This document shows, piece by piece, positions 1 to 64,000 of a DNA stretch of 64,000 nt (its first letter is position 1; each line of letters opens with the position of its first letter). Under the pieces are notes generated by a model. The model saw nothing but the letters and a program-made list of their open reading frames with translations. It did no database searches and had not been told where the DNA came from. A program made the translations under genes and the position numbers. The stretch is from Paenibacillus sp. W2I17 (lineage in GTDB: Bacteria; Bacillota; Bacilli; Paenibacillales; Paenibacillaceae): NCBI RefSeq assembly GCF_030815985.1, contig NZ_JAUSXM010000001.1, positions 6,882,001-6,946,000 of the forward strand. Reading direction: 5' to 3'.

Positions 1-176
1 TGCAACAGATGATGAAACAAGCGAGCGTGCAGACGGTATATCATCTCACGGTAGATCGGAAGAGCAGTCTGCCTCTTCGTTTATCCTCTGAAAGTCAGAT
101 GAGTTACACGGACAACAACCGTAAAAGTAACAAAGAAGCCCTTGTCACCGATGTGAACTTCAAGTCATATCAATAA
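1..176 (+). CDS. C-terminal end of an unidentified, probably secreted protein (partial)
   Basis: An open frame enters from the left edge (first full codon at base 3) and ends at TAA 174-176, giving about 57 residues that finish in VNFKSYQ. The segment is polar, with alternating hydrophobic residues (TVYHLTVDRKSSLPLRLSSE), and resembles the beta-sheet C-terminus of Gram-positive lipoproteins that carry a copy of this type of domain. The start, signal peptide and body lie outside the window, so no function is assigned. A promoter and the aminopeptidase gene follow. Confidence 0.5.
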   Translation, partial: QQMMKQASVQTVYHLTVDRKSSLPLRLSSESQMSYTDNNRKSNKEALVTDVNFKSYQ

Positions 177-196
177 ACGAAGTGAGGGACTGCCTA

Positions 197-226
197 CTGA
201 CGGGATGACTGTTCGCGTGCTACAAT
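197..226 (+). promoter_or_regulatory. Sigma-A type promoter of the aminopeptidase gene
   Basis: CTGACG (197-202) and TACAAT (221-226) are separated by 18 bases, with a TG one base upstream of the -10 (extended -10). It lies 60 bases before the start codon at 288, after the stop of the preceding gene. Confidence 0.5.
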
Positions 227-287
227 AGTATCGTAATTTACCGTTGTTCAATTCAAGTATGGCAGATGACAGGAGGATTTTACCAAG

Positions 288-1403
288 ATGAAAGACCCAA
301 GAATTCAAAAGCTTGCAGCAAACCTGGTGGGCTATTCAGTAGATGTACAGCCTGGTGAAAATGTATTGGTTGAGATGATTGGATCGGAACGTGATCTGAT
401 TAACGCCATTATTGAAGAGGTAGGAAAAAAAGGTGGTAACGTCTTTGTACAGTTGACCGATAAAACCGTACAGCGTGCGATGCTGAAAAATGCCACAGAA
501 GAAATGATGAAAACATGGGCAGAGATTGATCTGAACCGTATGAAACAGATGGATTGTTATATCGGTATTCGTGCGGGAGAAAATGTGAATGATCTGTCCG
601 ATGTGCCGGAAGAAAAAATGAAAATGTACAATTCATTGTACTCCCACCCGGTACATAGTGAACAACGTGTCAAACATACGAAATGGGTTGTACTGCGTTA
701 CCCTAACGCAAGTATGGCGCAACTCGCCAATACAAGTACAGAAGCGTTCGAAGATTTCTACTTCGACGTATGTAACCTGGATTACGCCAAAATGGACAAA
801 GCGCAGGACTCGCTTGCTAACCTGATGAAGCGGACGGATAAAGTTCGTATCACCGGACCAGGAACAGAGCTGAGCTTCTCCATTAAAGATATCGGTGCAG
901 AGAAATGTTCTGGCCAAAAAAATATCCCGGATGGCGAAGTGTACAGTGCCCCTGTGCGTAATTCCGTGAACGGAACGATTAGTTATAACTCGCCAACCCT
1001 GTACAATGGAGTGACTTTTGAAAATATCAAGTTCACGTTCAAGGATGGCAAAATTGTTGAAGCGACAAGTAACGATACAGAGCGTTTGAATGAAATCCTG
1101 AATTCGGATGAGGGTGCTCGTCATATCGGTGAATTCGCGATTGGATTTAACCCGCATATTCTTCATCCGATGAAAGATATCCTGTTTGATGAAAAAATCG
1201 CAGGCAGCTTACACTTTACGCCAGGTCAGGCGTATGAAGAAACCGACAATGGCAACCGCTCGTCTATCCACTGGGATCTCGTATTGATCCAGCGTCCGGA
1301 TTATGGCGGCGGAGAGATTTATTTTGACGATGTGCTGATTCGTAAAGACGGTATCTTTGTCATTCCTGAGCTGGAATGCTTGAATCCGGACCGTTTGAAG
1401 TAG
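288..1403 (+). CDS. ampS: M29-family metallo-aminopeptidase
   Basis: The 371-residue product matches the AmpS/AmpT (peptidase family M29) type in length and layout. These are cytosolic metal-dependent exo-aminopeptidases that remove N-terminal residues from peptides. The sequence opens with the family-like LAANLVGYSVDVQPGENVLVE. The C-terminal catalytic half carries the conserved EFAIGFNP (Glu282), LHFTPGQAYEE (His309) and SSIHWDLV (His328, Asp330) blocks, which hold the acidic and histidine residues used as metal ligands in this family. There is no signal peptide. The start ATG follows a GACAGGAGG ribosome site by about 10 bases. It appears to be a single-gene unit with its own promoter. No irregularity seen. 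Confidence 0.92.
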   Translation: MKDPRIQKLAANLVGYSVDVQPGENVLVEMIGSERDLINAIIEEVGKKGGNVFVQLTDKTVQRAMLKNATEEMMKTWAEIDLNRMKQMDCYIGIRAGENVNDLSDVPEEKMKMYNSLYSHPVHSEQRVKHTKWVVLRYPNASMAQLANTSTEAFEDFYFDVCNLDYAKMDKAQDSLANLMKRTDKVRITGPGTELSFSIKDIGAEKCSGQKNIPDGEVYSAPVRNSVNGTISYNSPTLYNGVTFENIKFTFKDGKIVEATSNDTERLNEILNSDEGARHIGEFAIGFNPHILHPMKDILFDEKIAGSLHFTPGQAYEETDNGNRSSIHWDLVLIQRPDYGGGEIYFDDVLIRKDGIFVIPELECLNPDRLK

Positions 1404-1440
1404 GAACAGGATTTTGCTGTTGCTAGGAAAGCGGATTCAC

Positions 1441-1473
1441 GGTATCATGTAGTGGTAATTAATAGATGATACC
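1441..1473. repeat. Perfect 8-bp inverted repeat upstream of the HPr-like gene
   Basis: GGTATCAT (1441-1448) and ATGATACC (1466-1473) are exact reverse complements separated by 17 bases, and lie 27 bases before the HPr-like start. It could be an operator or an RNA hairpin over the leader; the factor is unknown. Confidence 0.4.
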
Positions 1474-1499
1474 AATAGTAAAAAGACGGAGGGATTCCT

Positions 1500-1745
1500 A
1501 TGTCGAGTAATAACGCGGCTGTAGTAGAAATTGCTCAAACAGCAGGCAAGTTTACTTCTTCAATCGTGCTTCATTCGGAGAACAAGTATATCGATGTGAA
1601 AAGTATTCTCGGATTGTTTACAACGCTGATCAGCACGCACAGCTATGAACTGCATGTTCATGGTCCAGATGCAGTTGAAGCGAAAGCAGCCATGTCAGAA
1701 GTATTTGCCAAGCATGGACTGAATGTAAGCATCGCATCTGAGTAA
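1500..1745 (+). CDS. HPr-like protein lacking the phosphorylatable histidine
   Basis: The 81-residue product aligns with HPr/Crh from about HPr residue 13 onward: AQTAGKF matches the VQTASKY region and VKSILGLF matches the VKSIMGV region. HPr carries phosphate in the PTS on His15 and is regulated at Ser46 by HPrK. Here the first beta strand is missing. The positions equal to His15 and Arg17 are Asn4 and Ala6, while the Ser46 equivalent (Ser35 in KSI) is kept. An in-frame TAA at 1479-1481 rules out an upstream extension. It therefore cannot serve in phosphotransfer; a Crh-like regulatory role is possible but is inference. A GGAGGG ribosome site precedes the ATG. It lies alone between ampS and its own terminator. 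Confidence 0.75.
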   Translation: MSSNNAAVVEIAQTAGKFTSSIVLHSENKYIDVKSILGLFTTLISTHSYELHVHGPDAVEAKAAMSEVFAKHGLNVSIASE

Positions 1746-1759
1746 TAGCTCTCAAGAAG

Positions 1760-1791
1760 CACCTTTGCCTTTTTTGGCAGGGGTGTTTTTT
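1760..1791 (+). terminator. Rho-independent terminator after the HPr-like gene
   Basis: A 10-bp stem (CACCTTTGCC with GGCAGGGGTG, including G-T pairs) around a T6 loop is followed by six T, 15 bases after the stop codon. Confidence 0.8.
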
Positions 1792-1890
1792 GGCATGGAA
1801 TGATCTGAATACTCGTCTGGACGTGACTGAAACAGGTGGATTAAGCTTCAACAAAAGGCTTAACTTTGCGGTCTTATTTTGGTCAGGTTC

Positions 1891-1919
1891 TTGTATTAGC
1901 TCTTCATTTCGTCTAATAT
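1891..1919 (+). promoter_or_regulatory. Sigma-A promoter of ylaN
   Basis: TTGTAT (1891-1896), a 17-base spacer and TAATAT (1914-1919) form a near-consensus promoter, 51 bases upstream of the ylaN start. Confidence 0.65.
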
Positions 1920-1970
1920 TAGAGGTAGAACGTCTTTACGCGATTTTTGGGACATAGGGGGGAAAAATGC

Positions 1971-2264
1971 ATGACTTCATCTGATCTGCAGGACCAGCTG
2001 AATTTGAAAGCGATCAGTCTTCTTCAAGAAGATGCAGATAAAATACAGAAGCTTATTGAAGTACAGATGGAGAATCTGGCTACCCGCTACTGCCCTCTCT
2101 ATGAGGAAGTATTGGATACACAGATGTATGGGTTCTCCAAAGAAGTTGATTTTGCTGTTCGTGCAGGGCTCCTTCCAGAAGGTGCAGGTAAGCAGCTGGT
2201 TAGCGCGCTTGAGCGGAATTTAGCAATTCTATATGAAGCCTTGAACAAGAAGAATGAGCAATAG
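1971..2264 (+). CDS. ylaN: YlaN-family protein
   Basis: The 97-residue helical protein matches the small cytosolic YlaN (DUF1507) family, with the hallmark block CPLYEEVLDTQMYGFSKE followed by VDFAVRAGL. In B. subtilis and S. aureus YlaN is needed in iron-poor conditions and is reported to act on the regulator Fur; that role is transferred by family. The ATG at 1971 is preferred over the in-frame TTG at 1947 because the AGGGGGGAA ribosome site (1956-1964) sits 6-7 bases before it. In B. subtilis ylaN and ftsW are neighbours; here ftsW is nearby but on the other strand. Confidence 0.9.
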   Translation: MTSSDLQDQLNLKAISLLQEDADKIQKLIEVQMENLATRYCPLYEEVLDTQMYGFSKEVDFAVRAGLLPEGAGKQLVSALERNLAILYEALNKKNEQ

Positions 2265-2292
2265 CCTGCAGATGCGCGGGTCAGAATAGAAG

Positions 2293-2321
2293 GCATGCAG
2301 GCGTTTATGCATGCTTTTTTT
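2293..2321 (+). terminator. Terminator after ylaN
   Basis: GCATGC (2293-2298) pairs with GCATGC (2309-2314) and is followed by seven T. A competing hairpin is possible: GCCTGCA (2264-2270, overlapping the ylaN stop) can pair with TGCAGGC (2296-2302). Confidence 0.75.
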
Positions 2322-2414
2322 GTGCGTCTGAACGGGATGGGGATGCAAGCCAGCCGGAAGGCTTATACAAGCAAAGAGACAGCACCGAATGTAAATTCGG
2401 GCTGCCTCTTTTGT

Positions 2415-2606
2415 TATATAAATTAAACTAAACATTTACACAAAACGGAGAGGACAGAAATAACCTGAAGAAGCGGAGCGTTCGCCTTTATCCCCGGATT
2501 TACCCCTTTATAAAAGGAATCAAAAAATCTGGGGATAACAGCGATCGGAAGGTTGTTCTGTCATCGGAGTGTCCAGTGTAAATATTCTTTAGTTCAACTT
2601 ATATAG
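2415..2606. mobile_element. MITE-like palindromic element, copy A
   Basis: This ~192-bp sequence is repeated at 15295-15487, 45424-45601 (inverted) and 59611-59799. Its right end is TTAGTTCAACTTATATAG (2589-2606) and its left end a slightly diverged reverse complement of it. Inside are ATTTACAC and GTGTAAAT, a CGGAGAGG block, and a core in which TTATCCCCGGATTT pairs with AAATCTGGGGATAA. No coding potential was seen. It fills most of the 2265-2622 gap, downstream of both ylaN and the convergent antiporter gene. Confidence 0.85.
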
Positions 2607-2622
2607 CTTGGTGAGGGCCTGG

Positions 2623-3693
2623 TTACACCAGGAAGAAGGATACACCGAGTATGATATATACCACGAGCAGGAGTAAACCTTCGTACCAATTCGTTGAACC
2701 ATCTTGGGTAATGGACTTTGCAATAAATACGGATACGCCGATGGCGACCAGTTCAATCGTTGTAAATACGATATCCATGGTTCTGCCTGTGAAGTAGCTG
2801 ACAAAAATCAGTACAGGAGCAACGAAGAGTGCGATCTGCAAACTGCTGCCGACTGCAATTTCAACGGCGGCTCCAATTTTATTTTTCATGGCAAGCATGA
2901 TCGCTGCACTGTGTTCGGCCGCATTACCGATGATGGCGACAAGGAATGCACCGACAAACAGTTCGCTAAGTCCAAATTCCGAAGTGAAGACTTCGAGCGT
3001 GCCAACCAGCCATTCACTGACAAAGGCAACCATGACTGTTGCGAGCACCAGGTAGAGAATAGATTTTTTCTTGGACCACGCCGGAGCATGCTCATGAGGT
3101 AGCTCTTCATCGCGATCTTCAGTAACGTCTGCAAGGTAGTTCTTATGCGTCACCATGGAGAATAGCAACCAGGCAATATACGCGAGAATGAGCAATCCGG
3201 CCACGATGAGACTAAGTGTATTGGTGTCTTTCTGTGTAATGGAATGTGTATTGAGAAAGACTGCCGGAATAAACAGGGCAATGATGGCAACAATCATCAG
3301 GGAACCATTCAGACCTGCGAGTGAAACATTATAATTCTGAATTTTGAACTTGAGTCCCCCGGCAAAAATACTTAACCCGAGCACTAACAGCAGATTTCCG
3401 ATGATGGAACCTGTCAGACTTGCTTTGACCATGTCGAACAGTCCCTCTTTGACGAGGAAAATGGCGATGATCAATTCGGCAGCATTGCCGAAGGTGGCAT
3501 TCAAGAATCCACCTAGCCGCTGTCCGGCGTAGTGGGCCACATTTTCGGTGGCTTTGCCTAAAAAACCGGCCACAAAAATAACCGAAATGGCTGATATCAC
3601 GAACTGTAGAATCGAATCCCATTTCAAGTAGTGGGCGATGGCACTGAGTGCAAAGAATGCAATCAGCAAAATGGATGAAATCCGGTTTCTCAC
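2623..3693 (-). CDS. cax: Calcium/proton antiporter (CaCA/Cax family)
   Basis: This is an integral membrane protein of about 356 residues with roughly eleven hydrophobic segments. It has the two family alpha-repeats: GNAAELIIAIFLVKEGL in the first half and GNAAEHSAAIMLAMK in the second, whose paired GNAAE motifs bind the cation. The family exports Ca2+ in exchange for H+ (B. subtilis YfkE/ChaA type). An acidic cytosolic loop (DVTEDRDEELPHEHAP) separates the halves, as is usual. I chose the GTG at 3693 because GAGGTG lies 6-8 bases before it; a GTG at 3702 is also in frame but overlaps that ribosome site. The gene converges on ylaN; copy A of the palindromic element starts 17 bases past its stop. 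A second calcium transporter, yloB, lies 14 kb away. Confidence 0.9.
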   Translation of the reverse strand: MRNRISSILLIAFFALSAIAHYLKWDSILQFVISAISVIFVAGFLGKATENVAHYAGQRLGGFLNATFGNAAELIIAIFLVKEGLFDMVKASLTGSIIGNLLLVLGLSIFAGGLKFKIQNYNVSLAGLNGSLMIVAIIALFIPAVFLNTHSITQKDTNTLSLIVAGLLILAYIAWLLFSMVTHKNYLADVTEDRDEELPHEHAPAWSKKKSILYLVLATVMVAFVSEWLVGTLEVFTSEFGLSELFVGAFLVAIIGNAAEHSAAIMLAMKNKIGAAVEIAVGSSLQIALFVAPVLIFVSYFTGRTMDIVFTTIELVAIGVSVFIAKSITQDGSTNWYEGLLLLVVYIILGVSFFLV

Positions 3694-3876
3694 AACAAAC
3701 ACCTCGGTTATAAATTATTTTGTTTTGAATTACATTGTAAATCGCTTATGAGATTATTTTCATATTTCAATATAACCAAATGGTGGTAGGTTGTAAACGC
3801 ATCTTTTTGAGTTTAATTTGCTTTTTGGGGTGGAAAGGATTTAAAATACGAGTAACGAAGTGAAGGAGGATGTGGC

Positions 3877-4239
3877 ATGGCAGAACAACTTCAACTGGAG
3901 AGCGGAAACATCCGGATTGCCGATGACGTGGTTGCAAAAATTGCCGGAATGGCTGCAATGGAAACACCCGGAATTGCCGCAATGTCTGGAGGATTGTCAG
4001 AGGGCTGGGCGAAGCGACTCAGCGGTAAAAACGTACAGAAAGGCGTGAGCGTTGAGGTCGGCCAGCTGGAAGCAGCCATTGACCTGCGCATCATCGTCCT
4101 GTACGAAACCCCGATTCATGAAGTTTCCCGTATGCTTCAGCAGAATGTAAGAGAAGCGGTAGAGACCATGACCGGATTACGCGTGGTTGAAGTCAATGTA
4201 AAGGTAGAAGGCGTATCTTTCAAAGGCGACGATCTGTAG
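3877..4239 (+). CDS. Asp23/Gls24 family envelope stress protein
   Basis: The 120-residue protein shows the Asp23 domain: GNIRIADDVVAKIAGMAAMETPGI at the N-terminus, then VEVGQLEAAIDLRIIVLYETPI and VREAVETMTGLRVVEVNVKVEGV. Members (YloU, YqhY, Asp23, Gls24) are cell-envelope-associated or stress-linked and some affect fatty acid synthesis; the exact job is unknown. In B. subtilis the paralogue yloU sits just before fakA; that place is empty here (see 39790-40192), and this copy stands alone. The GAAGGAGG site is 8 bases before the ATG. A divergent promoter region is shared with the antiporter. Confidence 0.88.
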   Translation: MAEQLQLESGNIRIADDVVAKIAGMAAMETPGIAAMSGGLSEGWAKRLSGKNVQKGVSVEVGQLEAAIDLRIIVLYETPIHEVSRMLQQNVREAVETMTGLRVVEVNVKVEGVSFKGDDL

Positions 4240-4323
4240 AATTCGCAATCCGCAATGGAGGACAGAGCGATATTGACCTGTTCTTCATCTTGATAGACAG
4301 AATTGTACCGAGTACACAGAAAA

Positions 4324-4358
4324 AGGCTGCGCATCCATTGGGTGCACAGCCTTTTTTG
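4324..4358. terminator. Bidirectional terminator between the Asp23 gene and ftsW
   Basis: AAGGCTGCGCATCC pairs with GGGTGCACAGCCTT and is followed by T6 on the plus strand; the preceding A5 gives a U-tract on the minus strand. It separates two convergent genes. Confidence 0.8.
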
Positions 4359-4368
4359 AGTTGTTTTT

Positions 4369-5658
4369 TTATCGAATCCGACGGATGGACTCCCGTGAAC
4401 GAAGAGCAGGAGAGGTACGAGTCTGTGTCTGTACAGTTACGGACTTGGTTTTCTCTTCCTTGATCACGTCCAGATTGTTGGTGCGTGAGATACTGAGCAG
4501 AATGCCCATGGCAACCATCATTACAAAGAGTGAGGTACCCCCATAACTGATAAACGGAAGCGTGACCCCCGTCACCGGAATGGTCTGAGTTACACCACCA
4601 ATGTTGATAAATGCTTGAATCGCAATCAGTCCCATGATACCTATGCCGACCAATGTTCCGAATGGATCGGGACAGCGGAGAGAGACAATAATTCCGCGCC
4701 AGATGAAGTACAGGTAAACAAGCAGGAATAATGCACTTCCGATGAATCCGAGTTCTTCCCCAATTACGGAGAAAATAAAGTCATTATACGCATTTGGCAA
4801 ATAGTGCAGCTTCATCGTACCTTGTCCAATCCCGGAACCTGTCATGCCGCCATCACCAATGGCAACAAGAGAACGGTAGAGGTTAAGACTTCCACCATTA
4901 ATATCGGATAATGGATCAAGAAAAGCCTGAATACGTCCGATCTTGTAGTTCTGCTCCGCAGTCACTGCTGTTGTAGCAGTCGTTGTGTCGGAAGGAGACA
5001 TGGAAGAAAACAGGGAATTCGCTCCAAACGCCAGTGCCCCACCGAGTACAACCAGGAGAATCGAACCCAGGATATGTTTCATACTGGCTCCACCGGCATA
5101 GATCAAGAGACCACAGGTGGACACCAGAATGAAGGTGGTACCGAAGTCTGGTTGCAGCATAATCAGCCCTGCGATGAATCCAACGATGAACAAGACGGGA
5201 ACATAACCTGTCTTGAAAACCCTGAATTTCTCACCTTTTTTGGTAATAAGAGCAGAGAGATAGAGAATGATAGCAATTTTTGCGAATTCCGCAGGCTGAA
5301 GACTGAAACCAAAAATGTGAATCCAGCTTCGTGCGCCGTTTAATACCGCGCCTGTGACCAACACAATTACCAGCATGACCGTAGTAAGCAGGAAAAAGGG
5401 TGCATAGAGCTTTTTGTACTTGTTGAAGCGGATATTCATGGCAAAAAACATGCCAAATAGACCGATAATCGCCCACATAAGTTGTTTTTTCGTGAAGTAA
5501 AGGGCATCATTGTTAAATCTTTCGCTTGCGATTGCAATGCTGGAACTGGAGCTGAATACCATCACCAGTCCAAAGCCCACCAACAATAAAGTGAGGATTA
5601 GCAGTTGAAAATCCGGCGTGCCTCTCTTCGTTTTCGTTTGGGCCGTTTGTTGTTTCAT
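4369..5658 (-). CDS. ftsW: FtsW-type septal peptidoglycan glycosyltransferase
   Basis: The 429-residue SEDS-family polytopic membrane protein has about ten hydrophobic segments. FtsW polymerises lipid II at the division septum with a partner class B PBP. Visible family motifs are GARSWIHIFGFSLQPAEFAKIA, the catalytic-loop region around YRSLVAIGDGGMTGSGIGQG, PNAYNDFIFSVIGEELGFIG and the C-terminal GVTLPFISYGGTSL. The C-terminal tail is basic (RSRESIRRIR). A Thr-rich stretch (TTTATTAVTAEQ) lies in the large extracellular loop. The gene follows yugN by 13 bases and probably shares its transcript; its own ribosome site is weak (GGCTGGG). SpoVE and RodA are alternatives in the same family; closeness to ylaN favours FtsW. 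Confidence 0.88.
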   Translation of the reverse strand: MKQQTAQTKTKRGTPDFQLLILTLLLVGFGLVMVFSSSSSIAIASERFNNDALYFTKKQLMWAIIGLFGMFFAMNIRFNKYKKLYAPFFLLTTVMLVIVLVTGAVLNGARSWIHIFGFSLQPAEFAKIAIILYLSALITKKGEKFRVFKTGYVPVLFIVGFIAGLIMLQPDFGTTFILVSTCGLLIYAGGASMKHILGSILLVVLGGALAFGANSLFSSMSPSDTTTATTAVTAEQNYKIGRIQAFLDPLSDINGGSLNLYRSLVAIGDGGMTGSGIGQGTMKLHYLPNAYNDFIFSVIGEELGFIGSALFLLVYLYFIWRGIIVSLRCPDPFGTLVGIGIMGLIAIQAFINIGGVTQTIPVTGVTLPFISYGGTSLFVMMVAMGILLSISRTNNLDVIKEEKTKSVTVQTQTRTSPALRSRESIRRIR

Positions 5659-5671
5659 CGTTTGGCCCAGC

Positions 5672-6019
5672 CTATGCTTCCAGCAGTTCTTTAAGCTGCT
5701 GTAATTTTTCGGCTGCCAGCTTCACGACTGGTTGCGGAACGGAAGAGTCATAATCCAGGCCGTGAGGGAAAGTGGCTTTGCCAAGGTACACTGCTTCAAC
5801 AGCAAGAACGGTATCCGGTTTTTCCAATTTTCCTTCCACTGCGCGGGTATTAATGCGTACAAAGTATTCTGAGTTGGTTTGTTCATCTTCAATTTTGTAG
5901 TCATATGTAGCACGGTAATATTCCCATTGCCACCGGACAAATCCGACTTTCTCGGCGCTCTCATCCAGGTATGCCAAGTCGCTCTTCAAGCCATCCAAGC
6001 CTGTATTCTCAAAAATCAT
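5672..6019 (-). CDS. yugN: YugN-like protein
   Basis: The soluble 115-residue protein matches the YugN family: FENTGLDGLKSDLAYLDE at the N-terminus, WQWEYYRATYDYKIED in the middle and DYDSSVPQPVVKLA near the end. Function is unknown in all hosts. The ATG at 6019 has a good AGGAGG site 10-11 bases upstream. ftsW follows 13 bases after the stop, so the pair likely forms an operon. Confidence 0.85.
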   Translation of the reverse strand: MIFENTGLDGLKSDLAYLDESAEKVGFVRWQWEYYRATYDYKIEDEQTNSEYFVRINTRAVEGKLEKPDTVLAVEAVYLGKATFPHGLDYDSSVPQPVVKLAAEKLQQLKELLEA

Positions 6020-6146
6020 AAGCGTTTGATCCTCCTCATAAGCTTCCGAGTATAAATTCTCGAGTATTTCTCTAGTTCATGATAGTATGTTTCCCCTTCC
6101 CGTGCAAGCTTTCCCAAGGCGTTTCGTATCGGTTTTCTTCCAATTC

Positions 6147-6155
6147 TGCTACAAT
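6147..6155 (+). promoter_or_regulatory. Extended -10 promoter for the M20 amidohydrolase
   Basis: TGC TACAAT (TG at 6147-6148, TACAAT 6150-6155) with no clear -35, 76 bases before the start. The same TGnTACAAT form is used before ampS. Confidence 0.4.
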
Positions 6156-6230
6156 ATATAGCAATAGGTTTGAAGAGGAAGGCTCGGGCTTGATATAAGT
6201 CCCGTTTCAAGATTGAAAGGGTGGAGAGAC

Positions 6231-7400
6231 ATGACTAATAATATATGGTGGGAAGATCTGCAGATCCACATGGTGGAATGGCGGCGTCACCTTCATCGCA
6301 ATCCAGAGGTTTCCTTTCATGAGGAGAAGACATCCTCTTTTGTAGCGGATATGTTGGAGAGTTTTGGCGTTGAAGTGAGGCGTCATGTTGGTGGTCACGG
6401 GGTCATTGGTACAATCCGTGGGGACAAGCCGGGTCCTGTCGTCATGCTGCGAGCCGATATGGACGCACTGCCAATTCAGGATGAGAAGAATATCGAGTAT
6501 GCTTCACAACAAGCAGGAGCGATGCATGCATGCGGTCACGATGGTCATATCTCAACCCTGCTCGGTACGGCATTGTATTTCAGCCGTCATAAGCAGGAGA
6601 TCCGAGGCGAGATTCGCTTTTTGTTCCAGCCAGCAGAAGAATTGCTTCCGGGCGGTGCAGTCCAGGTCATTGAGGACGGTGCGCTTGAAGGTGTGGATGT
6701 CATATATGGCATTCATCTGTGGACCCCGCTGCCTGTAGGTGTTGTTGCCAGTAAAGCAGGACCGATGATGGCTGCGGCGGACGATTTTTACATTGAGATC
6801 AAAGGCAAAGGTGGACATGGCGGGATGCCACAATCCACGATAGATAGTCTTATCGCGGGTTCTGCGCTTGTGATGCAGCTTCAGACCGTTGTCAGTCGTT
6901 CGGTGGATCCATTACAACCGGCGGTGCTGACCATTGGTACAATGCAGGCAGGCTCGGCTCAGAATGTAATTGCAGAGCAATGCAAAATGAGCGGTACGGT
7001 AAGAACATTTGATGAAGAGACCCGAAACGGGATGAAAGAGCGCGTGCTTACCATGGTAGCCCAGACAGGGGCAGCCTATGGGGCAGAGACGCAAGTGAAA
7101 TATATTATGGGATATCCGCCTGTGGTGAATGATGAACAAGAGACAGCACGTTTCTTCAGAGAGGCTACAGAATTATTTGGGGCAGAACGAGTGCAAGCAT
7201 CCCCGATGCTGATGCCAGCGGAAGATTTCGCGTATTATCTGCAGAAGGTTCCAGGGTGCTTTATGTTTGTTGGAGCAGGCAACCCGGATAAAAATGCGAT
7301 CTATCCGCATCATCATCCGATGTTTGATTTTGATGAAGACGCGATGCAGACGGCCGTGAAATTATTTATCGCCATGGCCAAAGGTTACACAGCAGAATGA
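6231..7400 (+). CDS. M20-family amidohydrolase (N-acyl amino acid hydrolase type)
   Basis: The ~389-residue cytosolic hydrolase is of the M20D/HipO/AmhX type, which removes an acyl group from an amino acid. It shows the family blocks RRHLHRNPEVSFHEEKT, MLRADMDALPI, MHACGHDGHISTLLG (metal-binding Cys and His residues), FQPAEE (catalytic and metal Glu), YGIHLWTPLPVG and, near the end, PAEDFAYYLQKVPGCFMFVGAG and HHHPMFDFDED. The ATG at 6231 has a GGGTGGAGA site at proper spacing; the in-frame GTG/ATG choices further up lie over that site. It is a single-gene unit between yugN (divergent) and a strong terminator. The exact substrate cannot be read from sequence. Confidence 0.88.
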   Translation: MTNNIWWEDLQIHMVEWRRHLHRNPEVSFHEEKTSSFVADMLESFGVEVRRHVGGHGVIGTIRGDKPGPVVMLRADMDALPIQDEKNIEYASQQAGAMHACGHDGHISTLLGTALYFSRHKQEIRGEIRFLFQPAEELLPGGAVQVIEDGALEGVDVIYGIHLWTPLPVGVVASKAGPMMAAADDFYIEIKGKGGHGGMPQSTIDSLIAGSALVMQLQTVVSRSVDPLQPAVLTIGTMQAGSAQNVIAEQCKMSGTVRTFDEETRNGMKERVLTMVAQTGAAYGAETQVKYIMGYPPVVNDEQETARFFREATELFGAERVQASPMLMPAEDFAYYLQKVPGCFMFVGAGNPDKNAIYPHHHPMFDFDEDAMQTAVKLFIAMAKGYTAE

Positions 7401-7417
7401 CTTTAGATGCAGTTGGG

Positions 7418-7457
7418 CATCCTGTTCATACCAAGGTATGGGCAGGATGTTTTTTTT
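7418..7457 (+). terminator. Terminator after the M20 hydrolase
   Basis: CATCCTGTTCATACC pairs with GGTATGGGCAGGATG around an AA loop, followed by T8. Confidence 0.9.
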
Positions 7458-7472
7458 GTGGATTTTATTAGA

Positions 7473-7572
7473 GGTTGTTCCAAAAGTCCACTTTTCGGTA
7501 CTGAAAATCAGACTTTTTGAACTCGAAATTGTAGCGGTTCATTTTCGGAAGCTGCCGGAACTGGACTTTTTT
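7473..7572. repeat. ~100-bp nested palindrome in the leader of the XPB gene
   Basis: GTTCCAAAAGTC (7477-7488) pairs with GACTTTTTGAAC (7511-7522) with one mismatch, and AAAAGTCCA (7482-7490) can also pair with TGGACTTTT (7562-7570), so two alternative folds exist. The GGTTGTTC-AAAAGTC arm is shared with the hairpin at 42013-42043, which suggests a dispersed repeat family. Confidence 0.6.
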
Positions 7573-7593
7573 GTGATAGGAGGAAGGCTCCAA

Positions 7594-9288
7594 ATGGAAG
7601 GAACAGAACGTATGGTAAGAACGGATGCTTGTATCGTTCAGCGAGATTTTACAGTTTTGCTGGAAGTTGGCCACCCCGGATTCGAAAGAGCAAGAGAGCA
7701 GCTTGGGATGTATTCAGAACTGGTTAAGACACCAGCAGCGTTTCATACCTATCGAATCACTCCGTTATCGCTCTGGAATGCGGCTGCGCTGGGATGGAAT
7801 GCAGATCAAGTCATCGCAAGTCTGGAGCTGGTATCCCGCTGGAACGTGCCTGCTGCACTCATACAGGATGTTCGGAGAATCATGGATCAGTATGGCAAAT
7901 TAAAGCTGCATTCCGAAGCAGATCACACCAGAATGCGTCTTTACAGTGAGGATGAGCGGTTACTGGATGAATTAAGTGGATTGAAATCGATAGCTGCCTT
8001 TCGTATGGAACGTAAGGACGCTCATGAACTTTTGCTCCCAGGAGAACAGCGAGGGTTATTAAAAAGGGAATTAACACGTTTGGGATACCCCGTACTTGAT
8101 TACGTGGGGTATCGAGAGGGGACCAAGCTTTCATTTGATTGGCGCTCTAATGATCCAGGGGACCACTCTGAGCGATTTGCGCTGCGTTCTTACCAGAGAG
8201 AGGCTGTGGATGCATTCGAAGGCAGTGAGGGCATGGGAGGAAGTGGTTTACTCGTACTTCCTTGTGGGGCAGGCAAAACGGTCATTGGCATGGCCGTTCT
8301 GGAGCGGCTTCAATGTGAATGCTTGATTTTGACGTCCAATACAACGTCTGTGCGACAGTGGATTCAGGAAATTCAAGACAAAACCACGATTACCAGCGAA
8401 CAGATTGGTGAGTATTCAGGTCAGAAAAAACAGGTGAAACCTGTGACTGTAGCTACATATCAGATTCTTACACACCGGAAATCAAAGGATGCTGATTTTA
8501 CACATATCAAACTGCTCAGTGAGCGGCAATGGGGGCTGATCATATATGATGAAGTACATTTGCTGCCAGCACCAGTGTTTCGTGCAACTGCGGATATTCA
8601 AGCTACGCGAAGGCTGGGATTAACCGCCACATTGGTTCGAGAGGATGGCTGTGAACAGGATGTGTTTTCGTTGATTGGTCCAAAGCTCTATGATATGCCG
8701 TGGAAACAACTGGAGCAGCAAGGGTGGATTGCCGATGTACAATGTCAGGAGATACGTATCCCGTTTTCCCCGGAACTAAGATCAAATTATCTGCAAGCCG
8801 AGGTTAAACATCAATTTCGATTGGCTGCCGAGAATCCGGCGAAGGTACATGTAGTTAAGCGTTTGCTGGAACGTCATCGGGATTTGCCTGCGCTAGTGAT
8901 TGGACAATATCTGGATCAGTTAGAGTTGATTGCCCGGGAAATTGAAGCACCTCTGATCTCGGGAACCATGTCACAGCAAGAGCGAATCAAATGGTTTGCC
9001 GCTTTTCGACGAGGGGAGATTAAAACGATTGTTGTATCCAAAGTTGCCAATTTTGCTGTGGATCTGCCCGATGCTGCTGTTGCACTTGAGATATCCGGAA
9101 GTTTCGGGTCAAGACAGGAAGAGGCACAGCGTTTGGGGAGAATTCTGAGACCAAAAGCTGGAGAAAACAAAGCATATTTCTATGCACTGGTATCAGAGGA
9201 CAGTAAGGAACAGGAGTTTGCATTAAATCGTCAGATGTTCTTGGTGGAGCAGGGATATGAATATGCCATCGTGCATGAGAACGAATAG
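7594..9288 (+). CDS. Bacterial XPB-type DNA helicase
   Basis: The ~564-residue superfamily 2 helicase resembles XPB/Rad25, the 3'-5' repair and transcription helicase of eukaryotes and archaea; bacterial forms are known from mycobacteria. An N-terminal damage-recognition-like region (1-190) is followed by motif I PCGAGKT (Lys228), motif II DEVH (319-322), motif III LTATLVRED with the XPB-specific RED triad (349-351), and the C-terminal motifs KVANFAVDLPDA and QEEAQRLGRILRPK. The ATG at 7594 is chosen because a GGAGGAAG site lies 8-10 bases before it and the frame upstream runs through the palindrome. The next gene follows after 36 bases and encodes the usual partner. Role in repair is by family; the bacterial pathway is not settled. 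Confidence 0.9.
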   Translation: MEGTERMVRTDACIVQRDFTVLLEVGHPGFERAREQLGMYSELVKTPAAFHTYRITPLSLWNAAALGWNADQVIASLELVSRWNVPAALIQDVRRIMDQYGKLKLHSEADHTRMRLYSEDERLLDELSGLKSIAAFRMERKDAHELLLPGEQRGLLKRELTRLGYPVLDYVGYREGTKLSFDWRSNDPGDHSERFALRSYQREAVDAFEGSEGMGGSGLLVLPCGAGKTVIGMAVLERLQCECLILTSNTTSVRQWIQEIQDKTTITSEQIGEYSGQKKQVKPVTVATYQILTHRKSKDADFTHIKLLSERQWGLIIYDEVHLLPAPVFRATADIQATRRLGLTATLVREDGCEQDVFSLIGPKLYDMPWKQLEQQGWIADVQCQEIRIPFSPELRSNYLQAEVKHQFRLAAENPAKVHVVKRLLERHRDLPALVIGQYLDQLELIAREIEAPLISGTMSQQERIKWFAAFRRGEIKTIVVSKVANFAVDLPDAAVALEISGSFGSRQEEAQRLGRILRPKAGENKAYFYALVSEDSKEQEFALNRQMFLVEQGYEYAIVHENE

Positions 9289-9324
9289 TTCATTTATACT
9301 CGCGAAAAGAGGAGGGATTGGGAT

Positions 9325-11043
9325 ATGTCTTCATTTCAACCAATAGATGAGCCTGTGGTACTGAACCTTGATTCATGGTCAAAGCTTACTTTGGTGGAGC
9401 AAAAAGTGCTTGGTGCAATTTTTCACAAACATGCCGGTCAGCCTTTTTCCTCCCTCCTGCCCCGAGAACAGTGGGCCATCGAAGGACTAAGTGTCGCAGA
9501 AGCCAAATCTTCATTTTCCAACCTTAGGCAGCAAAGATGGATTGAATCTGTATATAAGAGTTGGGGAGAGCGACTATTCTATATTCCTGCTTCGTTGATG
9601 GACACATTGACGCTTGCTTACGCACAAAGAGTGGGTATAACCGTTAAACAGATGGCACAGCATGCTTATGTATTACAGGAAGGAAAGCCGGATATTGCTG
9701 CAGAGCTGCTTCATCTGATCGCGTGGATCGAAAGAGAAGGACTTCCTTTGACAGGGAAGGGCACTATACATAAGAAAAGTGTTCAAAAATTAAGTGTGAT
9801 CACGGTGTTATCTTCGACAGACTTTGATGGTTTGGGCATCCGATATGAACATTCGGATTTATATCCGACCCACGTAGCAATCCTTCTGGATCTACTGCTC
9901 AGTCTGAATCTGGTCCAGAAGTCAGAAGGCCAAATTCAGATTGTAGATCATCGATTACAAACATGGTTGAAGCTCTCGTGGAGACAGATGCAGCGGGAAA
10001 TATATCAAGCGTGTATGGAAAGATACGGAGAAGCTGAACCCGCGTTGCAGCATTTCCGTTATCAATTGGCATTGTTTGCTCCAGAAAAAAACATATGGTG
10101 CCATATAGAGAATTCGGAATTGAAACCACGGGTCAGGGGCTGGCTCTACGCACTGGCTGGCTGGGGTTATGGTGAAGTAGGAGAAGATCAGTCGGGAGCG
10201 CTGGCATTCCGTTGGCTGATTGAACCGCAGACCCTGTTATATCCAGAACGCGAGATTGTAAGTGAGTCGGAGCCATGTGGATTTTACATGCAGCCTGATT
10301 TCGAAATGTTGGTGCCGCCGGAAGCAGGGCCTGATGTAATCTGGATGCTGGAGCAATACGCAGAACGGGTGACGCGTGATCGAATGTCCATCTACCGTAT
10401 GACAAGAGAACGATTCATTTCGGCCATAGCCAGTGGGTATGGACTACATGAAGTGATGGAGTTTCTGGATCAATATGCGCTGACAGGTATACCGGAGAAT
10501 GTACGGATTGCGTTAGCAGATTGGGGCAAGGAGACGGATGCTGCACCATTGACTGTAGATAGAAGTATGGAGGTAATGGAGGAAAGTACAGGCTCCGCAG
10601 ATGATCCGAAGTTATTAGAAAAGGATATGTTGAGCGGTGTATATTCTTCTTTCTACACTCCCGATAATCAAGGTCTGGTTGATGTTCCTGCATCTCTGCA
10701 TGGGTTGGAGCGTGATCATTCTGTCATTGAGAAGAAGTTCTCTCTGTTGGGATTTGAGGAGATACCGGAGACCTGGTACAAGGAGTGGCGTCGATATCAT
10801 AGTTCAACAGCCCGACAGATTGCTGCCAAAGCTATTGAGTGGCAGACCAAGCTGGGGATACAACAGGAAAATCGTACGCAATACCTCATTCCACATCAGG
10901 TAGAGGGTCATGAACAATGGACTTTAAGCGGTTGGTGCATGTTGGATTCAAGTGAAAATACATTAGAGACGGAATGGCGTACATTCTCCCCGTCAGAGTG
11001 GGATACAATGCGTCTTATCCTGCCAGATGATGTCATAACCTGA
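9325..11043 (+). CDS. XPB-associated protein with helicase C-terminal (Helicase_C_3-like) domain
   Basis: The 572-residue protein has no ATPase motifs. Its N-terminal half looks like winged-helix DNA-binding modules (EQKVLGAIFHKHAGQPFSSL and LRQQRWIESVYKSWGERLFYIP). Residues around 315-400 match the XPB/Ssl2-like domain: FYMQPDFEMLVPPEAGPD, then DRMSIYRMTRERFISAIASGY and EFLDQYALTGIPENVRIALADW. Homologues are commonly coded beside bacterial XPB; they are thought to work with the helicase, much as Bax1 does in archaea, but no nuclease motif is obvious here. The ATG follows AGAGGAGGG by about 9 bases. It forms a two-gene operon with the XPB gene. The last ~150 residues are not recognised. Confidence 0.78.
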   Translation: MSSFQPIDEPVVLNLDSWSKLTLVEQKVLGAIFHKHAGQPFSSLLPREQWAIEGLSVAEAKSSFSNLRQQRWIESVYKSWGERLFYIPASLMDTLTLAYAQRVGITVKQMAQHAYVLQEGKPDIAAELLHLIAWIEREGLPLTGKGTIHKKSVQKLSVITVLSSTDFDGLGIRYEHSDLYPTHVAILLDLLLSLNLVQKSEGQIQIVDHRLQTWLKLSWRQMQREIYQACMERYGEAEPALQHFRYQLALFAPEKNIWCHIENSELKPRVRGWLYALAGWGYGEVGEDQSGALAFRWLIEPQTLLYPEREIVSESEPCGFYMQPDFEMLVPPEAGPDVIWMLEQYAERVTRDRMSIYRMTRERFISAIASGYGLHEVMEFLDQYALTGIPENVRIALADWGKETDAAPLTVDRSMEVMEESTGSADDPKLLEKDMLSGVYSSFYTPDNQGLVDVPASLHGLERDHSVIEKKFSLLGFEEIPETWYKEWRRYHSSTARQIAAKAIEWQTKLGIQQENRTQYLIPHQVEGHEQWTLSGWCMLDSSENTLETEWRTFSPSEWDTMRLILPDDVIT

Positions 11044-11135
11044 CTATTTCACGTGAATATCAGGTTGAAAGGCGAATTTTCAAGTTCCCCCTATTTCTAA
11101 TTGCAGGAAAAACTCTTCTTAACTATTCATGGATA

Positions 11136-11144
11136 TGCTATGAT
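11136..11144 (+). promoter_or_regulatory. Extended -10 promoter of ylbF-ylbG
   Basis: TGC TATGAT (TG 11136-11137, TATGAT 11139-11144) without a clear -35, 52 bases upstream of ylbF. Confidence 0.4.
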
Positions 11145-11195
11145 GAGGTAGTCTACGTTAAGTAGAACTTTATATATAGATAGGATGAATATTTC

Positions 11196-11633
11196 ATGAG
11201 CGTAGCGGAAATGAACACGGTCGATATGGCCCAAGTGTTAACGGGCGCATATGAACTGGGCGACATGATTAACCAATCTGCCGAAGTATCGGATTATTTA
11301 TATTGGAAGCAGCAAGTCGAGACTACCCCTGAGATTCAGATGGGGATTCGGAAGCTGAATGCCAAGAAGGAATTGTTTGAAGAAACACAGCGTTTCGGTC
11401 ATTTTCACCCGGATTATCATGCAGCAAAAGACCAGGTGAAGGCTCTGGAACAGGAGTTGGAAAATTTCGAGGCGGTAATCCGCTTCAAACAGGCAGAGAA
11501 GTCCCTGGATGATATGTTATTCCAGATGTCAGAGACCATTGCATTTGCAGTGTCAACGACCATTAAAGTACCGAGCAATGACCCGAATCCGAAGGGCGGC
11601 TGCGGTAGTGGCGGCAAGTGTGGTTGCAGTTAA
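11196..11633 (+). CDS. ylbF: YlbF/RicF-type regulator subunit
   Basis: The 145-residue helical protein is of the YlbF/YmcA family. In B. subtilis YlbF (RicF) forms the RicAFT complex with YmcA and YaaT, which binds 4Fe-4S clusters, helps RNase Y mature mRNAs and promotes competence, sporulation and biofilm formation. The family coiled-coil core runs from YWKQQVETTPEIQ through FHPDYHAAKDQVKALEQEL to VIRFKQAEKSLDDML. The C-terminal tail GGCGSGGKCGCS supplies three cysteines, fitting the cluster-binding role. The ribosome site is weak (TAGGATGAAT). ylbG follows 27 bases later, the same order as in B. subtilis. Confidence 0.88.
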   Translation: MSVAEMNTVDMAQVLTGAYELGDMINQSAEVSDYLYWKQQVETTPEIQMGIRKLNAKKELFEETQRFGHFHPDYHAAKDQVKALEQELENFEAVIRFKQAEKSLDDMLFQMSETIAFAVSTTIKVPSNDPNPKGGCGSGGKCGCS

Positions 11634-11660
11634 GTAATCATTATAGAAGGGCGGGGAACG

Positions 11661-11927
11661 ATGATGTTTGCGGAAAGGACAGGATTCATTATTTGGGTCA
11701 GTGATTTGAAGGCTGCCCGTAATCTCGAAAAATATGGCACCGTGCATTATATCTCCCGCCGTATGCATTATGTGGTCATGTATGTTAATGCAGAACGGGC
11801 AGATGATACGATGAAAAATGTGAAGCGACTTTCCTATGTGCGCAAGATCGAACGCTCGTATCGTAATGAGATCAAAACCGAGTATGCCAGCAAAACGATG
11901 GACAAAACGAGCTTTTACGGAATATAG
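11661..11927 (+). CDS. ylbG: YlbG family protein (DUF2129)
   Basis: The small 88-residue protein opens with ERTGFIIWVSDLKAARNLEKYG and ends in VRKIERSYRNEIKTEYA, typical of the YlbG family of Firmicutes. Function is unknown; it always travels with ylbF. A GGGCGGGG site precedes the ATGATG start; either ATG could be used. The operon ends at the terminator 11 bases downstream. Confidence 0.87.
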   Translation: MMFAERTGFIIWVSDLKAARNLEKYGTVHYISRRMHYVVMYVNAERADDTMKNVKRLSYVRKIERSYRNEIKTEYASKTMDKTSFYGI

Positions 11928-11937
11928 ACGAGAAACT

Positions 11938-11968
11938 GGAGGGACCCTTTGGGGTCGCTCTTTTCTTG
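11938..11968 (+). terminator. Terminator of the ylbF-ylbG operon
   Basis: GAGGGACCC pairs with GGGGTCGCTC (one mismatch) across a short TTT loop and is followed by TTTTCTT. Confidence 0.75.
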
Positions 11969-12014
11969 AATTATACACAAATTGGCTATTGTGAAAAAAA
12001 GTTAAACTTACGCC

Positions 12015-12043
12015 TTGAGGTTGCGGGACTAATGTTGTAATAT
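12015..12043 (+). promoter_or_regulatory. Sigma-A promoter
   Basis: TTGAGG (12015-12020), a 17-base spacer and TAATAT (12038-12043), 50 bases before the next gene. Confidence 0.6.
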
Positions 12044-12092
12044 ATTTGGTAATAAATAGATAGAAAGTCCTATCTGGTGGAGAGTGATTCCC

Positions 12093-12530
12093 ATGCGTGA
12101 TAAGGTGATGCAACGTTGGAGCACCTACGAGCCGTTTTTCGTGGCTCTTGGAGACAAGAAAGTGGCCGACATCGTCATTACCCATCATGCCAAGATGCGG
12201 TATGCAGACCGTATTGAGCCTGCACGTAGTGATGATGACCATATTGCGGCGTGGTTATGGGAGTGTCTGAAGCAGGACCGTATAACACCATACTACCGTA
12301 ATGAACAGGACGTCTACCTGATTGATGAGGATCTGGTGGTGGTCGCCGAATTTTCCGAACTTGAAGGAGAATATGATATTGCGGGCAACCCGTTGCACAA
12401 AATGATTGTAGTTACGTTTCTGGGACGCATGTCGGAGACCATTGAGTTGAGGGACCTGAAATCATATTATTCATGGTTAAGACATTCAAGAAGGATGACT
12501 TTGGTCAAAAATAGCCGCAAGCATAAGTAA
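12093..12530 (+). CDS. Conserved hypothetical protein
   Basis: I do not recognise this 145-residue soluble protein. It has a central stretch VITHHAKMRYADRIEP with an HA-x-x-R pattern, then VYLIDEDLVVVAEFSE and HKMIVVTFLGRM, which is loosely like the small alpha/beta fold of DUF4258/RelE-type proteins; that is inference from pattern only. The C-terminus is very basic (RHSRRMTLVKNSRKHK), which could bind nucleic acid. The ATG at 12093 is preferred over GTG 12084 because GGTGGAGAG ends 9 bases before the ATG. It has its own promoter and terminator and no toxin-antitoxin partner is seen. Confidence 0.7.
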   Translation: MRDKVMQRWSTYEPFFVALGDKKVADIVITHHAKMRYADRIEPARSDDDHIAAWLWECLKQDRITPYYRNEQDVYLIDEDLVVVAEFSELEGEYDIAGNPLHKMIVVTFLGRMSETIELRDLKSYYSWLRHSRRMTLVKNSRKHK

Positions 12531-12575
12531 GTTGAGTAGATTCAATATGTTGAAATCATAGATTCAAGTATTATC

Positions 12576-12603
12576 GCATGCAGACAAGCTGCATGCTTTT
12601 TTT
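12576..12603 (+). terminator. Terminator before the LysR gene
   Basis: Perfect 8-bp stem GCATGCAG/CTGCATGC with a 5-base loop, followed by T7. Confidence 0.9.
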
Positions 12604-12630
12604 GTTGCCAAGCGGGAAATCGGCTACAAT
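12602..12630 (+). promoter_or_regulatory. Promoter of the LysR-type gene
   Basis: TTGTTG (12602-12607), 17-base spacer, TACAAT (12625-12630). The -35 overlaps the T-run of the preceding terminator. Confidence 0.55.
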
Positions 12631-12661
12631 GTAGAGAGTGTAATCGAAGAGGGGCGAAGAT

Positions 12662-13585
12662 ATGAATTTTCACCAATTGCATATTTTTTATACGGTAGCA
12701 GAGAAGGGGAGTTTCTCGGCGGCTGCACAAGCATTACATATGACTCAACCGGCAGTAACGATGCAGATTCAATCATTGGAGGACTATTTTGGGACCAAAT
12801 TATTGCATCGTTCCACCAAAAAAATAGAATTATCCGAGGCTGGCCGGACTTTATTACCTCATGCGAAACGGAGTGTAGAGCTGGTCAGACAGACGGACGA
12901 AGCGATGTCGGCGTTTACCCAGATGTTACAGGGCCGACTCCAGCTGGGAGCCAGCTTAACGATCGGGGAATATGTGCTTCCACGCATGCTCGGACCATTT
13001 GCACTTCAGTATCCCGATATTTCAATTGTCATGAAAGTGATGAATACAACGCAAATTATGGATGATATATTGAAGCACCAGCTTAATTTTGGTCTGATTG
13101 AAGCGCCAGTGCACCACCCGGACATGATTGTGGAGCCTGTCATGCAGGACGAGCTGAAACTGATTGTACCTGCCGGACATGATTTGGCTAAGCGTAGCAA
13201 AGTGAATATTGAGGATGTAATGAATTATCCTTTTGTGCTGCGTGAGAAGGGTTCGGGTACTCGTCAGGTGATGGAAGACCAATTGCAAAAGAAAAAGATT
13301 GATCCACAGGATATGAATGTTGTGATGGAACTTGGCAGTACAGGAGCGGTAAAATCGGCCGTAGAGGCAGGGGTAGGCATTACGATGTTATCTCCTTCTT
13401 CGGTGCAGCATGAACTGGCTCTGGGACTCGTTCATATTGTGGATATCCGCGGACTCGAATTCAAAAGGCAGTTCTATGCTATCCATCTAAAATCGTCCTT
13501 GTTGCCCCTGTCAGCAGTCGCTTTCCTGAATTATCTGCGCCAGCAGGAGCAGCCTAAGTCGGTACACAAGACAGGGAAGTCATAA
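12662..13585 (+). CDS. LysR-family transcriptional regulator
   Basis: The 307-residue regulator has the N-terminal winged helix-turn-helix (LHIFYTVAEKGSFSAAAQALHMTQPAVTMQIQSLE, residues 6-40) and a periplasmic-binding-protein-like effector domain from about residue 90 (GRLQLGASLTIGEYVLPRMLG). The sequence resembles the CysL/YwfK-CysR type, but the effector cannot be read. No divergent target gene is present: the upstream neighbour points the same way and is terminated, so the target may be elsewhere. The ATG at 12662 follows a GAAGAGGGG site by 6-7 bases. Confidence 0.9.
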   Translation: MNFHQLHIFYTVAEKGSFSAAAQALHMTQPAVTMQIQSLEDYFGTKLLHRSTKKIELSEAGRTLLPHAKRSVELVRQTDEAMSAFTQMLQGRLQLGASLTIGEYVLPRMLGPFALQYPDISIVMKVMNTTQIMDDILKHQLNFGLIEAPVHHPDMIVEPVMQDELKLIVPAGHDLAKRSKVNIEDVMNYPFVLREKGSGTRQVMEDQLQKKKIDPQDMNVVMELGSTGAVKSAVEAGVGITMLSPSSVQHELALGLVHIVDIRGLEFKRQFYAIHLKSSLLPLSAVAFLNYLRQQEQPKSVHKTGKS

Positions 13586-13649
13586 TAGCCGGAAACTCAA
13601 TGATAGATGAGATTTAATCCAAAGGACTTACACAAAGGAGCTGTTGTAC

Positions 13650-14519
13650 ATGGATCAACGCCAAGGACGCTGTGATCTTCATACCCATAGTCAGGCCTCC
13701 GATGGAATGCAGCCACCTGCTGATAATGTGAAGCTTGCCAAACAAAAAGGGCTATCTGCGGTTGCCCTAACGGACCATGATACAGTAGCTGGTGTAGCGG
13801 AAGCACAGCAAGCGGGAAAAGAGTACGATATTGATGTTGTTGCCGGAGTGGAGATCAGCACTCGATCTGGTGGGAAAGATATTCATGTGCTCGGGTATTA
13901 TGTGAATACAGAGGATGAGCTATTCCTGCAACGGTTGCGCGGATTACGAGAAGCGCGAGATGAGCGGAATCATCTGATTATCGCAAAGCTCCAAGAACTC
14001 GGGCTTGATATAAGCTGGCAGGAGGTACTGGATGAGCTAGGACGACCGTTAGAGCCGGATGAGAGTATTGGAAGACCTCATATGGCCGATGTGCTGGTGA
14101 AGAAGGGATACGTTGTTGACATGCGGGATGCATTCGATCGGTATCTTGCTGAGGGCAAGCCAGGCTTCGTATCTGTACCCCGCGTTGCACCAGAGGATGC
14201 GTGCGAGTGGATCAGAGCCGCAGGTGGAGCCGCTGTAATTGCCCATCCGGGTCTCTATAACGATGATGAATTGGTGCGACGTATCATCGAAGACTCTCAT
14301 CCAGATGGCATTGAGGTGTTTCATTCGGACCATGGCCCGGAAGAGGAACGCAGGTATGGTGAGCTGGCCAAGGAATACGACCTCATTGAAACAGGTGGGT
14401 CTGATTATCATGGCAAACGGCAAGGTGTTGTTTTCCACGGAGATCTTGGTAGCAAGACCGTAATGGTTGATGTGTTGGAAAGGCTGAAGGCAGCTGCTTC
14501 ACAGCAAAAGGGAGTATAA
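13650..14519 (+). CDS. PHP-domain phosphoesterase (RNase AM/YciV-like)
   Basis: The ~289-residue protein has the PHP metal-binding motifs DLHTHSQASDG, LTDHDTVAG, GVEIS, DIHVLGYY, IAHPG and ETGGSDYHG, and an inserted segment with SIGRPHMADVLVKKGYV, all typical of the TrpH/YciV group. E. coli YciV (RNase AM) is a 5'-3' exoribonuclease that also removes 3' phosphate from 3',5'-bisphosphonucleotides; which activity this one has is not decided by sequence. The ATG at 13650 follows AAAGGAG by 9 bases. It lies 64 bases after the LysR gene and may be co-transcribed. The strong terminator downstream is shared with a convergent gene. Confidence 0.86.
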   Translation: MDQRQGRCDLHTHSQASDGMQPPADNVKLAKQKGLSAVALTDHDTVAGVAEAQQAGKEYDIDVVAGVEISTRSGGKDIHVLGYYVNTEDELFLQRLRGLREARDERNHLIIAKLQELGLDISWQEVLDELGRPLEPDESIGRPHMADVLVKKGYVVDMRDAFDRYLAEGKPGFVSVPRVAPEDACEWIRAAGGAAVIAHPGLYNDDELVRRIIEDSHPDGIEVFHSDHGPEEERRYGELAKEYDLIETGGSDYHGKRQGVVFHGDLGSKTVMVDVLERLKAAASQQKGV

Positions 14520-14595
14520 CTAGACAGGTTAACATTTTATCTGGCTTTGAGGGTTTTTCTGCTTATTGAGTACATTTTAAGATTGTAGAAGTAAA

Positions 14596-14648
14596 GGACA
14601 GGGAAACAAGGTAGGGCTAGCCTTACCATGTTTCCCTGTCCTTTTTTT
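14596..14648. terminator. Long terminator between PHP gene and acetyltransferase gene
   Basis: GGACAGGGAAACA (14596-14608) pairs with TGTTTCCCTGTCC (14629-14641); an inner GGTAGGGC/GCCTTACC stem continues it. T7 follows on the plus strand. Confidence 0.9.
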
Positions 14649-14662
14649 GTGTTAAAAAGAGT

Positions 14663-15109
14663 CTATGTAATCGAATAGTTTACCCAAGCGCCACGTGTAG
14701 CCCCAAGACGTTCGAATAATTGCTGTGCCCGCTCATTGGTCACTGCTGTGATCCAAGACATGTATGCACATCCATGGTCCCGCGTATATTGCTGACAGTG
14801 TGCAAATAATTTAGCTTCTGCTTCGCCCTCTCTGAACGTCTCCGTAACAAATAGGTCATTCATGATGGCGACACGTTCTGCTTTCATCGTGCTGTATGTA
14901 AAGAACAGGGTGGAAAATCCGATAAGCTTCCCGTCCTCTACTGCCACAAATTGAGCACCGATCTGCTGATTAAGCAGGTTGTTGATCAGAAGCTGGATGG
15001 ATTGATCACCAGGCCAGGGGTTGTTGTAGAATCCCACCACATAGTCATGCATTAATGCCATCAGGGGTTTCAGATCATCAGGTTGAGTTTCTCTGATATG
15101 TATGGTCAT
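14663..15109 (-). CDS. GNAT-family N-acetyltransferase
   Basis: The 148-residue protein has the GNAT layout: an N-terminal TIHIRETQPDDLKPLMALM strand-helix, FVAVEDGKLIGFSTLFF (beta4), NDLFVTETFREGEAEAKLF (motif A region, where the usual R/Q-x-x-G-x-G/A is only partly kept) and AQQLFERLGATRGAWVNY near the end. Substrate unknown. AAAGGAAG precedes the ATG. It is a single gene facing the PHP gene. Confidence 0.82.
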   Translation of the reverse strand: MTIHIRETQPDDLKPLMALMHDYVVGFYNNPWPGDQSIQLLINNLLNQQIGAQFVAVEDGKLIGFSTLFFTYSTMKAERVAIMNDLFVTETFREGEAEAKLFAHCQQYTRDHGCAYMSWITAVTNERAQQLFERLGATRGAWVNYSIT

Positions 15110-15242
15110 GATACACTTCCTTTAACTATAAATTTTATTCATCACAATCGAATTATTATACATATAAATGAATTAATATTCAATGAGAAAGCTAAATAAG
15201 CTGAGCTTCACATATCATTCAAACAAGTAATGCAACCACAAA

Positions 15243-15273
15243 AATCCCCTGAACCGTTAATGGTCAGGGGATT
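15243..15273 (-). terminator. Terminator for rqcH, beyond an inserted palindromic element
   Basis: AATCCCCTGA (15243-15252) pairs with TCAGGGGATT (15264-15273). On the minus strand the stem is followed by a T5 run. The palindromic element copy B lies between the rqcH stop and this hairpin; together they fill the 15110-15489 gap. Confidence 0.7.
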
Positions 15274-15294
15274 CTGTCTTTGTTGCTTTTACAT

Positions 15295-15487
15295 CTATAT
15301 AAGTTGAACTAATCATTTACACGATAACGGAGAGGACAGAAAAAACCTGAAAAAGCGGAGCGTTCGCCTTTATCCCCGGATTTTCCCTTGAAAAAGGGGA
15401 TCAAAAAAATCTGGGGATAACAGCGATTGGAAGGTTGTTCTGTCATCGTAGTGTCAGTGTAAATAATCTTTAGTTCAACTTATATAG
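15295..15487. mobile_element. MITE-like palindromic element, copy B (best preserved)
   Basis: This 193-bp element is bounded by perfect 18-bp terminal inverted repeats: CTATATAAGTTGAACTAA (15295-15312) and its exact reverse complement (15470-15487). Inner ATTTACAC/GTGTAAAT arms and the TTATCCCC...GGGGATAA core follow. It ends two bases from the rqcH stop codon (15490-15492). No clear target duplication was seen. Confidence 0.9.
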
Positions 15488-15489
15488 CC

Positions 15490-17262
15490 TTATCCATTTT
15501 TAATGGTGGATGGCAGACTTTTGATCAATTCATCATTTGGCGTGACAAACAAGGTCTTCTGATGATCATAGATCACAAAACCTGGCTTCGCACCACTTGG
15601 TTTGCGCACATGACGGATAAACGTGTAATCCACAGGCACACTGCTGGACTCCTTGGCTTGGCTGAAATAGGCAGCAAGCTGAGCCGCTTCTTCCAATGTA
15701 GCTTCACCAAAGTCCGTACTGCGAATGACAACATGTGAACCTGGAATGTCTTTGGTATGCAGCCAGGTGTCGTTGGAAGAAGCGAGACGGTTGGTCACGT
15801 ACTCATTCTGCAGGTTGTTTTTGCCCACAAGAATATCAATTCCCTCGGAGGAGGTGAACTGGTGTACAGTTGGACGGTCACTTTTCTTCTTCTTTTTACC
15901 CTTTTTATTGCGGTCACGAAGGTATCCTTGCTGCACAAGCTCGTCCCGTATTTCCTCAATATCGTTCATGGATGCAATGGACAGCTGCTGCAACAGGTTA
16001 TCGAGATAGTCAATCTCGTCTTTGGTTTTACCAAGCTGTTCATGAATGACAGCCAGACTGTTCTTGTATTTGTTATACCGCTTGAAATAACGTTGTGCGT
16101 TGTCAGACGGTGTGAGCAGTGGATCAAGCTGAATGGTGATGCTGGCCTGGTCTTCATCGTAAAAGTTCACAAGTTCCACGCTCTTGTCCCCTTTGTGGAC
16201 CTGATGCAGGGAGGCAAACAGCAACTCACCCCATAGTCTGAACTTGTCTGCATCGTCAGCTTCCAGCAGGTCCTTGTTCAGGTTGTCCAGCTTTTTGATA
16301 TTTTTGCTTCGCTCATTCTGCAGAAAACGGAGCAGATCACTTACTCTCTGTTTTACCGTGTCCCGTTCAGCCTTGTCTCCGTAATAATCTTCCATGCACT
16401 TGCTCATCGTGTCATAGGTTTTCTCCAAATCCTGAATGCTCTGAAGATGAACGGCCGAGAAAATCATTTTGCCTTTGGCGTTTGTTCCGGTTACAGGCGT
16501 GTAGATATGATCTCTGACAGGTCCCATCACGGCTTCAAAAGCGTTCCAGAGTGCACCAGACTCAACTCGGCTTTCACCCTCAACCACATCTGGAGTGCTC
16601 ACGGTGCCTTCAGCAGCAATCCCACGAGCAGCAATCTCTCCCGCAATTAACGGGCTAAGACCGCTAAAGGAGTTCACAAGCCAGCGTGATGCATCTTCTT
16701 CAGCTGCATGATAGCTGTCCTCGAATGCTGTACGACTCACTTCGAGCGGATTACTTTTATGTTGCTCGGGTGGGGCAGTATACGCGAATCCAGGCATGAT
16801 TACCCGGTAGCTACTGATGGAAGGAGTCACATGATGAATGCCATCCAGAATCGTTCCTGTAACGGGATCAAGCAAAATAATGTTACTGTGACGCCCCATC
16901 AATTCAATAATGATCCGTTTAACGGATACATCCCCCAGTTCGTCACGCTGGCGCACATTGATGTGGATGATACGTTCCATGCCAATCTGACGGATCTCCT
17001 CGATGATTGCACCTTCACAGTGCTTGCGGAGCAGCATGCAGAACATGGGTGCTTCCGTAGGGTTAAGGAATGTCTTTTCCGTAAAATGCACACGGGGATA
17101 GGTTGGGCTTGCCGAAACAAGCAATTTACTATTTCCGCGCTGAGCACGCAGGGTCAGAACTACGTCATGGCCATTCGGCTGATGGATTTTGCTGATACGT
17201 CCACCAATGCAGCCTTGCAGTTCATGAACAATGGCCCGTGTTACAATGCCGTCCAATGCCAT
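15490..17262 (-). CDS. rqcH: NFACT protein RqcH (Rqc2 homologue)
   Basis: The ~590-residue protein matches B. subtilis RqcH (YloA), which binds stalled 50S subunits carrying peptidyl-tRNA and recruits tRNA-Ala to add C-terminal alanine tails for degradation. The NFACT-N domain opens with MALDGIVTRAIVHEL and has KIHQPNGHDVVL and MFCMLLRKHCEG; a coiled coil spans about 290-440; NFACT-R is at the end (TWLHTKDIPGSHVVIRS). A lysine block (KKGKKKKKSD) precedes it. The ATG at 17262 fits the family start; an in-frame GTG lies 9 bases further up. The position of the reported DR motif reads GMERI, with Glu in place of Asp. It is divergent from yloB, as in B. subtilis. Confidence 0.92.
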   Translation of the reverse strand: MALDGIVTRAIVHELQGCIGGRISKIHQPNGHDVVLTLRAQRGNSKLLVSASPTYPRVHFTEKTFLNPTEAPMFCMLLRKHCEGAIIEEIRQIGMERIIHINVRQRDELGDVSVKRIIIELMGRHSNIILLDPVTGTILDGIHHVTPSISSYRVIMPGFAYTAPPEQHKSNPLEVSRTAFEDSYHAAEEDASRWLVNSFSGLSPLIAGEIAARGIAAEGTVSTPDVVEGESRVESGALWNAFEAVMGPVRDHIYTPVTGTNAKGKMIFSAVHLQSIQDLEKTYDTMSKCMEDYYGDKAERDTVKQRVSDLLRFLQNERSKNIKKLDNLNKDLLEADDADKFRLWGELLFASLHQVHKGDKSVELVNFYDEDQASITIQLDPLLTPSDNAQRYFKRYNKYKNSLAVIHEQLGKTKDEIDYLDNLLQQLSIASMNDIEEIRDELVQQGYLRDRNKKGKKKKKSDRPTVHQFTSSEGIDILVGKNNLQNEYVTNRLASSNDTWLHTKDIPGSHVVIRSTDFGEATLEEAAQLAAYFSQAKESSSVPVDYTFIRHVRKPSGAKPGFVIYDHQKTLFVTPNDELIKSLPSTIKNG

Positions 17263-17271
17263 TTTTTCCAC

Positions 17272-17618
17272 TTCCTCTCTCTATCGAGCATCTGCATTTA
17301 TCATGCCAAATGCTTCATCTATATAACTGAAACGTGCAACCAGGTATGTAAAAAAACAAGGACTGGCTACAGATTCTTCGTTGCTTGCCTGTTGAACGCT
17401 GGAATTGGTACTGCGCAGAACATCGCAGACTTTTATTTTAGCCTATTCTGTCCATCAGGGAAAGGATTCACCTTCCGGGTGCTAATCACAGACCTGTCCG
17501 AATACATATAGAGCAGGTAGTTTGTCCGGCATAGTGTACAGCCTGTCGACCAGCGCGCCGGTGAGTCATGTGAGCTTATTTTGCAGATGAAATACAGACT
17601 GGGAGGGAAACTTGAAGC
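17272..17618. other. Intergenic region between divergent rqcH and yloB
   Basis: About 350 bases carry both promoters and leaders. An inverted repeat GCATTT-N8-AAATGC is at 17294-17313 in the rqcH leader. I see no riboswitch I can name and no convincing small gene. Confidence 0.4.
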
Positions 17619-20477
17619 ATGGAACATACCAAGTGGCATCAACTTAGTGATGAAGAGCTTCGTAACACTCTTGGCGTCAGCCCGCAGGAAGGATTGACGG
17701 ATGAAGCTGTAGCAGAGAAGAGGAAAGTGGTCGGTTCGAATGAGCTGAGCGAGGGGAAACGCATTTCTCCAATTACATTGCTCTTGAATCAGTTCAAGGA
17801 TTTTATGGTGCTGGTGTTGATGGGAGCAACGTTGGTATCCGGATTGCTGGGTGAGTATCTGGATGCGGTAACGATTGTGGCTATTATCGTACTGAATGCG
17901 ATTCTGGGGTTTGTACAGGAATTCCGGGCTGAACGATCTCTTCGTGCTTTGAAACAGTTGTCTGCACCTCTTGCCAAAGTGCTTCGTTCAGGCCAAGAAG
18001 TACACCTTGCCGCCAAACAACTTGTCCCCGGGGATATTATCATGGTGGAGAGTGGGGACCGCATACCCGCTGATGTGCGCTGGCTGCAAACGAACAGTCT
18101 GGATGTCGAGGAGTCGGCCCTTACCGGGGAATCGGTTCCTGTAAGCAAACATTGCCTTCCGATTGCGGACGAGGACGTTCCGCTGGGTGATCAGAAGAAT
18201 ATTGGTTTTATGGGTACCATGGTCACTCGTGGCACAGCCAAAGGTGTGGTGATCCGTACGGGGATGGAAACCGAGATGGGCAAAATCGCCGATCTGATCC
18301 AAAATACGGAGGAGCAAGAAACACCTTTACAGCACAGGCTGGAGCAATTGGGCAAAATTCTGATTTTTGTCGCATTGGGATTAACCATTATGGTTGTCGT
18401 CGCAGGGATATTGCACGGACAACCAGCCGTTGGCATGTTTCTGGCTGGGGTCAGCCTCGCGGTGGCTGCCATACCAGAGGGTCTGCCGGCCATTGTAACC
18501 ATTGCACTCGCACTAGGCGTACAGCGTATGATCAAACGTAAAGCCATTGTACGCAAACTGCCTTCTGTCGAAACTCTTGGTTGTGCATCTGTAATCTGTT
18601 CGGATAAGACAGGTACGCTCACCCAGAACAAGATGACGGTAACGGATGTGTGGTTGGAGGGACGTAACATCAAGGTTACCGGGGATGGTTATGCACCTGA
18701 AGGGCAGATGCTGGAGAACGGTCGCATGGTGGAACTGAAGAGTGACCAGTCCCTGCGCAGAATGCTTCAGATTAGTGCACTTTGCAACAATGCGAGTATT
18801 GTGGAAAGTGCTGCAAGCGAGGTGGGGAGCAAGAAAAAGGGCAAGGATACCAAAAAGGAAAGCAAGAAAAACACGAAAAAAGGTGACCTCCAAGAAGAAA
18901 CCGTTCAACGAGATAATGTATTCTGGGAGCTGAAAGGCGATCCGACGGAAGGGGCACTCGTCACACTGGCCTCCAAAATGGGGCTTACTCCTGCCGGACT
19001 CAAAGAGTTGTATGCCCGCCAGCAGGAATTCCCGTTTGATTCGGAGCGAAAACGCATGTCGGTCCTGGTTCATCATCAGGGGGGCCGAATGATCTATACC
19101 AAAGGTGCACCGGATGTGTTGATCGGACACTGTAGTTATATTTTGTGGGAAGGCAAGGTTGTACCTTTCACTGGAACACTGCGCCAGAAAGTGATGGCAG
19201 CTAACGAGAGCATGGCCGGAGCGGCACTACGTGTCCTTGGAATGGCCTACCGTGAAGTGCGGCCGGAAGAAAAAGTGGCTGACGAACACGCCGCCGAAAG
19301 TCAACTTGTCTTCGTAGGACTTGCGGGTATGATTGATCCGCCGCGTCGTGAAGTGCGAGATGCGATTGCGACATGCCGCAAGGCGGGGATACGAACTGTC
19401 ATGATCACAGGTGATCATGGAACAACGGCAGAAGCCATTGCTCATCAGTTGGGGATTCTTCCACGTGGAGGTGCCTCTTTAAGTGGTCAGCAACTGGCAG
19501 GCATGACAGACGAGCAACTGGATAAACAGGTAGAGGGCATATATGTGTTCTCAAGAGTGTCTCCTGAACACAAGCTTCGCATCGTAAAATCGTTACAGCG
19601 CAAAGGGCATGTCGTCGCCATGACGGGGGATGGAGTCAATGATGCTCCAGCCATTAAAGCCGCAGACATCGGAATCGCGATGGGCATTACAGGTACAGAT
19701 GTCACGAAGGAGGCTTCGGCGCTCATTCTGAGTGATGATAACTTCTCAACCATTGTGGCTGCCATTGAAGAAGGCCGTAATATTTATGAGAACATTCGCA
19801 AGTTTATCCGTTATTTGCTGGCATCAAACGTGGGCGAAATATTGACAATGTTCTTTGCGATGATGATGGGCCTGCCGCTACCACTCGTACCTATTCAGAT
19901 TCTGTGGGTTAACCTCGTAACAGATGGTTTGCCTGCAATGGCGCTCGGGGTAGATCAGCCGGAAAAAGATTTGATGGAACACAAACCCCGTGGAGCCAAG
20001 GAAAACATTTTTGCCCGCAGACTGGGTTGGAAAATCGTCAGCCGGGGTGTATTGATTGGATTATGTACACTTGGAGCGTTCTGGCTCACCCTTCAGGCTG
20101 CACCGGATAATCCGGGGCAACTGATCAAGGCACAGTCTGTGGCTTTTGCTACACTCGTTTTGGCACAGCTTATTCATGTCTTTGACTGCCGTAGTTCGCG
20201 GTCGATCTTCCACCGTAATCCGCTACAGAACAAATATCTGGTTCTTGCGGTTATTTCATCGGTTGTACTGATGCTGGTTGTGATGTACGTTGAACCGTTG
20301 CAGCCGATCTTCAAAACCGTACCGCTTGGTTTGCGTGAATGGGCGATCTGTATCGTTGCTGCGGGCATTCCAACGTTCCTTATGGGCGCAGGCAGTGTCT
20401 GGGGTGGTCGTCGTAACCGCCGTCGTATGGGTGGTTCTGGCCGCTTCGTACCGAAAAGTACAAAGTTTTCGGCATAA
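17619..20477 (+). CDS. yloB: P-type calcium-transporting ATPase
   Basis: The 952-residue P2A-type ATPase is similar to B. subtilis YloB (SERCA-like Ca2+ pump). It has an N-terminal cation-ATPase domain, [13 protein letters not shown] and LTGESVPV (A domain, with TGES), [19 protein letters not shown] (M4 ion site), [13 protein letters not shown] (phospho-acceptor Asp329), [14 protein letters not shown] and [13 protein letters not shown], then four to six C-terminal membrane segments with [13 protein letters not shown]. Odd point: a lysine-rich insert of about 25 residues near 402-427 ([19 protein letters not shown]) in the nucleotide-binding domain, not expected from family length. The ATG follows GGGAGGGAAAC. 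It stands opposite rqcH, as yloB does beside yloA in B. subtilis. Confidence 0.93.
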
Positions 20478-20509
20478 AATCAATACCTTTTCCTCACCTA
20501 TTTCGTTAT

Positions 20510-20566
20510 GCTATCCTCAAAATGATTCAAAGCGGCAGCTTTGGCATTTTGCAGGATAGCTTTTTT
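20510..20566 (+). terminator. Terminator after yloB
   Basis: A long imperfect hairpin, GCTATCCT(CAAAATG) with (CATTTTG)C AGGATAGC, closed by AAAGC-GGCA-GCTTT, is followed by T6. Confidence 0.85.
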
Positions 20567-20659
20567 GTGTAAATGTTGAATATGAATTTCTATGGTAATC
20601 CTGTAGAAGAGCAAGAATATAGCTTTGGCAGCAGACTGCCAAAAGGAGTGGGCAAGATT

Positions 20660-21493
20660 ATGGAATTTACGAAAATGCATGGACTTGGTAACGATTTTAT
20701 CGTTGTATTTGGTGAAAAGGAGCTTCCGGCAGATGCAGCAGAACTGGCTGTGAAATGGTGCAACCGTTTCTTTGGCATCGGTGCGGACGGCCTGGTTTAT
20801 ATACTGCCTTCGGAGAAGGCAGACTTTCAGATGCGTATCATGAATTCGGACGGTTCGGAAGCAGAGCAGTGCGGTAATGCCATTCGCTGTGTATCCAAAT
20901 ATGTATACGATCACGGTCACGTGAACCAGGAGCAGATCACCATTGAAACGATTGGTGCAGGGGTACAACCTGTGAGTCTCAACATTCGTGATGGTAAAGT
21001 GGAAACGGTACGTGTCGACATGGGTGAGCCGATCCTGAACGGTCTTCAAGTGCCTACAACGGTGGATGCCAACCCAGTGGTTGATCACTACATTGAAGCA
21101 AATGGACATGCGTTCAAATTCACTGCTGTATCCATGGGTAACCCGCATGCGGTTATCTATGTAGATGACGCTGTGAATTTTGACCTCACAACTTGGGGCC
21201 CACTTCTTGAAGTACATCCGATGTTCCCGAAAAAAATCAATGTGGAATTCGCCACAGTTCGTGACCGTGGATATGTGGACATGCGTGTATGGGAACGCGG
21301 AGCGGGTCCAACACTTGCCTGCGGAACCGGAGCTTGTGCAACACTAGTATCCTCTGTCCTGAATGGACATACAGATCGTACAGCAGTCATCAGCCTCAAG
21401 GGTGGGGATCTCCACATTGAGTGGAATGAAGCTGACAATCATGTGTACATGACTGGACCTGCTGAAGTTGTTTTTAAAGGAATCACTTCATAA
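20660..21493 (+). CDS. dapF: Diaminopimelate epimerase
   Basis: The 277-residue enzyme converts LL- to meso-diaminopimelate for lysine and peptidoglycan synthesis. It starts with the typical MEFTKMHGLGNDFIVV. The two catalytic cysteines are in AEQCGNAIRCVSKY and LACGTGACATL. SMGNPHAVIYVDD is also conserved. The ATG at 20660 is taken because the family begins here and AAGGAG (20643-20648) is upstream; the frame remains open back to 20573, but that part has no family similarity and lies in the preceding terminator tail. A terminator follows, so it seems to be a single gene. Confidence 0.95.
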   Translation: MEFTKMHGLGNDFIVVFGEKELPADAAELAVKWCNRFFGIGADGLVYILPSEKADFQMRIMNSDGSEAEQCGNAIRCVSKYVYDHGHVNQEQITIETIGAGVQPVSLNIRDGKVETVRVDMGEPILNGLQVPTTVDANPVVDHYIEANGHAFKFTAVSMGNPHAVIYVDDAVNFDLTTWGPLLEVHPMFPKKINVEFATVRDRGYVDMRVWERGAGPTLACGTGACATLVSSVLNGHTDRTAVISLKGGDLHIEWNEADNHVYMTGPAEVVFKGITS

Positions 21494-21512
21494 AAAGTGG
21501 AAGGTTTAACCA

Positions 21513-21537
21513 AAGGGGCCTGCGGGCCTCTTTTTTT
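21513..21537 (+). terminator. Terminator after dapF
   Basis: AGGGGCC and GGGCCTCT pair across a TGC loop (one G-T pair) and are followed by T7. Confidence 0.75.
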
Positions 21538-21662
21538 GTCAAAAAGGACAGGGCGTGTCTCCTGTACAGAGACATATTGGGGGCTGTATGGCAAGAAAGT
21601 CCATATGAGCTGGATACTCATCAAAAACCTGTGTTTTTCTTCGTTTTTTAGCGTTTTTTGTG

Positions 21663-21678
21663 TTACATTAGTATGTAA
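21663..21678. promoter_or_regulatory. Inverted repeat upstream of yitJ, possible operator
   Basis: TTACAT-TAGT-ATGTAA is a perfect 6-bp inverted repeat 30 bases before the yitJ start. B. subtilis yitJ is controlled by a SAM riboswitch; no S-box is visible here, so this may be an alternative control site. The factor is unknown. Confidence 0.35.
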
Positions 21679-21707
21679 ATGATCACAGCTAGGCGGGGGG
21701 AAATGGG

Positions 21708-23597
21708 ATGAAGGCGGATTTGCGCAAAGTTATGCAGGAACGGGTTCTCGTTGGAGATGGGGCCATGGGAACATTTCTGTACCAAATGGGGTTCCCAGTG
21801 GGGATTTCATATGAAGAATTGAACTTGATTTCACCTGAAGTAGTGGCGGATGTACATCGCCGTTATCGGGATGCAGGTACAGAAATATTTGAAACAAATA
21901 CGTATTCTGCCAATTACGACAAGTTGTCCAAGTTCGGTCTGGAGTCCAAGGTGGAGGAAGTGAACCGTGCCGGCGTACGCATTGCCAAAGAGGTAGCTGG
22001 GGATACCGGTTATGTGCTTGGTGCAGTTGGTTCCATTCGAGGTGGCAAGCGGACGAACGTGTCAACGAGTGAACTGAAGCGCTTTTATCAACAACAGATC
22101 TCTGCACTGCTAGATGAAGGCGTGGATGGCATTTTGCTTGAGACCTTTTATGATATCGAGGAAATGGATATTGCCCTTTTGCAAGCGCGCAAGCTGAGTG
22201 ATTTGCCTGTAATTGGACAGTTCGCTGTAGAGGATGTAGGACATACACTGGACGGATATACGATGCCTGAAGCCTTCCGGATTATGCGTGAGCAGGGCGC
22301 GGACGTCATTGGTTTTAACTGTCGCTCAGGTCCAAACGGGATTATGCGTGCCATGGAAACCGTCTCCGGACGTATTGGTATTCCAATGTCTGTTTATCCA
22401 AATGCGGGTGCAGCAGATTATGTAGATGGTCAGTTCCGTTATGGTGCGACTCCGGAGTACTTTGGTCAGACGGCAGTGCAATTTGCCGAACTGGGTGCTC
22501 GTATTATCGGCGGTTGCTGTGGTACGACACCTGATCATATTACCGCCATGAAAGAGGCGCTTGCTGACTATATACCTTCGCCTATTTTGGAGCCTGATCC
22601 GTCAGAATCCAAACCGCGTATTGTGTTGCATGAACATGTGGATGAGCGTTCCGGACGTGGAGGACAGCCTACAATCGTTGATCTGGTCAAGCAACGTCAC
22701 ACGGTCATTGTTGAACTTGACCCGCCGCGTGACTTGGACATTGCCAAGTTCATGAAAGGTGCCGAGACATTAAAAGCAGCAGGAGCCGATGCCCTGACAC
22801 TAGCCGATAATTCACTCGCGGTTACACGGATGAGCAACATGGCGCTGGGTCACCTCGTTCAGGATCGCACGGGCCTTCGTCCACTTGTGCACATTGCCTG
22901 CCGTGACCGGAATCTGATTGGAACACAGTCCCACATGATGGGTTTTGATGCTCTGGGCATTAATCATGTATTGGCTGTAACAGGAGATCCTGCAAGATTT
23001 GGTGATCTGCCGGGTTCAAGCTCGGTATACGATCTGACTTCTTTCGAAATCATACGCATGATCAAACAGTTGAACGATGGAGTGGCTTTCTCAGGTAAAC
23101 CGCTGAAGCAAAAAGCTGGTTTTGTCATCGGAGCAGCATTTAATCCCAATGTGAAATATTTGGAGAAAGCTGTACAACGTCTGGAGAAGAAAATTGCCTC
23201 TGGTGCAGATTACATCATGACACAACCGATCTATGATCCTGAGTTGATTGTAGCAATGCATGAAGCCACCAAACATCTGGATGTGCCCATTTTTGTAGGT
23301 GTAATGCCGCTGGCGAGTGGACGGAATGCAGAGTATCTGCACAACGAGGTTCCCGGAATTCAGCTTTCGGATGAAGTGCGTTCCCGTATGGCAGGTCTGG
23401 AAGGCGAAGAAGGCCGTGCAATGGGGGTAAAAATTGCCAAAGAATTGCTGGACGTAGCAACAGCGCATTTCAAAGGCATCTATCTTATGACACCGTTTAT
23501 GTTCTATGGCATGACGGCCGAACTGACTCAATACGTATGGGAGAAGTCGGAGCATCAATGTCCTACTTGTTTCAACCCTAATAATCAATTACAATAG
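21708..23597 (+). CDS. yitJ: Bifunctional homocysteine S-methyltransferase / methylenetetrahydrofolate reductase
   Basis: The 629-residue fusion is of the YitJ type. The N-terminal domain (about 1-290) is a zinc-dependent homocysteine methyltransferase: GDGAMGTFLYQMG, ETNTYSAN, GFNCRSGP and the metal-binding IIGGCCGTTPDH. The C-terminal domain (about 320-610) is a MetF-like TIM barrel: IVELDPPRD, ADALTLADNS, VLAVTGDPARFGDLPG and GADYIMTQPIYDPE. It links one-carbon folate to methionine synthesis. GGGGGGAAATGGG precedes the ATG. No SAM riboswitch was found in the ~180-base leader. It stands alone before yloC. Confidence 0.93.
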   Translation: MKADLRKVMQERVLVGDGAMGTFLYQMGFPVGISYEELNLISPEVVADVHRRYRDAGTEIFETNTYSANYDKLSKFGLESKVEEVNRAGVRIAKEVAGDTGYVLGAVGSIRGGKRTNVSTSELKRFYQQQISALLDEGVDGILLETFYDIEEMDIALLQARKLSDLPVIGQFAVEDVGHTLDGYTMPEAFRIMREQGADVIGFNCRSGPNGIMRAMETVSGRIGIPMSVYPNAGAADYVDGQFRYGATPEYFGQTAVQFAELGARIIGGCCGTTPDHITAMKEALADYIPSPILEPDPSESKPRIVLHEHVDERSGRGGQPTIVDLVKQRHTVIVELDPPRDLDIAKFMKGAETLKAAGADALTLADNSLAVTRMSNMALGHLVQDRTGLRPLVHIACRDRNLIGTQSHMMGFDALGINHVLAVTGDPARFGDLPGSSSVYDLTSFEIIRMIKQLNDGVAFSGKPLKQKAGFVIGAAFNPNVKYLEKAVQRLEKKIASGADYIMTQPIYDPELIVAMHEATKHLDVPIFVGVMPLASGRNAEYLHNEVPGIQLSDEVRSRMAGLEGEEGRAMGVKIAKELLDVATAHFKGIYLMTPFMFYGMTAELTQYVWEKSEHQCPTCFNPNNQLQ

Positions 23598-23616
23598 TAA
23601 AACGGATGTGATGCCG

Positions 23617-24516
23617 ATGTCATTCAGTATGACCGGATACGGTCAATCCGCCTTTCATTTTGGCGGCTATAAGGTACAATTAGAGATCAAATCTGTTAAT
23701 CATCGTTATTGCGAAGTGATGATGCGTCTGCCAAGAGAGTGGACGTATTATGAAGACGGTTTGAGGAAAATCGTACAGAGTCGTTTGAAACGTGGGCGGA
23801 TTGATGTTTATGTAATGAAAGAAAAAGAGGAAGACCAGGCTCTTCCCGCTGTTCTGAATGAACAGACGGTCAGGGCCTATCTGCAGGCTGCAGAGCAACT
23901 GGAGACCCAATATGGAATGCAGGGCAAACCAAGTATTGTGGATATGCTTGGTCTGCCGGACGTCATGGTTCATTCGGATGGGACAAGTTCCATTCCCGAA
24001 GAGCAGAAGGACGAATGGGAGCGAGTTCTGCAGGAAGGATTGAAAGAGGCTCTGTCCAGCCTTGAACAGATGCGCGCTCGCGAGGGTCTTCATCTGGCCA
24101 GTGATCTGGAACGGCGGATTACCCGTCTGGAGTCACTGCATACCGAGATGCTTGATCTTGCACCGACTGTGGTAAGTGATTATCGCAACAAGCTAAGACA
24201 AAGGCTTACGGAAATGCAGGAAGAAGGCTCTTTCCCTTTTGATGAGCATAAATTGGGTATGGAAATTGCAATGTTTGCCGATCGTTCTAACATAGAAGAG
24301 GAGCTTACGCGTCTACAGAGTCACTTTGGACAGAGCAGGGAACTGCTGAAGAGTGATGAGCCCGTAGGTCGTAAGTTGGACTTTCTAATTCAAGAGATGA
24401 ATCGGGAAGTCAATACGATTGGATCAAAAGCCAACCATTTGGCTCTGGTGAATCGTGTTGTCGAGATGAAGGCGGAGCTGGAGAAGATTCGTGAGCAAGC
24501 TGCGAATATCGAATGA
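23617..24516 (+). CDS. yloC: YicC/YloC family endoribonuclease
   Basis: The ~299-residue protein starts MSFSMTGYGQ, has IKSVNHRYCEVMMRLPREW and VVSDYRNKLRQRLTEM, and ends with DRSNIEEELTRLQSHFGQ and KLDFLIQEMNREVNTIGSKA, all YicC-family signatures. YicC proteins are recently described endoribonucleases; the role here is by family. The ATG at 23617 is chosen since GGATGTGAT, one base off the full anti-SD match, is centred about 8 bases upstream; in-frame starts at 23608 and 23611 overlap it. It heads the yloC-remA-gmk-rpoZ-coaBC-priA run, as in B. subtilis. Confidence 0.92.
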   Translation: MSFSMTGYGQSAFHFGGYKVQLEIKSVNHRYCEVMMRLPREWTYYEDGLRKIVQSRLKRGRIDVYVMKEKEEDQALPAVLNEQTVRAYLQAAEQLETQYGMQGKPSIVDMLGLPDVMVHSDGTSSIPEEQKDEWERVLQEGLKEALSSLEQMRAREGLHLASDLERRITRLESLHTEMLDLAPTVVSDYRNKLRQRLTEMQEEGSFPFDEHKLGMEIAMFADRSNIEEELTRLQSHFGQSRELLKSDEPVGRKLDFLIQEMNREVNTIGSKANHLALVNRVVEMKAELEKIREQAANIE

Positions 24517-24567
24517 ACGGCCAAATTTCGGCAAAAGAGTCGCATGTATAGGGGGAAGAACCTGATT

Positions 24568-24828
24568 ATGGCAATCAAACTCATTAACATTGGATTCGGT
24601 AACATCGTATCGGCGAACCGGATTATATCCATCGTGAGTCCGGAATCGGCGCCGATCAAGAGAATTATACAAGAGGCAAGAGATCGTCACATGCTGATTG
24701 ATGCAACGTACGGAAGACGTACTCGTGCCGTAATTATTACGGATAGCGATCATGTCATTTTGTCTGCAGTTCAGCCTGAGACGGTCGCCCATCGTCTTTC
24801 TTCGAAAGATGATGATAACGACGAATAA
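24568..24828 (+). CDS. remA: Extracellular matrix regulator RemA
   Basis: The 86-residue DUF370 protein ([19 protein letters not shown], then [30 protein letters not shown]) corresponds to B. subtilis RemA (YlzA), a DNA-binding activator of biofilm matrix and osmoprotection genes. Arginines in GRRTR fit its DNA-binding surface. The ATG at 24568 follows GGGGGAAGAA by about 7 bases. It is followed by gmk after 13 bases. Its presence is relevant to the polysaccharide locus at 54-63 kb, although any control of that locus is inference. Confidence 0.95.
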
Positions 24829-24841
24829 AATGGAGTGTAAT

Positions 24842-25414
24842 ATGTCTAAGGGATTACTGGTAGTGTTGTCCGGCCCATCTGGGGTCGGGAAGGGTACTGT
24901 ATGCAGCGCTTTGCGCAAACGGGTGCCGGAATTGATCTATTCCGTATCGGCAACAACCCGTCAGCCTCGTCTTGGTGAAGAACATGGTGTGAACTATTTC
25001 TTCAGAAGTCATGAAGAGTTCCAGAACATGATTGCTGAAGATCAATTGTTGGAACATGCGGAGTATGTTGGTAATTATTACGGAACACCGCGTGATTTTG
25101 TGGAGAAAACGATTAACGAAGGCCGCGACATCATTCTGGAGATTGAGGTTCAAGGCGCGTTAAAAGTGAAAGAGAAATTCCCGGAAGGGATCTTTGTTTT
25201 CCTGCTTCCTCCTTCATTGGACGAGCTGAAAGATCGCATTCAGGGCCGTGGTACCGAAAGCCAAGCGACCATTGATCACCGGATGTCTGTGGCGGTTGAT
25301 GAGATCAGTCTGCTGGAGCAGTATGATTACGCTGTTGTTAATGATGAAATTGATTTGGCGTGCAAGAGAATAGAAAGCATCATAATCGCCGAACATTGTA
25401 AGATCAATAAATAA
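24842..25414 (+). CDS. gmk: Guanylate kinase
   Basis: The 190-residue enzyme phosphorylates GMP to GDP. It shows the P-loop [11 protein letters not shown], the GMP-binding STTRQPRxGE-like block ([19 protein letters not shown]) and [11 protein letters not shown]. The ATG at 24842 follows GGAGTG at 5-6 bases. It is in the remA-gmk-rpoZ run. Normal length for the family. Confidence 0.96.
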
Positions 25415-25542
25415 TCCCTTTTGCCGCTGCAGAATGCGATATAAGTGGGGCAGTTGTCATATCATATACTGAAGCACTCCTTCTCGGAATGCCCGGGTGT
25501 GAAGACATGCCACATCAGTTCTGTCAGGCGGCAACTTGTGAT

Positions 25543-25548
25543 TATACT
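25543..25548 (+). promoter_or_regulatory. Probable -10 element upstream of rpoZ
   Basis: TATACT (25543-25548) with CTGTCA 16 bases upstream (25521-25526), about 25 bases before rpoZ. rpoZ may have a local promoter in the 157-base gap after gmk. Confidence 0.35.
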
Positions 25549-25571
25549 AATGCGAAGAGGTGTTTGTTAAT

Positions 25572-25784
25572 ATGCTGTATCCTTCTATTGATGAAATGAT
25601 GAACAAAGTCGACAGCAAGTATTCCCTTGTTGTTGCTGCTTCCCGCCGGGCTAGACAGCTACGTGAAGGTGAAAAATCGGATTTAAGAGGTGCGAGATCC
25701 CATAAACAAGTTGGCGTTGCACTGGAAGAAATCTATGGAGACCTGCTCGTTGTCATCAAAGGACAGGACGAAGAAGAAGAGTAA
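25572..25784 (+). CDS. rpoZ: RNA polymerase omega subunit
   Basis: The 70-residue omega subunit has [21 protein letters not shown], then ASRRARQL and [13 protein letters not shown], and an acidic tail (DEEEE). Omega assists RNA polymerase assembly. The ATG at 25572 is 11 bases after GAAGAGG; an in-frame GTG at 25560 overlaps the ribosome site. It follows gmk as in most Firmicutes. Confidence 0.95.
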
Positions 25785-25833
25785 GCCGCCTGCGGCTGCT
25801 CTTCAACTGCATACGGCGCAAGCCGGATTAATT

Positions 25834-25859
25834 GACAACCGCGAGGTTGTTATTTTTTT
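25834..25859 (+). terminator. Terminator after rpoZ
   Basis: ACAACC-GCGA-GGTTGT (a GNRA-type tetraloop) followed by TATTTTTTT. Confidence 0.85.
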
Positions 25860-25922
25860 ACGAATAAGCATATTTTAACGGAATCTTACTTAGACGTCGT
25901 ATAAATATCGGGGGAAATAAAC

Positions 25923-27158
25923 ATGTTGAACGGTAAAAAAATCGTGCTTGGTGTGACTGGCGGCATAGCCGCTTACAAAGCGGCAACATTATGCAGCAGA
26001 CTGGTGCAAAAGGGAGCGGATGTTCATGTGATCATGACAGCTTCCGCTACACAGTTTATTACCGAATTGACGCTGCAAACGTTGACCCGAAACACCGTAT
26101 ATACCGATACATTTGATGAGCGTGAACCAGCAGTCGTATCTCATATTCATCTGGCCGATCTGGCTGATCTTGTTCTGGTTGCTCCGGCTACAGCCAATGT
26201 AATTGCCAAGATGGCGCATGGCATGGCAGACGATATGCTCTCAACAACTCTTCTTGCCACGACAGCCCCTGTCATGATTGCTCCAGCGATGAATGTACAT
26301 ATGTATGATCATCCAGCTGTAAAGCATAATATGAACCTGCTTGTTGAACGAGGCGCCATGATGATTGAACCGGGTGAAGGTCTGCTTGCGTGTGGATATG
26401 TGGGCAAGGGACGTCTGGAAGAACCGGAGAGCATTGTGGATGTGGTGGAACGTTTCTTTGAACAGCGGGAGTCTGCAGACATTAGCCGGCAGGGACAAGC
26501 TTCATTGTTACAAGGCAAGAAGGTTGTTGTTACGGCTGGAGGTACGATTGAGCGCATTGACCCAGTACGATACATTACGAACGATTCATCTGGCAAAATG
26601 GGATTTGCGATCGCCGCTGCTGCGCGTGATCTAGGGGCCAATGTTAAATTGGTTATGGGCAATACCCAAGCCAAGCCACCGGAGAACGTTGAGTTGATCC
26701 CTGTACAGTCTGCACAGGATATGTATGAAGCAGTAACACGCGAGTGGGACGATGCTGATATCGTGGTTAAGGCGGCAGCTGTTGCCGATTATCGTCCAAA
26801 GGAAGTTTACACCGAGAAGATCAAGAAGAAAGGCGACACGTTGTCGCTCGAACTTGTTAAAAATATAGATATTCTTGAAACGCTGGGCAAACAGAAGACC
26901 CATCAGTTTTTGATTGGTTTTGCTGCAGAGACTCAGTCGGTTGAGATGTATGCACGTGAGAAATTGGAACGGAAAAACTGTGATCTGATCGTAGCCAATG
27001 ATGTAACCCATACGGGTGCAGGATTTGGAACAGACACCAACGCGGTACATATCTATGACCGGGAAGGTTTGGTGGAGGAGCTTCCAGTGATGGCCAAGGA
27101 CGATGTGGCTCATCGGTTGCTCCGGATTGCGGCGGAGCGCATTGCCGGGAGGAATTAG
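25923..27158 (+). CDS. coaBC: Bifunctional phosphopantothenoylcysteine decarboxylase / synthetase
   Basis: The 411-residue enzyme carries out two steps of coenzyme A synthesis. The CoaC flavoprotein part (1-190) has GVTGGIAAYKA, PATANVIAKMAHGMADD, and APAMNVHMYDHPAVKHN with the active-site region. The CoaB part has VTAGGTIERIDPVRYITNDSSGKMG and AAVADYRP, and AAETQSVEMYAREKLERKNCDLIVAND. CGGGGGAAA precedes the ATG. priA starts 4 bases past the stop, so translation is probably coupled. Confidence 0.96.
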   Translation: MLNGKKIVLGVTGGIAAYKAATLCSRLVQKGADVHVIMTASATQFITELTLQTLTRNTVYTDTFDEREPAVVSHIHLADLADLVLVAPATANVIAKMAHGMADDMLSTTLLATTAPVMIAPAMNVHMYDHPAVKHNMNLLVERGAMMIEPGEGLLACGYVGKGRLEEPESIVDVVERFFEQRESADISRQGQASLLQGKKVVVTAGGTIERIDPVRYITNDSSGKMGFAIAAAARDLGANVKLVMGNTQAKPPENVELIPVQSAQDMYEAVTREWDDADIVVKAAAVADYRPKEVYTEKIKKKGDTLSLELVKNIDILETLGKQKTHQFLIGFAAETQSVEMYAREKLERKNCDLIVANDVTHTGAGFGTDTNAVHIYDREGLVEELPVMAKDDVAHRLLRIAAERIAGRN

Positions 27159-27161
27159 GAT

Positions 27162-29711
27162 ATGGAGATTGCCAAGGTCATAGTCGATGTTCCCGTGAAG
27201 GAAACAGACCGGCCGTTTGATTACCTGGTACCTGAATCGATGAGGGAATGGATCGAGATTGGCAGCCGGGTGGGTGTACCTTTTGGTCATCGGACGGTGC
27301 AGGGATTCGTGATTGATCTTGTGCCGCGTACCGGAGAGGAATCATTCAAGCTTAAGCAGATTCAGGAGTTGCTGGACATTGTTCCCCCGTTGTCAAAGGA
27401 TTTGGTTGAGTTGGCCGAATGGATGAGTGGACGTTACGCCAGTAACCGGATTTTGTCATTGCAGGTCATGGTGCCGACGGCATTGAAAGGGAAAGCAGAG
27501 CGATACATCTCGCTGGGAGATGCACTTGATGGACAGATGGCGGGTGCACAACCGGATGATGAGGTGTTATTTGTTTGGGGAGAAGAGTCTACGACCGAGA
27601 AAGTACAGCAGGATATCATCCGTTTTGTCAAAAGTCGGGGTCAGGTACCGCTGCAACAACTGAGTCGAAAATATCCCAATCATGCTGCACTAATTAAGAA
27701 ATTATTGCTTGGTGGCGTGCTGCTGGAAAGTCAGGCCATCAAGGACAAGTTGAATAAAAAAACGATGAAGTCCGTTGATCTGGCTGTAGATATTGCTGCT
27801 GCTCAGGAAGCACTTGCTTCATTCCCGGCGAAAGCACAGCGTCAGAAGGAGATTCTGGCTTTTTTGCTGGAAATGAAAGAACTGCTACCCATGCCGATGA
27901 AAGAAGTGTTATCTACACTACAGGTATCGGCCGCAACGATTAAAGGGCTTGAGGAAAAGGGATTGATTGTCACTGAGGACGTTGAGGTCTTTCGTGACCC
28001 TTATCAAGGCAGGAAGTTCAAAGCGACTGAACCGTTGGTTCTGACCGATGAGCAAAAACTTGTATACGACAATATCAATGGCCGATTGCAGGAACAACGC
28101 CATGGGGTATTTTTGCTTCATGGTGTTACGGGAAGTGGAAAGACGGAAGTCTATCTTCAAACCATTCAACAATGCATCGAACAGGATCGGCAGGCTATCG
28201 TACTGGTGCCCGAGATTGCACTCACACCACAGATGGTAGAACGTTTTAAAGGGCGATTTGGGGACCAAGTTGCTGTTATGCACAGTCGTCTGTCTGGCGG
28301 TGAACGTTATGATGAATGGCGCAAGATTCGTGAGGGTCAGGTGAAGGTTGCGATTGGGGCGCGCTCAGCCGTATTTGCTCCATTCAGTCGGCTTGGGCTG
28401 ATCATTATGGATGAAGAACACGAGACTTCCTACAAACAGGAGGAAACTCCGAAATATCATGCTCGTGATGTAGCGGTAAAAAGAGCACAGCAGCATCAGG
28501 CCGTGGTTGTTCTGGGTTCAGCGACACCTTCGCTGGAAAGTTATTATGCGGCACGCTCGCAGAGTAATGAGGATTTTGCACCACTCTTGCTGGAGATGCC
28601 AACACGAGCACTGGGTAACAAACTGCCTGAAGTGCGGATCGTAGATATGCGTGAAGAGTTGAAGGATGGTAACCGCTCCATGTTCAGCAGGGCTTTGCAC
28701 AAAGGGTTGGAGGAGCGCTTGGAACGTGGTGAACAGACGGTGCTTCTGTTGAATCGCCGTGGATATTCGACCTTTGTCATGTGCCGAAGTTGTGGATATG
28801 TGGCAGGTTGTCCCGAATGTGATATTTCATTGACGTACCATCAGCGCTCGAATAATCTCCGTTGTCATTACTGCGGGTATGCGGAAGCGGCTCCGGAAGT
28901 GTGTCCGGACTGTGGAAGTGAGCATATTCGATACTTTGGTACAGGTACACAGCGAGTCGAGGAAGAGCTTGCCAAGCTCTTTCCGGGTATTCGGGTCATT
29001 CGGATGGATGTGGATACAACAACGGAAAAAGGGGCGCACGAGAAGCTGTTGAAACAGTTTCGTGAGAAAAAGGCGGATGTATTGCTAGGAACCCAGATGG
29101 TTGCGAAGGGACTTGATTTCCCGGATGTAACCCTGGTTGGCGTGATAACAGCGGATTCAGCGTTGAATTTACCTGATTTCCGTGCTGCGGAAAAAACGTT
29201 TCAGTTGCTAACACAGGTAGCTGGCCGAGCTGGTCGGCACCAATTGCCTGGTGAGGTGTTTGTTCAGTCCTATACGCCGGAACACTACTCCATTGGCCAT
29301 GCGAGTCAGCATGACTACGTGTCGTTTGTACGTGAGGAATTGCTGCACCGTCGCAATTTGCAATATCCGCCATACTGTCGCCTGATTCTGGTGACCTTTT
29401 CGCATGAGCAACTTCCGGTATTGATTCGTCTTGCCGAGAACTATACGCGAATACTGAAAGAGAAGGCTAATGCGGCTGGATGGCTCGGCAGTCTGGATCG
29501 ATTCAGCAATGATGCCTTTGATGTACTGGGGCCGGTAGCGTCTCCGATTCCTCGGATCAAGAATAGATACAGATTCCAATGTATGATAAAATGGCGGGGG
29601 GATGTAGACGCCATAGGACTCGCTCTGGCTACGGCCCGGCGCATGGACGATGATGTTCAGGCGCAAAAATTGCTTATTAGTCTGGATGTAGACCCGCAAA
29701 TGTTAATGTAA
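27162..29711 (+). CDS. priA: Primosomal protein N' (replication restart helicase PriA)
   Basis: The 849-residue helicase has a DNA-binding N-terminal domain (VIVDVPVKETDRPFDYLVP), motif I LHGVTGSGKTEVYLQ, the DEEH box (LIIMDEEHETSYKQEE), zinc-binding cysteine pairs (CRSCGYVAGCPEC and CHYCGYAEAAPEVCPDCG) and the C-terminal motifs GTQMVAKGLDFP and QVAGRAGR. PriA reloads the replisome at stalled forks. GGGAGGAATTAGG, at the end of coaBC, serves as ribosome site. Normal length. Confidence 0.96.
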   Translation: MEIAKVIVDVPVKETDRPFDYLVPESMREWIEIGSRVGVPFGHRTVQGFVIDLVPRTGEESFKLKQIQELLDIVPPLSKDLVELAEWMSGRYASNRILSLQVMVPTALKGKAERYISLGDALDGQMAGAQPDDEVLFVWGEESTTEKVQQDIIRFVKSRGQVPLQQLSRKYPNHAALIKKLLLGGVLLESQAIKDKLNKKTMKSVDLAVDIAAAQEALASFPAKAQRQKEILAFLLEMKELLPMPMKEVLSTLQVSAATIKGLEEKGLIVTEDVEVFRDPYQGRKFKATEPLVLTDEQKLVYDNINGRLQEQRHGVFLLHGVTGSGKTEVYLQTIQQCIEQDRQAIVLVPEIALTPQMVERFKGRFGDQVAVMHSRLSGGERYDEWRKIREGQVKVAIGARSAVFAPFSRLGLIIMDEEHETSYKQEETPKYHARDVAVKRAQQHQAVVVLGSATPSLESYYAARSQSNEDFAPLLLEMPTRALGNKLPEVRIVDMREELKDGNRSMFSRALHKGLEERLERGEQTVLLLNRRGYSTFVMCRSCGYVAGCPECDISLTYHQRSNNLRCHYCGYAEAAPEVCPDCGSEHIRYFGTGTQRVEEELAKLFPGIRVIRMDVDTTTEKGAHEKLLKQFREKKADVLLGTQMVAKGLDFPDVTLVGVITADSALNLPDFRAAEKTFQLLTQVAGRAGRHQLPGEVFVQSYTPEHYSIGHASQHDYVSFVREELLHRRNLQYPPYCRLILVTFSHEQLPVLIRLAENYTRILKEKANAAGWLGSLDRFSNDAFDVLGPVASPIPRIKNRYRFQCMIKWRGDVDAIGLALATARRMDDDVQAQKLLISLDVDPQMLM

Positions 29712-29827
29712 GCATTTTGCAGCAATGCGGATGTAAACAAGCGGTATAAACATAGATTAAAATGAATACCCCAAAAATACAGATATCGTCCTGAAATTAT
29801 GATGAGGATTAGGAAGGTGCTTACAAC

Positions 29828-30316
29828 ATGTCGATTCGCATTATCGTGCAAGAACCAGATGAGGTGCTCCACAAGAGAGCCAAAGAAGTAACCAAAATTA
29901 CACCAAATGTACAAAAATTGCTGGATGATATGGCTGATACCATGTACGATGCAGAAGGTGTGGGGCTTGCTGCGCCGCAGGTTGGTATTTTGAAACGTCT
30001 GATTGTTATCGACGCCGGTGATGAGCAAGGGCTGATCAAGATGATTAACCCGGAGATCATTGCAAGTGAGGGAGAACAATTTGGACCGGAAGGTTGTCTG
30101 AGTATCCCTGGAATTAATGGTGATGTTCGCCGTTTCGAGACCGTTACGGTTAAAGGTCTGGATCGTGAAGGCAAAGAGCTGATTATTACGGGTAGTGGCT
30201 TGCTGTCCCGTGCATTCCAGCATGAGATTGATCATCTGGATGGCGTACTATTTACGGATGTCGCCGAGAAAGTGTACGAAATTGCAGCCGATCAAACGGG
30301 ACCGCGTCGTAATTAA
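29828..30316 (+). CDS. def: Peptide deformylase
   Basis: The 162-residue metalloenzyme removes the N-formyl group from new proteins. All three motifs are present: GVGLAAPQVG, EGCLSIPG (Cys ligand) and QHEIDHLDG (two His ligands, catalytic Glu). TTAGGAAGGTG precedes the ATG. The stop codon overlaps the ribosome site of fmt, so def-fmt-rsmB look like one unit. Confidence 0.96.
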   Translation: MSIRIIVQEPDEVLHKRAKEVTKITPNVQKLLDDMADTMYDAEGVGLAAPQVGILKRLIVIDAGDEQGLIKMINPEIIASEGEQFGPEGCLSIPGINGDVRRFETVTVKGLDREGKELIITGSGLLSRAFQHEIDHLDGVLFTDVAEKVYEIAADQTGPRRN

Positions 30317-30328
30317 GGAGTGATCGAT

Positions 30329-31282
30329 TTGAATATTGTTTTTATGGGAACACCTGAATTTGCAGTTCCTTCTCTCGATATGCTGATGGCAGAGGGATAC
30401 AATGTGGTGGGTGTGGTGACTCAGCCTGATAAACCACAGGGACGCAAAAAAGTACTTACGCCAACACCGGTTAAGGCCGCGGCAGAACGCCACGGTCTGC
30501 CGGTGTTTCAACCTGTTAAATTGCGTGATCCGGAAGCCGTAGCCCGCTTGGCTGAATGGAAGCCGGATCTGATCGTGACCGCGGCCTTTGGACAGATTCT
30601 GCCCAAAGCCGTGCTGGATATGCCAGTTCGCGGTTGTGTGAACGTGCACGGCTCTCTTTTGCCGAAATATCGCGGAGGAGCCCCGATCCAACGTTCCATT
30701 ATTAATGGGGAATCCGTGACAGGAGTCACATTGATGTATATGGCTGAAGGCCTGGATACCGGAGATATGATCTCTCGTGTGGAACTGCCAATTACGGATG
30801 AAGATACATCAGGATCGATGTTTGATAAATTAAGTGAGGCTGGTTCCAAACTGCTTCAGGCAGAAATGCCACGATTGATTGCAGGCGAGACAACGGCGGT
30901 CCCTCAAGATGATGCCGAAGCTTCGTATGCTCGCAATCTGACTCGGGATGACGAGAAAATGGACTGGAGTCGTACTTCACGCGAACTGTTCAATCAGATT
31001 CGTGGTCTTGTGCCGTTCTCTGGTGCATTTACGATGTGGGATGATCAGGTCTTCAAAGTCTGGGCAACGGCTAATCCCGATCAGATGGATCTGGCAACTT
31101 CTTCGGATGCTAGACAAGCAGAGCCGGGAACCGTGCTGCAATTGAACAAGGCAGGGATTGAAGTTCGCACTGGGGATGGGTCTCTGTGGTTGACTGAAGT
31201 GCAGCCTGCAGGCAAAAAGGTGATGCAGGCCGCTGACTTTGCTCGCGGTGGTACACTGAAACCTGGAACGGTGCTGCGATGA
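30329..31282 (+). CDS. fmt: Methionyl-tRNA formyltransferase
   Basis: The ~317-residue enzyme formylates initiator Met-tRNA. Its N-terminal catalytic domain has NIVFMGTPEFAVPSL, the folate-binding HGSLLPKYRGGAPIQ with the catalytic His, and TGVTLMYMAEGLDTGDM; the C-terminal OB-fold domain follows (MDWSRTSRELFNQIRGL). I take TTG 30329 as start, since AAGGAG (30315-30320) lies 8 bases before it; GTG at 30320 overlaps that site. The stop overlaps the rsmB start (ATGA). Confidence 0.95.
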   Translation: MNIVFMGTPEFAVPSLDMLMAEGYNVVGVVTQPDKPQGRKKVLTPTPVKAAAERHGLPVFQPVKLRDPEAVARLAEWKPDLIVTAAFGQILPKAVLDMPVRGCVNVHGSLLPKYRGGAPIQRSIINGESVTGVTLMYMAEGLDTGDMISRVELPITDEDTSGSMFDKLSEAGSKLLQAEMPRLIAGETTAVPQDDAEASYARNLTRDDEKMDWSRTSRELFNQIRGLVPFSGAFTMWDDQVFKVWATANPDQMDLATSSDARQAEPGTVLQLNKAGIEVRTGDGSLWLTEVQPAGKKVMQAADFARGGTLKPGTVLR

Positions 31283-32757
31283 GTGGTAACATACCAGGTC
31301 GTTCGTCAGGAAAAGGCCAGAAAGCTGCTGGAAATTCATCCGGACGTGAAGGAAACCGTCGTCCGAATTCGGGTAAATCGGGTGGTGCATCTCGCTCCCA
31401 GAAACCCAAAACATCTGCTCGTGCATTGGCAGTCAAGGTTCTGAGTGCTGTGGAGCAAGATGGAGCATACAGTAATCTGGAGTTGAACCGTCGTCTGAAA
31501 GAGGCGGATCTAAGCCCCGCAGATGCTGGACTAGCTACCGAACTGGTGTATGGAACAATTGCCAGATTGAATACACTTGATTATTTTCTGGAACGTTACG
31601 TCGCCAAAGGAGTATCCAAACTGCAACCATGGGTTCGTAGCCTGCTGCGAATCAGCGTATATCAGATGATATACCTGGATCGTATTCCGGAGCATGCCGT
31701 GGTGAGCGAAGCGGTTAATCTGGCGAAGAAACTGGGCCATCAGGGGATCTCGGGCATGGTGAATGGTGTACTTCGCAACATGATCCGTAATCGGGATGAG
31801 CTTCGTATTCCAGAACATCTTCCTGTTGCCGAACGTATTTCACTGGAGCATTCCCACCCGTTATGGATGGTTAAACGCTGGATTGCCCAGTACGGCGAAG
31901 AGACGACGGAAGCGATCTGTCGTGCGAATAATGAGCCGCCAGCGGTGAGTGTTCGGGTCAACATAACAATGACCACACGGGAGAAACTGATGCATGATAT
32001 GGCCAGCACAGGTGCAGTCGTTGAAGCTTCTCGCCTGAGTTCCGATGGTATTCTTGTACGTAGTGGCGGAAATATGGCTCTAACGTCCTGGTATCGGGAT
32101 GGCCTGTTCTCTGTACAAGACGAAAGTTCCATGCTCGTCGCTGAAGCGGTTGCGCCGGAAGAAGACCAGCTTGTATTGGATTGCTGCGCAGCTCCAGGTG
32201 GTAAAACAGCTCACATGGCTGAGAAAATGCAGGATCGCGGTCGTATTGTCGCGAATGATGTACATGCTCACAAGCGCCAGCTGATCCTGGATCAGGCGGA
32301 GCGTCTCGGTCTGAGCTGTATCGATGCTGTAACTGGAGATGCGCTAGATCTAAACGAGCGGTATCCGGAAGCGTCGTTTGACCGCATTTTGCTGGATGCA
32401 CCATGTTCAGGTCTCGGTGTTATTCGCCGCAAGCCAGATGTGAAATGGACCAAAACCGTAGAAGATATCGAAGATATCTCCAACCTGCAGCGTGAACTGC
32501 TTGATCGAGTTGCGCCGTTGTTAAAACCAGGCGGTATTCTGGTTTATAGCACGTGTACGATTGAGCCTGCTGAGAATGAGGATATGGTTGCAGACTTTTT
32601 GAATCGACATCCGGAATATAGTCCAGCAGAAGCATCTGTCTGGTCCGAATCGGAGACAGTGAATTTGAAGGCCGTGAACGGTGGTATTCAGATTTTGCCA
32701 CAATACGCTCACAGCGACGGATTTTTCATCGCACGGTTGACAAAAACAGCGGAATAA
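31279..32757 (+). CDS. rsmB: 16S rRNA (cytosine-967 C5)-methyltransferase
   Basis: The 492-residue protein has an unstructured basic N-terminal tail (about 1-40, rich in Gly, Ser, Lys, Arg), an NusB-like RNA-binding domain (SARALAVKVLSAVEQDGAYSN through VSEAVNLAKKLGHQG), and the Sun/RsmB methyltransferase domain: LDCCAAPGGKTAHMAE (SAM site), LLDAPCSGLGVIRRKPD and the catalytic YSTCTIEPAENE. It modifies C967 of 16S rRNA. The start overlaps the fmt stop by four bases. The N-terminal tail is longer than in most RsmB. Confidence 0.94.
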   Translation: MSGNIPGRSSGKGQKAAGNSSGREGNRRPNSGKSGGASRSQKPKTSARALAVKVLSAVEQDGAYSNLELNRRLKEADLSPADAGLATELVYGTIARLNTLDYFLERYVAKGVSKLQPWVRSLLRISVYQMIYLDRIPEHAVVSEAVNLAKKLGHQGISGMVNGVLRNMIRNRDELRIPEHLPVAERISLEHSHPLWMVKRWIAQYGEETTEAICRANNEPPAVSVRVNITMTTREKLMHDMASTGAVVEASRLSSDGILVRSGGNMALTSWYRDGLFSVQDESSMLVAEAVAPEEDQLVLDCCAAPGGKTAHMAEKMQDRGRIVANDVHAHKRQLILDQAERLGLSCIDAVTGDALDLNERYPEASFDRILLDAPCSGLGVIRRKPDVKWTKTVEDIEDISNLQRELLDRVAPLLKPGGILVYSTCTIEPAENEDMVADFLNRHPEYSPAEASVWSESETVNLKAVNGGIQILPQYAHSDGFFIARLTKTAE

Positions 32758-32780
32758 CAGTTTAATAGAGCACGGAAGCA

Positions 32781-32815
32781 TGACCGCCGAGGGGAACTTC
32801 GGCGGATTTCTTTGT
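32781..32815 (+). terminator. Probable terminator after rsmB
   Basis: CCGCCGA pairs with TTCGGCGG and is followed by ATTTCTTTG. The U-tract is weak. Confidence 0.45.
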
Positions 32816-32877
32816 GATGGGACTTCGATATAATTGTCAGAGAAAAGTGATGACAGGGTGCGATGGCGGCATTGAGG

Positions 32878-32886
32878 TGTTATAAT
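32878..32886 (+). promoter_or_regulatory. Extended -10 promoter upstream of rlmN
   Basis: TGT TATAAT (TATAAT at 32881-32886). A second TATAAT is at 32829-32834. Either could drive rlmN and the phosphatase/kinase genes that follow. Confidence 0.4.
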
Positions 32887-33010
32887 GCATGAAGTACAGA
32901 TATCAAGGGTATACATGGATGTAACGTGGTCTTTGTGATAGAATAGGACGAATGGAACGAAAAGAAGGAAGCCAACGAAAAGAAAAGAAGGAATAGGTGT
33001 TGACAACAAA

Positions 33011-34051
33011 ATGAAACCTTTTATATATGATTATTCTCTGGAACAACTGCAGCAATGGGCTGTGGAGAATGGGGAGCCGGCGTTTCGCGGTGGCCAAATC
33101 TTTGACTGGATTTATGTAAAACGCGTGAATGATTTCAGTGAAATGACCAATCTTTCCAAGCCATTGCGTGAAAAACTAACAGAGCAATTTGAATTCGTAA
33201 CGCTTAAGGAAATTACCAAGTTTGAATCCAAGGATGGAACGGTTAAATTCCTCTTTGGTCTTCATGATGATCATGCCATTGAGACAGTAATCATGAAGCA
33301 TAACTACGGGAACAGCATCTGTGTAACCACACAGGTTGGTTGTCGTATTGGTTGTACGTTCTGTGCATCCACATTGGGTGGACTCAAGCGTAACCTTACG
33401 GCTGGGGAGATTGTTGCCCAGGTTGTGCAGGCTCAGAAAATTTTGGATGAACGCGGCGAGCGTGTCAGCAGCATTGTAATCATGGGTTCAGGTGAACCTT
33501 TCGAAAACTATGAAGCTACGATGACTTTCCTGCGCATTATGATTCATGAAAAAGGGCTGAACATCGGTCAGCGTCACATCACGGTATCCACGAGCGGAAT
33601 CGTTCCGAACATCTACAAGTTTGCAGATGAAGATACACAGATTAACCTCGCCATTTCGATCCATGCACCAAATGATGCACTGCGTTCGAAATTGATGCCG
33701 GTTAACCGTCGTTTTCCTTTTGAAGACGTGATGGAGTCCCTTCGTTATTATCTGGCCAAAACAGGTCGGAGAATTACGTTTGAGTATGCACTTATTGGTG
33801 GGGTAAACGATCAGCCAGAGCATGCAGCAGAACTGGCAAGTGTGCTTAAGAACATGTTGTGCCACGTGAACCTGATTCCGGTTAACCATGTACCTGAACG
33901 CAAATACGTAAGAACATCGAGAAGCGACATTTTCAATTTTCAGAAGATTCTCTCGGAACAGGGTGTTAATGTAACCATTCGTCGTGAACAGGGACATGAT
34001 ATTGCTGCCGCTTGCGGTCAGCTTCGTGCAAAGCATATGGAGTTGAGGTGA
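33011..34051 (+). CDS. rlmN: Dual-specificity 23S rRNA/tRNA adenine C2-methyltransferase
   Basis: The 346-residue radical SAM enzyme methylates A2503 of 23S rRNA and A37 of some tRNAs. The 4Fe-4S binding cysteines are in [43 protein letters not shown] and the C-terminal catalytic Cys in DIAAACGQL are all in place. The ATG follows a purine-rich AAGGAATAGGTG stretch. prpC follows after 7 bases. Confidence 0.96.
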
Positions 34052-34058
34052 GAACGTT

Positions 34059-34835
34059 TTGATCAAAACAGTTCATGTGAGCCATATCGGACGAGTGCGT
34101 TCGGTGAATGAAGATTCAGCCTGGATTCGTAATCTCGATACAGGATATATTCTGGGTATTGTTGCCGATGGCATGGGTGGACATCTTGCAGGGGATACGG
34201 CAAGCCGCTTGGCAGTAGAGACGTTGGTGAAAGATCTGGGAACACTGGAACCAGGTCTGTCACATGCGTCTCTGTCTGCGGCTCTCAGCGATGCTATTTT
34301 GCATGCCAACGAAGTTATCTTCCGCACGGCATCCACAGATGACAAGTATCACAACATGGGAACAACGGTGGTTGCGGCTTTATTGAACGATACGGAAGGT
34401 GTTATTGGACACATCGGTGATAGCAGAGCCTACAAAATTGCGAACAAAGCTGTAATCCAGCTAACTGAGGACCATACACTGGTGAATGAATTGTTCAAAA
34501 ATGGTCAGATTAGCAAAGAGGATGTGTCCCATCATCCACGTCGCAACGTACTAACTCGTGCGCTTGGAACAGATGCCGAGGTGAAGGTAGATCTGGATAC
34601 CGTCAAGCTGGAGGAAGGCGAAGTTCTTCTCCTGTGCAGTGATGGTCTCAGTAACCTGGTCAGCAATGAGCAGATTATTCAGGTTGCCGGCAATCTGGAG
34701 CTGGCATTGGAAGATCGTGCAGACCGACTGCTTCAGTTGGCTTTACTTGCTGGGGGAGACGACAACATCACGGTTGCCTTGTTCGAGTTGCAGAGGGAAG
34801 GTTCCGTGGATACGGAAACGGGGTGTGAGTCATGA
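34059..34835 (+). CDS. prpC: PP2C-type Ser/Thr protein phosphatase
   Basis: The 258-residue PPM phosphatase has the family motifs RSVNEDSAWI, GIVADGMGGHLAGDTAS, MGTTVVAAL, GHIGDSRAYKI, LTEDHTLVN, VLTRALGTD, LLCSDGLSN and GGDDNITVAL; the Asp residues in them bind metal. It reverses PrkC phosphorylation. The TTG start at 34059 follows GAGGTGAGAACG. The stop overlaps the prkC start (ATGA), a fixed arrangement in Firmicutes. Confidence 0.95.
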   Translation: MIKTVHVSHIGRVRSVNEDSAWIRNLDTGYILGIVADGMGGHLAGDTASRLAVETLVKDLGTLEPGLSHASLSAALSDAILHANEVIFRTASTDDKYHNMGTTVVAALLNDTEGVIGHIGDSRAYKIANKAVIQLTEDHTLVNELFKNGQISKEDVSHHPRRNVLTRALGTDAEVKVDLDTVKLEEGEVLLLCSDGLSNLVSNEQIIQVAGNLELALEDRADRLLQLALLAGGDDNITVALFELQREGSVDTETGCES

Positions 34836-37039
34836 TTGGGCACCAACTAGGCGGACGCTATGAAGTGATTGAGCGTGTCGGCGGTGGCGGCATGGCTCTT
34901 GTGTACAAAGCCCAGGATCTTCTGTTGAACCGGAATGTAGCGATCAAGGTTCTTAGACAACAGTTTGTGCATGACGAAGAGTTTATTCGCCGTTTCCGAA
35001 GGGAAGCACAGTCGGCAGCATCGCTGTCTCATCCGAATGTAGTTAGCATTTATGACGTGGGGCAGGAAGATGACGTTCATTATATTGTCATGGAGTACGT
35101 GGAAGGCAAAAACCTGAATGAAATTATCAAAGAACGTGCCCCTCTTCAGGTAGACGAATCGGTGCGAATCGCTTCCCAGATTGCAGATGCTCTTGATCAT
35201 GCACATCATAATCAAATCATTCATCGGGATATCAAACCCCACAATATATTAATTGGCCGGAATGGCCGTGTGAAAGTAACGGATTTCGGGATTGCCCGTG
35301 CGGTTACATCTACAACGATTACGCAGACCGGTTCCGTAGTTGGTTCTGTACATTACTTCTCACCGGAGCATGCCAAAGGCATCGTTACTGGTGAAAAATC
35401 GGACTTATATTCTCTTGGGATCGTACTTTACCAAATGCTTACCGGGCAACTTCCGTTTCTGGGTGAAAGTCCAATCAGTGTGGCATTGAAGCATTTGCAG
35501 GAAGAGTTCGATGAACCACGCAAATTCAATCCATTGATTCCGCAAAGTGTGGAAAATGTCATCTTAAAATCCATGCGTAAGAATCCGCAGGAACGTTATC
35601 AGTCGGCCAAAGAAATGCAGACCGATCTGGAAACTTGCCTGATGCCGGAGAGACGTAATGAAACGAAGATTGATTTTCCGGATGAGGATGATATAGACCA
35701 GACTCGCGTTATGCCAGCGATCAAGCCTGAACCTCGCGGAGTTACATCGACGGGTGCAGTGCCTGTGATGGAGTCTGATGAAGAAACTGGCAAGGGTAAG
35801 GCAAAATCCAAGAGCTGGAAGAAGCCAGCTCTACTCATTTCATTAACCGTGCTTATTCTAATCGCCATGGTGGGCGTTGTATGGTATGTCAAGGGTATGC
35901 TGGTTGTACCTGAAGTAACGGTGCCTAACGTGATCACTCAGACAGAAGAAAAGGCTCGGGAAATGCTTGAGGAGAAAGGACTCGTCGTCAGTGATGAGGT
36001 CATCCGTCTGTACCAGGAAGGTATCGAACCCGGTATTGTCTTTGACCAGAGCAGAAAAGAAGGCGATGTTGTCAAAGAAGGATCCGAGGTCCAGATCAGT
36101 GTTGGTGCAGAAAAAGAACTGGTGAAGATGATTGATGTCAAACAAGAAACTTATGATGAGGCTGTCAAGAAGCTGACTGCTCTTGGCATTAAGGAAGATC
36201 AGATTCAGCGGAAAGATGACTTTTCCAATGATGTGGCTTCAGGTTCTGTTATTTCCCAGACACCGGGTGTCAATGAGGAATTCGATCCAGAGACAGTTCA
36301 GATTGAGTTAACCGTAAGTAAAGGCACTGAAACGGTCAAAATGCCTGATCTGAAAAATCTTACCCGCAGTGAAGCCGAAGAAAAACTTAAATCTGCTGGA
36401 CTTGTGCTTGCGCAGGTGCAGGAAGAATCAAGTTATACGGTGGACCAGGGCAAAGTGACGCAGCAATGGCCTGTGGAAGCGGGCGCCGATGTGAGTCCTG
36501 GCGATAAGATTACAATCTTTATCAGTACAGGGTATCCGCCCGAAGCGCTGGAGTATCCTTTTAATATCAATGTTTCACCCAAAGAAGAGGGCAAAAACAG
36601 TAAAATCCGTATCACATATGAAGACGCACGTGGCAAGAATCAGGAATGGGGAACTCGCACTGTAAATTCAACCCAGACCTTGACCATTCCACTTGTGCTC
36701 GCTCCAAATGAAAATGGGGCTGTGTCCGTATATCGTGATGGACAGTTCCTGGATACGTATCTTGTCTCCTACAGTGAAGCCAAAAACGGAACAGTGAATG
36801 TACCTTCCATTGACCCGGAACAAAGCACTGAGACGCCGCCAGAAAATGAGCCTGATCCAGGTGAAGGTAGCGTTGATGAGGGAAGTGTTGATCCCAATCA
36901 GGAAGGTGAACCTGAGTCCACACCGGCAGACGGTGAAGGTGAGAGCGTAGATGAGGACACTTCTGCCATGAATAATGGTAAGGGCGGCAAGGAAAAAGAG
37001 AAGAAAAAGGAAGACATTAACGCATCAAGCCGTCCATAA
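34832..37039 (+). CDS. prkC: PASTA-domain Ser/Thr protein kinase
   Basis: The 735-residue membrane kinase has a cytosolic Hanks-type domain (10-275; Lys39 in VAIKVL, HRDIKPHN with catalytic Asp133, DFG in KVTDFGIA), a charged juxtamembrane region, one membrane segment near 331-354 (ALLISLTVLILIAMVGVVWYV), three extracellular PASTA domains (about 360-560) and a C-terminal acidic Pro/Glu/Ser-rich tail after an Ig-like segment. PrkC senses muropeptides, affects spore germination and phosphorylates targets such as the GTPase encoded next. The tail (ending in KGGKEKEKKKEDINASSRP) is low-complexity and longer than in B. subtilis. Confidence 0.95.
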   Translation: MIGHQLGGRYEVIERVGGGGMALVYKAQDLLLNRNVAIKVLRQQFVHDEEFIRRFRREAQSAASLSHPNVVSIYDVGQEDDVHYIVMEYVEGKNLNEIIKERAPLQVDESVRIASQIADALDHAHHNQIIHRDIKPHNILIGRNGRVKVTDFGIARAVTSTTITQTGSVVGSVHYFSPEHAKGIVTGEKSDLYSLGIVLYQMLTGQLPFLGESPISVALKHLQEEFDEPRKFNPLIPQSVENVILKSMRKNPQERYQSAKEMQTDLETCLMPERRNETKIDFPDEDDIDQTRVMPAIKPEPRGVTSTGAVPVMESDEETGKGKAKSKSWKKPALLISLTVLILIAMVGVVWYVKGMLVVPEVTVPNVITQTEEKAREMLEEKGLVVSDEVIRLYQEGIEPGIVFDQSRKEGDVVKEGSEVQISVGAEKELVKMIDVKQETYDEAVKKLTALGIKEDQIQRKDDFSNDVASGSVISQTPGVNEEFDPETVQIELTVSKGTETVKMPDLKNLTRSEAEEKLKSAGLVLAQVQEESSYTVDQGKVTQQWPVEAGADVSPGDKITIFISTGYPPEALEYPFNINVSPKEEGKNSKIRITYEDARGKNQEWGTRTVNSTQTLTIPLVLAPNENGAVSVYRDGQFLDTYLVSYSEAKNGTVNVPSIDPEQSTETPPENEPDPGEGSVDEGSVDPNQEGEPESTPADGEGESVDEDTSAMNNGKGGKEKEKKKEDINASSRP

Positions 37040-37100
37040 GGGCGGCTTATGCTGGCGTCTGGAGTAAATGTACCACCATTTAAAGGAGGGCGACGGAGCT

Positions 37101-38009
37101 ATGCCAGAAGGTATCATCGTTAAAGCGCTAAGCGGTTACTATTATGTCATGCCAGTGGAAGACAACGGGGTTCCTTCGGTTGAAGGTTCCGCCGTTCAAT
37201 GTCGAGCCAGAGGTATCTTCAGAAAGCGGGGAACATCACCGCTTGTAGGTGATCGCGTCAGCTACATGTTGACTGAGAACGGAGAAGGAACGGTTGATGA
37301 AATTCGGAAGCGTGAGACGGAACTTATCCGTCCTCCTGTAGCCAATGTAAGTTTGGCTGTTCTCGTGTTCTCTGTGAAGGAACCGGATATGAACCTGAAC
37401 CTGTTGGACAAGTTCCTTGTTCACATCGAGCAGGCGGGGCTGGATGCACTCATTGTGTTGACCAAACTGGATTTGGCTGATCCAGCCAAAGACACTGTTG
37501 CTGAAGTGAAAGCATTGTATGAACAGGTTGGTTATGAAGTGATCTCCACAAGTTCACGTACCGGTGAAGGCAGTGAATTGCTCAGAGACCGTCTGGCTGG
37601 TAAGATCAGCGTATTCTCCGGACAATCCGGTGTAGGCAAGTCTTCGATGTTAAATGCATTGATGCCGGGCCTGACGCTGGAGACAAATGCGATCAGCATG
37701 CGTCTAGGACGAGGGAAACATACCACCAGGCACGTGGAGCTTATTCCGTTGGATAATGGTGGATTTGTTGCGGATACGCCAGGATTCAGCCAACTGGACT
37801 TTTTGGAGATTGGTGTGGAGGAACTCTCCACTTGTTTCCGGGAATTCGCCCAGTTTGCAGATCAGTGCAAATTCCGAGGTTGTACCCATACACATGAACC
37901 GGGCTGTCGTGTGCTTGCGGCCAAGGAGGAAGGTCTGATCTCCGAAAGCCGATATCAGCACTATGTGCTGTTCCTGAATGAAATGAAAGATAAGAAGCGG
38001 AGGTATTAA
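37101..38009 (+). CDS. rsgA: Small ribosomal subunit biogenesis GTPase RsgA
   Basis: The ~302-residue circularly permuted GTPase (B. subtilis CpgA/YloQ) matures the 30S subunit. An N-terminal OB fold is followed by G4 TKLDL, G1 [12 protein letters not shown] and G3 DTPGFSQ in permuted order, then the zinc knuckle [14 protein letters not shown]. The ATG at 37101 follows AAAGGAGG and CGGAG; an in-frame ATG at 37068 has no family similarity. CpgA is a known PrkC substrate, in line with the gene order. Confidence 0.95.
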
Positions 38010-38010
38010 C

Positions 38011-38670
38011 ATGATTAAAATTGCCCCATCGATATTATCAGCTGATTTTGCCCGTCTTGGTGCGGAAGTTGCAGAAGCTCAAGCTGCAGGAGGAGACTGG
38101 ATTCATGTTGACGTTATGGACGGTCATTTCGTCCCTAATATTACACTTGGACCTGCGATTGTGAAGGCGATCGCTCCACATACAAGCTTGCCGCTCGATG
38201 TGCATTTGATGATTGAGAATCCGGAGCGTTATGTTGAGGAATTTGCCAAAGCTGGTGCAGCAGTAATTACCGTTCATGCTGAGGCTTGTGTGCATTTGCA
38301 CCGGGTTATTCATCTAATTAAGGAGCAAGGAGTGAAGGCAGGAGTTGCCCTTAATCCAGGAACGCCAGCGTCTGCCATTCTTGAAGTTCTGGATGATGTG
38401 GACATGGTTCTTGTAATGACGGTCAATCCGGGCTTTGGCGGACAGGCATTTATCTCGGGTACCATGAACAAAATCAAGCAGATTCGTACCTGGTTGAACG
38501 AAAAGGGACGCCATGATGTACATATCGAAGTAGATGGCGGGATAGCAGCCGATACAGCTCCACTTGTAGTGGAAGCTGGAGCAGATGTGCTCGTTGCCGG
38601 GAGTGCCGTATTTGGACGTGAGGATCGCGCTGCAGCGATTACTGAAATTCGCCGTAGCTACGGAGGCTGA
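38011..38670 (+). CDS. rpe: Ribulose-phosphate 3-epimerase
   Basis: The 219-residue TIM-barrel enzyme interconverts ribulose-5-P and xylulose-5-P. Family motifs: [32 protein letters not shown] (metal His and Asp), [26 protein letters not shown] and IEVDGGI. GCGGAGG is 7 bases before the ATG, which follows the rsgA stop almost directly. Confidence 0.96.
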
Positions 38671-38673
38671 TCT

Positions 38674-38925
38674 ATGACCCTCAAGGAGACACTGTGGACG
38701 ATGGCTGCGAGTCTCGTGACGGGACTTGTGCTTGCTTTGTTTGCGGTTATTCAATCCCCGTTTAATGCCATTACGTCATTAATCGGGGTAGGCGTTGTTA
38801 TTATGTATTTCCGCAAATTTGATCGTACCGGACATCGGGTTACTTTTGTCATATTCAGCATACTGTATTATGTACTGAGTGTTTTCATGATCGCCGTCTA
38901 TCAATATATTCCTTCCCAAACGTAA
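38674..38925 (+). CDS. Small membrane protein of unknown function
   Basis: The 83-residue protein has three hydrophobic segments (about 9-26, 30-47 and 56-78), with a short charged loop (RKFDRTGHR). I do not recognise a family. It begins 4 bases after rpe with ACGGAGG upstream, so it is probably co-transcribed with rsgA-rpe. Its position just before spoVM might suggest a sporulation or envelope role, but that is only position. Confidence 0.7.
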   Translation: MTLKETLWTMAASLVTGLVLALFAVIQSPFNAITSLIGVGVVIMYFRKFDRTGHRVTFVIFSILYYVLSVFMIAVYQYIPSQT

Positions 38926-38984
38926 ATGAACTGATCTTCGGGCTTGTCATTGTGGAATAGGGATCGAAGGTTCCGCATAAATAT

Positions 38985-39019
38985 GGTTACATGAGCAGGT
39001 TTCTCATGTAGCCTTTTTT
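38985..39019 (+). terminator. Terminator ending the prkC-rpe transcript
   Basis: GGTTACATGAG (38985-38995) pairs with CTCATGTAGCC (39003-39013), then T6. Confidence 0.9.
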
Positions 39020-39092
39020 GTCGTGTTTGAGGTAAAGAAGGCCTGAAGCATAGGATACGGCGGACGCATGAGCATGATGGGGAGGGTGAATT

Positions 39093-39173
39093 ATGAAATT
39101 TTACACATTCAAACTGCCGAAGTTTTTGGGAGGGTTTGTAAAGGCGATACTTAATACGTTTCAAAAGAACTGA
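39093..39173 (+). CDS. spoVM: Stage V sporulation protein SpoVM (26 residues)
   Basis: The reading frame gives MKFYTFKLPKFLGGFVKAIL followed by NTFQKN and a stop. It is nearly the same as B. subtilis SpoVM, a 26-residue amphipathic helix that binds the convex forespore membrane and anchors SpoIVA for coat assembly. Pro9 and the basic face (Lys residues) are kept. GGGGAGGGTGAA lies about 5 bases before the ATG. It sits between the terminators at 38985 and 39306, so it is a single-gene transcript. It is easily missed because of its size. Confidence 0.95.
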   Translation: MKFYTFKLPKFLGGFVKAILNTFQKN

Positions 39174-39305
39174 TTCGATTGATAAGGTAACAGGGAATAC
39201 CGCCGCTTTGGCTCAGGCTTATCTGGAATTCGTACCTGCGAAGCGCCATGCGGCGGCCATTCACATGTTAATGAGCGTATTCAAGAATCCCTTTTTTGAA
39301 TACCA

Positions 39306-39337
39306 AAAAAGCACCTGCAAGGAACAAGGTGCTTTTT
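39306..39337. terminator. Bidirectional terminator between spoVM and rpmB
   Basis: AAAAAGCACCT and AGGTGCTTTTT are exact inverted repeats, so both strands end in a U-tract. Confidence 0.9.
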
Positions 39338-39367
39338 GCTTACCCGATTTATAGTAGCTTTGCGTGA

Positions 39368-39556
39368 TTATACGCGAGTCACTTTACCGGCTTTCAGTGC
39401 ACGGGTGCTTACGTATACACGTTTTGGTTTGCCGTCAACGAGAATGCGGACCTTCTGAACGTTTACGCCCCAAGTACGACGGTTACGGTTGTTAGCGTGG
39501 GATACGTGGTTACCGGTGCCCGGTTTCTTACCTGTCACATAACATTTGCGAGACAT
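39368..39556 (-). CDS. rpmB: 50S ribosomal protein L28
   Basis: The 62-residue protein begins [20 protein letters not shown] and ends [16 protein letters not shown], as L28 does. Only one cysteine (Cys5) is present, so it is not the CxxC zinc-binding form. AGGAGGTG is 7-8 bases before the ATG. It faces spoVM and is divergent from fakA, similar to the B. subtilis arrangement. Confidence 0.97.
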
Positions 39557-39735
39557 AGATTACACCTCCTATCCTAAAATAACCAGTTGCCTTCAGAAAC
39601 GAAAAGTCATTCCATAAGGACTAAATTGTTCTTCCTGATCATAAAGATCAGGTTTCAGTAGCTAATGGCGTTGTTTAAGCCGGCATGAACCGGATCATTT
39701 CCATTACTTAACCTGCATAAAACAATACTTGAATA

Positions 39736-39765
39736 TAATATCATAATTAAAAAAGCTTCGTCAAC
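39736..39765 (-). promoter_or_regulatory. Promoter of rpmB
   Basis: On the minus strand TTGACG (39765-39760), an 18-base spacer and TATTAT (39741-39736), giving a leader of about 170 bases that contains a CCTGATC/GATCAGG hairpin (CTGATCataaaGATCAG). Confidence 0.6.
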
Positions 39766-39789
39766 TGATCCAAAAACTTTATTTATTTC

Positions 39790-40192
39790 TCCTGTCTAAT
39801 ATAGTACAATGTTGAGTAGTCCATAATACAGTGGTGAACAGGCTGTTGCCGCGAGGAAGTCGGAGAATATACCGTACTTAGAGGTCGGTGGTCTGCTTTT
39901 TGGCAACGCTGTGAGCTGCGGCATTCCATCATTGGCACCAGTCTCCATGCGGCATTCATGCCGGCTCTTGATACGGTGCATATCCGTATGCCCCGAAGTT
40001 AGGGGTGCAGAGAGTGCAGGATATTGGTAGCCCGGCCGCCCAGACCGTTAATCCGGCTGACATGTTGTATTGTATGCCTGTGCCGGACAAGGTATGGACG
40101 AAGAATAACGCAGTCCGCGTTAGCGCATGAACAGACCAGACACATCTTGGTGCAAGGTGTTCGTGTATCAAGCTAGGAAGGGGAATTCTCAC
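39790..40192 (+). ncRNA. Long structured leader upstream of fakA (unidentified)
   Basis: About 400 non-coding bases precede fakA. TACAAT near 39806 may be the -10. Several paired segments are visible: GTTGCC (39843) with GGCAAC (39900), CTGCGGCAT with ATGCCGGC, ATACGG-N7-CCGTAT, and CCCC-N7-GGGG. No T-box (TGGNACC), known riboswitch signature or tRNA is seen and there is no terminator just before fakA. In B. subtilis the place is taken by yloU. Whether this is one RNA element is inference. Confidence 0.35.
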
Positions 40193-42004
40193 TTGAGTAT
40201 ACGTTCTTTAAATGGAACAGATTTCACCGCAATGGTACTTGCCGGAGCGGAACAACTTGGACAGCATGCAGAGCACGTCAATTCCCTGAATGTTTTCCCT
40301 GTGCCGGATGGTGACACGGGAACGAACATGAATTTGACAATGAGTGCAGGAGTTGCAGAGATTAAAAGAAAAAGTTCTGCCTCCATCGGCGAAGCTGCCG
40401 GTATTCTATCGAAAGGCCTGCTTATGGGCGCACGGGGGAATTCAGGAGTTATTCTGTCGCAATTGTTCCGTGGTTTTAGTCGTTCAGCTGCTCCCTATGA
40501 GGAACTGAATACGCTCCAATTTGCAGCAGCCCTGCAGAACGGTGTTGACGCAGCTTACAAAGCAGTCGTAAAGCCCGTTGAAGGGACCATTCTTACCGTA
40601 GCCAAGGAAGCGGCGAAACATGCCAACTACTACGCAAGACGGACGAATGATATTACTGAATTAATGAATGAAGTTTTGTTAAAAGCAAAAGAAGCACTGG
40701 CAATGACTCCGGAATTACTGCCTGTACTGAAACAGGTTGGTGTTGTGGATTCAGGTGGTCAGGGGCTTGTATATATCTACGAGGGCTTTATGGAAGTATT
40801 GCTGCAAAGTGACGGAGGGAGTCGTACTTCGCTGAACAAAGAAGTAACCTCATCCGTGGCAGCATCTGCTTTGAAACCGGCTGCACCAACAGAAGTGGAT
40901 ATCAAGAAGCCTGCACAGCAGCAGGTGATTGCACCGGAGATGCCATTGTCTGCTCAGGCGAGACTGGAAACGGAAGATATTGAATTCCTGTATGATATGG
41001 AATTCTTCATTAACCGTGAGCTTGGAGAGAACGCAGGAGTGGCATTTGATGACGAAGCATTCCGGAAAGCGTTGTCAGTTAATGGAGATTCGATCATTAT
41101 CATTGCCGATGATGAAGTCATCAAAGTTCATGTCCATTCCAAGACACCAGGCGATGTATTAAACCTGGCGCTGCATTATGGTGAGATTACACAGATTCAT
41201 ATTCTCAATATGCGTGAACAGCATCGGGATCTCCTCACAGCAGGCATGGACATTGCTCCATCACCTGAATTGTTTGCAGAGATTCCACCTGAGGCAGCGC
41301 GCAGTATGGAAGAGGCTGTGCTTCCTGCAGATGAGATGGCACCGTATGGTTTTATTGCGGTATCCTCCGGTGACGGTATTGCAGAGATTTTCCAAAGTCT
41401 TGGCGTTGATGTGGTTCTGTCCGGTGGACAGACGATGAATCCGAGTACTGAGGATTTTGTAAAAGCCGTTCGTTCCATTGCTGCGGAGCAGGTATTTATA
41501 CTCCCGAATAACTCGAATATTGTACTGGCTGCGGAGCAGGCTCGTGAATTGCTTGAAGATGAGCGCCGGATTACGGTTATTCCAAGCAAAACCATTCCAC
41601 AGGGGATGGCTGCTGCTTTTGCTTTCCAGGAAGATGAGTCTGCGGAAACAAACCGTGACCAAATGTTGGAGGCCATTAGCCGGGTACAGTCCGGTCAAGT
41701 GACTCATGCGGTTCGTGATACGCAATACGATGAATTAGATATTAAGGCGGGGCACTATATCGGTATTCATAACTCCAAAATTGTAGCGACGGATGAAACC
41801 ATGCTTCAAGCATGTGAAGGTCTGCTCAAACAGATGATGGAGAGTGGAGATGAAGTGGTGACAATCCTTGAAGGGGACGAAGCTGACCCTGAGGTTACTG
41901 CTGCCCTCGCTGCATGGCTTGAAGTACAGTATCCTGATGCTGAGGTAGAGGTACATCTTGGAGGACAGCCTGTGTATTATTATTTGTTCTCCGTAGAGTC
42001 CTAA
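40193..42004 (+). CDS. fakA: Fatty acid kinase catalytic subunit (DhaK/DhaL-type, YloV)
   Basis: The ~603-residue protein matches YloV/FakA, which phosphorylates fatty acids held by FakB so that they enter phospholipid synthesis. The N-terminal DhaL-type ATP domain has LNVFPVPDGDTGTNMNLTM (Asp residues that bind Mg-ATP), LLMGARGNSGVILSQLFRG and GVVDSGGQGLVYIYEG; a middle domain and a C-terminal FakB-binding region follow (VVSSGDGI-like AVSSGDGIAEIFQSLG). The TTG start at 40193 fits the family (LSIRSLNGTDF) and has AGGAAGGGG 9 bases upstream. fakB follows directly. Confidence 0.93.
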   Translation: MSIRSLNGTDFTAMVLAGAEQLGQHAEHVNSLNVFPVPDGDTGTNMNLTMSAGVAEIKRKSSASIGEAAGILSKGLLMGARGNSGVILSQLFRGFSRSAAPYEELNTLQFAAALQNGVDAAYKAVVKPVEGTILTVAKEAAKHANYYARRTNDITELMNEVLLKAKEALAMTPELLPVLKQVGVVDSGGQGLVYIYEGFMEVLLQSDGGSRTSLNKEVTSSVAASALKPAAPTEVDIKKPAQQQVIAPEMPLSAQARLETEDIEFLYDMEFFINRELGENAGVAFDDEAFRKALSVNGDSIIIIADDEVIKVHVHSKTPGDVLNLALHYGEITQIHILNMREQHRDLLTAGMDIAPSPELFAEIPPEAARSMEEAVLPADEMAPYGFIAVSSGDGIAEIFQSLGVDVVLSGGQTMNPSTEDFVKAVRSIAAEQVFILPNNSNIVLAAEQARELLEDERRITVIPSKTIPQGMAAAFAFQEDESAETNRDQMLEAISRVQSGQVTHAVRDTQYDELDIKAGHYIGIHNSKIVATDETMLQACEGLLKQMMESGDEVVTILEGDEADPEVTAALAAWLEVQYPDAEVEVHLGGQPVYYYLFSVES

Positions 42005-42012
42005 TAAAGGTT

Positions 42013-42043
42013 GTTCAAAAAGTCTCTAGTTGACTTTTTGAAC
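42013..42043. repeat. Perfect 12-bp hairpin between fakA and fakB
   Basis: GTTCAAAAAGTC (42013-42024), a 7-base loop and GACTTTTTGAAC (42032-42043), 8 bases after the fakA stop. It is not followed by a T-run so it may be a processing or stabilising hairpin rather than a terminator. It is related to the arm at 7477-7522. Confidence 0.65.
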
Positions 42044-42076
42044 ACTTATAGCGCTCTAGCGAATAGGAGGAGAGTC

Positions 42077-42940
42077 ATGAGCCACAAGGTTGCGATAGTA
42101 ACAGACAGTACGGCAGATATTCCCGAAGAACTCATTCGCAAATACGGAATTCACATTGTTCCGCTGCGTGTTCTTTTCGGTGAAGAAACATATGCAGATG
42201 GTATTGATCTGACTTCTGAACAGTTCTACGAAAAATTGAAGAAGGTATCTGTGTTGCCTACAACTTCACAGCCATCTCCAACTGACTTCATGAATGTGTA
42301 CCAAGCATTGCTTGATGAGAACCCGGAACGCCCGATTGTATCGATCCACCTGTCATCCGGCATGAGTGGTACCTACCAATCGGCCATGCTTGGCAAGTCT
42401 TTGCTGGAGCGTGAGGGTGACATCACCGTGCTGGATTCGAAGTCAGCATCGTATGGATACGGTCTAATGGTAGTACAGGCTGCTGAACTTGCCGAACAGG
42501 GCAAGTCAGCAGTCGAAATCACTGCTGCCATTGAAGGGATGCAACAATCTCGCAAATTGTTCTTTCTCGTGGATACCCTTGAGTATCTGCAAAAAGGCGG
42601 TCGGATTGGCAAAGCTTCAGCCATTTTGGGAACGTTGCTTAACATTAAGCCGATCCTGTCTATTGATGAAGAAGGCGTTATCTACGCAGTTGAGAAAGTC
42701 AGAGGTCATAAAAAAGCAATGGCACGCATTATTGAGCTGTTCCAGAAGGATCTTGCAGGCAAACGGGTTAACCTGGCGGTAGGTCATACCGCTGACCCGG
42801 GATCAGCGATCGCTTGTGCAGAGCAGCTGCGGGGTCATTTTACACTGAATGAAGTGATCTATACCAATATTGGAGCTGTAATAGGCAGTCATGTTGGACC
42901 TGGTGTCATTGCGATCTTTATGTGGCCTGTTCCGGAATGA
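42077..42940 (+). CDS. fakB: DegV-family fatty-acid-binding protein (FakB type)
   Basis: The ~287-residue DegV protein has VAIVTDSTADIPEELIRKYGI, TTSQPSP (head-group binding Thr/Ser), SIHLSSGMSGTYQSA, FLVDTLEYLQKGGRIG and GPGVIAIF. FakB proteins hold one fatty acid for FakA; the operon position straight after fakA supports this over the other DegV paralogues. The ATG at 42077 follows AGGAGGAGAG. recG begins 10 bases later. Confidence 0.9.
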   Translation: MSHKVAIVTDSTADIPEELIRKYGIHIVPLRVLFGEETYADGIDLTSEQFYEKLKKVSVLPTTSQPSPTDFMNVYQALLDENPERPIVSIHLSSGMSGTYQSAMLGKSLLEREGDITVLDSKSASYGYGLMVVQAAELAEQGKSAVEITAAIEGMQQSRKLFFLVDTLEYLQKGGRIGKASAILGTLLNIKPILSIDEEGVIYAVEKVRGHKKAMARIIELFQKDLAGKRVNLAVGHTADPGSAIACAEQLRGHFTLNEVIYTNIGAVIGSHVGPGVIAIFMWPVPE

Positions 42941-42950
42941 GGGATTAGAC

Positions 42951-44996
42951 ATGAAATTGGAAGAAATATCAGTTAAGCAAATTAACGGCGTGAGTGCTCT
43001 CAAAGAGGGAGAGCTTCACGCCTTTGGCATCTCTACTGTTAAAGACCTGCTTGAGTACTATCCGTTTCGTTACGAGGATTATCGTCTGCGTTCCCTTAGT
43101 GAAGTGAAGGATGGGGACAAGATCACGGTCCAGGGACAGGTGATGGGTATCCCTGTATTACAACGATACGGTAAAAAGTCCCGTCTCACCTGTAAGATCA
43201 TGACGAAAGAGTGGATGATTACAGCAACGTGGTTCAATCGCCATTTCCTCAAAGAGCAGCTTACGCCCAATCGGGAGATTGTGATCACAGGGAAATGGGA
43301 ACAAAAACGTATGCAGATGACGGTCACTGACTCGGAGTTCCCCGATAAAGGGGATGGGCGTTCAGGTACACTGCAACCTGTATACTCGGTAACCGGCAAG
43401 TTGACGCAACAATGGATGAGGAAAACGATCAATCAGGGATTAATCCAATTCGGAGATATGATTCCTGAGATTCTGCCTCAGCCCTTGATGAAGAAATACA
43501 GCTTGATGCCTCGTAAACAGGCGATTGCTGGAATCCATCGTCCTCAGGACAACCGGGAAGGTCAGCAGGCCAGACAGCGGATGGTGTATGAAGAGCTGTT
43601 TCTGTTCCAGTTGAAGATGCAGGCGTATCGTGCGCTCAACCGGAATCGCATGGATGGTGTGGTGCATACCACGGACAATACGACAATTCGTGAGTTTGTT
43701 CGCAGTTTACCTTTTGAATTAACAGATGCTCAGAAAAAGGTGGAGCTTGAAATTCTGCATGATATGCGTTCGCCCTATGCAATGAATCGGTTATTGCAGG
43801 GTGATGTAGGATCGGGTAAAACGGTTATTGCGGCAATTGCACTATACACGACTGTTCGATCTGGGTTCCAAGGGGCTCTGATGGTGCCTACGGAGATTTT
43901 GGCGGAGCAGCATATGCGCTCACTGCAAAAGCTGTTTGAACCGTTTGGGGTAACTGTAGGGCTGTTAACGGGCAGTGTAAATGGGCGTAAACGTAAAGAT
44001 CTGATCGCCTCGTTGCAAATGGGCATGATTGATATCGTGGTGGGTACACACGCCCTGATTCAGGAAGATGTTTTCTTCCGTGATCTGGGTCTTGTGGTGA
44101 CGGACGAGCAGCATCGCTTCGGTGTGAATCAGCGCAGCGTTTTACGACGCAAAGGATATAATCCAGATGTGTTGACGATGACGGCTACGCCAATTCCACG
44201 GACACTTGCGATTACGGCTTTTGGGGATATTGAAGTATCCACGATCTCGGAGCGTCCGAAAGGACGGATTCCGATCTCTACGTATTGGGTCAAACACGAT
44301 ATGATGGAGCGAGTGCTTGGGTTTATATCCAGAGAAGTGGATCAGGGGCGTCAGGCTTATCTGATCTGTCCGCTCATTGAAGAGTCGGAGAAGCTGGATG
44401 TGCAGAATGCCATTGATCTGCATGTGCAGATGCAGCAGAACTTTCCAAAATATCGTGTAGGTCTGTTGCATGGCCGGATGACGGCTGCGGAGAAAGAAGA
44501 GATGATGCGCGACTTCTACAGCAATGATATTCAGTTGCTCGTCTCCACCACCGTTGTGGAGGTTGGGGTCGATGTGCCAAATGCCACGTTGATGGTCATT
44601 ATGGACGCGGACCGCTTCGGTCTCTCCCAGCTGCATCAGCTTCGTGGTCGGGTCGGTCGTGGTGCGCATGCTTCCTATTGTGTACTCATTGCTGATCCTA
44701 AGACGGAGGTTGGACAAGAACGTATGAAGGTCATGACGGAAACCGAGGATGGATTCGAGGTATCTCGTCGGGATCTGGATCTCCGGGGTCCGGGTGATTT
44801 CTTTGGTACCAAACAGAGCGGATTGCCCGAGTTCCGTCTTGCCGATATGGTTGCCGATTTTGCTGTGCTGGAACAAGCCAGAGATGACGTGACCCACTTA
44901 ATTGAGGATGCGACCTTCTGGACCTCTATGGACTATGCACCTCTGCGTGATTTCCTACAGCAACAGCAAGTATTCAAGGGTGATCTGATTGACTAA
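42951..44996 (+). CDS. recG: ATP-dependent DNA helicase RecG
   Basis: The ~681-residue branch-migrating helicase has an N-terminal wedge/OB domain (VKDLLEYYPFRYEDYR, then GQVMGIPVLQRYGKK), motif I LLQGDVGSGKTVIA, a DEQH box (VVTDEQHRFGV), TATPIPRTLA, VVEVGVDVPNA and LHQLRGRVGRG, and the C-terminal hook DLRGPGDFFGTKQSG. It processes stalled forks and Holliday junctions. The ATG at 42951 follows GAGGGATTAG; an ATG-less extension upstream lies inside fakB and is discarded. Confidence 0.96.
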   Translation: MKLEEISVKQINGVSALKEGELHAFGISTVKDLLEYYPFRYEDYRLRSLSEVKDGDKITVQGQVMGIPVLQRYGKKSRLTCKIMTKEWMITATWFNRHFLKEQLTPNREIVITGKWEQKRMQMTVTDSEFPDKGDGRSGTLQPVYSVTGKLTQQWMRKTINQGLIQFGDMIPEILPQPLMKKYSLMPRKQAIAGIHRPQDNREGQQARQRMVYEELFLFQLKMQAYRALNRNRMDGVVHTTDNTTIREFVRSLPFELTDAQKKVELEILHDMRSPYAMNRLLQGDVGSGKTVIAAIALYTTVRSGFQGALMVPTEILAEQHMRSLQKLFEPFGVTVGLLTGSVNGRKRKDLIASLQMGMIDIVVGTHALIQEDVFFRDLGLVVTDEQHRFGVNQRSVLRRKGYNPDVLTMTATPIPRTLAITAFGDIEVSTISERPKGRIPISTYWVKHDMMERVLGFISREVDQGRQAYLICPLIEESEKLDVQNAIDLHVQMQQNFPKYRVGLLHGRMTAAEKEEMMRDFYSNDIQLLVSTTVVEVGVDVPNATLMVIMDADRFGLSQLHQLRGRVGRGAHASYCVLIADPKTEVGQERMKVMTETEDGFEVSRRDLDLRGPGDFFGTKQSGLPEFRLADMVADFAVLEQARDDVTHLIEDATFWTSMDYAPLRDFLQQQQVFKGDLID

Positions 44997-45111
44997 AGCT
45001 TGCCATAATAACGGTTTTTTCGTATTACCTTTGTAAAAAAAGACAAGTGTACAAGCCCTCCCGACATATGAATAAGAAGTGAGTTCATTCTTATGGGAGG
45101 TGCTATACGTT

Positions 45112-45399
45112 TTGGGTTATCAACAATATGGAATTAGTCCGCAGCTGGTGGAGCGGATCAAATTAAAGATGAAAAATCCCGCTGTCAAAGAGCGTATCAA
45201 AAAGTTGATTGATGGCGTAACCAAGTCTGATCTGCAAGATAAAGCCAAGGTCAGAAGGTTGGTCAAGTCTTCAGCTGTCATTATGAATGAGAATTTCTCT
45301 CCGGCGCAGGAGGAGCAGTTTGTTGCTTTTGTGCTCGCGCAGAAGATTGATCCGAACAATACGTTTCATTTGATTAAGCTGTGGGGGATGTTTAGGTAG
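45112..45399 (+). CDS. spoVIF: Stage VI sporulation protein F family
   Basis: The 95-residue protein has the family-like C-terminal part LQDKAKVRRLVKSSAVIMNE then FSPAQEEQFVAFVLAQKI. SpoVIF (YjcC) of B. subtilis helps spore coat assembly; similarity is clear only over the second half, so the call is moderate. The TTG at 45112 is taken as start since GGGAGGTG is 9 bases upstream; an in-frame GTG at 45079 lacks a ribosome site. It stands alone after recG and is followed by palindromic copy C. Confidence 0.75.
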   Translation: MGYQQYGISPQLVERIKLKMKNPAVKERIKKLIDGVTKSDLQDKAKVRRLVKSSAVIMNENFSPAQEEQFVAFVLAQKIDPNNTFHLIKLWGMFR

Positions 45400-45423
45400 G
45401 GATTTGATGTCATGTTGGGTGGG

Positions 45424-45601
45424 TTAAAGAGCTTTGTTTACACGGGGGCACTACGAGTGCAGTACCATCTTTCGATCGCTGTTATCCCCGGATTTTTTTG
45501 ATTCCCTTTTCTAAAGGGTAAAATCCGGGGATAAAGGCGCACGCTTCGCTTCTTCAGATTGGTTCTGCCCTCTCCGTTGTTGTGTAAACGAAAGTACTTT
45601 A
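45424..45601. mobile_element. MITE-like palindromic element, copy C (inverted, divergent ends)
   Basis: The reverse complement carries the same core as copies A, B and D (CGGAGAGG, TTATCCCCGGATTT with AAATCCGGGGATAA). The inner arms are GTTTACAC (45436-45443) and GTGTAAAC (45582-45589). The outer ends are TAAAG-type inverted repeats (TAAAGAGCTTT against AAAGTACTTTA) unlike the CTATATAAG ends of A and B. It makes up most of the 45400-45735 gap. Confidence 0.8.
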
Positions 45602-45642
45602 GAAAAGCCAAATTACACTCAAGTTGGTGTGGTAATGTAAAG

Positions 45643-45688
45643 AAGGGTGTTCCATTAAGTCATCTGACTAATGGAACACCCTTTTTTT
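45643..45688 (+). terminator. Strong terminator
   Basis: GGGTGTTCCATTA pairs with TAATGGAACACCC, extended by AGTCA/TGACT inside, followed by T7. It ends the spoVIF transcript beyond copy C. Confidence 0.9.
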
Positions 45689-45735
45689 GGTGGAGGTAGG
45701 GATGAAGAAGGTTTTAGTTGGGCTTTAAATTGTGT

Positions 45736-46041
45736 TTATGTATTTTCATCCGCTGCACTTTTACTTTTATCTTGGAAAGAGCTGATGAATATTAAAGTTA
45801 TGAGTAGAACTACAATTATAGTGCTATTATAAGGATCTTCTTTTAAAATGTAGTCCTGTACAATTAAAGTCAGGATTGAAATAAACAAAATAATTTGCAG
45901 TACAACCTTTGTTGACCGATCAGGATTATTGGATCGTCTGGAGACAACATATAGGGTAAGCCATATTAGACTAAAAAGCAGAAGCAAACCTAGGAGTAGA
46001 ATTGGCAAGCATGCATGAACACCTTTCTGTATTAATTTCAT
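45736..46041 (-). CDS. Hypothetical membrane protein
   Basis: The ~101-residue product from ATG 46041 (an in-frame TTG at 46065 is possible) has three hydrophobic stretches: ILLLGLLLLFSLIWLTLYVV, VVLQIILFISILTLIV and IIVVLLITLIFISSF. The end is charged (QDKSKSAADENT). I do not recognise a family and see no clear ribosome site. The region is more AT-rich than its neighbours. It could be a small membrane protein specific to the strain; the coding call is moderate. Confidence 0.5.
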   Translation of the reverse strand: MKLIQKGVHACLPILLLGLLLLFSLIWLTLYVVSRRSNNPDRSTKVVLQIILFISILTLIVQDYILKEDPYNSTIIVVLLITLIFISSFQDKSKSAADENT

Positions 46042-46206
46042 TGTATAATTGGAATAACATGACAACTAATTATAACATAGGTTTTTCTGGAATCGCAGAT
46101 TTTCATAGAAGTTAAGGGAAGAACTATGGTGTGAATGGTGCAATATAGTTGATTTATTTTCACAGGATGGACTTTGCTTTCCTCCGGGGGGAGCGGTAAA
46201 CTGTTG

Positions 46207-46286
46207 CATACGAGCATACGAGCATACGAGCATACGAGCATACGAGCATACGAGCATACGAGCATACGAGCATACGAGCATACGAG
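46207..46286. repeat. Tandem array of ten perfect 8-bp repeats (CATACGAG)
   Basis: Ten uninterrupted identical CATACGAG units run from 46207 to 46286, ending about 90 bases before the start of the sensor kinase gene. Such perfect short arrays change length by slippage. A unit of eight is not a multiple of three, and the array lies outside the kinase frame, so any effect would be on promoter spacing or the leader. Confidence 0.95.
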
Positions 46287-46373
46287 TGGATTAACGTCCT
46301 GGATTTTACTCTAAAAAGGTGTGGCTGTGTCGGTATGCATTTTATTTTTCAAACAGATGTGGAGGAAGTACGA

Positions 46374-48042
46374 TTGGAAATGTTTACGATGCTGCTGGGT
46401 TTATTTGAACGGGCGGCGCTGTTGATTATATTTTTATTCTTTCTGTCGAGGGTGCCAAGGTTTAGGCAGATTCTGCAAAAGGGGAAATTAAGGTGGCAGG
46501 AGTCTATTGCGGTTACCTTGTTATTCTGTGCTTTTGCCATCTTCGGGACATATACGGGCATTAATGTTGAAGGTTCACTGGTAAACGTGCGGATCATCGC
46601 CGTGTTATCGGGTGGTATTTTGTTCGGAGCGCCTGTGGGTATTATTACGGGTATTGTCTCCGGGGTGCATCGGTATTTGATTGATATGGATGGAGTCACA
46701 GCTATACCGTGTCTAATCACGAGTATCCTGGCAGGTCTGGTCTCCGGATATATACATAAGTACACGCCCAAACCCAAGCGATGGATTATCGGTATTGGTG
46801 CCGGAATGATCTGTGAAGCGCTGACGATGTTATTAATCCTGTTATTTTCCTATCCCGATCCACTGGGTGCCGACATTGTTTCGAAGATTGCGCTGCCTAT
46901 GATTCTGGGTGAAGTCAACATTGGGCTTATTGTGCTCTTGGTGCAGAGTGTTGAAGGGGAAAAGGAAATGATTGCAGCTCGTCAGGCGAAGCTGGCGCTT
47001 GAGATTGCAAACAAAACCTTGCCGTATTTCCGTTCGATTGATGAGGATTCTCTGCGCAAAATTTGCCGGATTATTCAGGAGGATATTCAGGCCGATGCGG
47101 TTGCAATTACAGATACCCGGAATGTACTGGCTTATGTAGGATTTGGCGAGGAACGATATCATATCGGTAATGAAATTATAAGTGAGATGACCAAGAAGAC
47201 GATATCTAGCGGGGAGATTACGATCAGTAATGATGTCATTGATGAAAAAACACCCGATATCCACTCGCTGTTAATCATTCCGCTCAAAGAACGAGGAGAC
47301 ATTACAGGTGCGCTCAAAATCTATTATCGCAAAGCGTACAAAATTACGTATCCATTACAAACGATGGCTGTAGGTCTGTCGCAGATCATCTCAACCCAGA
47401 TGGAGGTATCGCGGGTAGAGGAGATCAAGGCTGCTGCCAACAAAGCAGAGCTGCGTGCGTTACAGACAACTATTCATCCTCATTTTCTGTTTAATGCGTT
47501 AAATGCGATTGCATCATCCATCCGAACCAAACCGGATCGAGCGCGAGAGCTGATTGTGAACCTATCCGGGTACATGCGTTACAATCTGGAGCTGTCGGAT
47601 GAGTTAATTGATATTCATAAGGAACTGGAGCAGGTCCGTAATTATGTAGAAATTGAGAAAGCCCGCTTCGGCAGCCGACTGAATGTGATCTATGAGATTG
47701 ATGAGGTCGCGGTGCATATTCCGAGTCTTGTCATCCAGCCGCTCGTCGAAAATGCAATTATTCATGGCATTCTCAAGGTCAAAGGACCCGGGACTGTTCG
47801 AATTCGGGTACAGGATTATCCGGAGTTTGTGCGAATCAGTGTCAGTGATACAGGTGCAGGTATCAGTGCAGATATAATTGAACGTGTTTTACCATGACCG
47901 TATGCCTGGTAACCAGATCGGGCTATATAATGTACATCGCCGGGTTAAGCTTATCTATGGACAAGGTGTAACCATTACAAGGCTGGAACAAGGAACCGAT
48001 ATTTTATTTGATGTGCCCAAAGGAGATGTCGTAACAAGGTGA
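46374..48042 (+). pseudogene. lytS: LytS-type sensor histidine kinase, frameshifted near the C-terminus
   Basis: The frame open to 47897 encodes a 5TM LytS receptor ([33 protein letters not shown]), a GAF-like domain (about 220-350), the HisKA_7TM/His_kinase block [18 protein letters not shown] with the phosphorylated His, the N box [14 protein letters not shown] and G1 DTGAGIS. It then stops at TGA 47895-47897. The missing end continues one frame over from 47884 ([18 protein letters not shown]) to TGA 48040-48042 and supplies the last G box. One extra T in the TTTT run 47887-47890 explains the shift. The start is TTG 46374 or ATG 46380, both after GGAGGAAG (46361-46368). Sequencing error is possible. 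Confidence 0.85.
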
Positions 48043-48052
48043 TGATGGATCA

Positions 48053-48853
48053 ATGAGAGCTCTTATTGTGGAAGACGAGATTCTGGCAAGTGAGGAATTG
48101 AATTATTTAATCCAGGAACATAGTCGGATTGAAGTGGTGGATCGCCTTGAAGATGGGCTGGATGTACTAAAGTTTTTGCAGGAACAAGAAGTAGATGTTA
48201 TTTTTCTCGATATCAATATTCCCTCGCTGGACGGCATGATGCTGGCCCATCATATTGGGAAGTTTGCAACGAAACCCTACATTGTATTTACTACGGCGTA
48301 TAAGGAACATGCAGCAGAAGCCTTTGAGTTGGAGGCGTTTGATTATATTCTGAAGCCGTATGACGAGAAGCGAATCGCTGCGATGCTCCATAAGCTGGAG
48401 ATGGCTTTCAAGCGTGATCATACGCCGGTGGAGCAACATGTTGAGGATGGACCAGTTACTATGGTGGACGGATCTGCTGCACAGGGAGATCTGTTACGAG
48501 AACGAGATACGAATTCCCATACGGACAGAAGAATTAATCTGCTGCGGAATGACAATATTATTGTTACGGATACGGCAGACATCTACTATGCGGAAGCGCA
48601 AGAGAAGGTGACGAAGGTATATACCAAAAATGGTGAGTTCACCATGCCAGTGAGCATATCGGATTTTCACAGCCGACTGCCACAGGACACGTTCTTTCGC
48701 TGCCACCGTTCGTACGTCGTAAATCTGTCGCAGATCCGTGAAATTGTACCTTGGTTCAACAATACGTATCTGCTCCGCCTGCGCGATCTGGAGGCTGAAG
48801 TACCTGTAAGTCGCGGTAAGGTCAAAGAATTCAGGCAACTCATGCGCATCTAG
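48053..48853 (+). CDS. lytR: LytTR-family response regulator
   Basis: The 266-residue regulator has an intact receiver domain (ALIVEDE, phospho-acceptor Asp in VIFLDINIPSLDG, TTAY, LKPYDEKR) and a C-terminal LytTR DNA-binding domain from about 165 (IIVTDTADIYYAEAQEKVTKVYT, FFRCHRSYVVNLSQI). Such regulators pair with LytS-type kinases. It starts 11 bases after the shifted end of the kinase, with AAGGTGATGATGG as ribosome site. Its likely target is the transporter gene that follows. Confidence 0.92.
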   Translation: MRALIVEDEILASEELNYLIQEHSRIEVVDRLEDGLDVLKFLQEQEVDVIFLDINIPSLDGMMLAHHIGKFATKPYIVFTTAYKEHAAEAFELEAFDYILKPYDEKRIAAMLHKLEMAFKRDHTPVEQHVEDGPVTMVDGSAAQGDLLRERDTNSHTDRRINLLRNDNIIVTDTADIYYAEAQEKVTKVYTKNGEFTMPVSISDFHSRLPQDTFFRCHRSYVVNLSQIREIVPWFNNTYLLRLRDLEAEVPVSRGKVKEFRQLMRI

Positions 48854-48854
48854 A

Positions 48855-48947
48855 AGCATTTCATTCCGCATCTGATGCAACTCATGCTCAAAACGGTGTA
48901 GTGAATCCCCTTTCATGTATGATTAGCTTGTGAACGCATTCATGTAT
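48855..48947 (+). promoter_or_regulatory. Direct repeats upstream of the OFA transporter, candidate LytTR sites
   Basis: TTCATGTAT occurs twice (48912-48920 and 48939-48947), 27 bases apart, and GCATTTCAT is at 48856-48864. The last resembles the GGCATTTCAT core reported for the LytTR regulator YpdB of E. coli. LytTR proteins bind direct repeats, so these are candidates; match is by eye. Confidence 0.35.
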
Positions 48948-48973
48948 ATGACATCGGCAAAGGGGAGATCACG

Positions 48974-50260
48974 ATGAAAGCAGCAATTTCATCAGCACCT
49001 ACATCAACATTTACACCTACAAAAATGAACCGCTGGCTTATTGTTTTGGGGACCATCATTGTACAAATGGGTCTTGGAACCATCTATACTTGGAGTTTAT
49101 TTAATCAACCGTTGTCTGATCGTTTCGGATGGGACGTCAGCTCGGTCGCGATAACTTTTTCAATTACCAGTTTTGCTTTGGCTTTTGCTACATTGTTTGC
49201 AGGACGGTTGCAGGAACGTTGGGGTCTTCAGCGCCTGATCCGTGTAGCCGGGGTTGTACTTGGACTGGGTCTTATTCTGAGTTCCCAAGTTACTTCGCTA
49301 ACACTGCTGTACATTTTGGCTGGATTTGTCGTTGGTTTTGCAGACGGTACGGCGTATATTACGTCGCTGTCTAATCTGATCAAATGGTTCCCGGAGCGTA
49401 AAGGTCTGATCTCGGGGATCTCGGTCGGAGCTTTTGGTACCGGTAGTTTATTGTTCAAATATGTGAATTCGGCATTGATTGGTGCCGTTGGTCCTGCTCA
49501 GGCATTTATGTACTGGGGCATTATCGTTCTGGTTCTGGTTGTTGCGGGATCATTCCTGATCCGCGAAGCGGTTGTTCGTGAACAGGCTCCGGCAAGCAAG
49601 GAAGGATCCAAACAAGTCGTGGCACGTCATGACTACACGGTGAAAGAGATGCTGCGTACAAAAGAAGCGTACATGCTGTTTGTTATTTTCTTCACGGCGT
49701 GTATGAGCGGTTTGTATCTGATCGGTATTGTCAAAGATATCGGTGTACAGCTCGCAGGTCTTGATGTAGCTACAGCTGCAAACGCAGTGGCCATGGTTGC
49801 AATCTTTAACACGGCAGGACGTATTATTCTCGGTGCGCTGTCGGATAAAGTAGGACGAATGAAAGTCATCGCTGGTGCGCTGCTGGTTACAGCCGTAGCT
49901 GTCATGACACTTAGTCTGGTTCCACTGACCTTCGGGATCTTCTTCGCCTGTGTGGCGGCCGTTGCATTCTGCTTTGGCGGTAACATTACGGTATTCCCGG
50001 CGATTGTGGCCGATTACTTCGGATTGAAAAATCAGAGCAAAAACTATGGTGTGATCTATCAGGGATTTGGATTTGGTGCTTTGGCTGGATCATTCATCAG
50101 CGCCCTGCTGGGCGGATTCCATCTAACCTTCATTGTGATTGCTGTACTCTGCGCTGTCTCGCTGTTGCTCGCACTGATCATTACCCCTCCAGGTGAAGGT
50201 CGTCGTGCACGTCAACGTGAAAAACAGATGAACCTTAACCCTTCATCACGGGCAAGCTAA
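48974..50260 (+). CDS. MFS transporter, oxalate/formate antiporter (OFA) family
   Basis: The 428-residue protein has twelve predicted membrane segments. It matches the OFA group: VQMGLGTIYTWSLFNQPLSDRFGW at the start, GRLQERWGLQRLIR, GFADGTAYITSLSNLIKWFPERKGLISG in the first half, and GNITVFPAIVADYFGLKNQSKNYG in the second. E. coli YhjX, a pyruvate-inducible member, is switched on by the LytS/LytTR-like pair YpdA/YpdB, which parallels the gene order here. Substrate is therefore perhaps pyruvate or another small carboxylate (inference). AAAGGGGAG precedes the ATG; a terminator follows. Confidence 0.88.
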   Translation: MKAAISSAPTSTFTPTKMNRWLIVLGTIIVQMGLGTIYTWSLFNQPLSDRFGWDVSSVAITFSITSFALAFATLFAGRLQERWGLQRLIRVAGVVLGLGLILSSQVTSLTLLYILAGFVVGFADGTAYITSLSNLIKWFPERKGLISGISVGAFGTGSLLFKYVNSALIGAVGPAQAFMYWGIIVLVLVVAGSFLIREAVVREQAPASKEGSKQVVARHDYTVKEMLRTKEAYMLFVIFFTACMSGLYLIGIVKDIGVQLAGLDVATAANAVAMVAIFNTAGRIILGALSDKVGRMKVIAGALLVTAVAVMTLSLVPLTFGIFFACVAAVAFCFGGNITVFPAIVADYFGLKNQSKNYGVIYQGFGFGALAGSFISALLGGFHLTFIVIAVLCAVSLLLALIITPPGEGRRARQREKQMNLNPSSRAS

Positions 50261-50302
50261 CAACAATCCCATCTTAAAAAGCAAATTAAAAATAAAGTAA
50301 AC

Positions 50303-50331
50303 AAAGCGGTCTCCAGATGAGGCCGCTTTTT
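50303..50331 (+). terminator. Terminator after the OFA transporter
   Basis: AAAGCGGTCTC pairs with GAGGCCGCTTT (one bulge), with T5 at the end. Confidence 0.8.
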
Positions 50332-50490
50332 GGTATCTACAGTTGTCAGATTGCTAACTTGTTGACCTATCGGACCATCTGGCTGCCTGCAAGCGTGGTG
50401 CCTTGTGTGCATTCCATCATTCGCATCTGTTATACTCTAGGTGAATTCAACAAGACCAAGATAAGTTATGTACCCCAGAGGAGGCATATC

Positions 50491-50973
50491 ATGAAGTTCA
50501 TTAAATACACACAACCTGATTTTGATGATTATTATGCATTGGTTTCCAATATGGAAGTAATGAAACAGATTACAGAACGTGCAATACCTGAGCAAGAGGC
50601 GAGAACGCAATTTGAGTCCATGCTGGAGTTTAATGAGCGTTCCACTTGCGGACATTACCGAGTATATAGTGAAGATGGTGCCGGTGTGGCGTATGCCAAA
50701 TTGATTCCGGATCAGGAGGACCCGACCAAGGCTGAGATAGGTTACATGATCCTGCCTGAACATTGGGGCAAAGGTCAAGGCACATCCATAGCGTCACGGT
50801 TGATTATTCAGGCACAAGCTGCGGGGATTGGATCACTCTATGCAGTTATCGATCCGGGTAACGCTGCTTCCCGCCGGATCTTGACCAGACAGAACTTTGT
50901 ATCCACCTGGACAGGCGATTACGATGGTCTTCCCGGCGAGATTTTGGAGTTGAATCTTCAAATGAAGCGGTAA
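50491..50973 (+). CDS. GNAT-family N-acetyltransferase
   Basis: The 160-residue protein is RimJ/RimL-like: GVAYAKLIPDQEDPTKAEIGYMILPEHWGKGQGTSIASRLI carries the acetyl-CoA-binding GKGQGT loop, followed by YAVIDPGNAASRRILTRQNF. Substrate unknown. The ATG at 50491 follows AGAGGAGG by 8 bases; the longer frame upstream is not supported. Confidence 0.88.
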   Translation: MKFIKYTQPDFDDYYALVSNMEVMKQITERAIPEQEARTQFESMLEFNERSTCGHYRVYSEDGAGVAYAKLIPDQEDPTKAEIGYMILPEHWGKGQGTSIASRLIIQAQAAGIGSLYAVIDPGNAASRRILTRQNFVSTWTGDYDGLPGEILELNLQMKR

Positions 50974-51005
50974 AGGAACTGTTCTGAGGGTAATCAGATA
51001 ACATA

Positions 51006-51090
51006 GGGCATCTTGCATGAGAGGGCTAGAACTCATTATCATCATGTACATGGGTTCACCATGCACATTTCATGCAAGATGCTTTCTTAT
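51006..51090 (+). terminator. Long branched hairpin between acetyltransferase and glutaminase genes
   Basis: GCATCTTGCATGA (from 51008) pairs with TCATGCAAGATGC (ending near 51081), enclosing a second stem ATGTACATGG/CCATGCACAT. TTTCTT follows. It may end the upstream gene or act as a leader structure for glsA. Confidence 0.55.
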
Positions 51091-51114
51091 ATAGAGATGT
51101 GGAGGAGATGACAT

Positions 51115-52056
51115 ATGAGCAATTCAACCATGGAACGTCTGAATGCATTGCTGCCGGAGTGGCTGGAGACCAGTCGTCTGCACACAGGGCAGGGTAAGGT
51201 GGCTTCTTATATCCCGGAGCTTGTCAAAGCCTCTCAGGATGAGCTTGGTATACATATCATGGACGCCGAAGGGAACTATGTGTCGGCAGGGGATTGCGGT
51301 GTCCCATTTACGATGCAAAGTATCTCCAAAGTATTTACCCTTATTCTGGCCTTAATGGACCATGGTGAAGAAGCAGTCTTCTTTAATGTAGGAAAAGAAC
51401 CCACAGGCGACGATTACGATTCGATGATCAAGCTTGAACTAGTCGAACCCGGTATTCCGTTTAATCCATTAATCAATGCGGGTGCGATTACGGTGTCCTC
51501 GCTTGTTGGAGGAGACTGTAAGGAAGAGAAATCACGCCGCATTCTGGAGTTTTTCCGCAAACTGGCGAATAATGATCAGCTGGGCTATAACGAAGAGGTA
51601 TTCCAGTCCGAATCGGAGAGTGGTCATATGAATCGTTCACTTGGCTACTTTTTGAAGCACAACGGGGTCATTAAGGATGACGTTGAGGACGTGCTTGCCG
51701 TGTATTTCCGTCATTGCTCCATTGAAGTGACGTGTGCAGATCTGTCTCGAATGTCACTCGTTCTGGCCTATAATGGAACAGATCCAATTACGGGAGAAGA
51801 ACTCATCCCTCGTCGCTATGTTCAGATTGCCAAAACCTTCATGACCACCTGTGGTATGTATAATGCATCAGGCGAATTTGCCATCGAGGTTGGATTGCCC
51901 GCCAAAAGTGGAGTATCCGGTGGAATTCTGACCCTTGTACCGGGACAATTCGGCATTGGTCTTGTGGGCCCGGCTCTGAATCGCAAAGGCAATAGCATTG
52001 CCGGCGTGCATCTGCTCGAGCGTCTGTCCAAGGAATTCGACTGGAGCTTTTTCTAA
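51115..52056 (+). CDS. glsA: Glutaminase
   Basis: The 313-residue serine-dependent beta-lactamase-like glutaminase hydrolyses glutamine to glutamate and ammonia. It has the catalytic Ser-x-x-Lys in FTMQSISKVFTLIL, FNPLINAGAI, ESESGHMNRSLGYFLK, VYFRHCSIEVTCADLSRM and TCGMYNASGEFA then VGLPAKSGVSGGI. GGAGGAG is 7-8 bases before the ATG. It lies between two large hairpins, apparently alone. Confidence 0.95.
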   Translation: MSNSTMERLNALLPEWLETSRLHTGQGKVASYIPELVKASQDELGIHIMDAEGNYVSAGDCGVPFTMQSISKVFTLILALMDHGEEAVFFNVGKEPTGDDYDSMIKLELVEPGIPFNPLINAGAITVSSLVGGDCKEEKSRRILEFFRKLANNDQLGYNEEVFQSESESGHMNRSLGYFLKHNGVIKDDVEDVLAVYFRHCSIEVTCADLSRMSLVLAYNGTDPITGEELIPRRYVQIAKTFMTTCGMYNASGEFAIEVGLPAKSGVSGGILTLVPGQFGIGLVGPALNRKGNSIAGVHLLERLSKEFDWSFF

Positions 52057-52075
52057 AAAGTTTTCGAAAAAAGTC

Positions 52076-52173
52076 ATACCCTTATATGTAGCCGATGAAT
52101 CACGTATCTGATATTTTGCTTCTTTAGAACGAAGTGAATGGTCTGGATATGTCTCGTCGGCTACTTTGGGTAT
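52076..52173. repeat. ~98-bp imperfect palindrome downstream of glsA
   Basis: ATACCC (52076-52081) pairs with GGGTAT (52168-52173) and GTAGCCGATGA (52088-52098) with TCGTCGGCTAC (52154-52164, one mismatch), with a further inner stem near TTGCTTC/GAAGTGAA. No T-run follows, so it is unlike a simple terminator. Confidence 0.55.
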
Positions 52174-52267
52174 TCACCTGGAAGTGTAGGAAGACAGTCC
52201 TGCATGGCAACGGGTATGCTGCATCTATCATGGAATATCCACAACATCGGGGTGGGTATATCTCCCT

Positions 52268-52609
52268 TCAGTCATCGGATAGGGCCACATCTGTAATGAG
52301 GTTCATCTGAATATCCCGGGACCCATCTTCCATCAGTAGTCTGAGGGTCCGGGCAGGACGGTCCAGCCGAAGCACCTGCCCCGTGTAACGGATATCGTCA
52401 TGTTCGTGAAACAACGTAATGGTAACGATATCTCCAAGCATCATCGAGTTGCTGAGCAAACGGGACATTTCTTCCGCGGCCTGGGCATCCAGGGATGGGC
52501 GGGTACGAGGAGCAAGTTGTTCCTGATGAAGAATGTAGGCTTCCCGGTGTTCGGGGAGCATCATGCGTGAGGACTCGAAGATACCGTTTTGCTGCAATTT
52601 TTTACTCAT
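52268..52609 (-). CDS. YolD-like protein
   Basis: The 113-residue protein is of the YolD family: RMMLPEHREAYILHQE then LLSNSMMLGDIVTITLFHEHDDIRYTGQVLRLD. YolD-like proteins are coded with UvrX/YqjW-type Y-family polymerases and are thought to assist or control them. It overlaps the polymerase stop codon by 4 bases (ATGA), so translation is probably coupled. Confidence 0.87.
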   Translation of the reverse strand: MSKKLQQNGIFESSRMMLPEHREAYILHQEQLAPRTRPSLDAQAAEEMSRLLSNSMMLGDIVTITLFHEHDDIRYTGQVLRLDRPARTLRLLMEDGSRDIQMNLITDVALSDD

Positions 52610-53850
52610 TTATAATGACCTCCAATTTTATGAGAACGTTCATGGGCTTGCGCGGACGAGCAGAGGGAGGATGCCCGCATGATGGCGGTTTCTCCGTACC
52701 TGCGCTTGATATCATCCGTGGCACGTTCCAATTCTCTTTTACGTTCACGATCATCGAACCAGGACAGCTGCACTTCAGAATCGGGTACAAGTCCGGTCAA
52801 TGACACGCTGATGCGGCGGATGGGTAATCCGTCCCAATGGCGCAGGAACAGAGCTGCTGCCGCATCGTATACTTCATCCGTAATGTTGGTGGGTTCATTC
52901 ACCTTCATCTGGCGGGAGAAACCGGTTGGCCGATCATAATCCTGTCCGCGACAACCAACCGAGACTACATGGCCCATGAGCGATTTGTCCCGGGAACGTC
53001 GACTGACGAGTTCCGCCAGTTCAAGCAGTACCACTTTGATATCTTCCCAGGAGTCATAGTCCCGGGGCAGCGTCATCTGATGTCCAATTCCCTGCTGCTG
53101 ATGAGAATACGTCCCAGGTTTGACCGGGGAATCATCAATACCGCGGGCGATACGCCACAGTACCTCGCCATTCACACCCCAACGTTCTCTCAGTCGGGAC
53201 AGTGGGGTCTGGGCCAGATCACCGATCGTATGCACGCCCATCTTGTAGAGATGCTGCGCCATGCGGGAACCTACCATGAACATGTCTCGCACAGGCTTCT
53301 CCCAGATGGTTGAAGGCAGATCTTTGCGAGGCAGCGTGCAGATGCCACTAGGGACTTTTTTGGCATATAGATCACAGGCCATCTTGCTAACGACCTTGGT
53401 ATCACTGATGCCGATTCGAATGTACACACCCGTCTCATCCATCACCCTCGATTGAATGCTGCGCGCAATCGTCTCGGGGCTGCCGAACAGATCCAGGCTT
53501 CCGGTGACATCGAGGAACTGTTCATCAATACTATAGGGTTCCACCAGATCGGTGTAAGACTGAAGGATACGCGTAATATGAAGGGACACCCGAATGTATT
53601 CGGCCATCCGGGGGCGAACAACCACAACATCCGGACATTTGGCGAGCGCTTCGCCCAGTCGTTCTGCTGTCGTAATTCCATAGGACTTGGCGAGTGGACA
53701 GGCCGCAAGAATAATACCCGAACGGCGCGCCGGATCTCCCGCAACAACGAGGGGGCGGTCCTTGTATTCGGGATGTGCAGACTTCTCCACACTGGCATAG
53801 AATGACTGGCAGTCTGCCAGCATGATGACACGTCTGTCTTGGCGGGGCAT
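52606..53850 (-). CDS. Y-family DNA polymerase (UvrX/YqjW type)
   Basis: The 414-residue translesion polymerase has MLADCQSFYASVEKSAHPE (first metal Asp), the catalytic YSIDEQFLDVTGS, KMACDLYAKK, helix-hairpin-helix-like GVHTIGDLAQTPLSRLRERWG and a little-finger domain (QGIGHQMTLPRDYDS). The C-terminus lacks an obvious QL-x-LF beta-clamp peptide, though the region QLSWF at about 370 could serve. AAGGAGAG precedes the ATG. A LexA box about 95 bases upstream indicates SOS control. It is not the housekeeping DinB but the accessory type also found on phages and plasmids. Confidence 0.92.
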   Translation of the reverse strand: MPRQDRRVIMLADCQSFYASVEKSAHPEYKDRPLVVAGDPARRSGIILAACPLAKSYGITTAERLGEALAKCPDVVVVRPRMAEYIRVSLHITRILQSYTDLVEPYSIDEQFLDVTGSLDLFGSPETIARSIQSRVMDETGVYIRIGISDTKVVSKMACDLYAKKVPSGICTLPRKDLPSTIWEKPVRDMFMVGSRMAQHLYKMGVHTIGDLAQTPLSRLRERWGVNGEVLWRIARGIDDSPVKPGTYSHQQQGIGHQMTLPRDYDSWEDIKVVLLELAELVSRRSRDKSLMGHVVSVGCRGQDYDRPTGFSRQMKVNEPTNITDEVYDAAAALFLRHWDGLPIRRISVSLTGLVPDSEVQLSWFDDRERKRELERATDDIKRRYGETAIMRASSLCSSAQAHERSHKIGGHYK

Positions 53851-53945
53851 AAGACTTCTCTCCTTATCCGTGATGCTAAGCTCTTCTGTTAAGCATCCAT
53901 TATCTTCATTTGAACATCGATAATTAACAGTTTATTTACAGTATG

Positions 53946-53957
53946 GAACAAGTGTTC
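53946..53957. promoter_or_regulatory. LexA (DinR) operator
   Basis: GAACAAGTGTTC fits the Gram-positive SOS box GAAC-N4-GTTC, including the purine/pyrimidine choice of the inner bases. It lies 96 bases upstream of the Y-family polymerase gene and overlaps a likely -35 (TTGTTC on the minus strand). Confidence 0.8.
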
Positions 53958-54014
53958 TTGTTTTATAAGCATATCTGACAATTCGAAATGCGGCAACCGG
54001 AATTATTTTGCAAA

Positions 54015-54042
54015 TTGGACACAATTATGGATTAGCTATATT
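54015..54042 (+). promoter_or_regulatory. Promoter of the polysaccharide locus leader
   Basis: TTGGAC (54015-54020), 16-base spacer, TATATT (54037-54042). Transcription would start near 54049, about 650 bases before the first gene. Confidence 0.5.
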
Positions 54043-54154
54043 AGAGGCAGAAATTAGGAAATAAGATGTGCTTTTTTACATTTAATGTGAGAGATCTGTG
54101 ACCTCTGGGTGATGACCAGGCGTTCATTTAGGTTTTTGTAAAAGGTTTATAAAT

Positions 54155-54217
54155 GGGTACAGTCCTATAGAGGGGGACTGACGTCCTTTTTTGGTTTTCT
54201 GCATTTTTCAGAAAACC
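54155..54217 (+). terminator. Attenuator-like hairpins in the leader of the polysaccharide locus
   Basis: CAGTCC (54160-54165) pairs with GGACTG (54175-54180), with outer GG/TCC pairs, and a T6 run follows at 54186-54192. Directly after it GGTTTTCTG-CATTTTT-CAGAAAACC (54193-54217) forms a perfect 9-bp hairpin. CTGG-N7-CCAG and CATTTA/TAAATG stems lie before them, so the ~110-base leader ahead of the T-run is structured. Confidence 0.5.
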
Positions 54218-54706
54218 TTGATGTGACGCGGAATATCGCTGATGCGTTATCGGACTATAGTATCAATTTTGTAATCTTTATGGTTAATACTGTAAAAAGG
54301 TCCGCAACTTTAACATATGACTCGCGTTTAATGGGGTATGTGTTCAAACGGAAAACGATGCCTGTACCCGCGTTGCACATAACAATAAAGGTTCCAGAAG
54401 TGCAAGATCAGCAGGCATCTAATCCATGCAATTCGAGCAAATATTAGTGTTTGGGAATCAGAGGTATCCCAGAGGCTTCCGAGTGGTAGTTGATGGACCT
54501 TTTTACGAATCATGGGCAGAATGTTCCATTTCATGTTTGCTTCCATCAGCCTAGTTACAAATGCAGAGTCTTAGCGCTATAGTGAGAACTACACCGCTGA
54601 CATCTCTACCAAGCGGACATCCGAAGCGGAATGATTCCTATGCTTCATGTTGGACCATTCGGTGTTGAAGCAGGATGCATAATAGAGAGGTGAGCAATCT
54701 AAAGAC

Positions 54707-56932
54707 ATGAGCAGACAAAGACGAAGACGCTGGTTATTAACGGTGTTGACAGGAGCAGTGGTGGTGACTGGCGGGATATTTGCCGGGTGGCACTATATGC
54801 AACCCAAGCTCGTTACGTACACAGCGGAGAACGGCACGGAGATGAAATTCAAGACCGATGGAGACCGGTTCATGGAATACGGGCCAGATGGAACGTGGAG
54901 GGAGATGTTCGTCAAAGGTGTCAACCTGGGCGCAACTTCACCGGGGCATTACCCGGGAGAATTCCCGCTGACCAAAGAGGATTACTTGCGGTGGTTCCAG
55001 CAGATCGAGGATCTGGGAGCCAATGTAATCCGGGTATACACGGTTCACGAACCGATTTTCTACTCTGCATTAGTCGAATATAACCGCGGCCGGGAGCAAC
55101 CGTTATATTTTATACAGGGCATATGGTCACCTGAAGAAGAGTTAATTGAGAAACAGGATGCCTATGCGGCGCATATTGAGCAGACGTTCAAGCAGGAGAT
55201 TGAAAAGGCCGTATCTGCTGTCTATGGCGATGCGGACATTCCTGCCAAGCAGGGAGAGTCTAGCGGCAAATACAAAACGAATGCAGGAAAATACCTGATG
55301 GCCTGGCATGTAGGGACGGAATGGGACCCGGCGATGGTAGACAACACAAACGCAAAACATGCGGACGTGCCGCAGTACAAGGGAGTTCATTTCTCGGCGA
55401 GTCCAGAAGCGTCACCGTTCGAGAACTGGCTCGCAGAGCTGCTGGATCATACGGCGGTCCTGGAGAAGAAGTATGGATGGGAACATCCGATGACCTTCAC
55501 CAACTGGGTAACCACCGATGTGCTGGATCATCCCGGCGAGCCGCTGTATGAAGAGGATCTCGTCAGTGTGGATGCCCGACATATTCAGCCGGAGGCGTGG
55601 CAGGGAGGTTATTTTGCAGCCTACCATGTGTACCCGTATTACCCGGATCTGTTCCATATCGATAAAACACTCCAAACCATCAAGGATGAGAACGGTGAAT
55701 ACAACACGTACAAAAGTTATCTGCGCAAGCTGAAAGCCGAGTTTTCCGATATGCCTGTAATGATTACAGAGTATGGCGTACCTTCTTCTCTTGGTATTTC
55801 CCATCTGGGTATGGGAGGACGGAATCAGGGTGGACATAGCGAGGTGGAGCAGGGAGATATTGACGCGTCATTGACGCAGGATATCTATGATGAAGGGTAC
55901 TCGGGAGCAATTGTGTTCATGTGGCAGGATGAGTGGTTCAAAAAAACATGGAACACGATGCCACTGGAAATCCCGGCTGATCGCCGTGCATATTGGCTGA
56001 ACGTACTGACAAACGAGAAGATGTTTGGCCTGCTTGCCATGGACCCCGGTAAACAGGAACAGTTGACCATCGACGGATCACTGGATGACTGGGATGATCT
56101 GAAGGATGAAGAGGTCACGACCTGGCAGGGCCAAGTGGACGGCATTCAGGAAATGAAGATGACCCATGATGAAGCCTATCTGTATATTGGGCTGACCTTG
56201 GATCAACCGTTTGACCCGGCTAAGACAGTGCTGCGAATTGGGACCGATACACTTGCTGGAGGCAGTCAGCCTGACAAGTTACTACCGGGCCGGACGCTCA
56301 GTGATGGTCTTGAGACGGTGATTACACTGGGGCAGGATGAAGAATCTCAGGTGGAGATCGCCAAGGATTATGACTTTAATCAGCGTCTGTATGGCAAGGA
56401 TGGATACGACATGCTACCAGATCAGCAGTCAGACTCCGCAGATCCGTTCCATCCATGGAATCTGGCAGTCAGCCTGAGAATGACACCGCCGGATACCCGA
56501 TCTGCTCATCCATTCATGAATGAAAAGGTCGGAACATTGAAGCGGGGAACGACGGCTCCCGGTCAGCCCGATACGGATTCATTAACGGCATGGCAGTATA
56601 ACGGCAATCAGGTGGAGATGCGAATTCCCTGGATGCTGCTCGGATTCGGTGATCCGAGTTCGCTGCAAGCGATCGACTATGGACCGCTCAAGAATGGACG
56701 TGAGTTCTCTACAGTTGCTGTGGAAGGCGTTGCACTCATTCCGTGGTTAACGGACCGCGCCACGAAGAAAGTATCTTGGCCTGGGGGTGAACAGACGACC
56801 CTGGATCTGAAGACATTGCCGGTATATAGCTGGCAGCCTTGGGAGCAGGTGCAGTATAGTGAACGCCTGAAGCTAAGCTACGAAAAAATGAAGAAGAGTT
56901 ATGGAAAAATTCCTAGTTTTCAGATCGAATAA
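54707..56932 (+). CDS. Membrane-anchored glycosidase-like protein (clan GH-A TIM barrel)
   Basis: The 741-residue protein has a short basic N-terminus and one membrane anchor (about 9-28, LLTVLTGAVVVTGGIFAGW), so the rest is outside. Residues 60-460 look like a clan GH-A glycosidase: FVKGVNLGATSPG, GANVIRVYTVHEP, AWHVGTEW with Glu205 as likely acid/base, and MITEYGVPSS with Glu355 as likely nucleophile. A C-terminal part (480-720) looks like a carbohydrate-binding or beta-sandwich module (TIDGSLDDWDDL, AYLYIGLTLD). The family number is unknown. First gene of the run, 26 bases before the HEAT protein. It could trim or transfer the polymer made by the synthase two genes on; that is inference. 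Confidence 0.75.
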   Translation: MSRQRRRRWLLTVLTGAVVVTGGIFAGWHYMQPKLVTYTAENGTEMKFKTDGDRFMEYGPDGTWREMFVKGVNLGATSPGHYPGEFPLTKEDYLRWFQQIEDLGANVIRVYTVHEPIFYSALVEYNRGREQPLYFIQGIWSPEEELIEKQDAYAAHIEQTFKQEIEKAVSAVYGDADIPAKQGESSGKYKTNAGKYLMAWHVGTEWDPAMVDNTNAKHADVPQYKGVHFSASPEASPFENWLAELLDHTAVLEKKYGWEHPMTFTNWVTTDVLDHPGEPLYEEDLVSVDARHIQPEAWQGGYFAAYHVYPYYPDLFHIDKTLQTIKDENGEYNTYKSYLRKLKAEFSDMPVMITEYGVPSSLGISHLGMGGRNQGGHSEVEQGDIDASLTQDIYDEGYSGAIVFMWQDEWFKKTWNTMPLEIPADRRAYWLNVLTNEKMFGLLAMDPGKQEQLTIDGSLDDWDDLKDEEVTTWQGQVDGIQEMKMTHDEAYLYIGLTLDQPFDPAKTVLRIGTDTLAGGSQPDKLLPGRTLSDGLETVITLGQDEESQVEIAKDYDFNQRLYGKDGYDMLPDQQSDSADPFHPWNLAVSLRMTPPDTRSAHPFMNEKVGTLKRGTTAPGQPDTDSLTAWQYNGNQVEMRIPWMLLGFGDPSSLQAIDYGPLKNGREFSTVAVEGVALIPWLTDRATKKVSWPGGEQTTLDLKTLPVYSWQPWEQVQYSERLKLSYEKMKKSYGKIPSFQIE

Positions 56933-56958
56933 ATGAGTATAAAGGAGGACCTTTTCAC

Positions 56959-58167
56959 ATGTTTCCAAGTTTGGCTTTGGCCTATCTGTTTTTGTACATC
57001 TGTATCGCACTTGTTGTTGTAGGCGTCATCGTATTGTTTGCCATGAAAATGTCCCACAATGGCAAACGACGCAAGACGGCGTTTTATGAATTGAAGCAGC
57101 GTGACTACTTCACCTATCTGCAAACAGCCTTGACCGAGAATAGTCCACTCAAATTGCCACCAGGCAAGCTGGCTCCGCTGGAACGCAGAGTCATTCAGGA
57201 CAGGCTGATTGAATGGATCGACCAGTTCAAGGGTGAGTATCGCGACAAATTAATCGCACTCTGCCGCGAAGCAGGATTCGTAGAGCATGATCTGAAGGAA
57301 CTGGGCCGTCTGCGTTACGGTCGCCAGATCGATGCAGCGTATCGCTTGGGCGGCATGCGTTGTCCCGAAGCCGTTCCGGGTTTGATGGAATTGCTGAAGG
57401 ATGAGAAACCGGGCCCGATGGCCATTATGATTGGTCGTTCCATCTCCAGATGTACGACTCGGCAAGGTGAACTGAAAGACATGCTGGCGTTGCTGTTAAC
57501 CAAAGGTAAGTCCATTCACCATCTGGCAGCAGATATTCTGCTCGAAACGAGTCTGGATACGAGCAGAATTCTAATCGAATTGCTGGAAGACCGGAATCCT
57601 GATTTTGTCAAAGTCGGACTGGTTGCCATGTGGGGGCAGGCTGTACCTGAAGTGATGCCTGCACTCGACAGACTGGTAGGCGCAGAACATCAGGATGTAC
57701 GTGCTGAAGCAGTGAAGCTGTATCTTAGCGCAAGTCCGGCGCTCCGGGATGAGACAATTCTGAAGCTGATCCAGGATCCCGATCCGGAAGTTCGCGCCGA
57801 AGTGGTACAAGCGCTTGGTTCCAAGCATGCATCTGGCAGTATTCCATTGCTGCGCAAAGCGCTGCGGGATGAGGACTGGAGAGTTCGCTATAACAGTGCG
57901 GAGAGTCTGAGCAAGCTCGGTGAACCGGGATTCGAAGCGCTGTGTCAGGCTGCGGTGCAAGGTACAGTTGCTGAGCGCGAGATTGCGATGCAGCAGATTG
58001 AGAGTACCATGCAGCATACGAGAACCGATGACAGAGCTGTAGAGCAGATGATTGCACATAACAAAAAAAGACTGCTGTACGATCGCTATTTTGGCCCTGT
58101 CCGAGAGAACAGAACCAGCAAGAAGCGCACAGGTGTCGCTACGGTAGGAGGGGATTACACTGCTTAG
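56959..58167 (+). CDS. Membrane-bound HEAT-repeat protein
   Basis: The 402-residue protein has one N-terminal membrane segment (about 5-29, LAYLFLYICIALVVVGVIVL) and a cytosolic body of helical HEAT/PBS-lyase-like repeats: CPEAVPGLMELLKDEKPG, ILIELLEDRNPDFVKVGLVAMWG, IQDPDPEVRAEVVQALGSK and LRKALRDEDWRVRYNSAESLSKLG. Such repeats make protein-protein contacts. The stop lies 8 bases inside the next coding region if the synthase begins at CTG 58160, and AGGAGG in its last codons is the ribosome site of the synthase, so the two are probably made together. Likely a scaffold of the synthase (inference). AAAGGAGGA precedes its ATG. Confidence 0.8.
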   Translation: MFPSLALAYLFLYICIALVVVGVIVLFAMKMSHNGKRRKTAFYELKQRDYFTYLQTALTENSPLKLPPGKLAPLERRVIQDRLIEWIDQFKGEYRDKLIALCREAGFVEHDLKELGRLRYGRQIDAAYRLGGMRCPEAVPGLMELLKDEKPGPMAIMIGRSISRCTTRQGELKDMLALLLTKGKSIHHLAADILLETSLDTSRILIELLEDRNPDFVKVGLVAMWGQAVPEVMPALDRLVGAEHQDVRAEAVKLYLSASPALRDETILKLIQDPDPEVRAEVVQALGSKHASGSIPLLRKALRDEDWRVRYNSAESLSKLGEPGFEALCQAAVQGTVAEREIAMQQIESTMQHTRTDDRAVEQMIAHNKKRLLYDRYFGPVRENRTSKKRTGVATVGGDYTA

Positions 58168-59590
58168 GGATCTACTATTAATCTACGGCATGGTCGCAAT
58201 CTACTATGTTGTTTTTGTAAATACGCTCTACTTTTCCATTTTGGCCTTATCGTTCCGTAACATCTGGACGATCTTCCGGCGGTCGCATTATTCCAAATAC
58301 AATACATTGTCAGGCTCGGAACTGGTGCCTTCCGTTTCTCTGCTGGTACCGGCATACAACGAGGAACTGACGATTATTGAAAATGTGAACTGCCTGATGA
58401 CGCTGAATTATCCAACGTATGAAGTCATTGTTGTGAATGATGGCTCCAGTGATGCCACGCTGAATATCCTGTTGGAGGAATATCGGCTGAAGCCAGTACC
58501 CAATACGAAGATTCGGGGCAAGATCGCCTGTCAGAAAATTCGTGGGATCTATCATAACCCGGAGTTCCCGGATCTGTATGTCATTGACAAGGAAAACGGC
58601 GGTAAGGCCGATTCCCTCAATGCCGGGATCAACCTGTCCCATTATCCGTTGATCTCTTCCATCGATGCCGATTCGTTGCTGGAGAAGGATGCCCTGATCC
58701 GCATGGCACGCATGTATATGGAGAATCCGGAAGAGACGGTAGCTATCGGTGGAGATGTAAGAATCGCCAATGGCTGCAAAATTGAAAACGGGGCAGTGCA
58801 AGATGTATCGCTGCCACGCAAAATCTGGCCCATGTTCCAGTCGATTGAATATCTCAAAGCCTTCCTGGGCGGACGGATTGGCTGGAGTCACATGAACGGT
58901 CTGATCATTGTCTCCGGTGCCTTCGGCATGTTCCGTAAGGACGCTGTAATCGCCGTTGGTGGATACCGGGATGGTTATCCTGGGGAAGACATGAACATCA
59001 TCATCAAGCTTCACCGTTACATGCTGGAGAACAAATTGAAGTATCGCATTGCCTTCTGCCCTGAGGCGGTGTGCTGGACGCAGGCACCGGATTCCTACCG
59101 GATCTTGTCCAGTCAGCGCAAGCGCTGGGGCCGCGGGAATCTGAAGAACATGATCGAGAATCGCGGCATGTTGTTCAATCCGAAATATAAGGTTATGGGT
59201 ATGGTGACCATGCCATATAACGTCCTTTTTGAAGCGCTGAACCCGTATTTCCGGATTACCGGACTTCTGGCTCTCGCTGGATATGTCCTTCTGGATATGA
59301 CGCAATGGCCGATTCTGGTTCTGTTCGGACTGCTGAACTTCGTGAGTGGTTACCTGCTGAGTGTGGGCGCACTTGTCCTGGAGGAGATTGCATTCAAACG
59401 TTACAACAAACTCTCCGATCTGGTCAAAATGCTGGTCTACTCCGCGCTGAAATTCGTGGGTTACCATCAGCTCGGCGTACTGTGGAGATTGCAGGGACAT
59501 GTGCAGTTCATGCAAAACAACAACTCATGGGGTACCATGACACGTCAAAGCTGGTCCGAGGATGAGAAGAAAACAAGCGAAGCCGCTTAA
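58160..59590 (+). CDS. Processive family 2 glycosyltransferase (polysaccharide synthase)
   Basis: The ~476-residue protein has one N-terminal and two or three C-terminal membrane segments around a GT-A domain: VPAYNEELT, VVNDGSSD, GGKADSLNAGI, the metal-binding DADSLLEKDAL, GEDMNIIIKLHR with the catalytic Asp, and QRKRWGRGN. This is the layout of IcaA/BcsA/HasA/YdaM-like synthases that make and export a beta-linked polymer. Start: AGGAGGGG lies 6-7 bases before CTG 58160, and the frame from there adds LLRDLLLIYG, completing the first membrane helix; the ATG at 58190 has no ribosome site. Sugar donor cannot be read; the linked UDP-GlcNAc-type dehydrogenase suggests amino sugars or their acids. 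Confidence 0.85.
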   Translation: MLRDLLLIYGMVAIYYVVFVNTLYFSILALSFRNIWTIFRRSHYSKYNTLSGSELVPSVSLLVPAYNEELTIIENVNCLMTLNYPTYEVIVVNDGSSDATLNILLEEYRLKPVPNTKIRGKIACQKIRGIYHNPEFPDLYVIDKENGGKADSLNAGINLSHYPLISSIDADSLLEKDALIRMARMYMENPEETVAIGGDVRIANGCKIENGAVQDVSLPRKIWPMFQSIEYLKAFLGGRIGWSHMNGLIIVSGAFGMFRKDAVIAVGGYRDGYPGEDMNIIIKLHRYMLENKLKYRIAFCPEAVCWTQAPDSYRILSSQRKRWGRGNLKNMIENRGMLFNPKYKVMGMVTMPYNVLFEALNPYFRITGLLALAGYVLLDMTQWPILVLFGLLNFVSGYLLSVGALVLEEIAFKRYNKLSDLVKMLVYSALKFVGYHQLGVLWRLQGHVQFMQNNNSWGTMTRQSWSEDEKKTSEAA

Positions 59591-59610
59591 GTAAAGAATA
59601 ATCAAAGCAA

Positions 59611-59799
59611 TTATATGTCCAACTAGACATTTACACGATAACGGAGAGGGCAGAAAAAGCCTGAAGAAGCGAAGCGTGCACCTTTATCCCCGGATTTCCC
59701 CTTGTATAAAGGAATCAAAAAATCTGGGGATAACAGTGATCGAAAGGTTGTTCTGTCATCGGAGTGTCAGTGTAAATAACATTTTTGGGACTTATATAG
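59611..59799. mobile_element. MITE-like palindromic element, copy D
   Basis: It has the same core as copies A-C, with ATTTACAC/GTGTAAAT arms. Ends are diverged (TTATATGTCCAACTA at the left; GGGACTTATATAG at the right). It sits inside the polysaccharide locus between the synthase gene and the degenerate GGDEF-receiver gene, ending 28 bases before the latter. It carries the CAC/GTG version of the stem that is CGC/GCG in the other copies. Confidence 0.85.
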
Positions 59800-59827
59800 A
59801 TAATCGAGGAGAAGGGTGGAAAAGAAC

Positions 59828-60631
59828 ATGCCAAATACGGCGACATTGCAGCGTGAGGCTGCCGTTAATGTGTACCGAAGTGTAGAACAGGGATTGAAGG
59901 AAACGGGTGCCGAAACATGCGGCTTAATGTTCATCCATTGTGCAGGAAACTCTCAACCTGAGCAGCAGGTCAGGACACATCTGGAGCAAACGAGCGGGAC
60001 AGCATTCCAGGTGTGGAAGGATGGTGCCACTCAGGCGATTGCCGTCCTGCTGCCAGGGTTGTCACTGGATGAAGTTCATTATGAAGGACTTCGGATCAAG
60101 CATGAACTGCAAGAGACCGTGCCCGGTGCCGATCCACAGATTACACTGGCCAGTTTTCCGGAAGGGGAGCGCCCTTCGAAGGCAACTATTCAGCATATGG
60201 CTGAGTCCTCGAAGCTCGTAGATTCGTCGGAGATTCATATCTACACGCTGGACAATACGGCGGACGAGCCGGAACGAATTTTGATTGTGGACAACGATCC
60301 TACGGTACGCGAATTCCTGCAATTGCGGTTGAAGATGCAGGGCTACGAAACCTATGAAGCCGTCGATGGACTGGCTGCACTGGAATTGATCGAGAAAGTC
60401 ACACCAGACCTGGTGCTCACCGAGCTGAATCTGTATGGCATCGACGGTCTGCCGTTCATCCATCATATTCAGAACCTGGAGATGGAGCATCCGCCCAAAA
60501 TTGTCGTGTTGACCGAGCAACGTGTCGAGCAGACGATCAGCCAATGCTTCCGCAGCGGCGTGGATGATTACATGACCAAACCGTTCTCACCTGTAGAGCT
60601 GGATGCCCGAATCAGACGCTGCCTGCATTAA
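59828..60631 (+). CDS. Degenerate GGDEF domain fused to a pseudo-receiver
   Basis: The ~267-residue cytosolic protein has an N-terminal part (about 10-140) that follows the GGDEF fold pattern (AIAVLLPGLSLDEVHYEGLRI, ITLASFPEGERPSKATIQHM) but with KDGATQ where the GGDEF active-site loop should be, so no cyclase activity is expected. The C-terminal domain (151-267) is a receiver: ILIVDNDPTVREF with Asp155/Asp157, Thr in VLTEQ and Lys251 in MTKPF, but the phospho-acceptor in LVLTELNLYG is Glu199. Asp-to-Glu often mimics the phosphorylated state. The ATG at 59828 follows AGGAGAAGGG. It probably regulates the synthase complex by binding; that is inference. Confidence 0.8.
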   Translation: MPNTATLQREAAVNVYRSVEQGLKETGAETCGLMFIHCAGNSQPEQQVRTHLEQTSGTAFQVWKDGATQAIAVLLPGLSLDEVHYEGLRIKHELQETVPGADPQITLASFPEGERPSKATIQHMAESSKLVDSSEIHIYTLDNTADEPERILIVDNDPTVREFLQLRLKMQGYETYEAVDGLAALELIEKVTPDLVLTELNLYGIDGLPFIHHIQNLEMEHPPKIVVLTEQRVEQTISQCFRSGVDDYMTKPFSPVELDARIRRCLH

Positions 60632-60784
60632 AAGACGGCTTAAATAAGCTGATTGTGTGAAGTACCAAGTAAGAGCTTTTTTACACTATGAATCAGATAG
60701 ATTAGAGCAACATTTAGAGCACAGACACTCATCTATTTATATGGATTTTAAGCACCACCAAATACACTGCCCGGAGGGAATATC

Positions 60785-62152
60785 ATGGAGAATCAACAAT
60801 TCCACACATTACTGAATGCGATTGAAAATAAAGAAGCTGTACTCGGCGTCGTCGGGCTCGGTTACGTAGGACTTCCACTTGCCGTGGAAATGGTCAATCA
60901 AGGTTTCACGGTAATCGGAATTGATCTGGATGCGTCGAAAGTAGAAAGTATCTATCAAGGAGATTCCTATATTCACGATATTTCGTCCGATGAGTTGAAA
61001 AAAGTAATGCAAAGCGGCCGTTTCCAGCCAACGACAGATTACAGTATGCTGCGCGTGATCGACGCACTCAGTATCTGTGTACCGACACCGCTTAGTGAGA
61101 ATCAGGACCCGGATACGTCTTACATCGAGACCGTTGTGGATCAGATCAAACTGCACATGAAACCAGGCATGCTGATTACGCTGGAGAGCACCACTTATCC
61201 AGGTACCACCGAAGAACTGATCCAGCAGCAGCTGGACAAGATCGGACAAGAAGCAGGTAAAGACTATTTCCTCTGCTTCTCGCCTGAGCGTGTGGACCCG
61301 TCGAACGGACGTTTCACAACATTTAATACGCCGAAAGTAATCGGGGGCACGACTGAAGCCTGCCTGAAACTCGGAACAGCATTATATAGCAAGTATGTAG
61401 AAACCGTAGTACCGGTATCTTCGCCGAAAGTGGCTGAGATGTCCAAACTGCTGGAGAACACATTCCGCAGCGTGAACATTGCCTTTGTAAATGAAATGGC
61501 GATGATGTGTGACCGCATGGGCATTGATATCTGGGAAGTTATTGACGCGGCAGCGACGAAACCATTTGGTTTCATGCCATTCTATCCAGGCCCAGGCATC
61601 GGTGGACACTGCATTCCGCTTGATCCGATGTACCTGTCATGGAAGGCCAAAGGCTTCCGTTTCTATAGCAAATTCATTGAGCTCGCGCAATCCACCAATG
61701 ACAACATGCCATATTATGTATTGAACAAAACGTCAACGATTCTGAACGAATACGCTAAATCCGTACGTAAATCCAATATTCTGCTCCTCGGCATGTCGTA
61801 CAAGCCTAATATTGCCGACCTGCGTGAATCACCAGGACTGGAAGTATATGAACTGTTCAAGGAAAGTGGAGCTAACGTTAGCTACTACGATCCACATGCG
61901 GATTCCTTCCAGGACAAGCATGGGGAGACCGTACACAGCGAAGCGTTCAATCTGGAGCAGTTCAAGAAGTACGATTGCATCGTGCTGATCACCAACCACA
62001 GCGATTTGCCTTACTTTGATATTGCCGAGATGGGTGTACCGATTCTGGATACACGTAATGCGTTCCGTTCATACACACATCCGCATATCTACAAGATTGG
62101 TCACTCGGTACAGCATCCTGTGCTTGAGCCAAGTGAAGCGTTGCTCGTCTGA
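60785..62152 (+). CDS. Nucleotide sugar dehydrogenase, UDP-GlcNAc 6-dehydrogenase (WbpA) type
   Basis: The 455-residue NAD-dependent enzyme has VGLGYVGLPLAVEM (Rossmann), ESTTYPGTTEEL, FSPERVDPSNGRF, KLLENTFRSVNIAFVNE and GPGIGGHCIPLDPMYLSWKAK with catalytic Cys276, then GMSYKPNIADLRESPGLEV. The GGHCIPLDP form is typical of WbpA/WecC-like enzymes that oxidise UDP-GlcNAc or UDP-ManNAc; UDP-glucose dehydrogenases more often show GGSCFPKD. It probably supplies a uronic acid of an amino sugar for the polymer. CCGGAGGGAA precedes the ATG. The next gene follows 8 bases after the stop. Confidence 0.9.
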   Translation: MENQQFHTLLNAIENKEAVLGVVGLGYVGLPLAVEMVNQGFTVIGIDLDASKVESIYQGDSYIHDISSDELKKVMQSGRFQPTTDYSMLRVIDALSICVPTPLSENQDPDTSYIETVVDQIKLHMKPGMLITLESTTYPGTTEELIQQQLDKIGQEAGKDYFLCFSPERVDPSNGRFTTFNTPKVIGGTTEACLKLGTALYSKYVETVVPVSSPKVAEMSKLLENTFRSVNIAFVNEMAMMCDRMGIDIWEVIDAAATKPFGFMPFYPGPGIGGHCIPLDPMYLSWKAKGFRFYSKFIELAQSTNDNMPYYVLNKTSTILNEYAKSVRKSNILLLGMSYKPNIADLRESPGLEVYELFKESGANVSYYDPHADSFQDKHGETVHSEAFNLEQFKKYDCIVLITNHSDLPYFDIAEMGVPILDTRNAFRSYTHPHIYKIGHSVQHPVLEPSEALLV

Positions 62153-62160
62153 GGAAATAT

Positions 62161-63084
62161 ATGAGGCAACGGGGCAAACTGGTGGGTATGGCGAAATGGG
62201 CCATTCTGGCTGTGGTGTTGTGCCTGCTGCTTCTTTCCTGGATGTTCAAATGGTTCTCGGCAGAGGAACACAAAGCGACCTGGCTGTGGGACGCGTCCAT
62301 TATTGCAGAGCAGACACCTGAGATTATTGCTTTCTCCAAAGAACAGGGCGTCGATACCATCTTCCTTCAAATCCAGGATGAGTTGCCTGACGCAACATAC
62401 CGCAAATTCATTGCGGCTGCCCGACAGGCTGAGATTGAAGTGCATGGACTTAACGGTCATGCAGACTGGGCCTATGAGGAGAAGCGGGATGAAGGACTTG
62501 CTTTTATCGAGCGAGTACGAGCATACAATGCAGCTTCGGCCAAGAATGAACGTTTCGAAGGCATTCAACTGGATGTGGAGCCGTATCAGCTGAAGCGCTG
62601 GGAGAACGAGGAGAGCAGCGTCATTGCAGAGTGGCAGAACAACATGAAGGCCTGGACAAAAGCCGGCGAGGATGCCGGACTGTACATGAGCGCTGCCATT
62701 CCGTTCTGGCTTGATGCCCGTCAGTCGGCTGAAGGTGAGGGTACATTCAGTCGCTGGGTCATTTCCCACTTCGATGCGGTAGCTATTATGGCTTACCGGG
62801 ATAGCGGACAGCAGATGTATGATCTGTCCAAGGAAGAACTGGACGAAGCGGATGATCTCGGCAAGAAAGTCTGGATCGGAGCGGAACTCGCGGATACACA
62901 CGAGGGGGATCACCTGACCTTTTTCCGTAAACCGGTTAGCAATATGAATGAAGAAATGGCGAAGGTGTTCGATCTGGGTACCTCTCATTCTTCTTTTGCA
63001 GGTGTGGCTGTGCATCATTATGAAGCATGGTATGCCAAGAAGAATGGTATTCCGCTTGCGCGCAAGGATGAAAAGAAGGAATAG
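62161..63084 (+). CDS. Membrane-anchored TIM-barrel (glycosidase-like) protein
   Basis: The 307-residue protein has one N-terminal membrane segment (about 11-31, AKWAILAVVLCLLLLSWMF) and an outside domain that looks like a (beta/alpha)8 hydrolase: TWLWDASI, GVDTIFLQI, FEGIQLDVEPYQL with acidic residues as in GH18-like barrels, MSAAIPFW, FDAVAIMAYRD and GVAVHHYEAWY. Family is not certain. TGAGGAAAT, overlapping the dehydrogenase stop, is the ribosome site, so it is coupled to that gene. With the first gene of the locus it makes two outside-facing glycosidase-like proteins. Confidence 0.72.
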   Translation: MRQRGKLVGMAKWAILAVVLCLLLLSWMFKWFSAEEHKATWLWDASIIAEQTPEIIAFSKEQGVDTIFLQIQDELPDATYRKFIAAARQAEIEVHGLNGHADWAYEEKRDEGLAFIERVRAYNAASAKNERFEGIQLDVEPYQLKRWENEESSVIAEWQNNMKAWTKAGEDAGLYMSAAIPFWLDARQSAEGEGTFSRWVISHFDAVAIMAYRDSGQQMYDLSKEELDEADDLGKKVWIGAELADTHEGDHLTFFRKPVSNMNEEMAKVFDLGTSHSSFAGVAVHHYEAWYAKKNGIPLARKDEKKE

Positions 63085-63152
63085 CGTTAGGTCAACGTAA
63101 AAAAGTTCCTAGTTTCAGGTAGTACGTGTAGTCAAGACTATAGTATAGAAAG

Positions 63153-63188
63153 AAGGCAAGTCCCGGGTAGATGGGGCTTGCCTTTTTT
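63153..63188 (+). terminator. Terminator of the polysaccharide locus
   Basis: AAGGCAAGTCCC pairs with GGGGCTTGCC (loop GGGTAGAT), followed by T6. Confidence 0.9.
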
Positions 63189-63326
63189 GGTGACGGATTT
63201 CGTAATGGTTTTGCAGCATTAGGATGTGCAGGATATGAAGCACAGGAGTCCATTGCAATTTGGTAGAGGCGACATCTTGCACAACCGTACACAAGGCGTG
63301 GTGCATGAGGCATGGATTATAGGCTG

Positions 63327-63346
63327 GGGAGCGAAAGGTCGCTCCC
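63327..63346 (-). terminator. Hairpin abutting the stop of the AraC-type gene
   Basis: GGGAGCGA-AAGG-TCGCTCCC is a perfect 8-bp stem ending at the base next to the stop codon (63347-63349 on the minus strand). No U-tract follows, so it may protect the 3' end rather than terminate by itself. Confidence 0.45.
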
Positions 63347-64000
63347 TCACTCTTTCGTGCTCTCCGCTGTGCGATAACGATTGGGCGGCAAACCGACTTG
63401 CTTTTTGAACGCTTTGGAGAAGGAGAACAAGTCCGGGTAACCTACGGAATGAGCCACTTCAGTTAAGCTTAGCGGCGTCTGCACCAGCAGGCGTTTGGCC
63501 TGATTCATTTTCAATTGTTGGATATATTGCACGGGGGACAGACCATAGGCTTTGCGGAACTGTTTGGCAAAATGGGTTCGATCCACACCCGCATGAGCGG
63601 ACACACCTTCCACGGAGATGCCGCCTGCAAAATGAATGTCCATGTATTCCTTGCCTTTCTGGAGCCAAGGTGTGGCTGAATCCGGTTGCAATCCTTTGGT
63701 TGCAGGGGACCGGGCAATTCGGTCGAAGAGGTTTAGAAATCGGGTGAGTCGTCCCAGATCACTCGCTCCGTCCTGCGGTTTGCGAACATCCTCCATGAAC
63801 GAGCGCATGGCACTTGCAGTCTCCGGCGTCAGTACACCTGAACGATACGGTGAGTCGGGTGTAAGTCCAATTCGGGAAAGCAGTTCGGCTGCATGTGCAC
63901 CATCAAAAGCAATAAATATTTTCTGCAACGTGTTCTCTGGATCAGTCCAGTACTCATGGGGAACATGTGGAAACAGACAGAATGCATCCCTGGCTCGAAG
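63347..64000 (-). CDS. AraC-family transcriptional regulator (5' part outside window)
   Basis: The frame stays open to the right edge (218 codons visible), so the start is outside. The first visible residues (LRARDAFCLFPHVPHEYW) are typical of the cupin-like N-terminal sensing domain. The C-terminal 100 residues are the double helix-turn-helix: YMDIHFAGGISVEGVSAHAGVDRTHFAKQFRKAYGLSPVQYIQQLK and TPLSLTEVAHSVGYPDLFSFSKAFKKQVGLPPNRYR. A TTG at 63928 could be misread as the start. Members like this often control sugar-use genes; target unknown. It converges on the polysaccharide locus. Confidence 0.88.
   Translation of the reverse strand, partial: LRARDAFCLFPHVPHEYWTDPENTLQKIFIAFDGAHAAELLSRIGLTPDSPYRSGVLTPETASAMRSFMEDVRKPQDGASDLGRLTRFLNLFDRIARSPATKGLQPDSATPWLQKGKEYMDIHFAGGISVEGVSAHAGVDRTHFAKQFRKAYGLSPVQYIQQLKMNQAKRLLVQTPLSLTEVAHSVGYPDLFSFSKAFKKQVGLPPNRYRTAESTKE

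Follow-up and report, generated by a model that had tools for sequence, protein, structure and literature searches.

A probable lineage of synthase-dependent exopolysaccharide loci in Bacillota with a HEAT-repeat protein and a likely degenerate GGDEF-receiver regulator

Processive family 2 glycosyltransferases (GT2) of Gram-positive bacteria, such as the hyaluronan and IcaA-type synthases, need no Wzx/Wzy, ABC exporter or BcsB. In the streptococcal has operon (hasABD), which is responsible for hyaluronan, a synthase, a sugar dehydrogenase and GlmU are encoded together, and Pel systems combine a degenerate GGDEF regulator, PelD, with a TIM-barrel hydrolase. In the yda locus of Bacillus subtilis (ydaJ-N), a degenerate-GGDEF receptor, YdaK, accompanies the GT2 YdaM and the GH8 protein YdaJ. 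EPS production there requires the I-site residues of YdaK together with DgcK (PMC5422440).

Analysis of a 64,000-nucleotide stretch of the Paenibacillus sp. W2I17 genome (the window) places six open reading frames at 54707-63084, all on the + strand, which encode, in order, a glycosidase-like protein (GH), a HEAT-repeat protein, a GT2 synthase, a regulator, a nucleotide-sugar dehydrogenase (UDH) and a TIM-barrel protein (TIM). The order and place of these genes had been proposed in a sequence-only reading and are confirmed by the open reading frames, Pfam and co-occurrence, which show all six to be genuine, conserved genes. Pfam supports the HEAT repeats, GT2, the receiver domain of the regulator and a UDPG/MGDP dehydrogenase, and detects no family above cut-off in GH and TIM. 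Among the six proteins, Pfam revealed no flippase, Wzy, ABC, BcsB, deacetylase or PelF/G-like domain. The same reading had correctly reported missing export parts but was mistaken in calling this unusual, given that a processive GT2 of a Gram-positive bacterium needs none of them; if, as we propose, a single GT2 both makes and exports the polymer here, missing exporters are to be expected.

We consider it rather probable that these genes form a synthase-dependent exopolysaccharide locus producing a HexNAc/HexNAc-uronate chain, and the analysis supports the earlier suggestion of such a system with a built-in regulator and, probably, an acidic amino-sugar polymer. In the proposed mechanism, UDH would convert UDP-GlcNAc (or UDP-ManNAc) to the acidic sugar, and GT2 would polymerise an amino-sugar chain from UDP-HexNAc and the UDP-HexNAc uronate and export this chain by way of a membrane channel of its own. 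The HEAT protein could dock to the synthase and serve as its scaffold on the cytoplasmic side. The regulator, a probable former diguanylate cyclase with the known c-di-GMP sites lost and Glu in place of the phospho-aspartate, might be an activator, either locked or stoichiometric, that works through contact with other proteins, the Glu having a presumed activating effect. GH and TIM, each predicted to be anchored outside the membrane by a single helix, would cut or modify the emerging chain.

The regulator gene (59816..60631, + strand, 271 aa, with the ATG at 59828 a likelier start than 59816) encodes a probable degenerate GGDEF domain and a receiver (Pfam Response_reg, 8.2e-24). This protein had been described as a dead GGDEF-pseudo-receiver, and the GG[DE]EF signature of active diguanylate cyclases is indeed found in none of the 80 related loci compared. 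The receiver, however, is not merely dead: its phospho-aspartate position, which reads TELNL in the window, is occupied by Glu in 69 of the 80 loci and by Asp in 10 (one was not scored), and the window regulator lacks the phospho-acceptor aspartate of phosphorylatable receivers. The GGDEF assignment is the least secure element of the set. In hhalign, the N-terminal domain alone matched GGDEF at 65% with a broad profile (137 input sequences) and a receiver, taken as control, at 0.8%, whereas a narrow profile (23 sequences) yielded 0.2%, against 0.7-2.3% for unrelated controls, and none of the 23 family members has a Pfam GGDEF match. Searching with a GGDEF profile by hmmsearch returned nothing better than E 0.14. 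An hhalign value of 99.6% was rejected as proof of the GGDEF link, because the domain-only rerun attributed it to the receiver alone (99.8% for this domain with the narrow profile). For the AF2 model of the regulator (mean pLDDT 82.4, pTM 0.50), the match lists of Foldseek and VIA-align were taken up by the receiver domain.

Some relatives encode full REC-GGDEF-REC proteins in the corresponding place of the operon. Across this series, 7 of 12 long regulators have GG[DE]EF and all 8 short intermediate ones have RxxD; the family of the window regulator has neither motif, save for RxxD in a single locus. The short intermediates match GGDEF at 93% in hhalign with broad alignments, and the window N-terminal domain matches these intermediates at only 20%. 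This evidence lends moderate support to GGDEF descent, and the N-terminal domain is likely a worn GGDEF.

Turning to the membrane proteins, GH (54707..56932, + strand, 741 aa) is a predicted membrane-anchored extracytoplasmic protein, with five positive residues before its N-terminal helix (9-27) and one after. Two glutamates, Glu205 (GTEWDP) and Glu355 (TE[YF]GVP), are invariant in 23 aligned sequences, and the respective motifs occur in 79 and 80 of the 80 loci. No PDB profile match was obtained for GH, and its sub-threshold Pfam matches were to GH72 (window protein and L107) and GH113 (L108). The HEAT protein (56959..58167, + strand, 402 aa; Pfam HEAT_2, 2.7e-23) has a single N-terminal membrane helix (10-28) with no positive residue before and five after, and is predicted to be cytoplasmic. 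TIM (62161..63084, + strand, 307 aa) is a predicted membrane-anchored extracytoplasmic TIM-barrel protein with a DxEP motif; its sequence relative over 245 profile positions, with the DVEP motif kept, is PDB 10yv, named 'Putative GH97 from Cellulomonas fimi' by its depositors' label only. Foldseek alone gave TIM low TM scores; in VIA-align, the top row was Cwp19 of Clostridium difficile, and other barrel families tied with GH18.

The Cwp19 match, to a cell-wall protein, could suit a polymer attached to the wall or associated with spores (teichuronic-acid-like or a secondary cell-wall polysaccharide), with the two anchored enzymes remodelling wall glycan. The named hosts of the locus are Paenibacillus, Cohnella, Brevibacillus and Fontibacillus, and relatives of these genera have HexNAc-uronate wall polymers. 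Nevertheless, we regard a wall polymer as unlikely: a priming enzyme for a lipid carrier, a ligase and a flippase are all missing from the six genes, the motifs of GT2 are of the processive type, and the full-length diguanylate-cyclase-type regulators of relatives suit matrix control better.

As regards the predicted precursors of the exopolysaccharide, UDH (60785..62152, + strand, 455 aa) scores 425.5 bits with TIGR03026 (cut-off 189.8) and contains the GGHCIP motif in all 80 loci. Its best PDB matches are Cap5O (270 bits) and 4r16 (264), named UDP-ManNAcA dehydrogenase, whereas chains with the name UDP-glucose dehydrogenase reach 154 at best; among NCBIfam models, the WecC-type one gives 247 bits and TuaD 151, both equivalog scores being below the cut-offs. 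The earlier label 'UDP-GlcNAc-type' is borne out by the ranking of PDB matches in the sense of a HexNAc-type rather than a glucose-type enzyme, which these comparisons support, UDP-GlcNAc and UDP-ManNAc both being compatible. A dehydrogenase of this type points to an acidic amino sugar. Furthermore, in the Brevibacillus loci L082-L084, GlmS and GlmU genes lie between those for UDH and TIM, and the genomes G303 and G276 have three copies each of glmS and glmU. The window genome has one glmS and one glmU, both outside the locus, and neither gene was found in any named Paenibacillus stretch. The extra copies in the Brevibacillus-type loci point to UDP-GlcNAc. The grouping of a dehydrogenase and GlmU near one synthase recalls hasABD and raises the alternative that UDH oxidises UDP-glucose and GT2 makes a hyaluronan-like GlcNAc-GlcA polymer, with glmU as in the streptococcal operon; given the higher scores of UDH with Cap5O and the WecC-type model than with the best UDP-glucose dehydrogenase chain and TuaD, we find this distinctly improbable.

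The synthase itself (GT2; 58190..59590, + strand, 466 aa) carries the processive motifs (DxD, xED, QxxRW) of synthase-dependent polysaccharide systems, in the form NDGSxD, S[IL]DAD, G[ED]D and Q[RQ]xRW, in 80 of 80 loci. Its best NCBIfam match is PgaC_IcaA, as would be expected were this a divergent poly-GlcNAc (ica/pga) locus, but its 134.8 bits fall far short of the cut-off, 422.3; this low score, the dedicated dehydrogenase and the lack of a deacetylase domain among the six genes make a poly-GlcNAc locus very improbable.

Failure of the genes to co-occur in other genomes had been set beforehand as grounds for refutation, and they do co-occur: GH, HEAT, GT2, regulator and UDH are found together in 80 of 80 named loci, a set chosen by GT2 similarity, and TIM in 79. 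Starting instead from GH, a GT2 lies within 6.5 kb at 96 of the 113 Bacilli places examined, HEAT is nearby in 77 and UDH in 55; the 17 places without a nearby GT2 include a cut double of another locus (L217, of L174) and a 10-kb contig (L183). Only two of 20 GH-negative genomes tried contain a GT2 relative at E 1e-40. Because all 80 loci have the first five genes and 96 of 113 GH places lie near a GT2, while the window genome has just two GT2 matches under E 1e-60, the grouping is far beyond chance. Many related loci are without UDH and TIM, and the most widely common core consists of GH, HEAT, GT2 and a receiver protein, in two different gene orders. UDH accompanies only 1 of 18 loci of the RR-HEAT-GT2-GH type, and an acidic sugar is therefore not common to all of these systems. 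Moreover, three kinds of fusion were detected: TIM-GH (L118, L175, L181), HEAT-GT2 (L226; HEAT score 26.3 bits) and, in L228, GH(21-702)-helix(743-761)-HEAT(925-1045) (HEAT score 44.6 bits), whose out-helix-in order matches the layout predicted for the separate GH and HEAT proteins. The notion that unrelated genes merely lie side by side, to which the uneven gaps around the regulator gene (225 and 153 bp) might lend some color, is already refuted for the core genes by the 80 of 80 loci, the two gene orders and the three fusion kinds, and we judge it extremely improbable.

The first of these gaps is filled by a copy of a genome-wide interspersed repeat (59600..59815, + strand). Scoring 40 of 204 candidates gave at least 40 matches in the window genome, this copy included, and the other copies are 82-90% identical; in L005 and L010, the distance from GT2 to the regulator gene is only about 12 bp. 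Rfam identified no RNA family in the window, and a c-di-GMP riboswitch ahead of the regulator was dropped as a candidate for want of an Rfam match and because the spacer is the repeat copy. Upstream of GH, a sigma-A-like promoter matching the consensus (GTTACA, 18 bases, TATAGT; 54554..54583, + strand) is predicted in a region where promoter-like matches are rarer than in shuffles (7 vs 12.2). Among 15 aligned upstream regions, 11 keep TATAGT, and 10 of these have the spaced pair; the match is missing in L027, L029, L035 and L042, and L005 keeps the -10 element only.

Conceivably, although we offer this only tentatively, these loci represent a distinct class of Bacillota polysaccharide machines, a HEAT-synthase family, whose outer glycosidase would be linked by a single membrane helix to the synthase and a HEAT scaffold on the inside. 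The ancestral phosphorelay diguanylate cyclase of the operon would have changed stepwise, becoming an I-site receptor before it turned into a permanently 'phosphorylated' subunit that needs no signal, and the polymer would be a new amino-uronate one. If the proposed reading is correct, an undescribed but widespread system for a matrix or envelope polymer comes into view, its precursor and topology predicted and its regulator series traceable, and the gain and loss of c-di-GMP control over a synthase becomes testable. The GH family is present in 106 of 398 Bacilli genomes sampled, about one in four, yet the NCBI names shown for its relatives (the best 120 of 2561) read 'hypothetical protein'; some UniRef labels are family 2 glycosyl transferase or GH2.

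With respect to the described systems, the sequence-only reading could match the set to no named operon, and this holds for those tested: ica, bcs, pel and yda are each set apart by the comparisons applied. The ica/pga loci possess the deacetylase IcaB/PgaB, of which no Pfam domain occurs in the six proteins, and GT2 scores 37.3 bits with the CelA-type synthase of bcs (cut-off 699.1). Like Pel, the window locus joins a regulator of probable degenerate GGDEF type with a TIM-barrel protein, but the synthase is a GT2 and the six proteins contain no PelF/PelG-like domain. The Brevibacillus form resembles has in its synthase, sugar dehydrogenase and GlmU, whereas the window locus differs in the predicted HexNAc type of its dehydrogenase and its additional HEAT, GH, TIM and regulator genes. 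The yda locus likewise places a GT2-type synthase beside a degenerate GGDEF regulator; here, in contrast, the I-site of YdaK has no equivalent (RxxD in the regulator segment of 1 of 80 loci) and the GH8 partner YdaJ is missing among the six proteins by Pfam. A yda-like GH8-GGDEF-GT2 set lies elsewhere in the window genome, at 4.82 Mb (GH8 in L219). The literature searched yielded no account of this gene set, and the best reading is that of an undescribed lineage of synthase-dependent exopolysaccharide loci.

Six genes occupy 54707–63084 on the forward strand. In order, their products are GH, a glycosidase-like protein of the membrane; HEAT, a membrane protein with HEAT repeats; a GT2 synthase; RR, a regulator consisting of a receiver and a probable degenerate GGDEF domain; UDH, a dehydrogenase of nucleotide sugars; and TIM, a membrane protein with a TIM barrel. 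Pfam assigns a family to four of the six proteins (HEAT, GT2, the receiver of RR and UDH) and names none for GH and TIM. A sigma-A-like promoter lies on the same strand at 54554–54583; promoter-like matches are rarer in the region than in shuffles, and the spaced hexamer pair is conserved in 10 of 15 upstream regions. We interpret the set as a polysaccharide synthase system of the Gram-positive type, with predicted product, export and contacts. The sequence-only reading, which proposed an unusual polysaccharide locus that lacks classic export genes and carries a dead GGDEF-pseudo-receiver, is borne out overall, but its GGDEF component is only likely; exporters are indeed missing, but this is normal rather than unusual for such a system.

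The set is conserved. Among the best 80 named loci retained from 140 confirmed GT2 matches, GH, HEAT, GT2, RR and UDH occur in all 80 and TIM in 79, the exception (L081) being on a contig that stops 1.5 kb past UDH; in two Cohnella loci (L075 and L078) TIM is on the opposite strand. The hosts are Paenibacillus, Fontibacillus, Cohnella, Brevibacillus, one Paenibacillaceae-named MAG and one record titled Neobacillus. With identities of 99–100% for GT2 genes and 99% for a GH protein, the host of the window is judged to be a Paenibacillus close to P. amylolyticus and P. xylanexedens. The neighbors DinB, YolD, glutaminase and AraC adjoin the set in the closest relatives only. Two species names look wrong: the GT2 genes of the records titled P. 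polymyxa (L010) and Neobacillus mesonae (L051) are 99% and 80% identical, respectively, to the Paenibacillus group of the window.

Because these loci had been selected by GT2, a second count was begun from the GH family, which is present in 106 of 398 evenly sampled Bacilli genomes. GT2 lies within 6.5 kb of GH in 96 of the 113 fetched Bacilli places; out of the same 113, HEAT is present in 77 (too low a count, given that 15–16 bit matches in L106 and L107 were lost in the stricter scan), an RR-type protein in 77, UDH in 55 and TIM in 37. Conversely, 2 of 20 GH-negative genomes, drawn from the class and phylum sample listings, contain a GT2 relative at E 1e-40, adjoined by a HEAT gene in one of them. 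Across the phylum-wide sample, GH was found in 22 of 398 genomes, and outside the class GT2 is nearby in 8 of 16 fetched GH places (L224–L228, L232–L234). By eye, the set in L106–L107, from one genus (GH, receiver-like, weak HEAT, GT2), adjoins EngB/Lon-like genes, with an AI-2E-type transporter also next to it.

Two layouts recur, namely GH-HEAT-GT2-RR-UDH with TIM downstream, as in the window, and RR-HEAT-GT2-GH, at times followed by a single receiver and by a large protein that the receiver profile hits; among 18 loci with the latter layout, one includes UDH. Fusions of TIM with GH (L118, L175, L181; also L176, L177), of GH with HEAT (L228, with a membrane helix in between) and of HEAT with GT2 (L226) tie parts of the locus to one another. 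From the positive residues before and after the membrane helices, GH (5 and 1) is predicted to face outward and HEAT (0 and 5) inward, in agreement with the order in the L228 fusion, and TIM (3 and 2) probably faces outward. The HEAT protein is only 251 aa long in L057, L059, L060, L062, L063 and L067 and retains its N-terminal membrane helix; the approximately 150 lost residues therefore come from the repeat part. The GH forms of 1000 aa (L108, L110, L111, L113 and others) have an additional N-terminal region of about 330 aa (LNVAIxDKTVP...EHKGLVW-like); in the two that were scanned (L107, L108), no Pfam family exceeded the cut-off.

With respect to the precursor, GlmS and GlmU are encoded between UDH and TIM in Brevibacillus L082–L084 (at 344 aa, GlmU of L082 is short), and GlmS directly 5′ of GH in Cohnella L073 and L075. 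GlmS occurs anywhere in the fetched stretch in 9 of the 80 named loci and 27 of the 113 class places, and GlmU in 3 and 5, respectively, many stretches stopping short of the expected place. In each of the genomes G303 and G276, both glmS and glmU are matched three times (one GlmU match per genome is partial), two of the three copies being within or adjoining synthase loci, whereas each gene gave a single match in the window genome and in G106. These extra copies point to UDP-GlcNAc as the likely precursor. The acidic sugar is probably GlcNAcA or ManNAcA because UDH matches HexNAc dehydrogenases (Cap5O, 270 bits; 4r16, 264) well above the best chain named UDP-glucose dehydrogenase (154).

The receiver domain of RR is certain. 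Its phospho-aspartate position is Glu in 69 of the 80 loci and Asp in 10 (seven Cohnella and three Brevibacillus), L036 not being scored. We infer that this receiver is locked "on"; the Foldseek list for the regulator model contains a PhoB variant that carries D53E and D10A and is constitutively active. The identity of the N-terminal domain is less secure; it is likely a degenerate GGDEF domain. Its predicted strands and helices agree with the GGDEF fold, and this domain alone aligns with the GGDEF domains of relatives at an hhalign probability of 65% with broader alignments (0.8% for the receiver control), the short regulators of other loci reaching 93%; Pfam detected no GGDEF in 23 RR family members. 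The 99.6% obtained with the whole protein was rejected as evidence, being due to the receiver alone. Long proteins with two receivers and GGDEF in Pfam occupy the same operon position in L108, L114, L116 and L123, among which Hpt exceeds the cut-off in L123 only. GG[DE]EF is kept in 7 of 12 long regulators; in L123 and L124 it is gone, with the RxxD ahead of it retained, as it is in all 8 short intermediate regulators. In the window family, GG[DE]EF is found in 0 of 80 and RxxD in the corresponding segment in 1 of 80. The regulators thus read as a putative series from enzyme through receptor to silent subunit, a direction that we infer. The window genome has 17 GGDEF matches over the cut-off, and therefore c-di-GMP is probably made in it.

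A separate observation concerns window positions 59600–59815, a copy of an interspersed repeat with 40 scored matches in its own genome, itself included (204 candidates). The other copies are 82–90% identical, an Rfam search gave no match, and the repeat family is apparently undescribed.

The locus family likewise appears to be undescribed. No description was found among open-licence papers; HEAT, Paenibacillus and dehydrogenase are absent from the main text of a large synthase-operon survey (PMC7112194), and the NCBI names for GH, among the best 120 of 2561 relatives, are "hypothetical protein". What makes the family notable is its wide distribution together with the fusions, the receiver with Asp replaced by Glu and what is probably a diguanylate cyclase in decay. 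The same genome carries, at 4.06 Mb, a second HEAT-GT2 pair (L220, 4054000–4072000; ORFs 6651–7781, 7835–9277 and 9258–10457), alongside which is a 376-aa protein that has no Pfam family and that, at its start, is similar to the N-terminal domain found in GH forms of 1000 aa. At 4.82 Mb (L219, 5122–9002) is a separate yda-like set of GH8, a GGDEF domain lacking the motif and GT2; YdaK of B. subtilis requires its I-site (PMC5422440). Compared with known synthases, the GT2 protein of the window scores far under the NCBIfam families PgaC_IcaA (134.8 of 422.3), XrtG-GT (110.5 of 364) and CelA (37.3 of 699).
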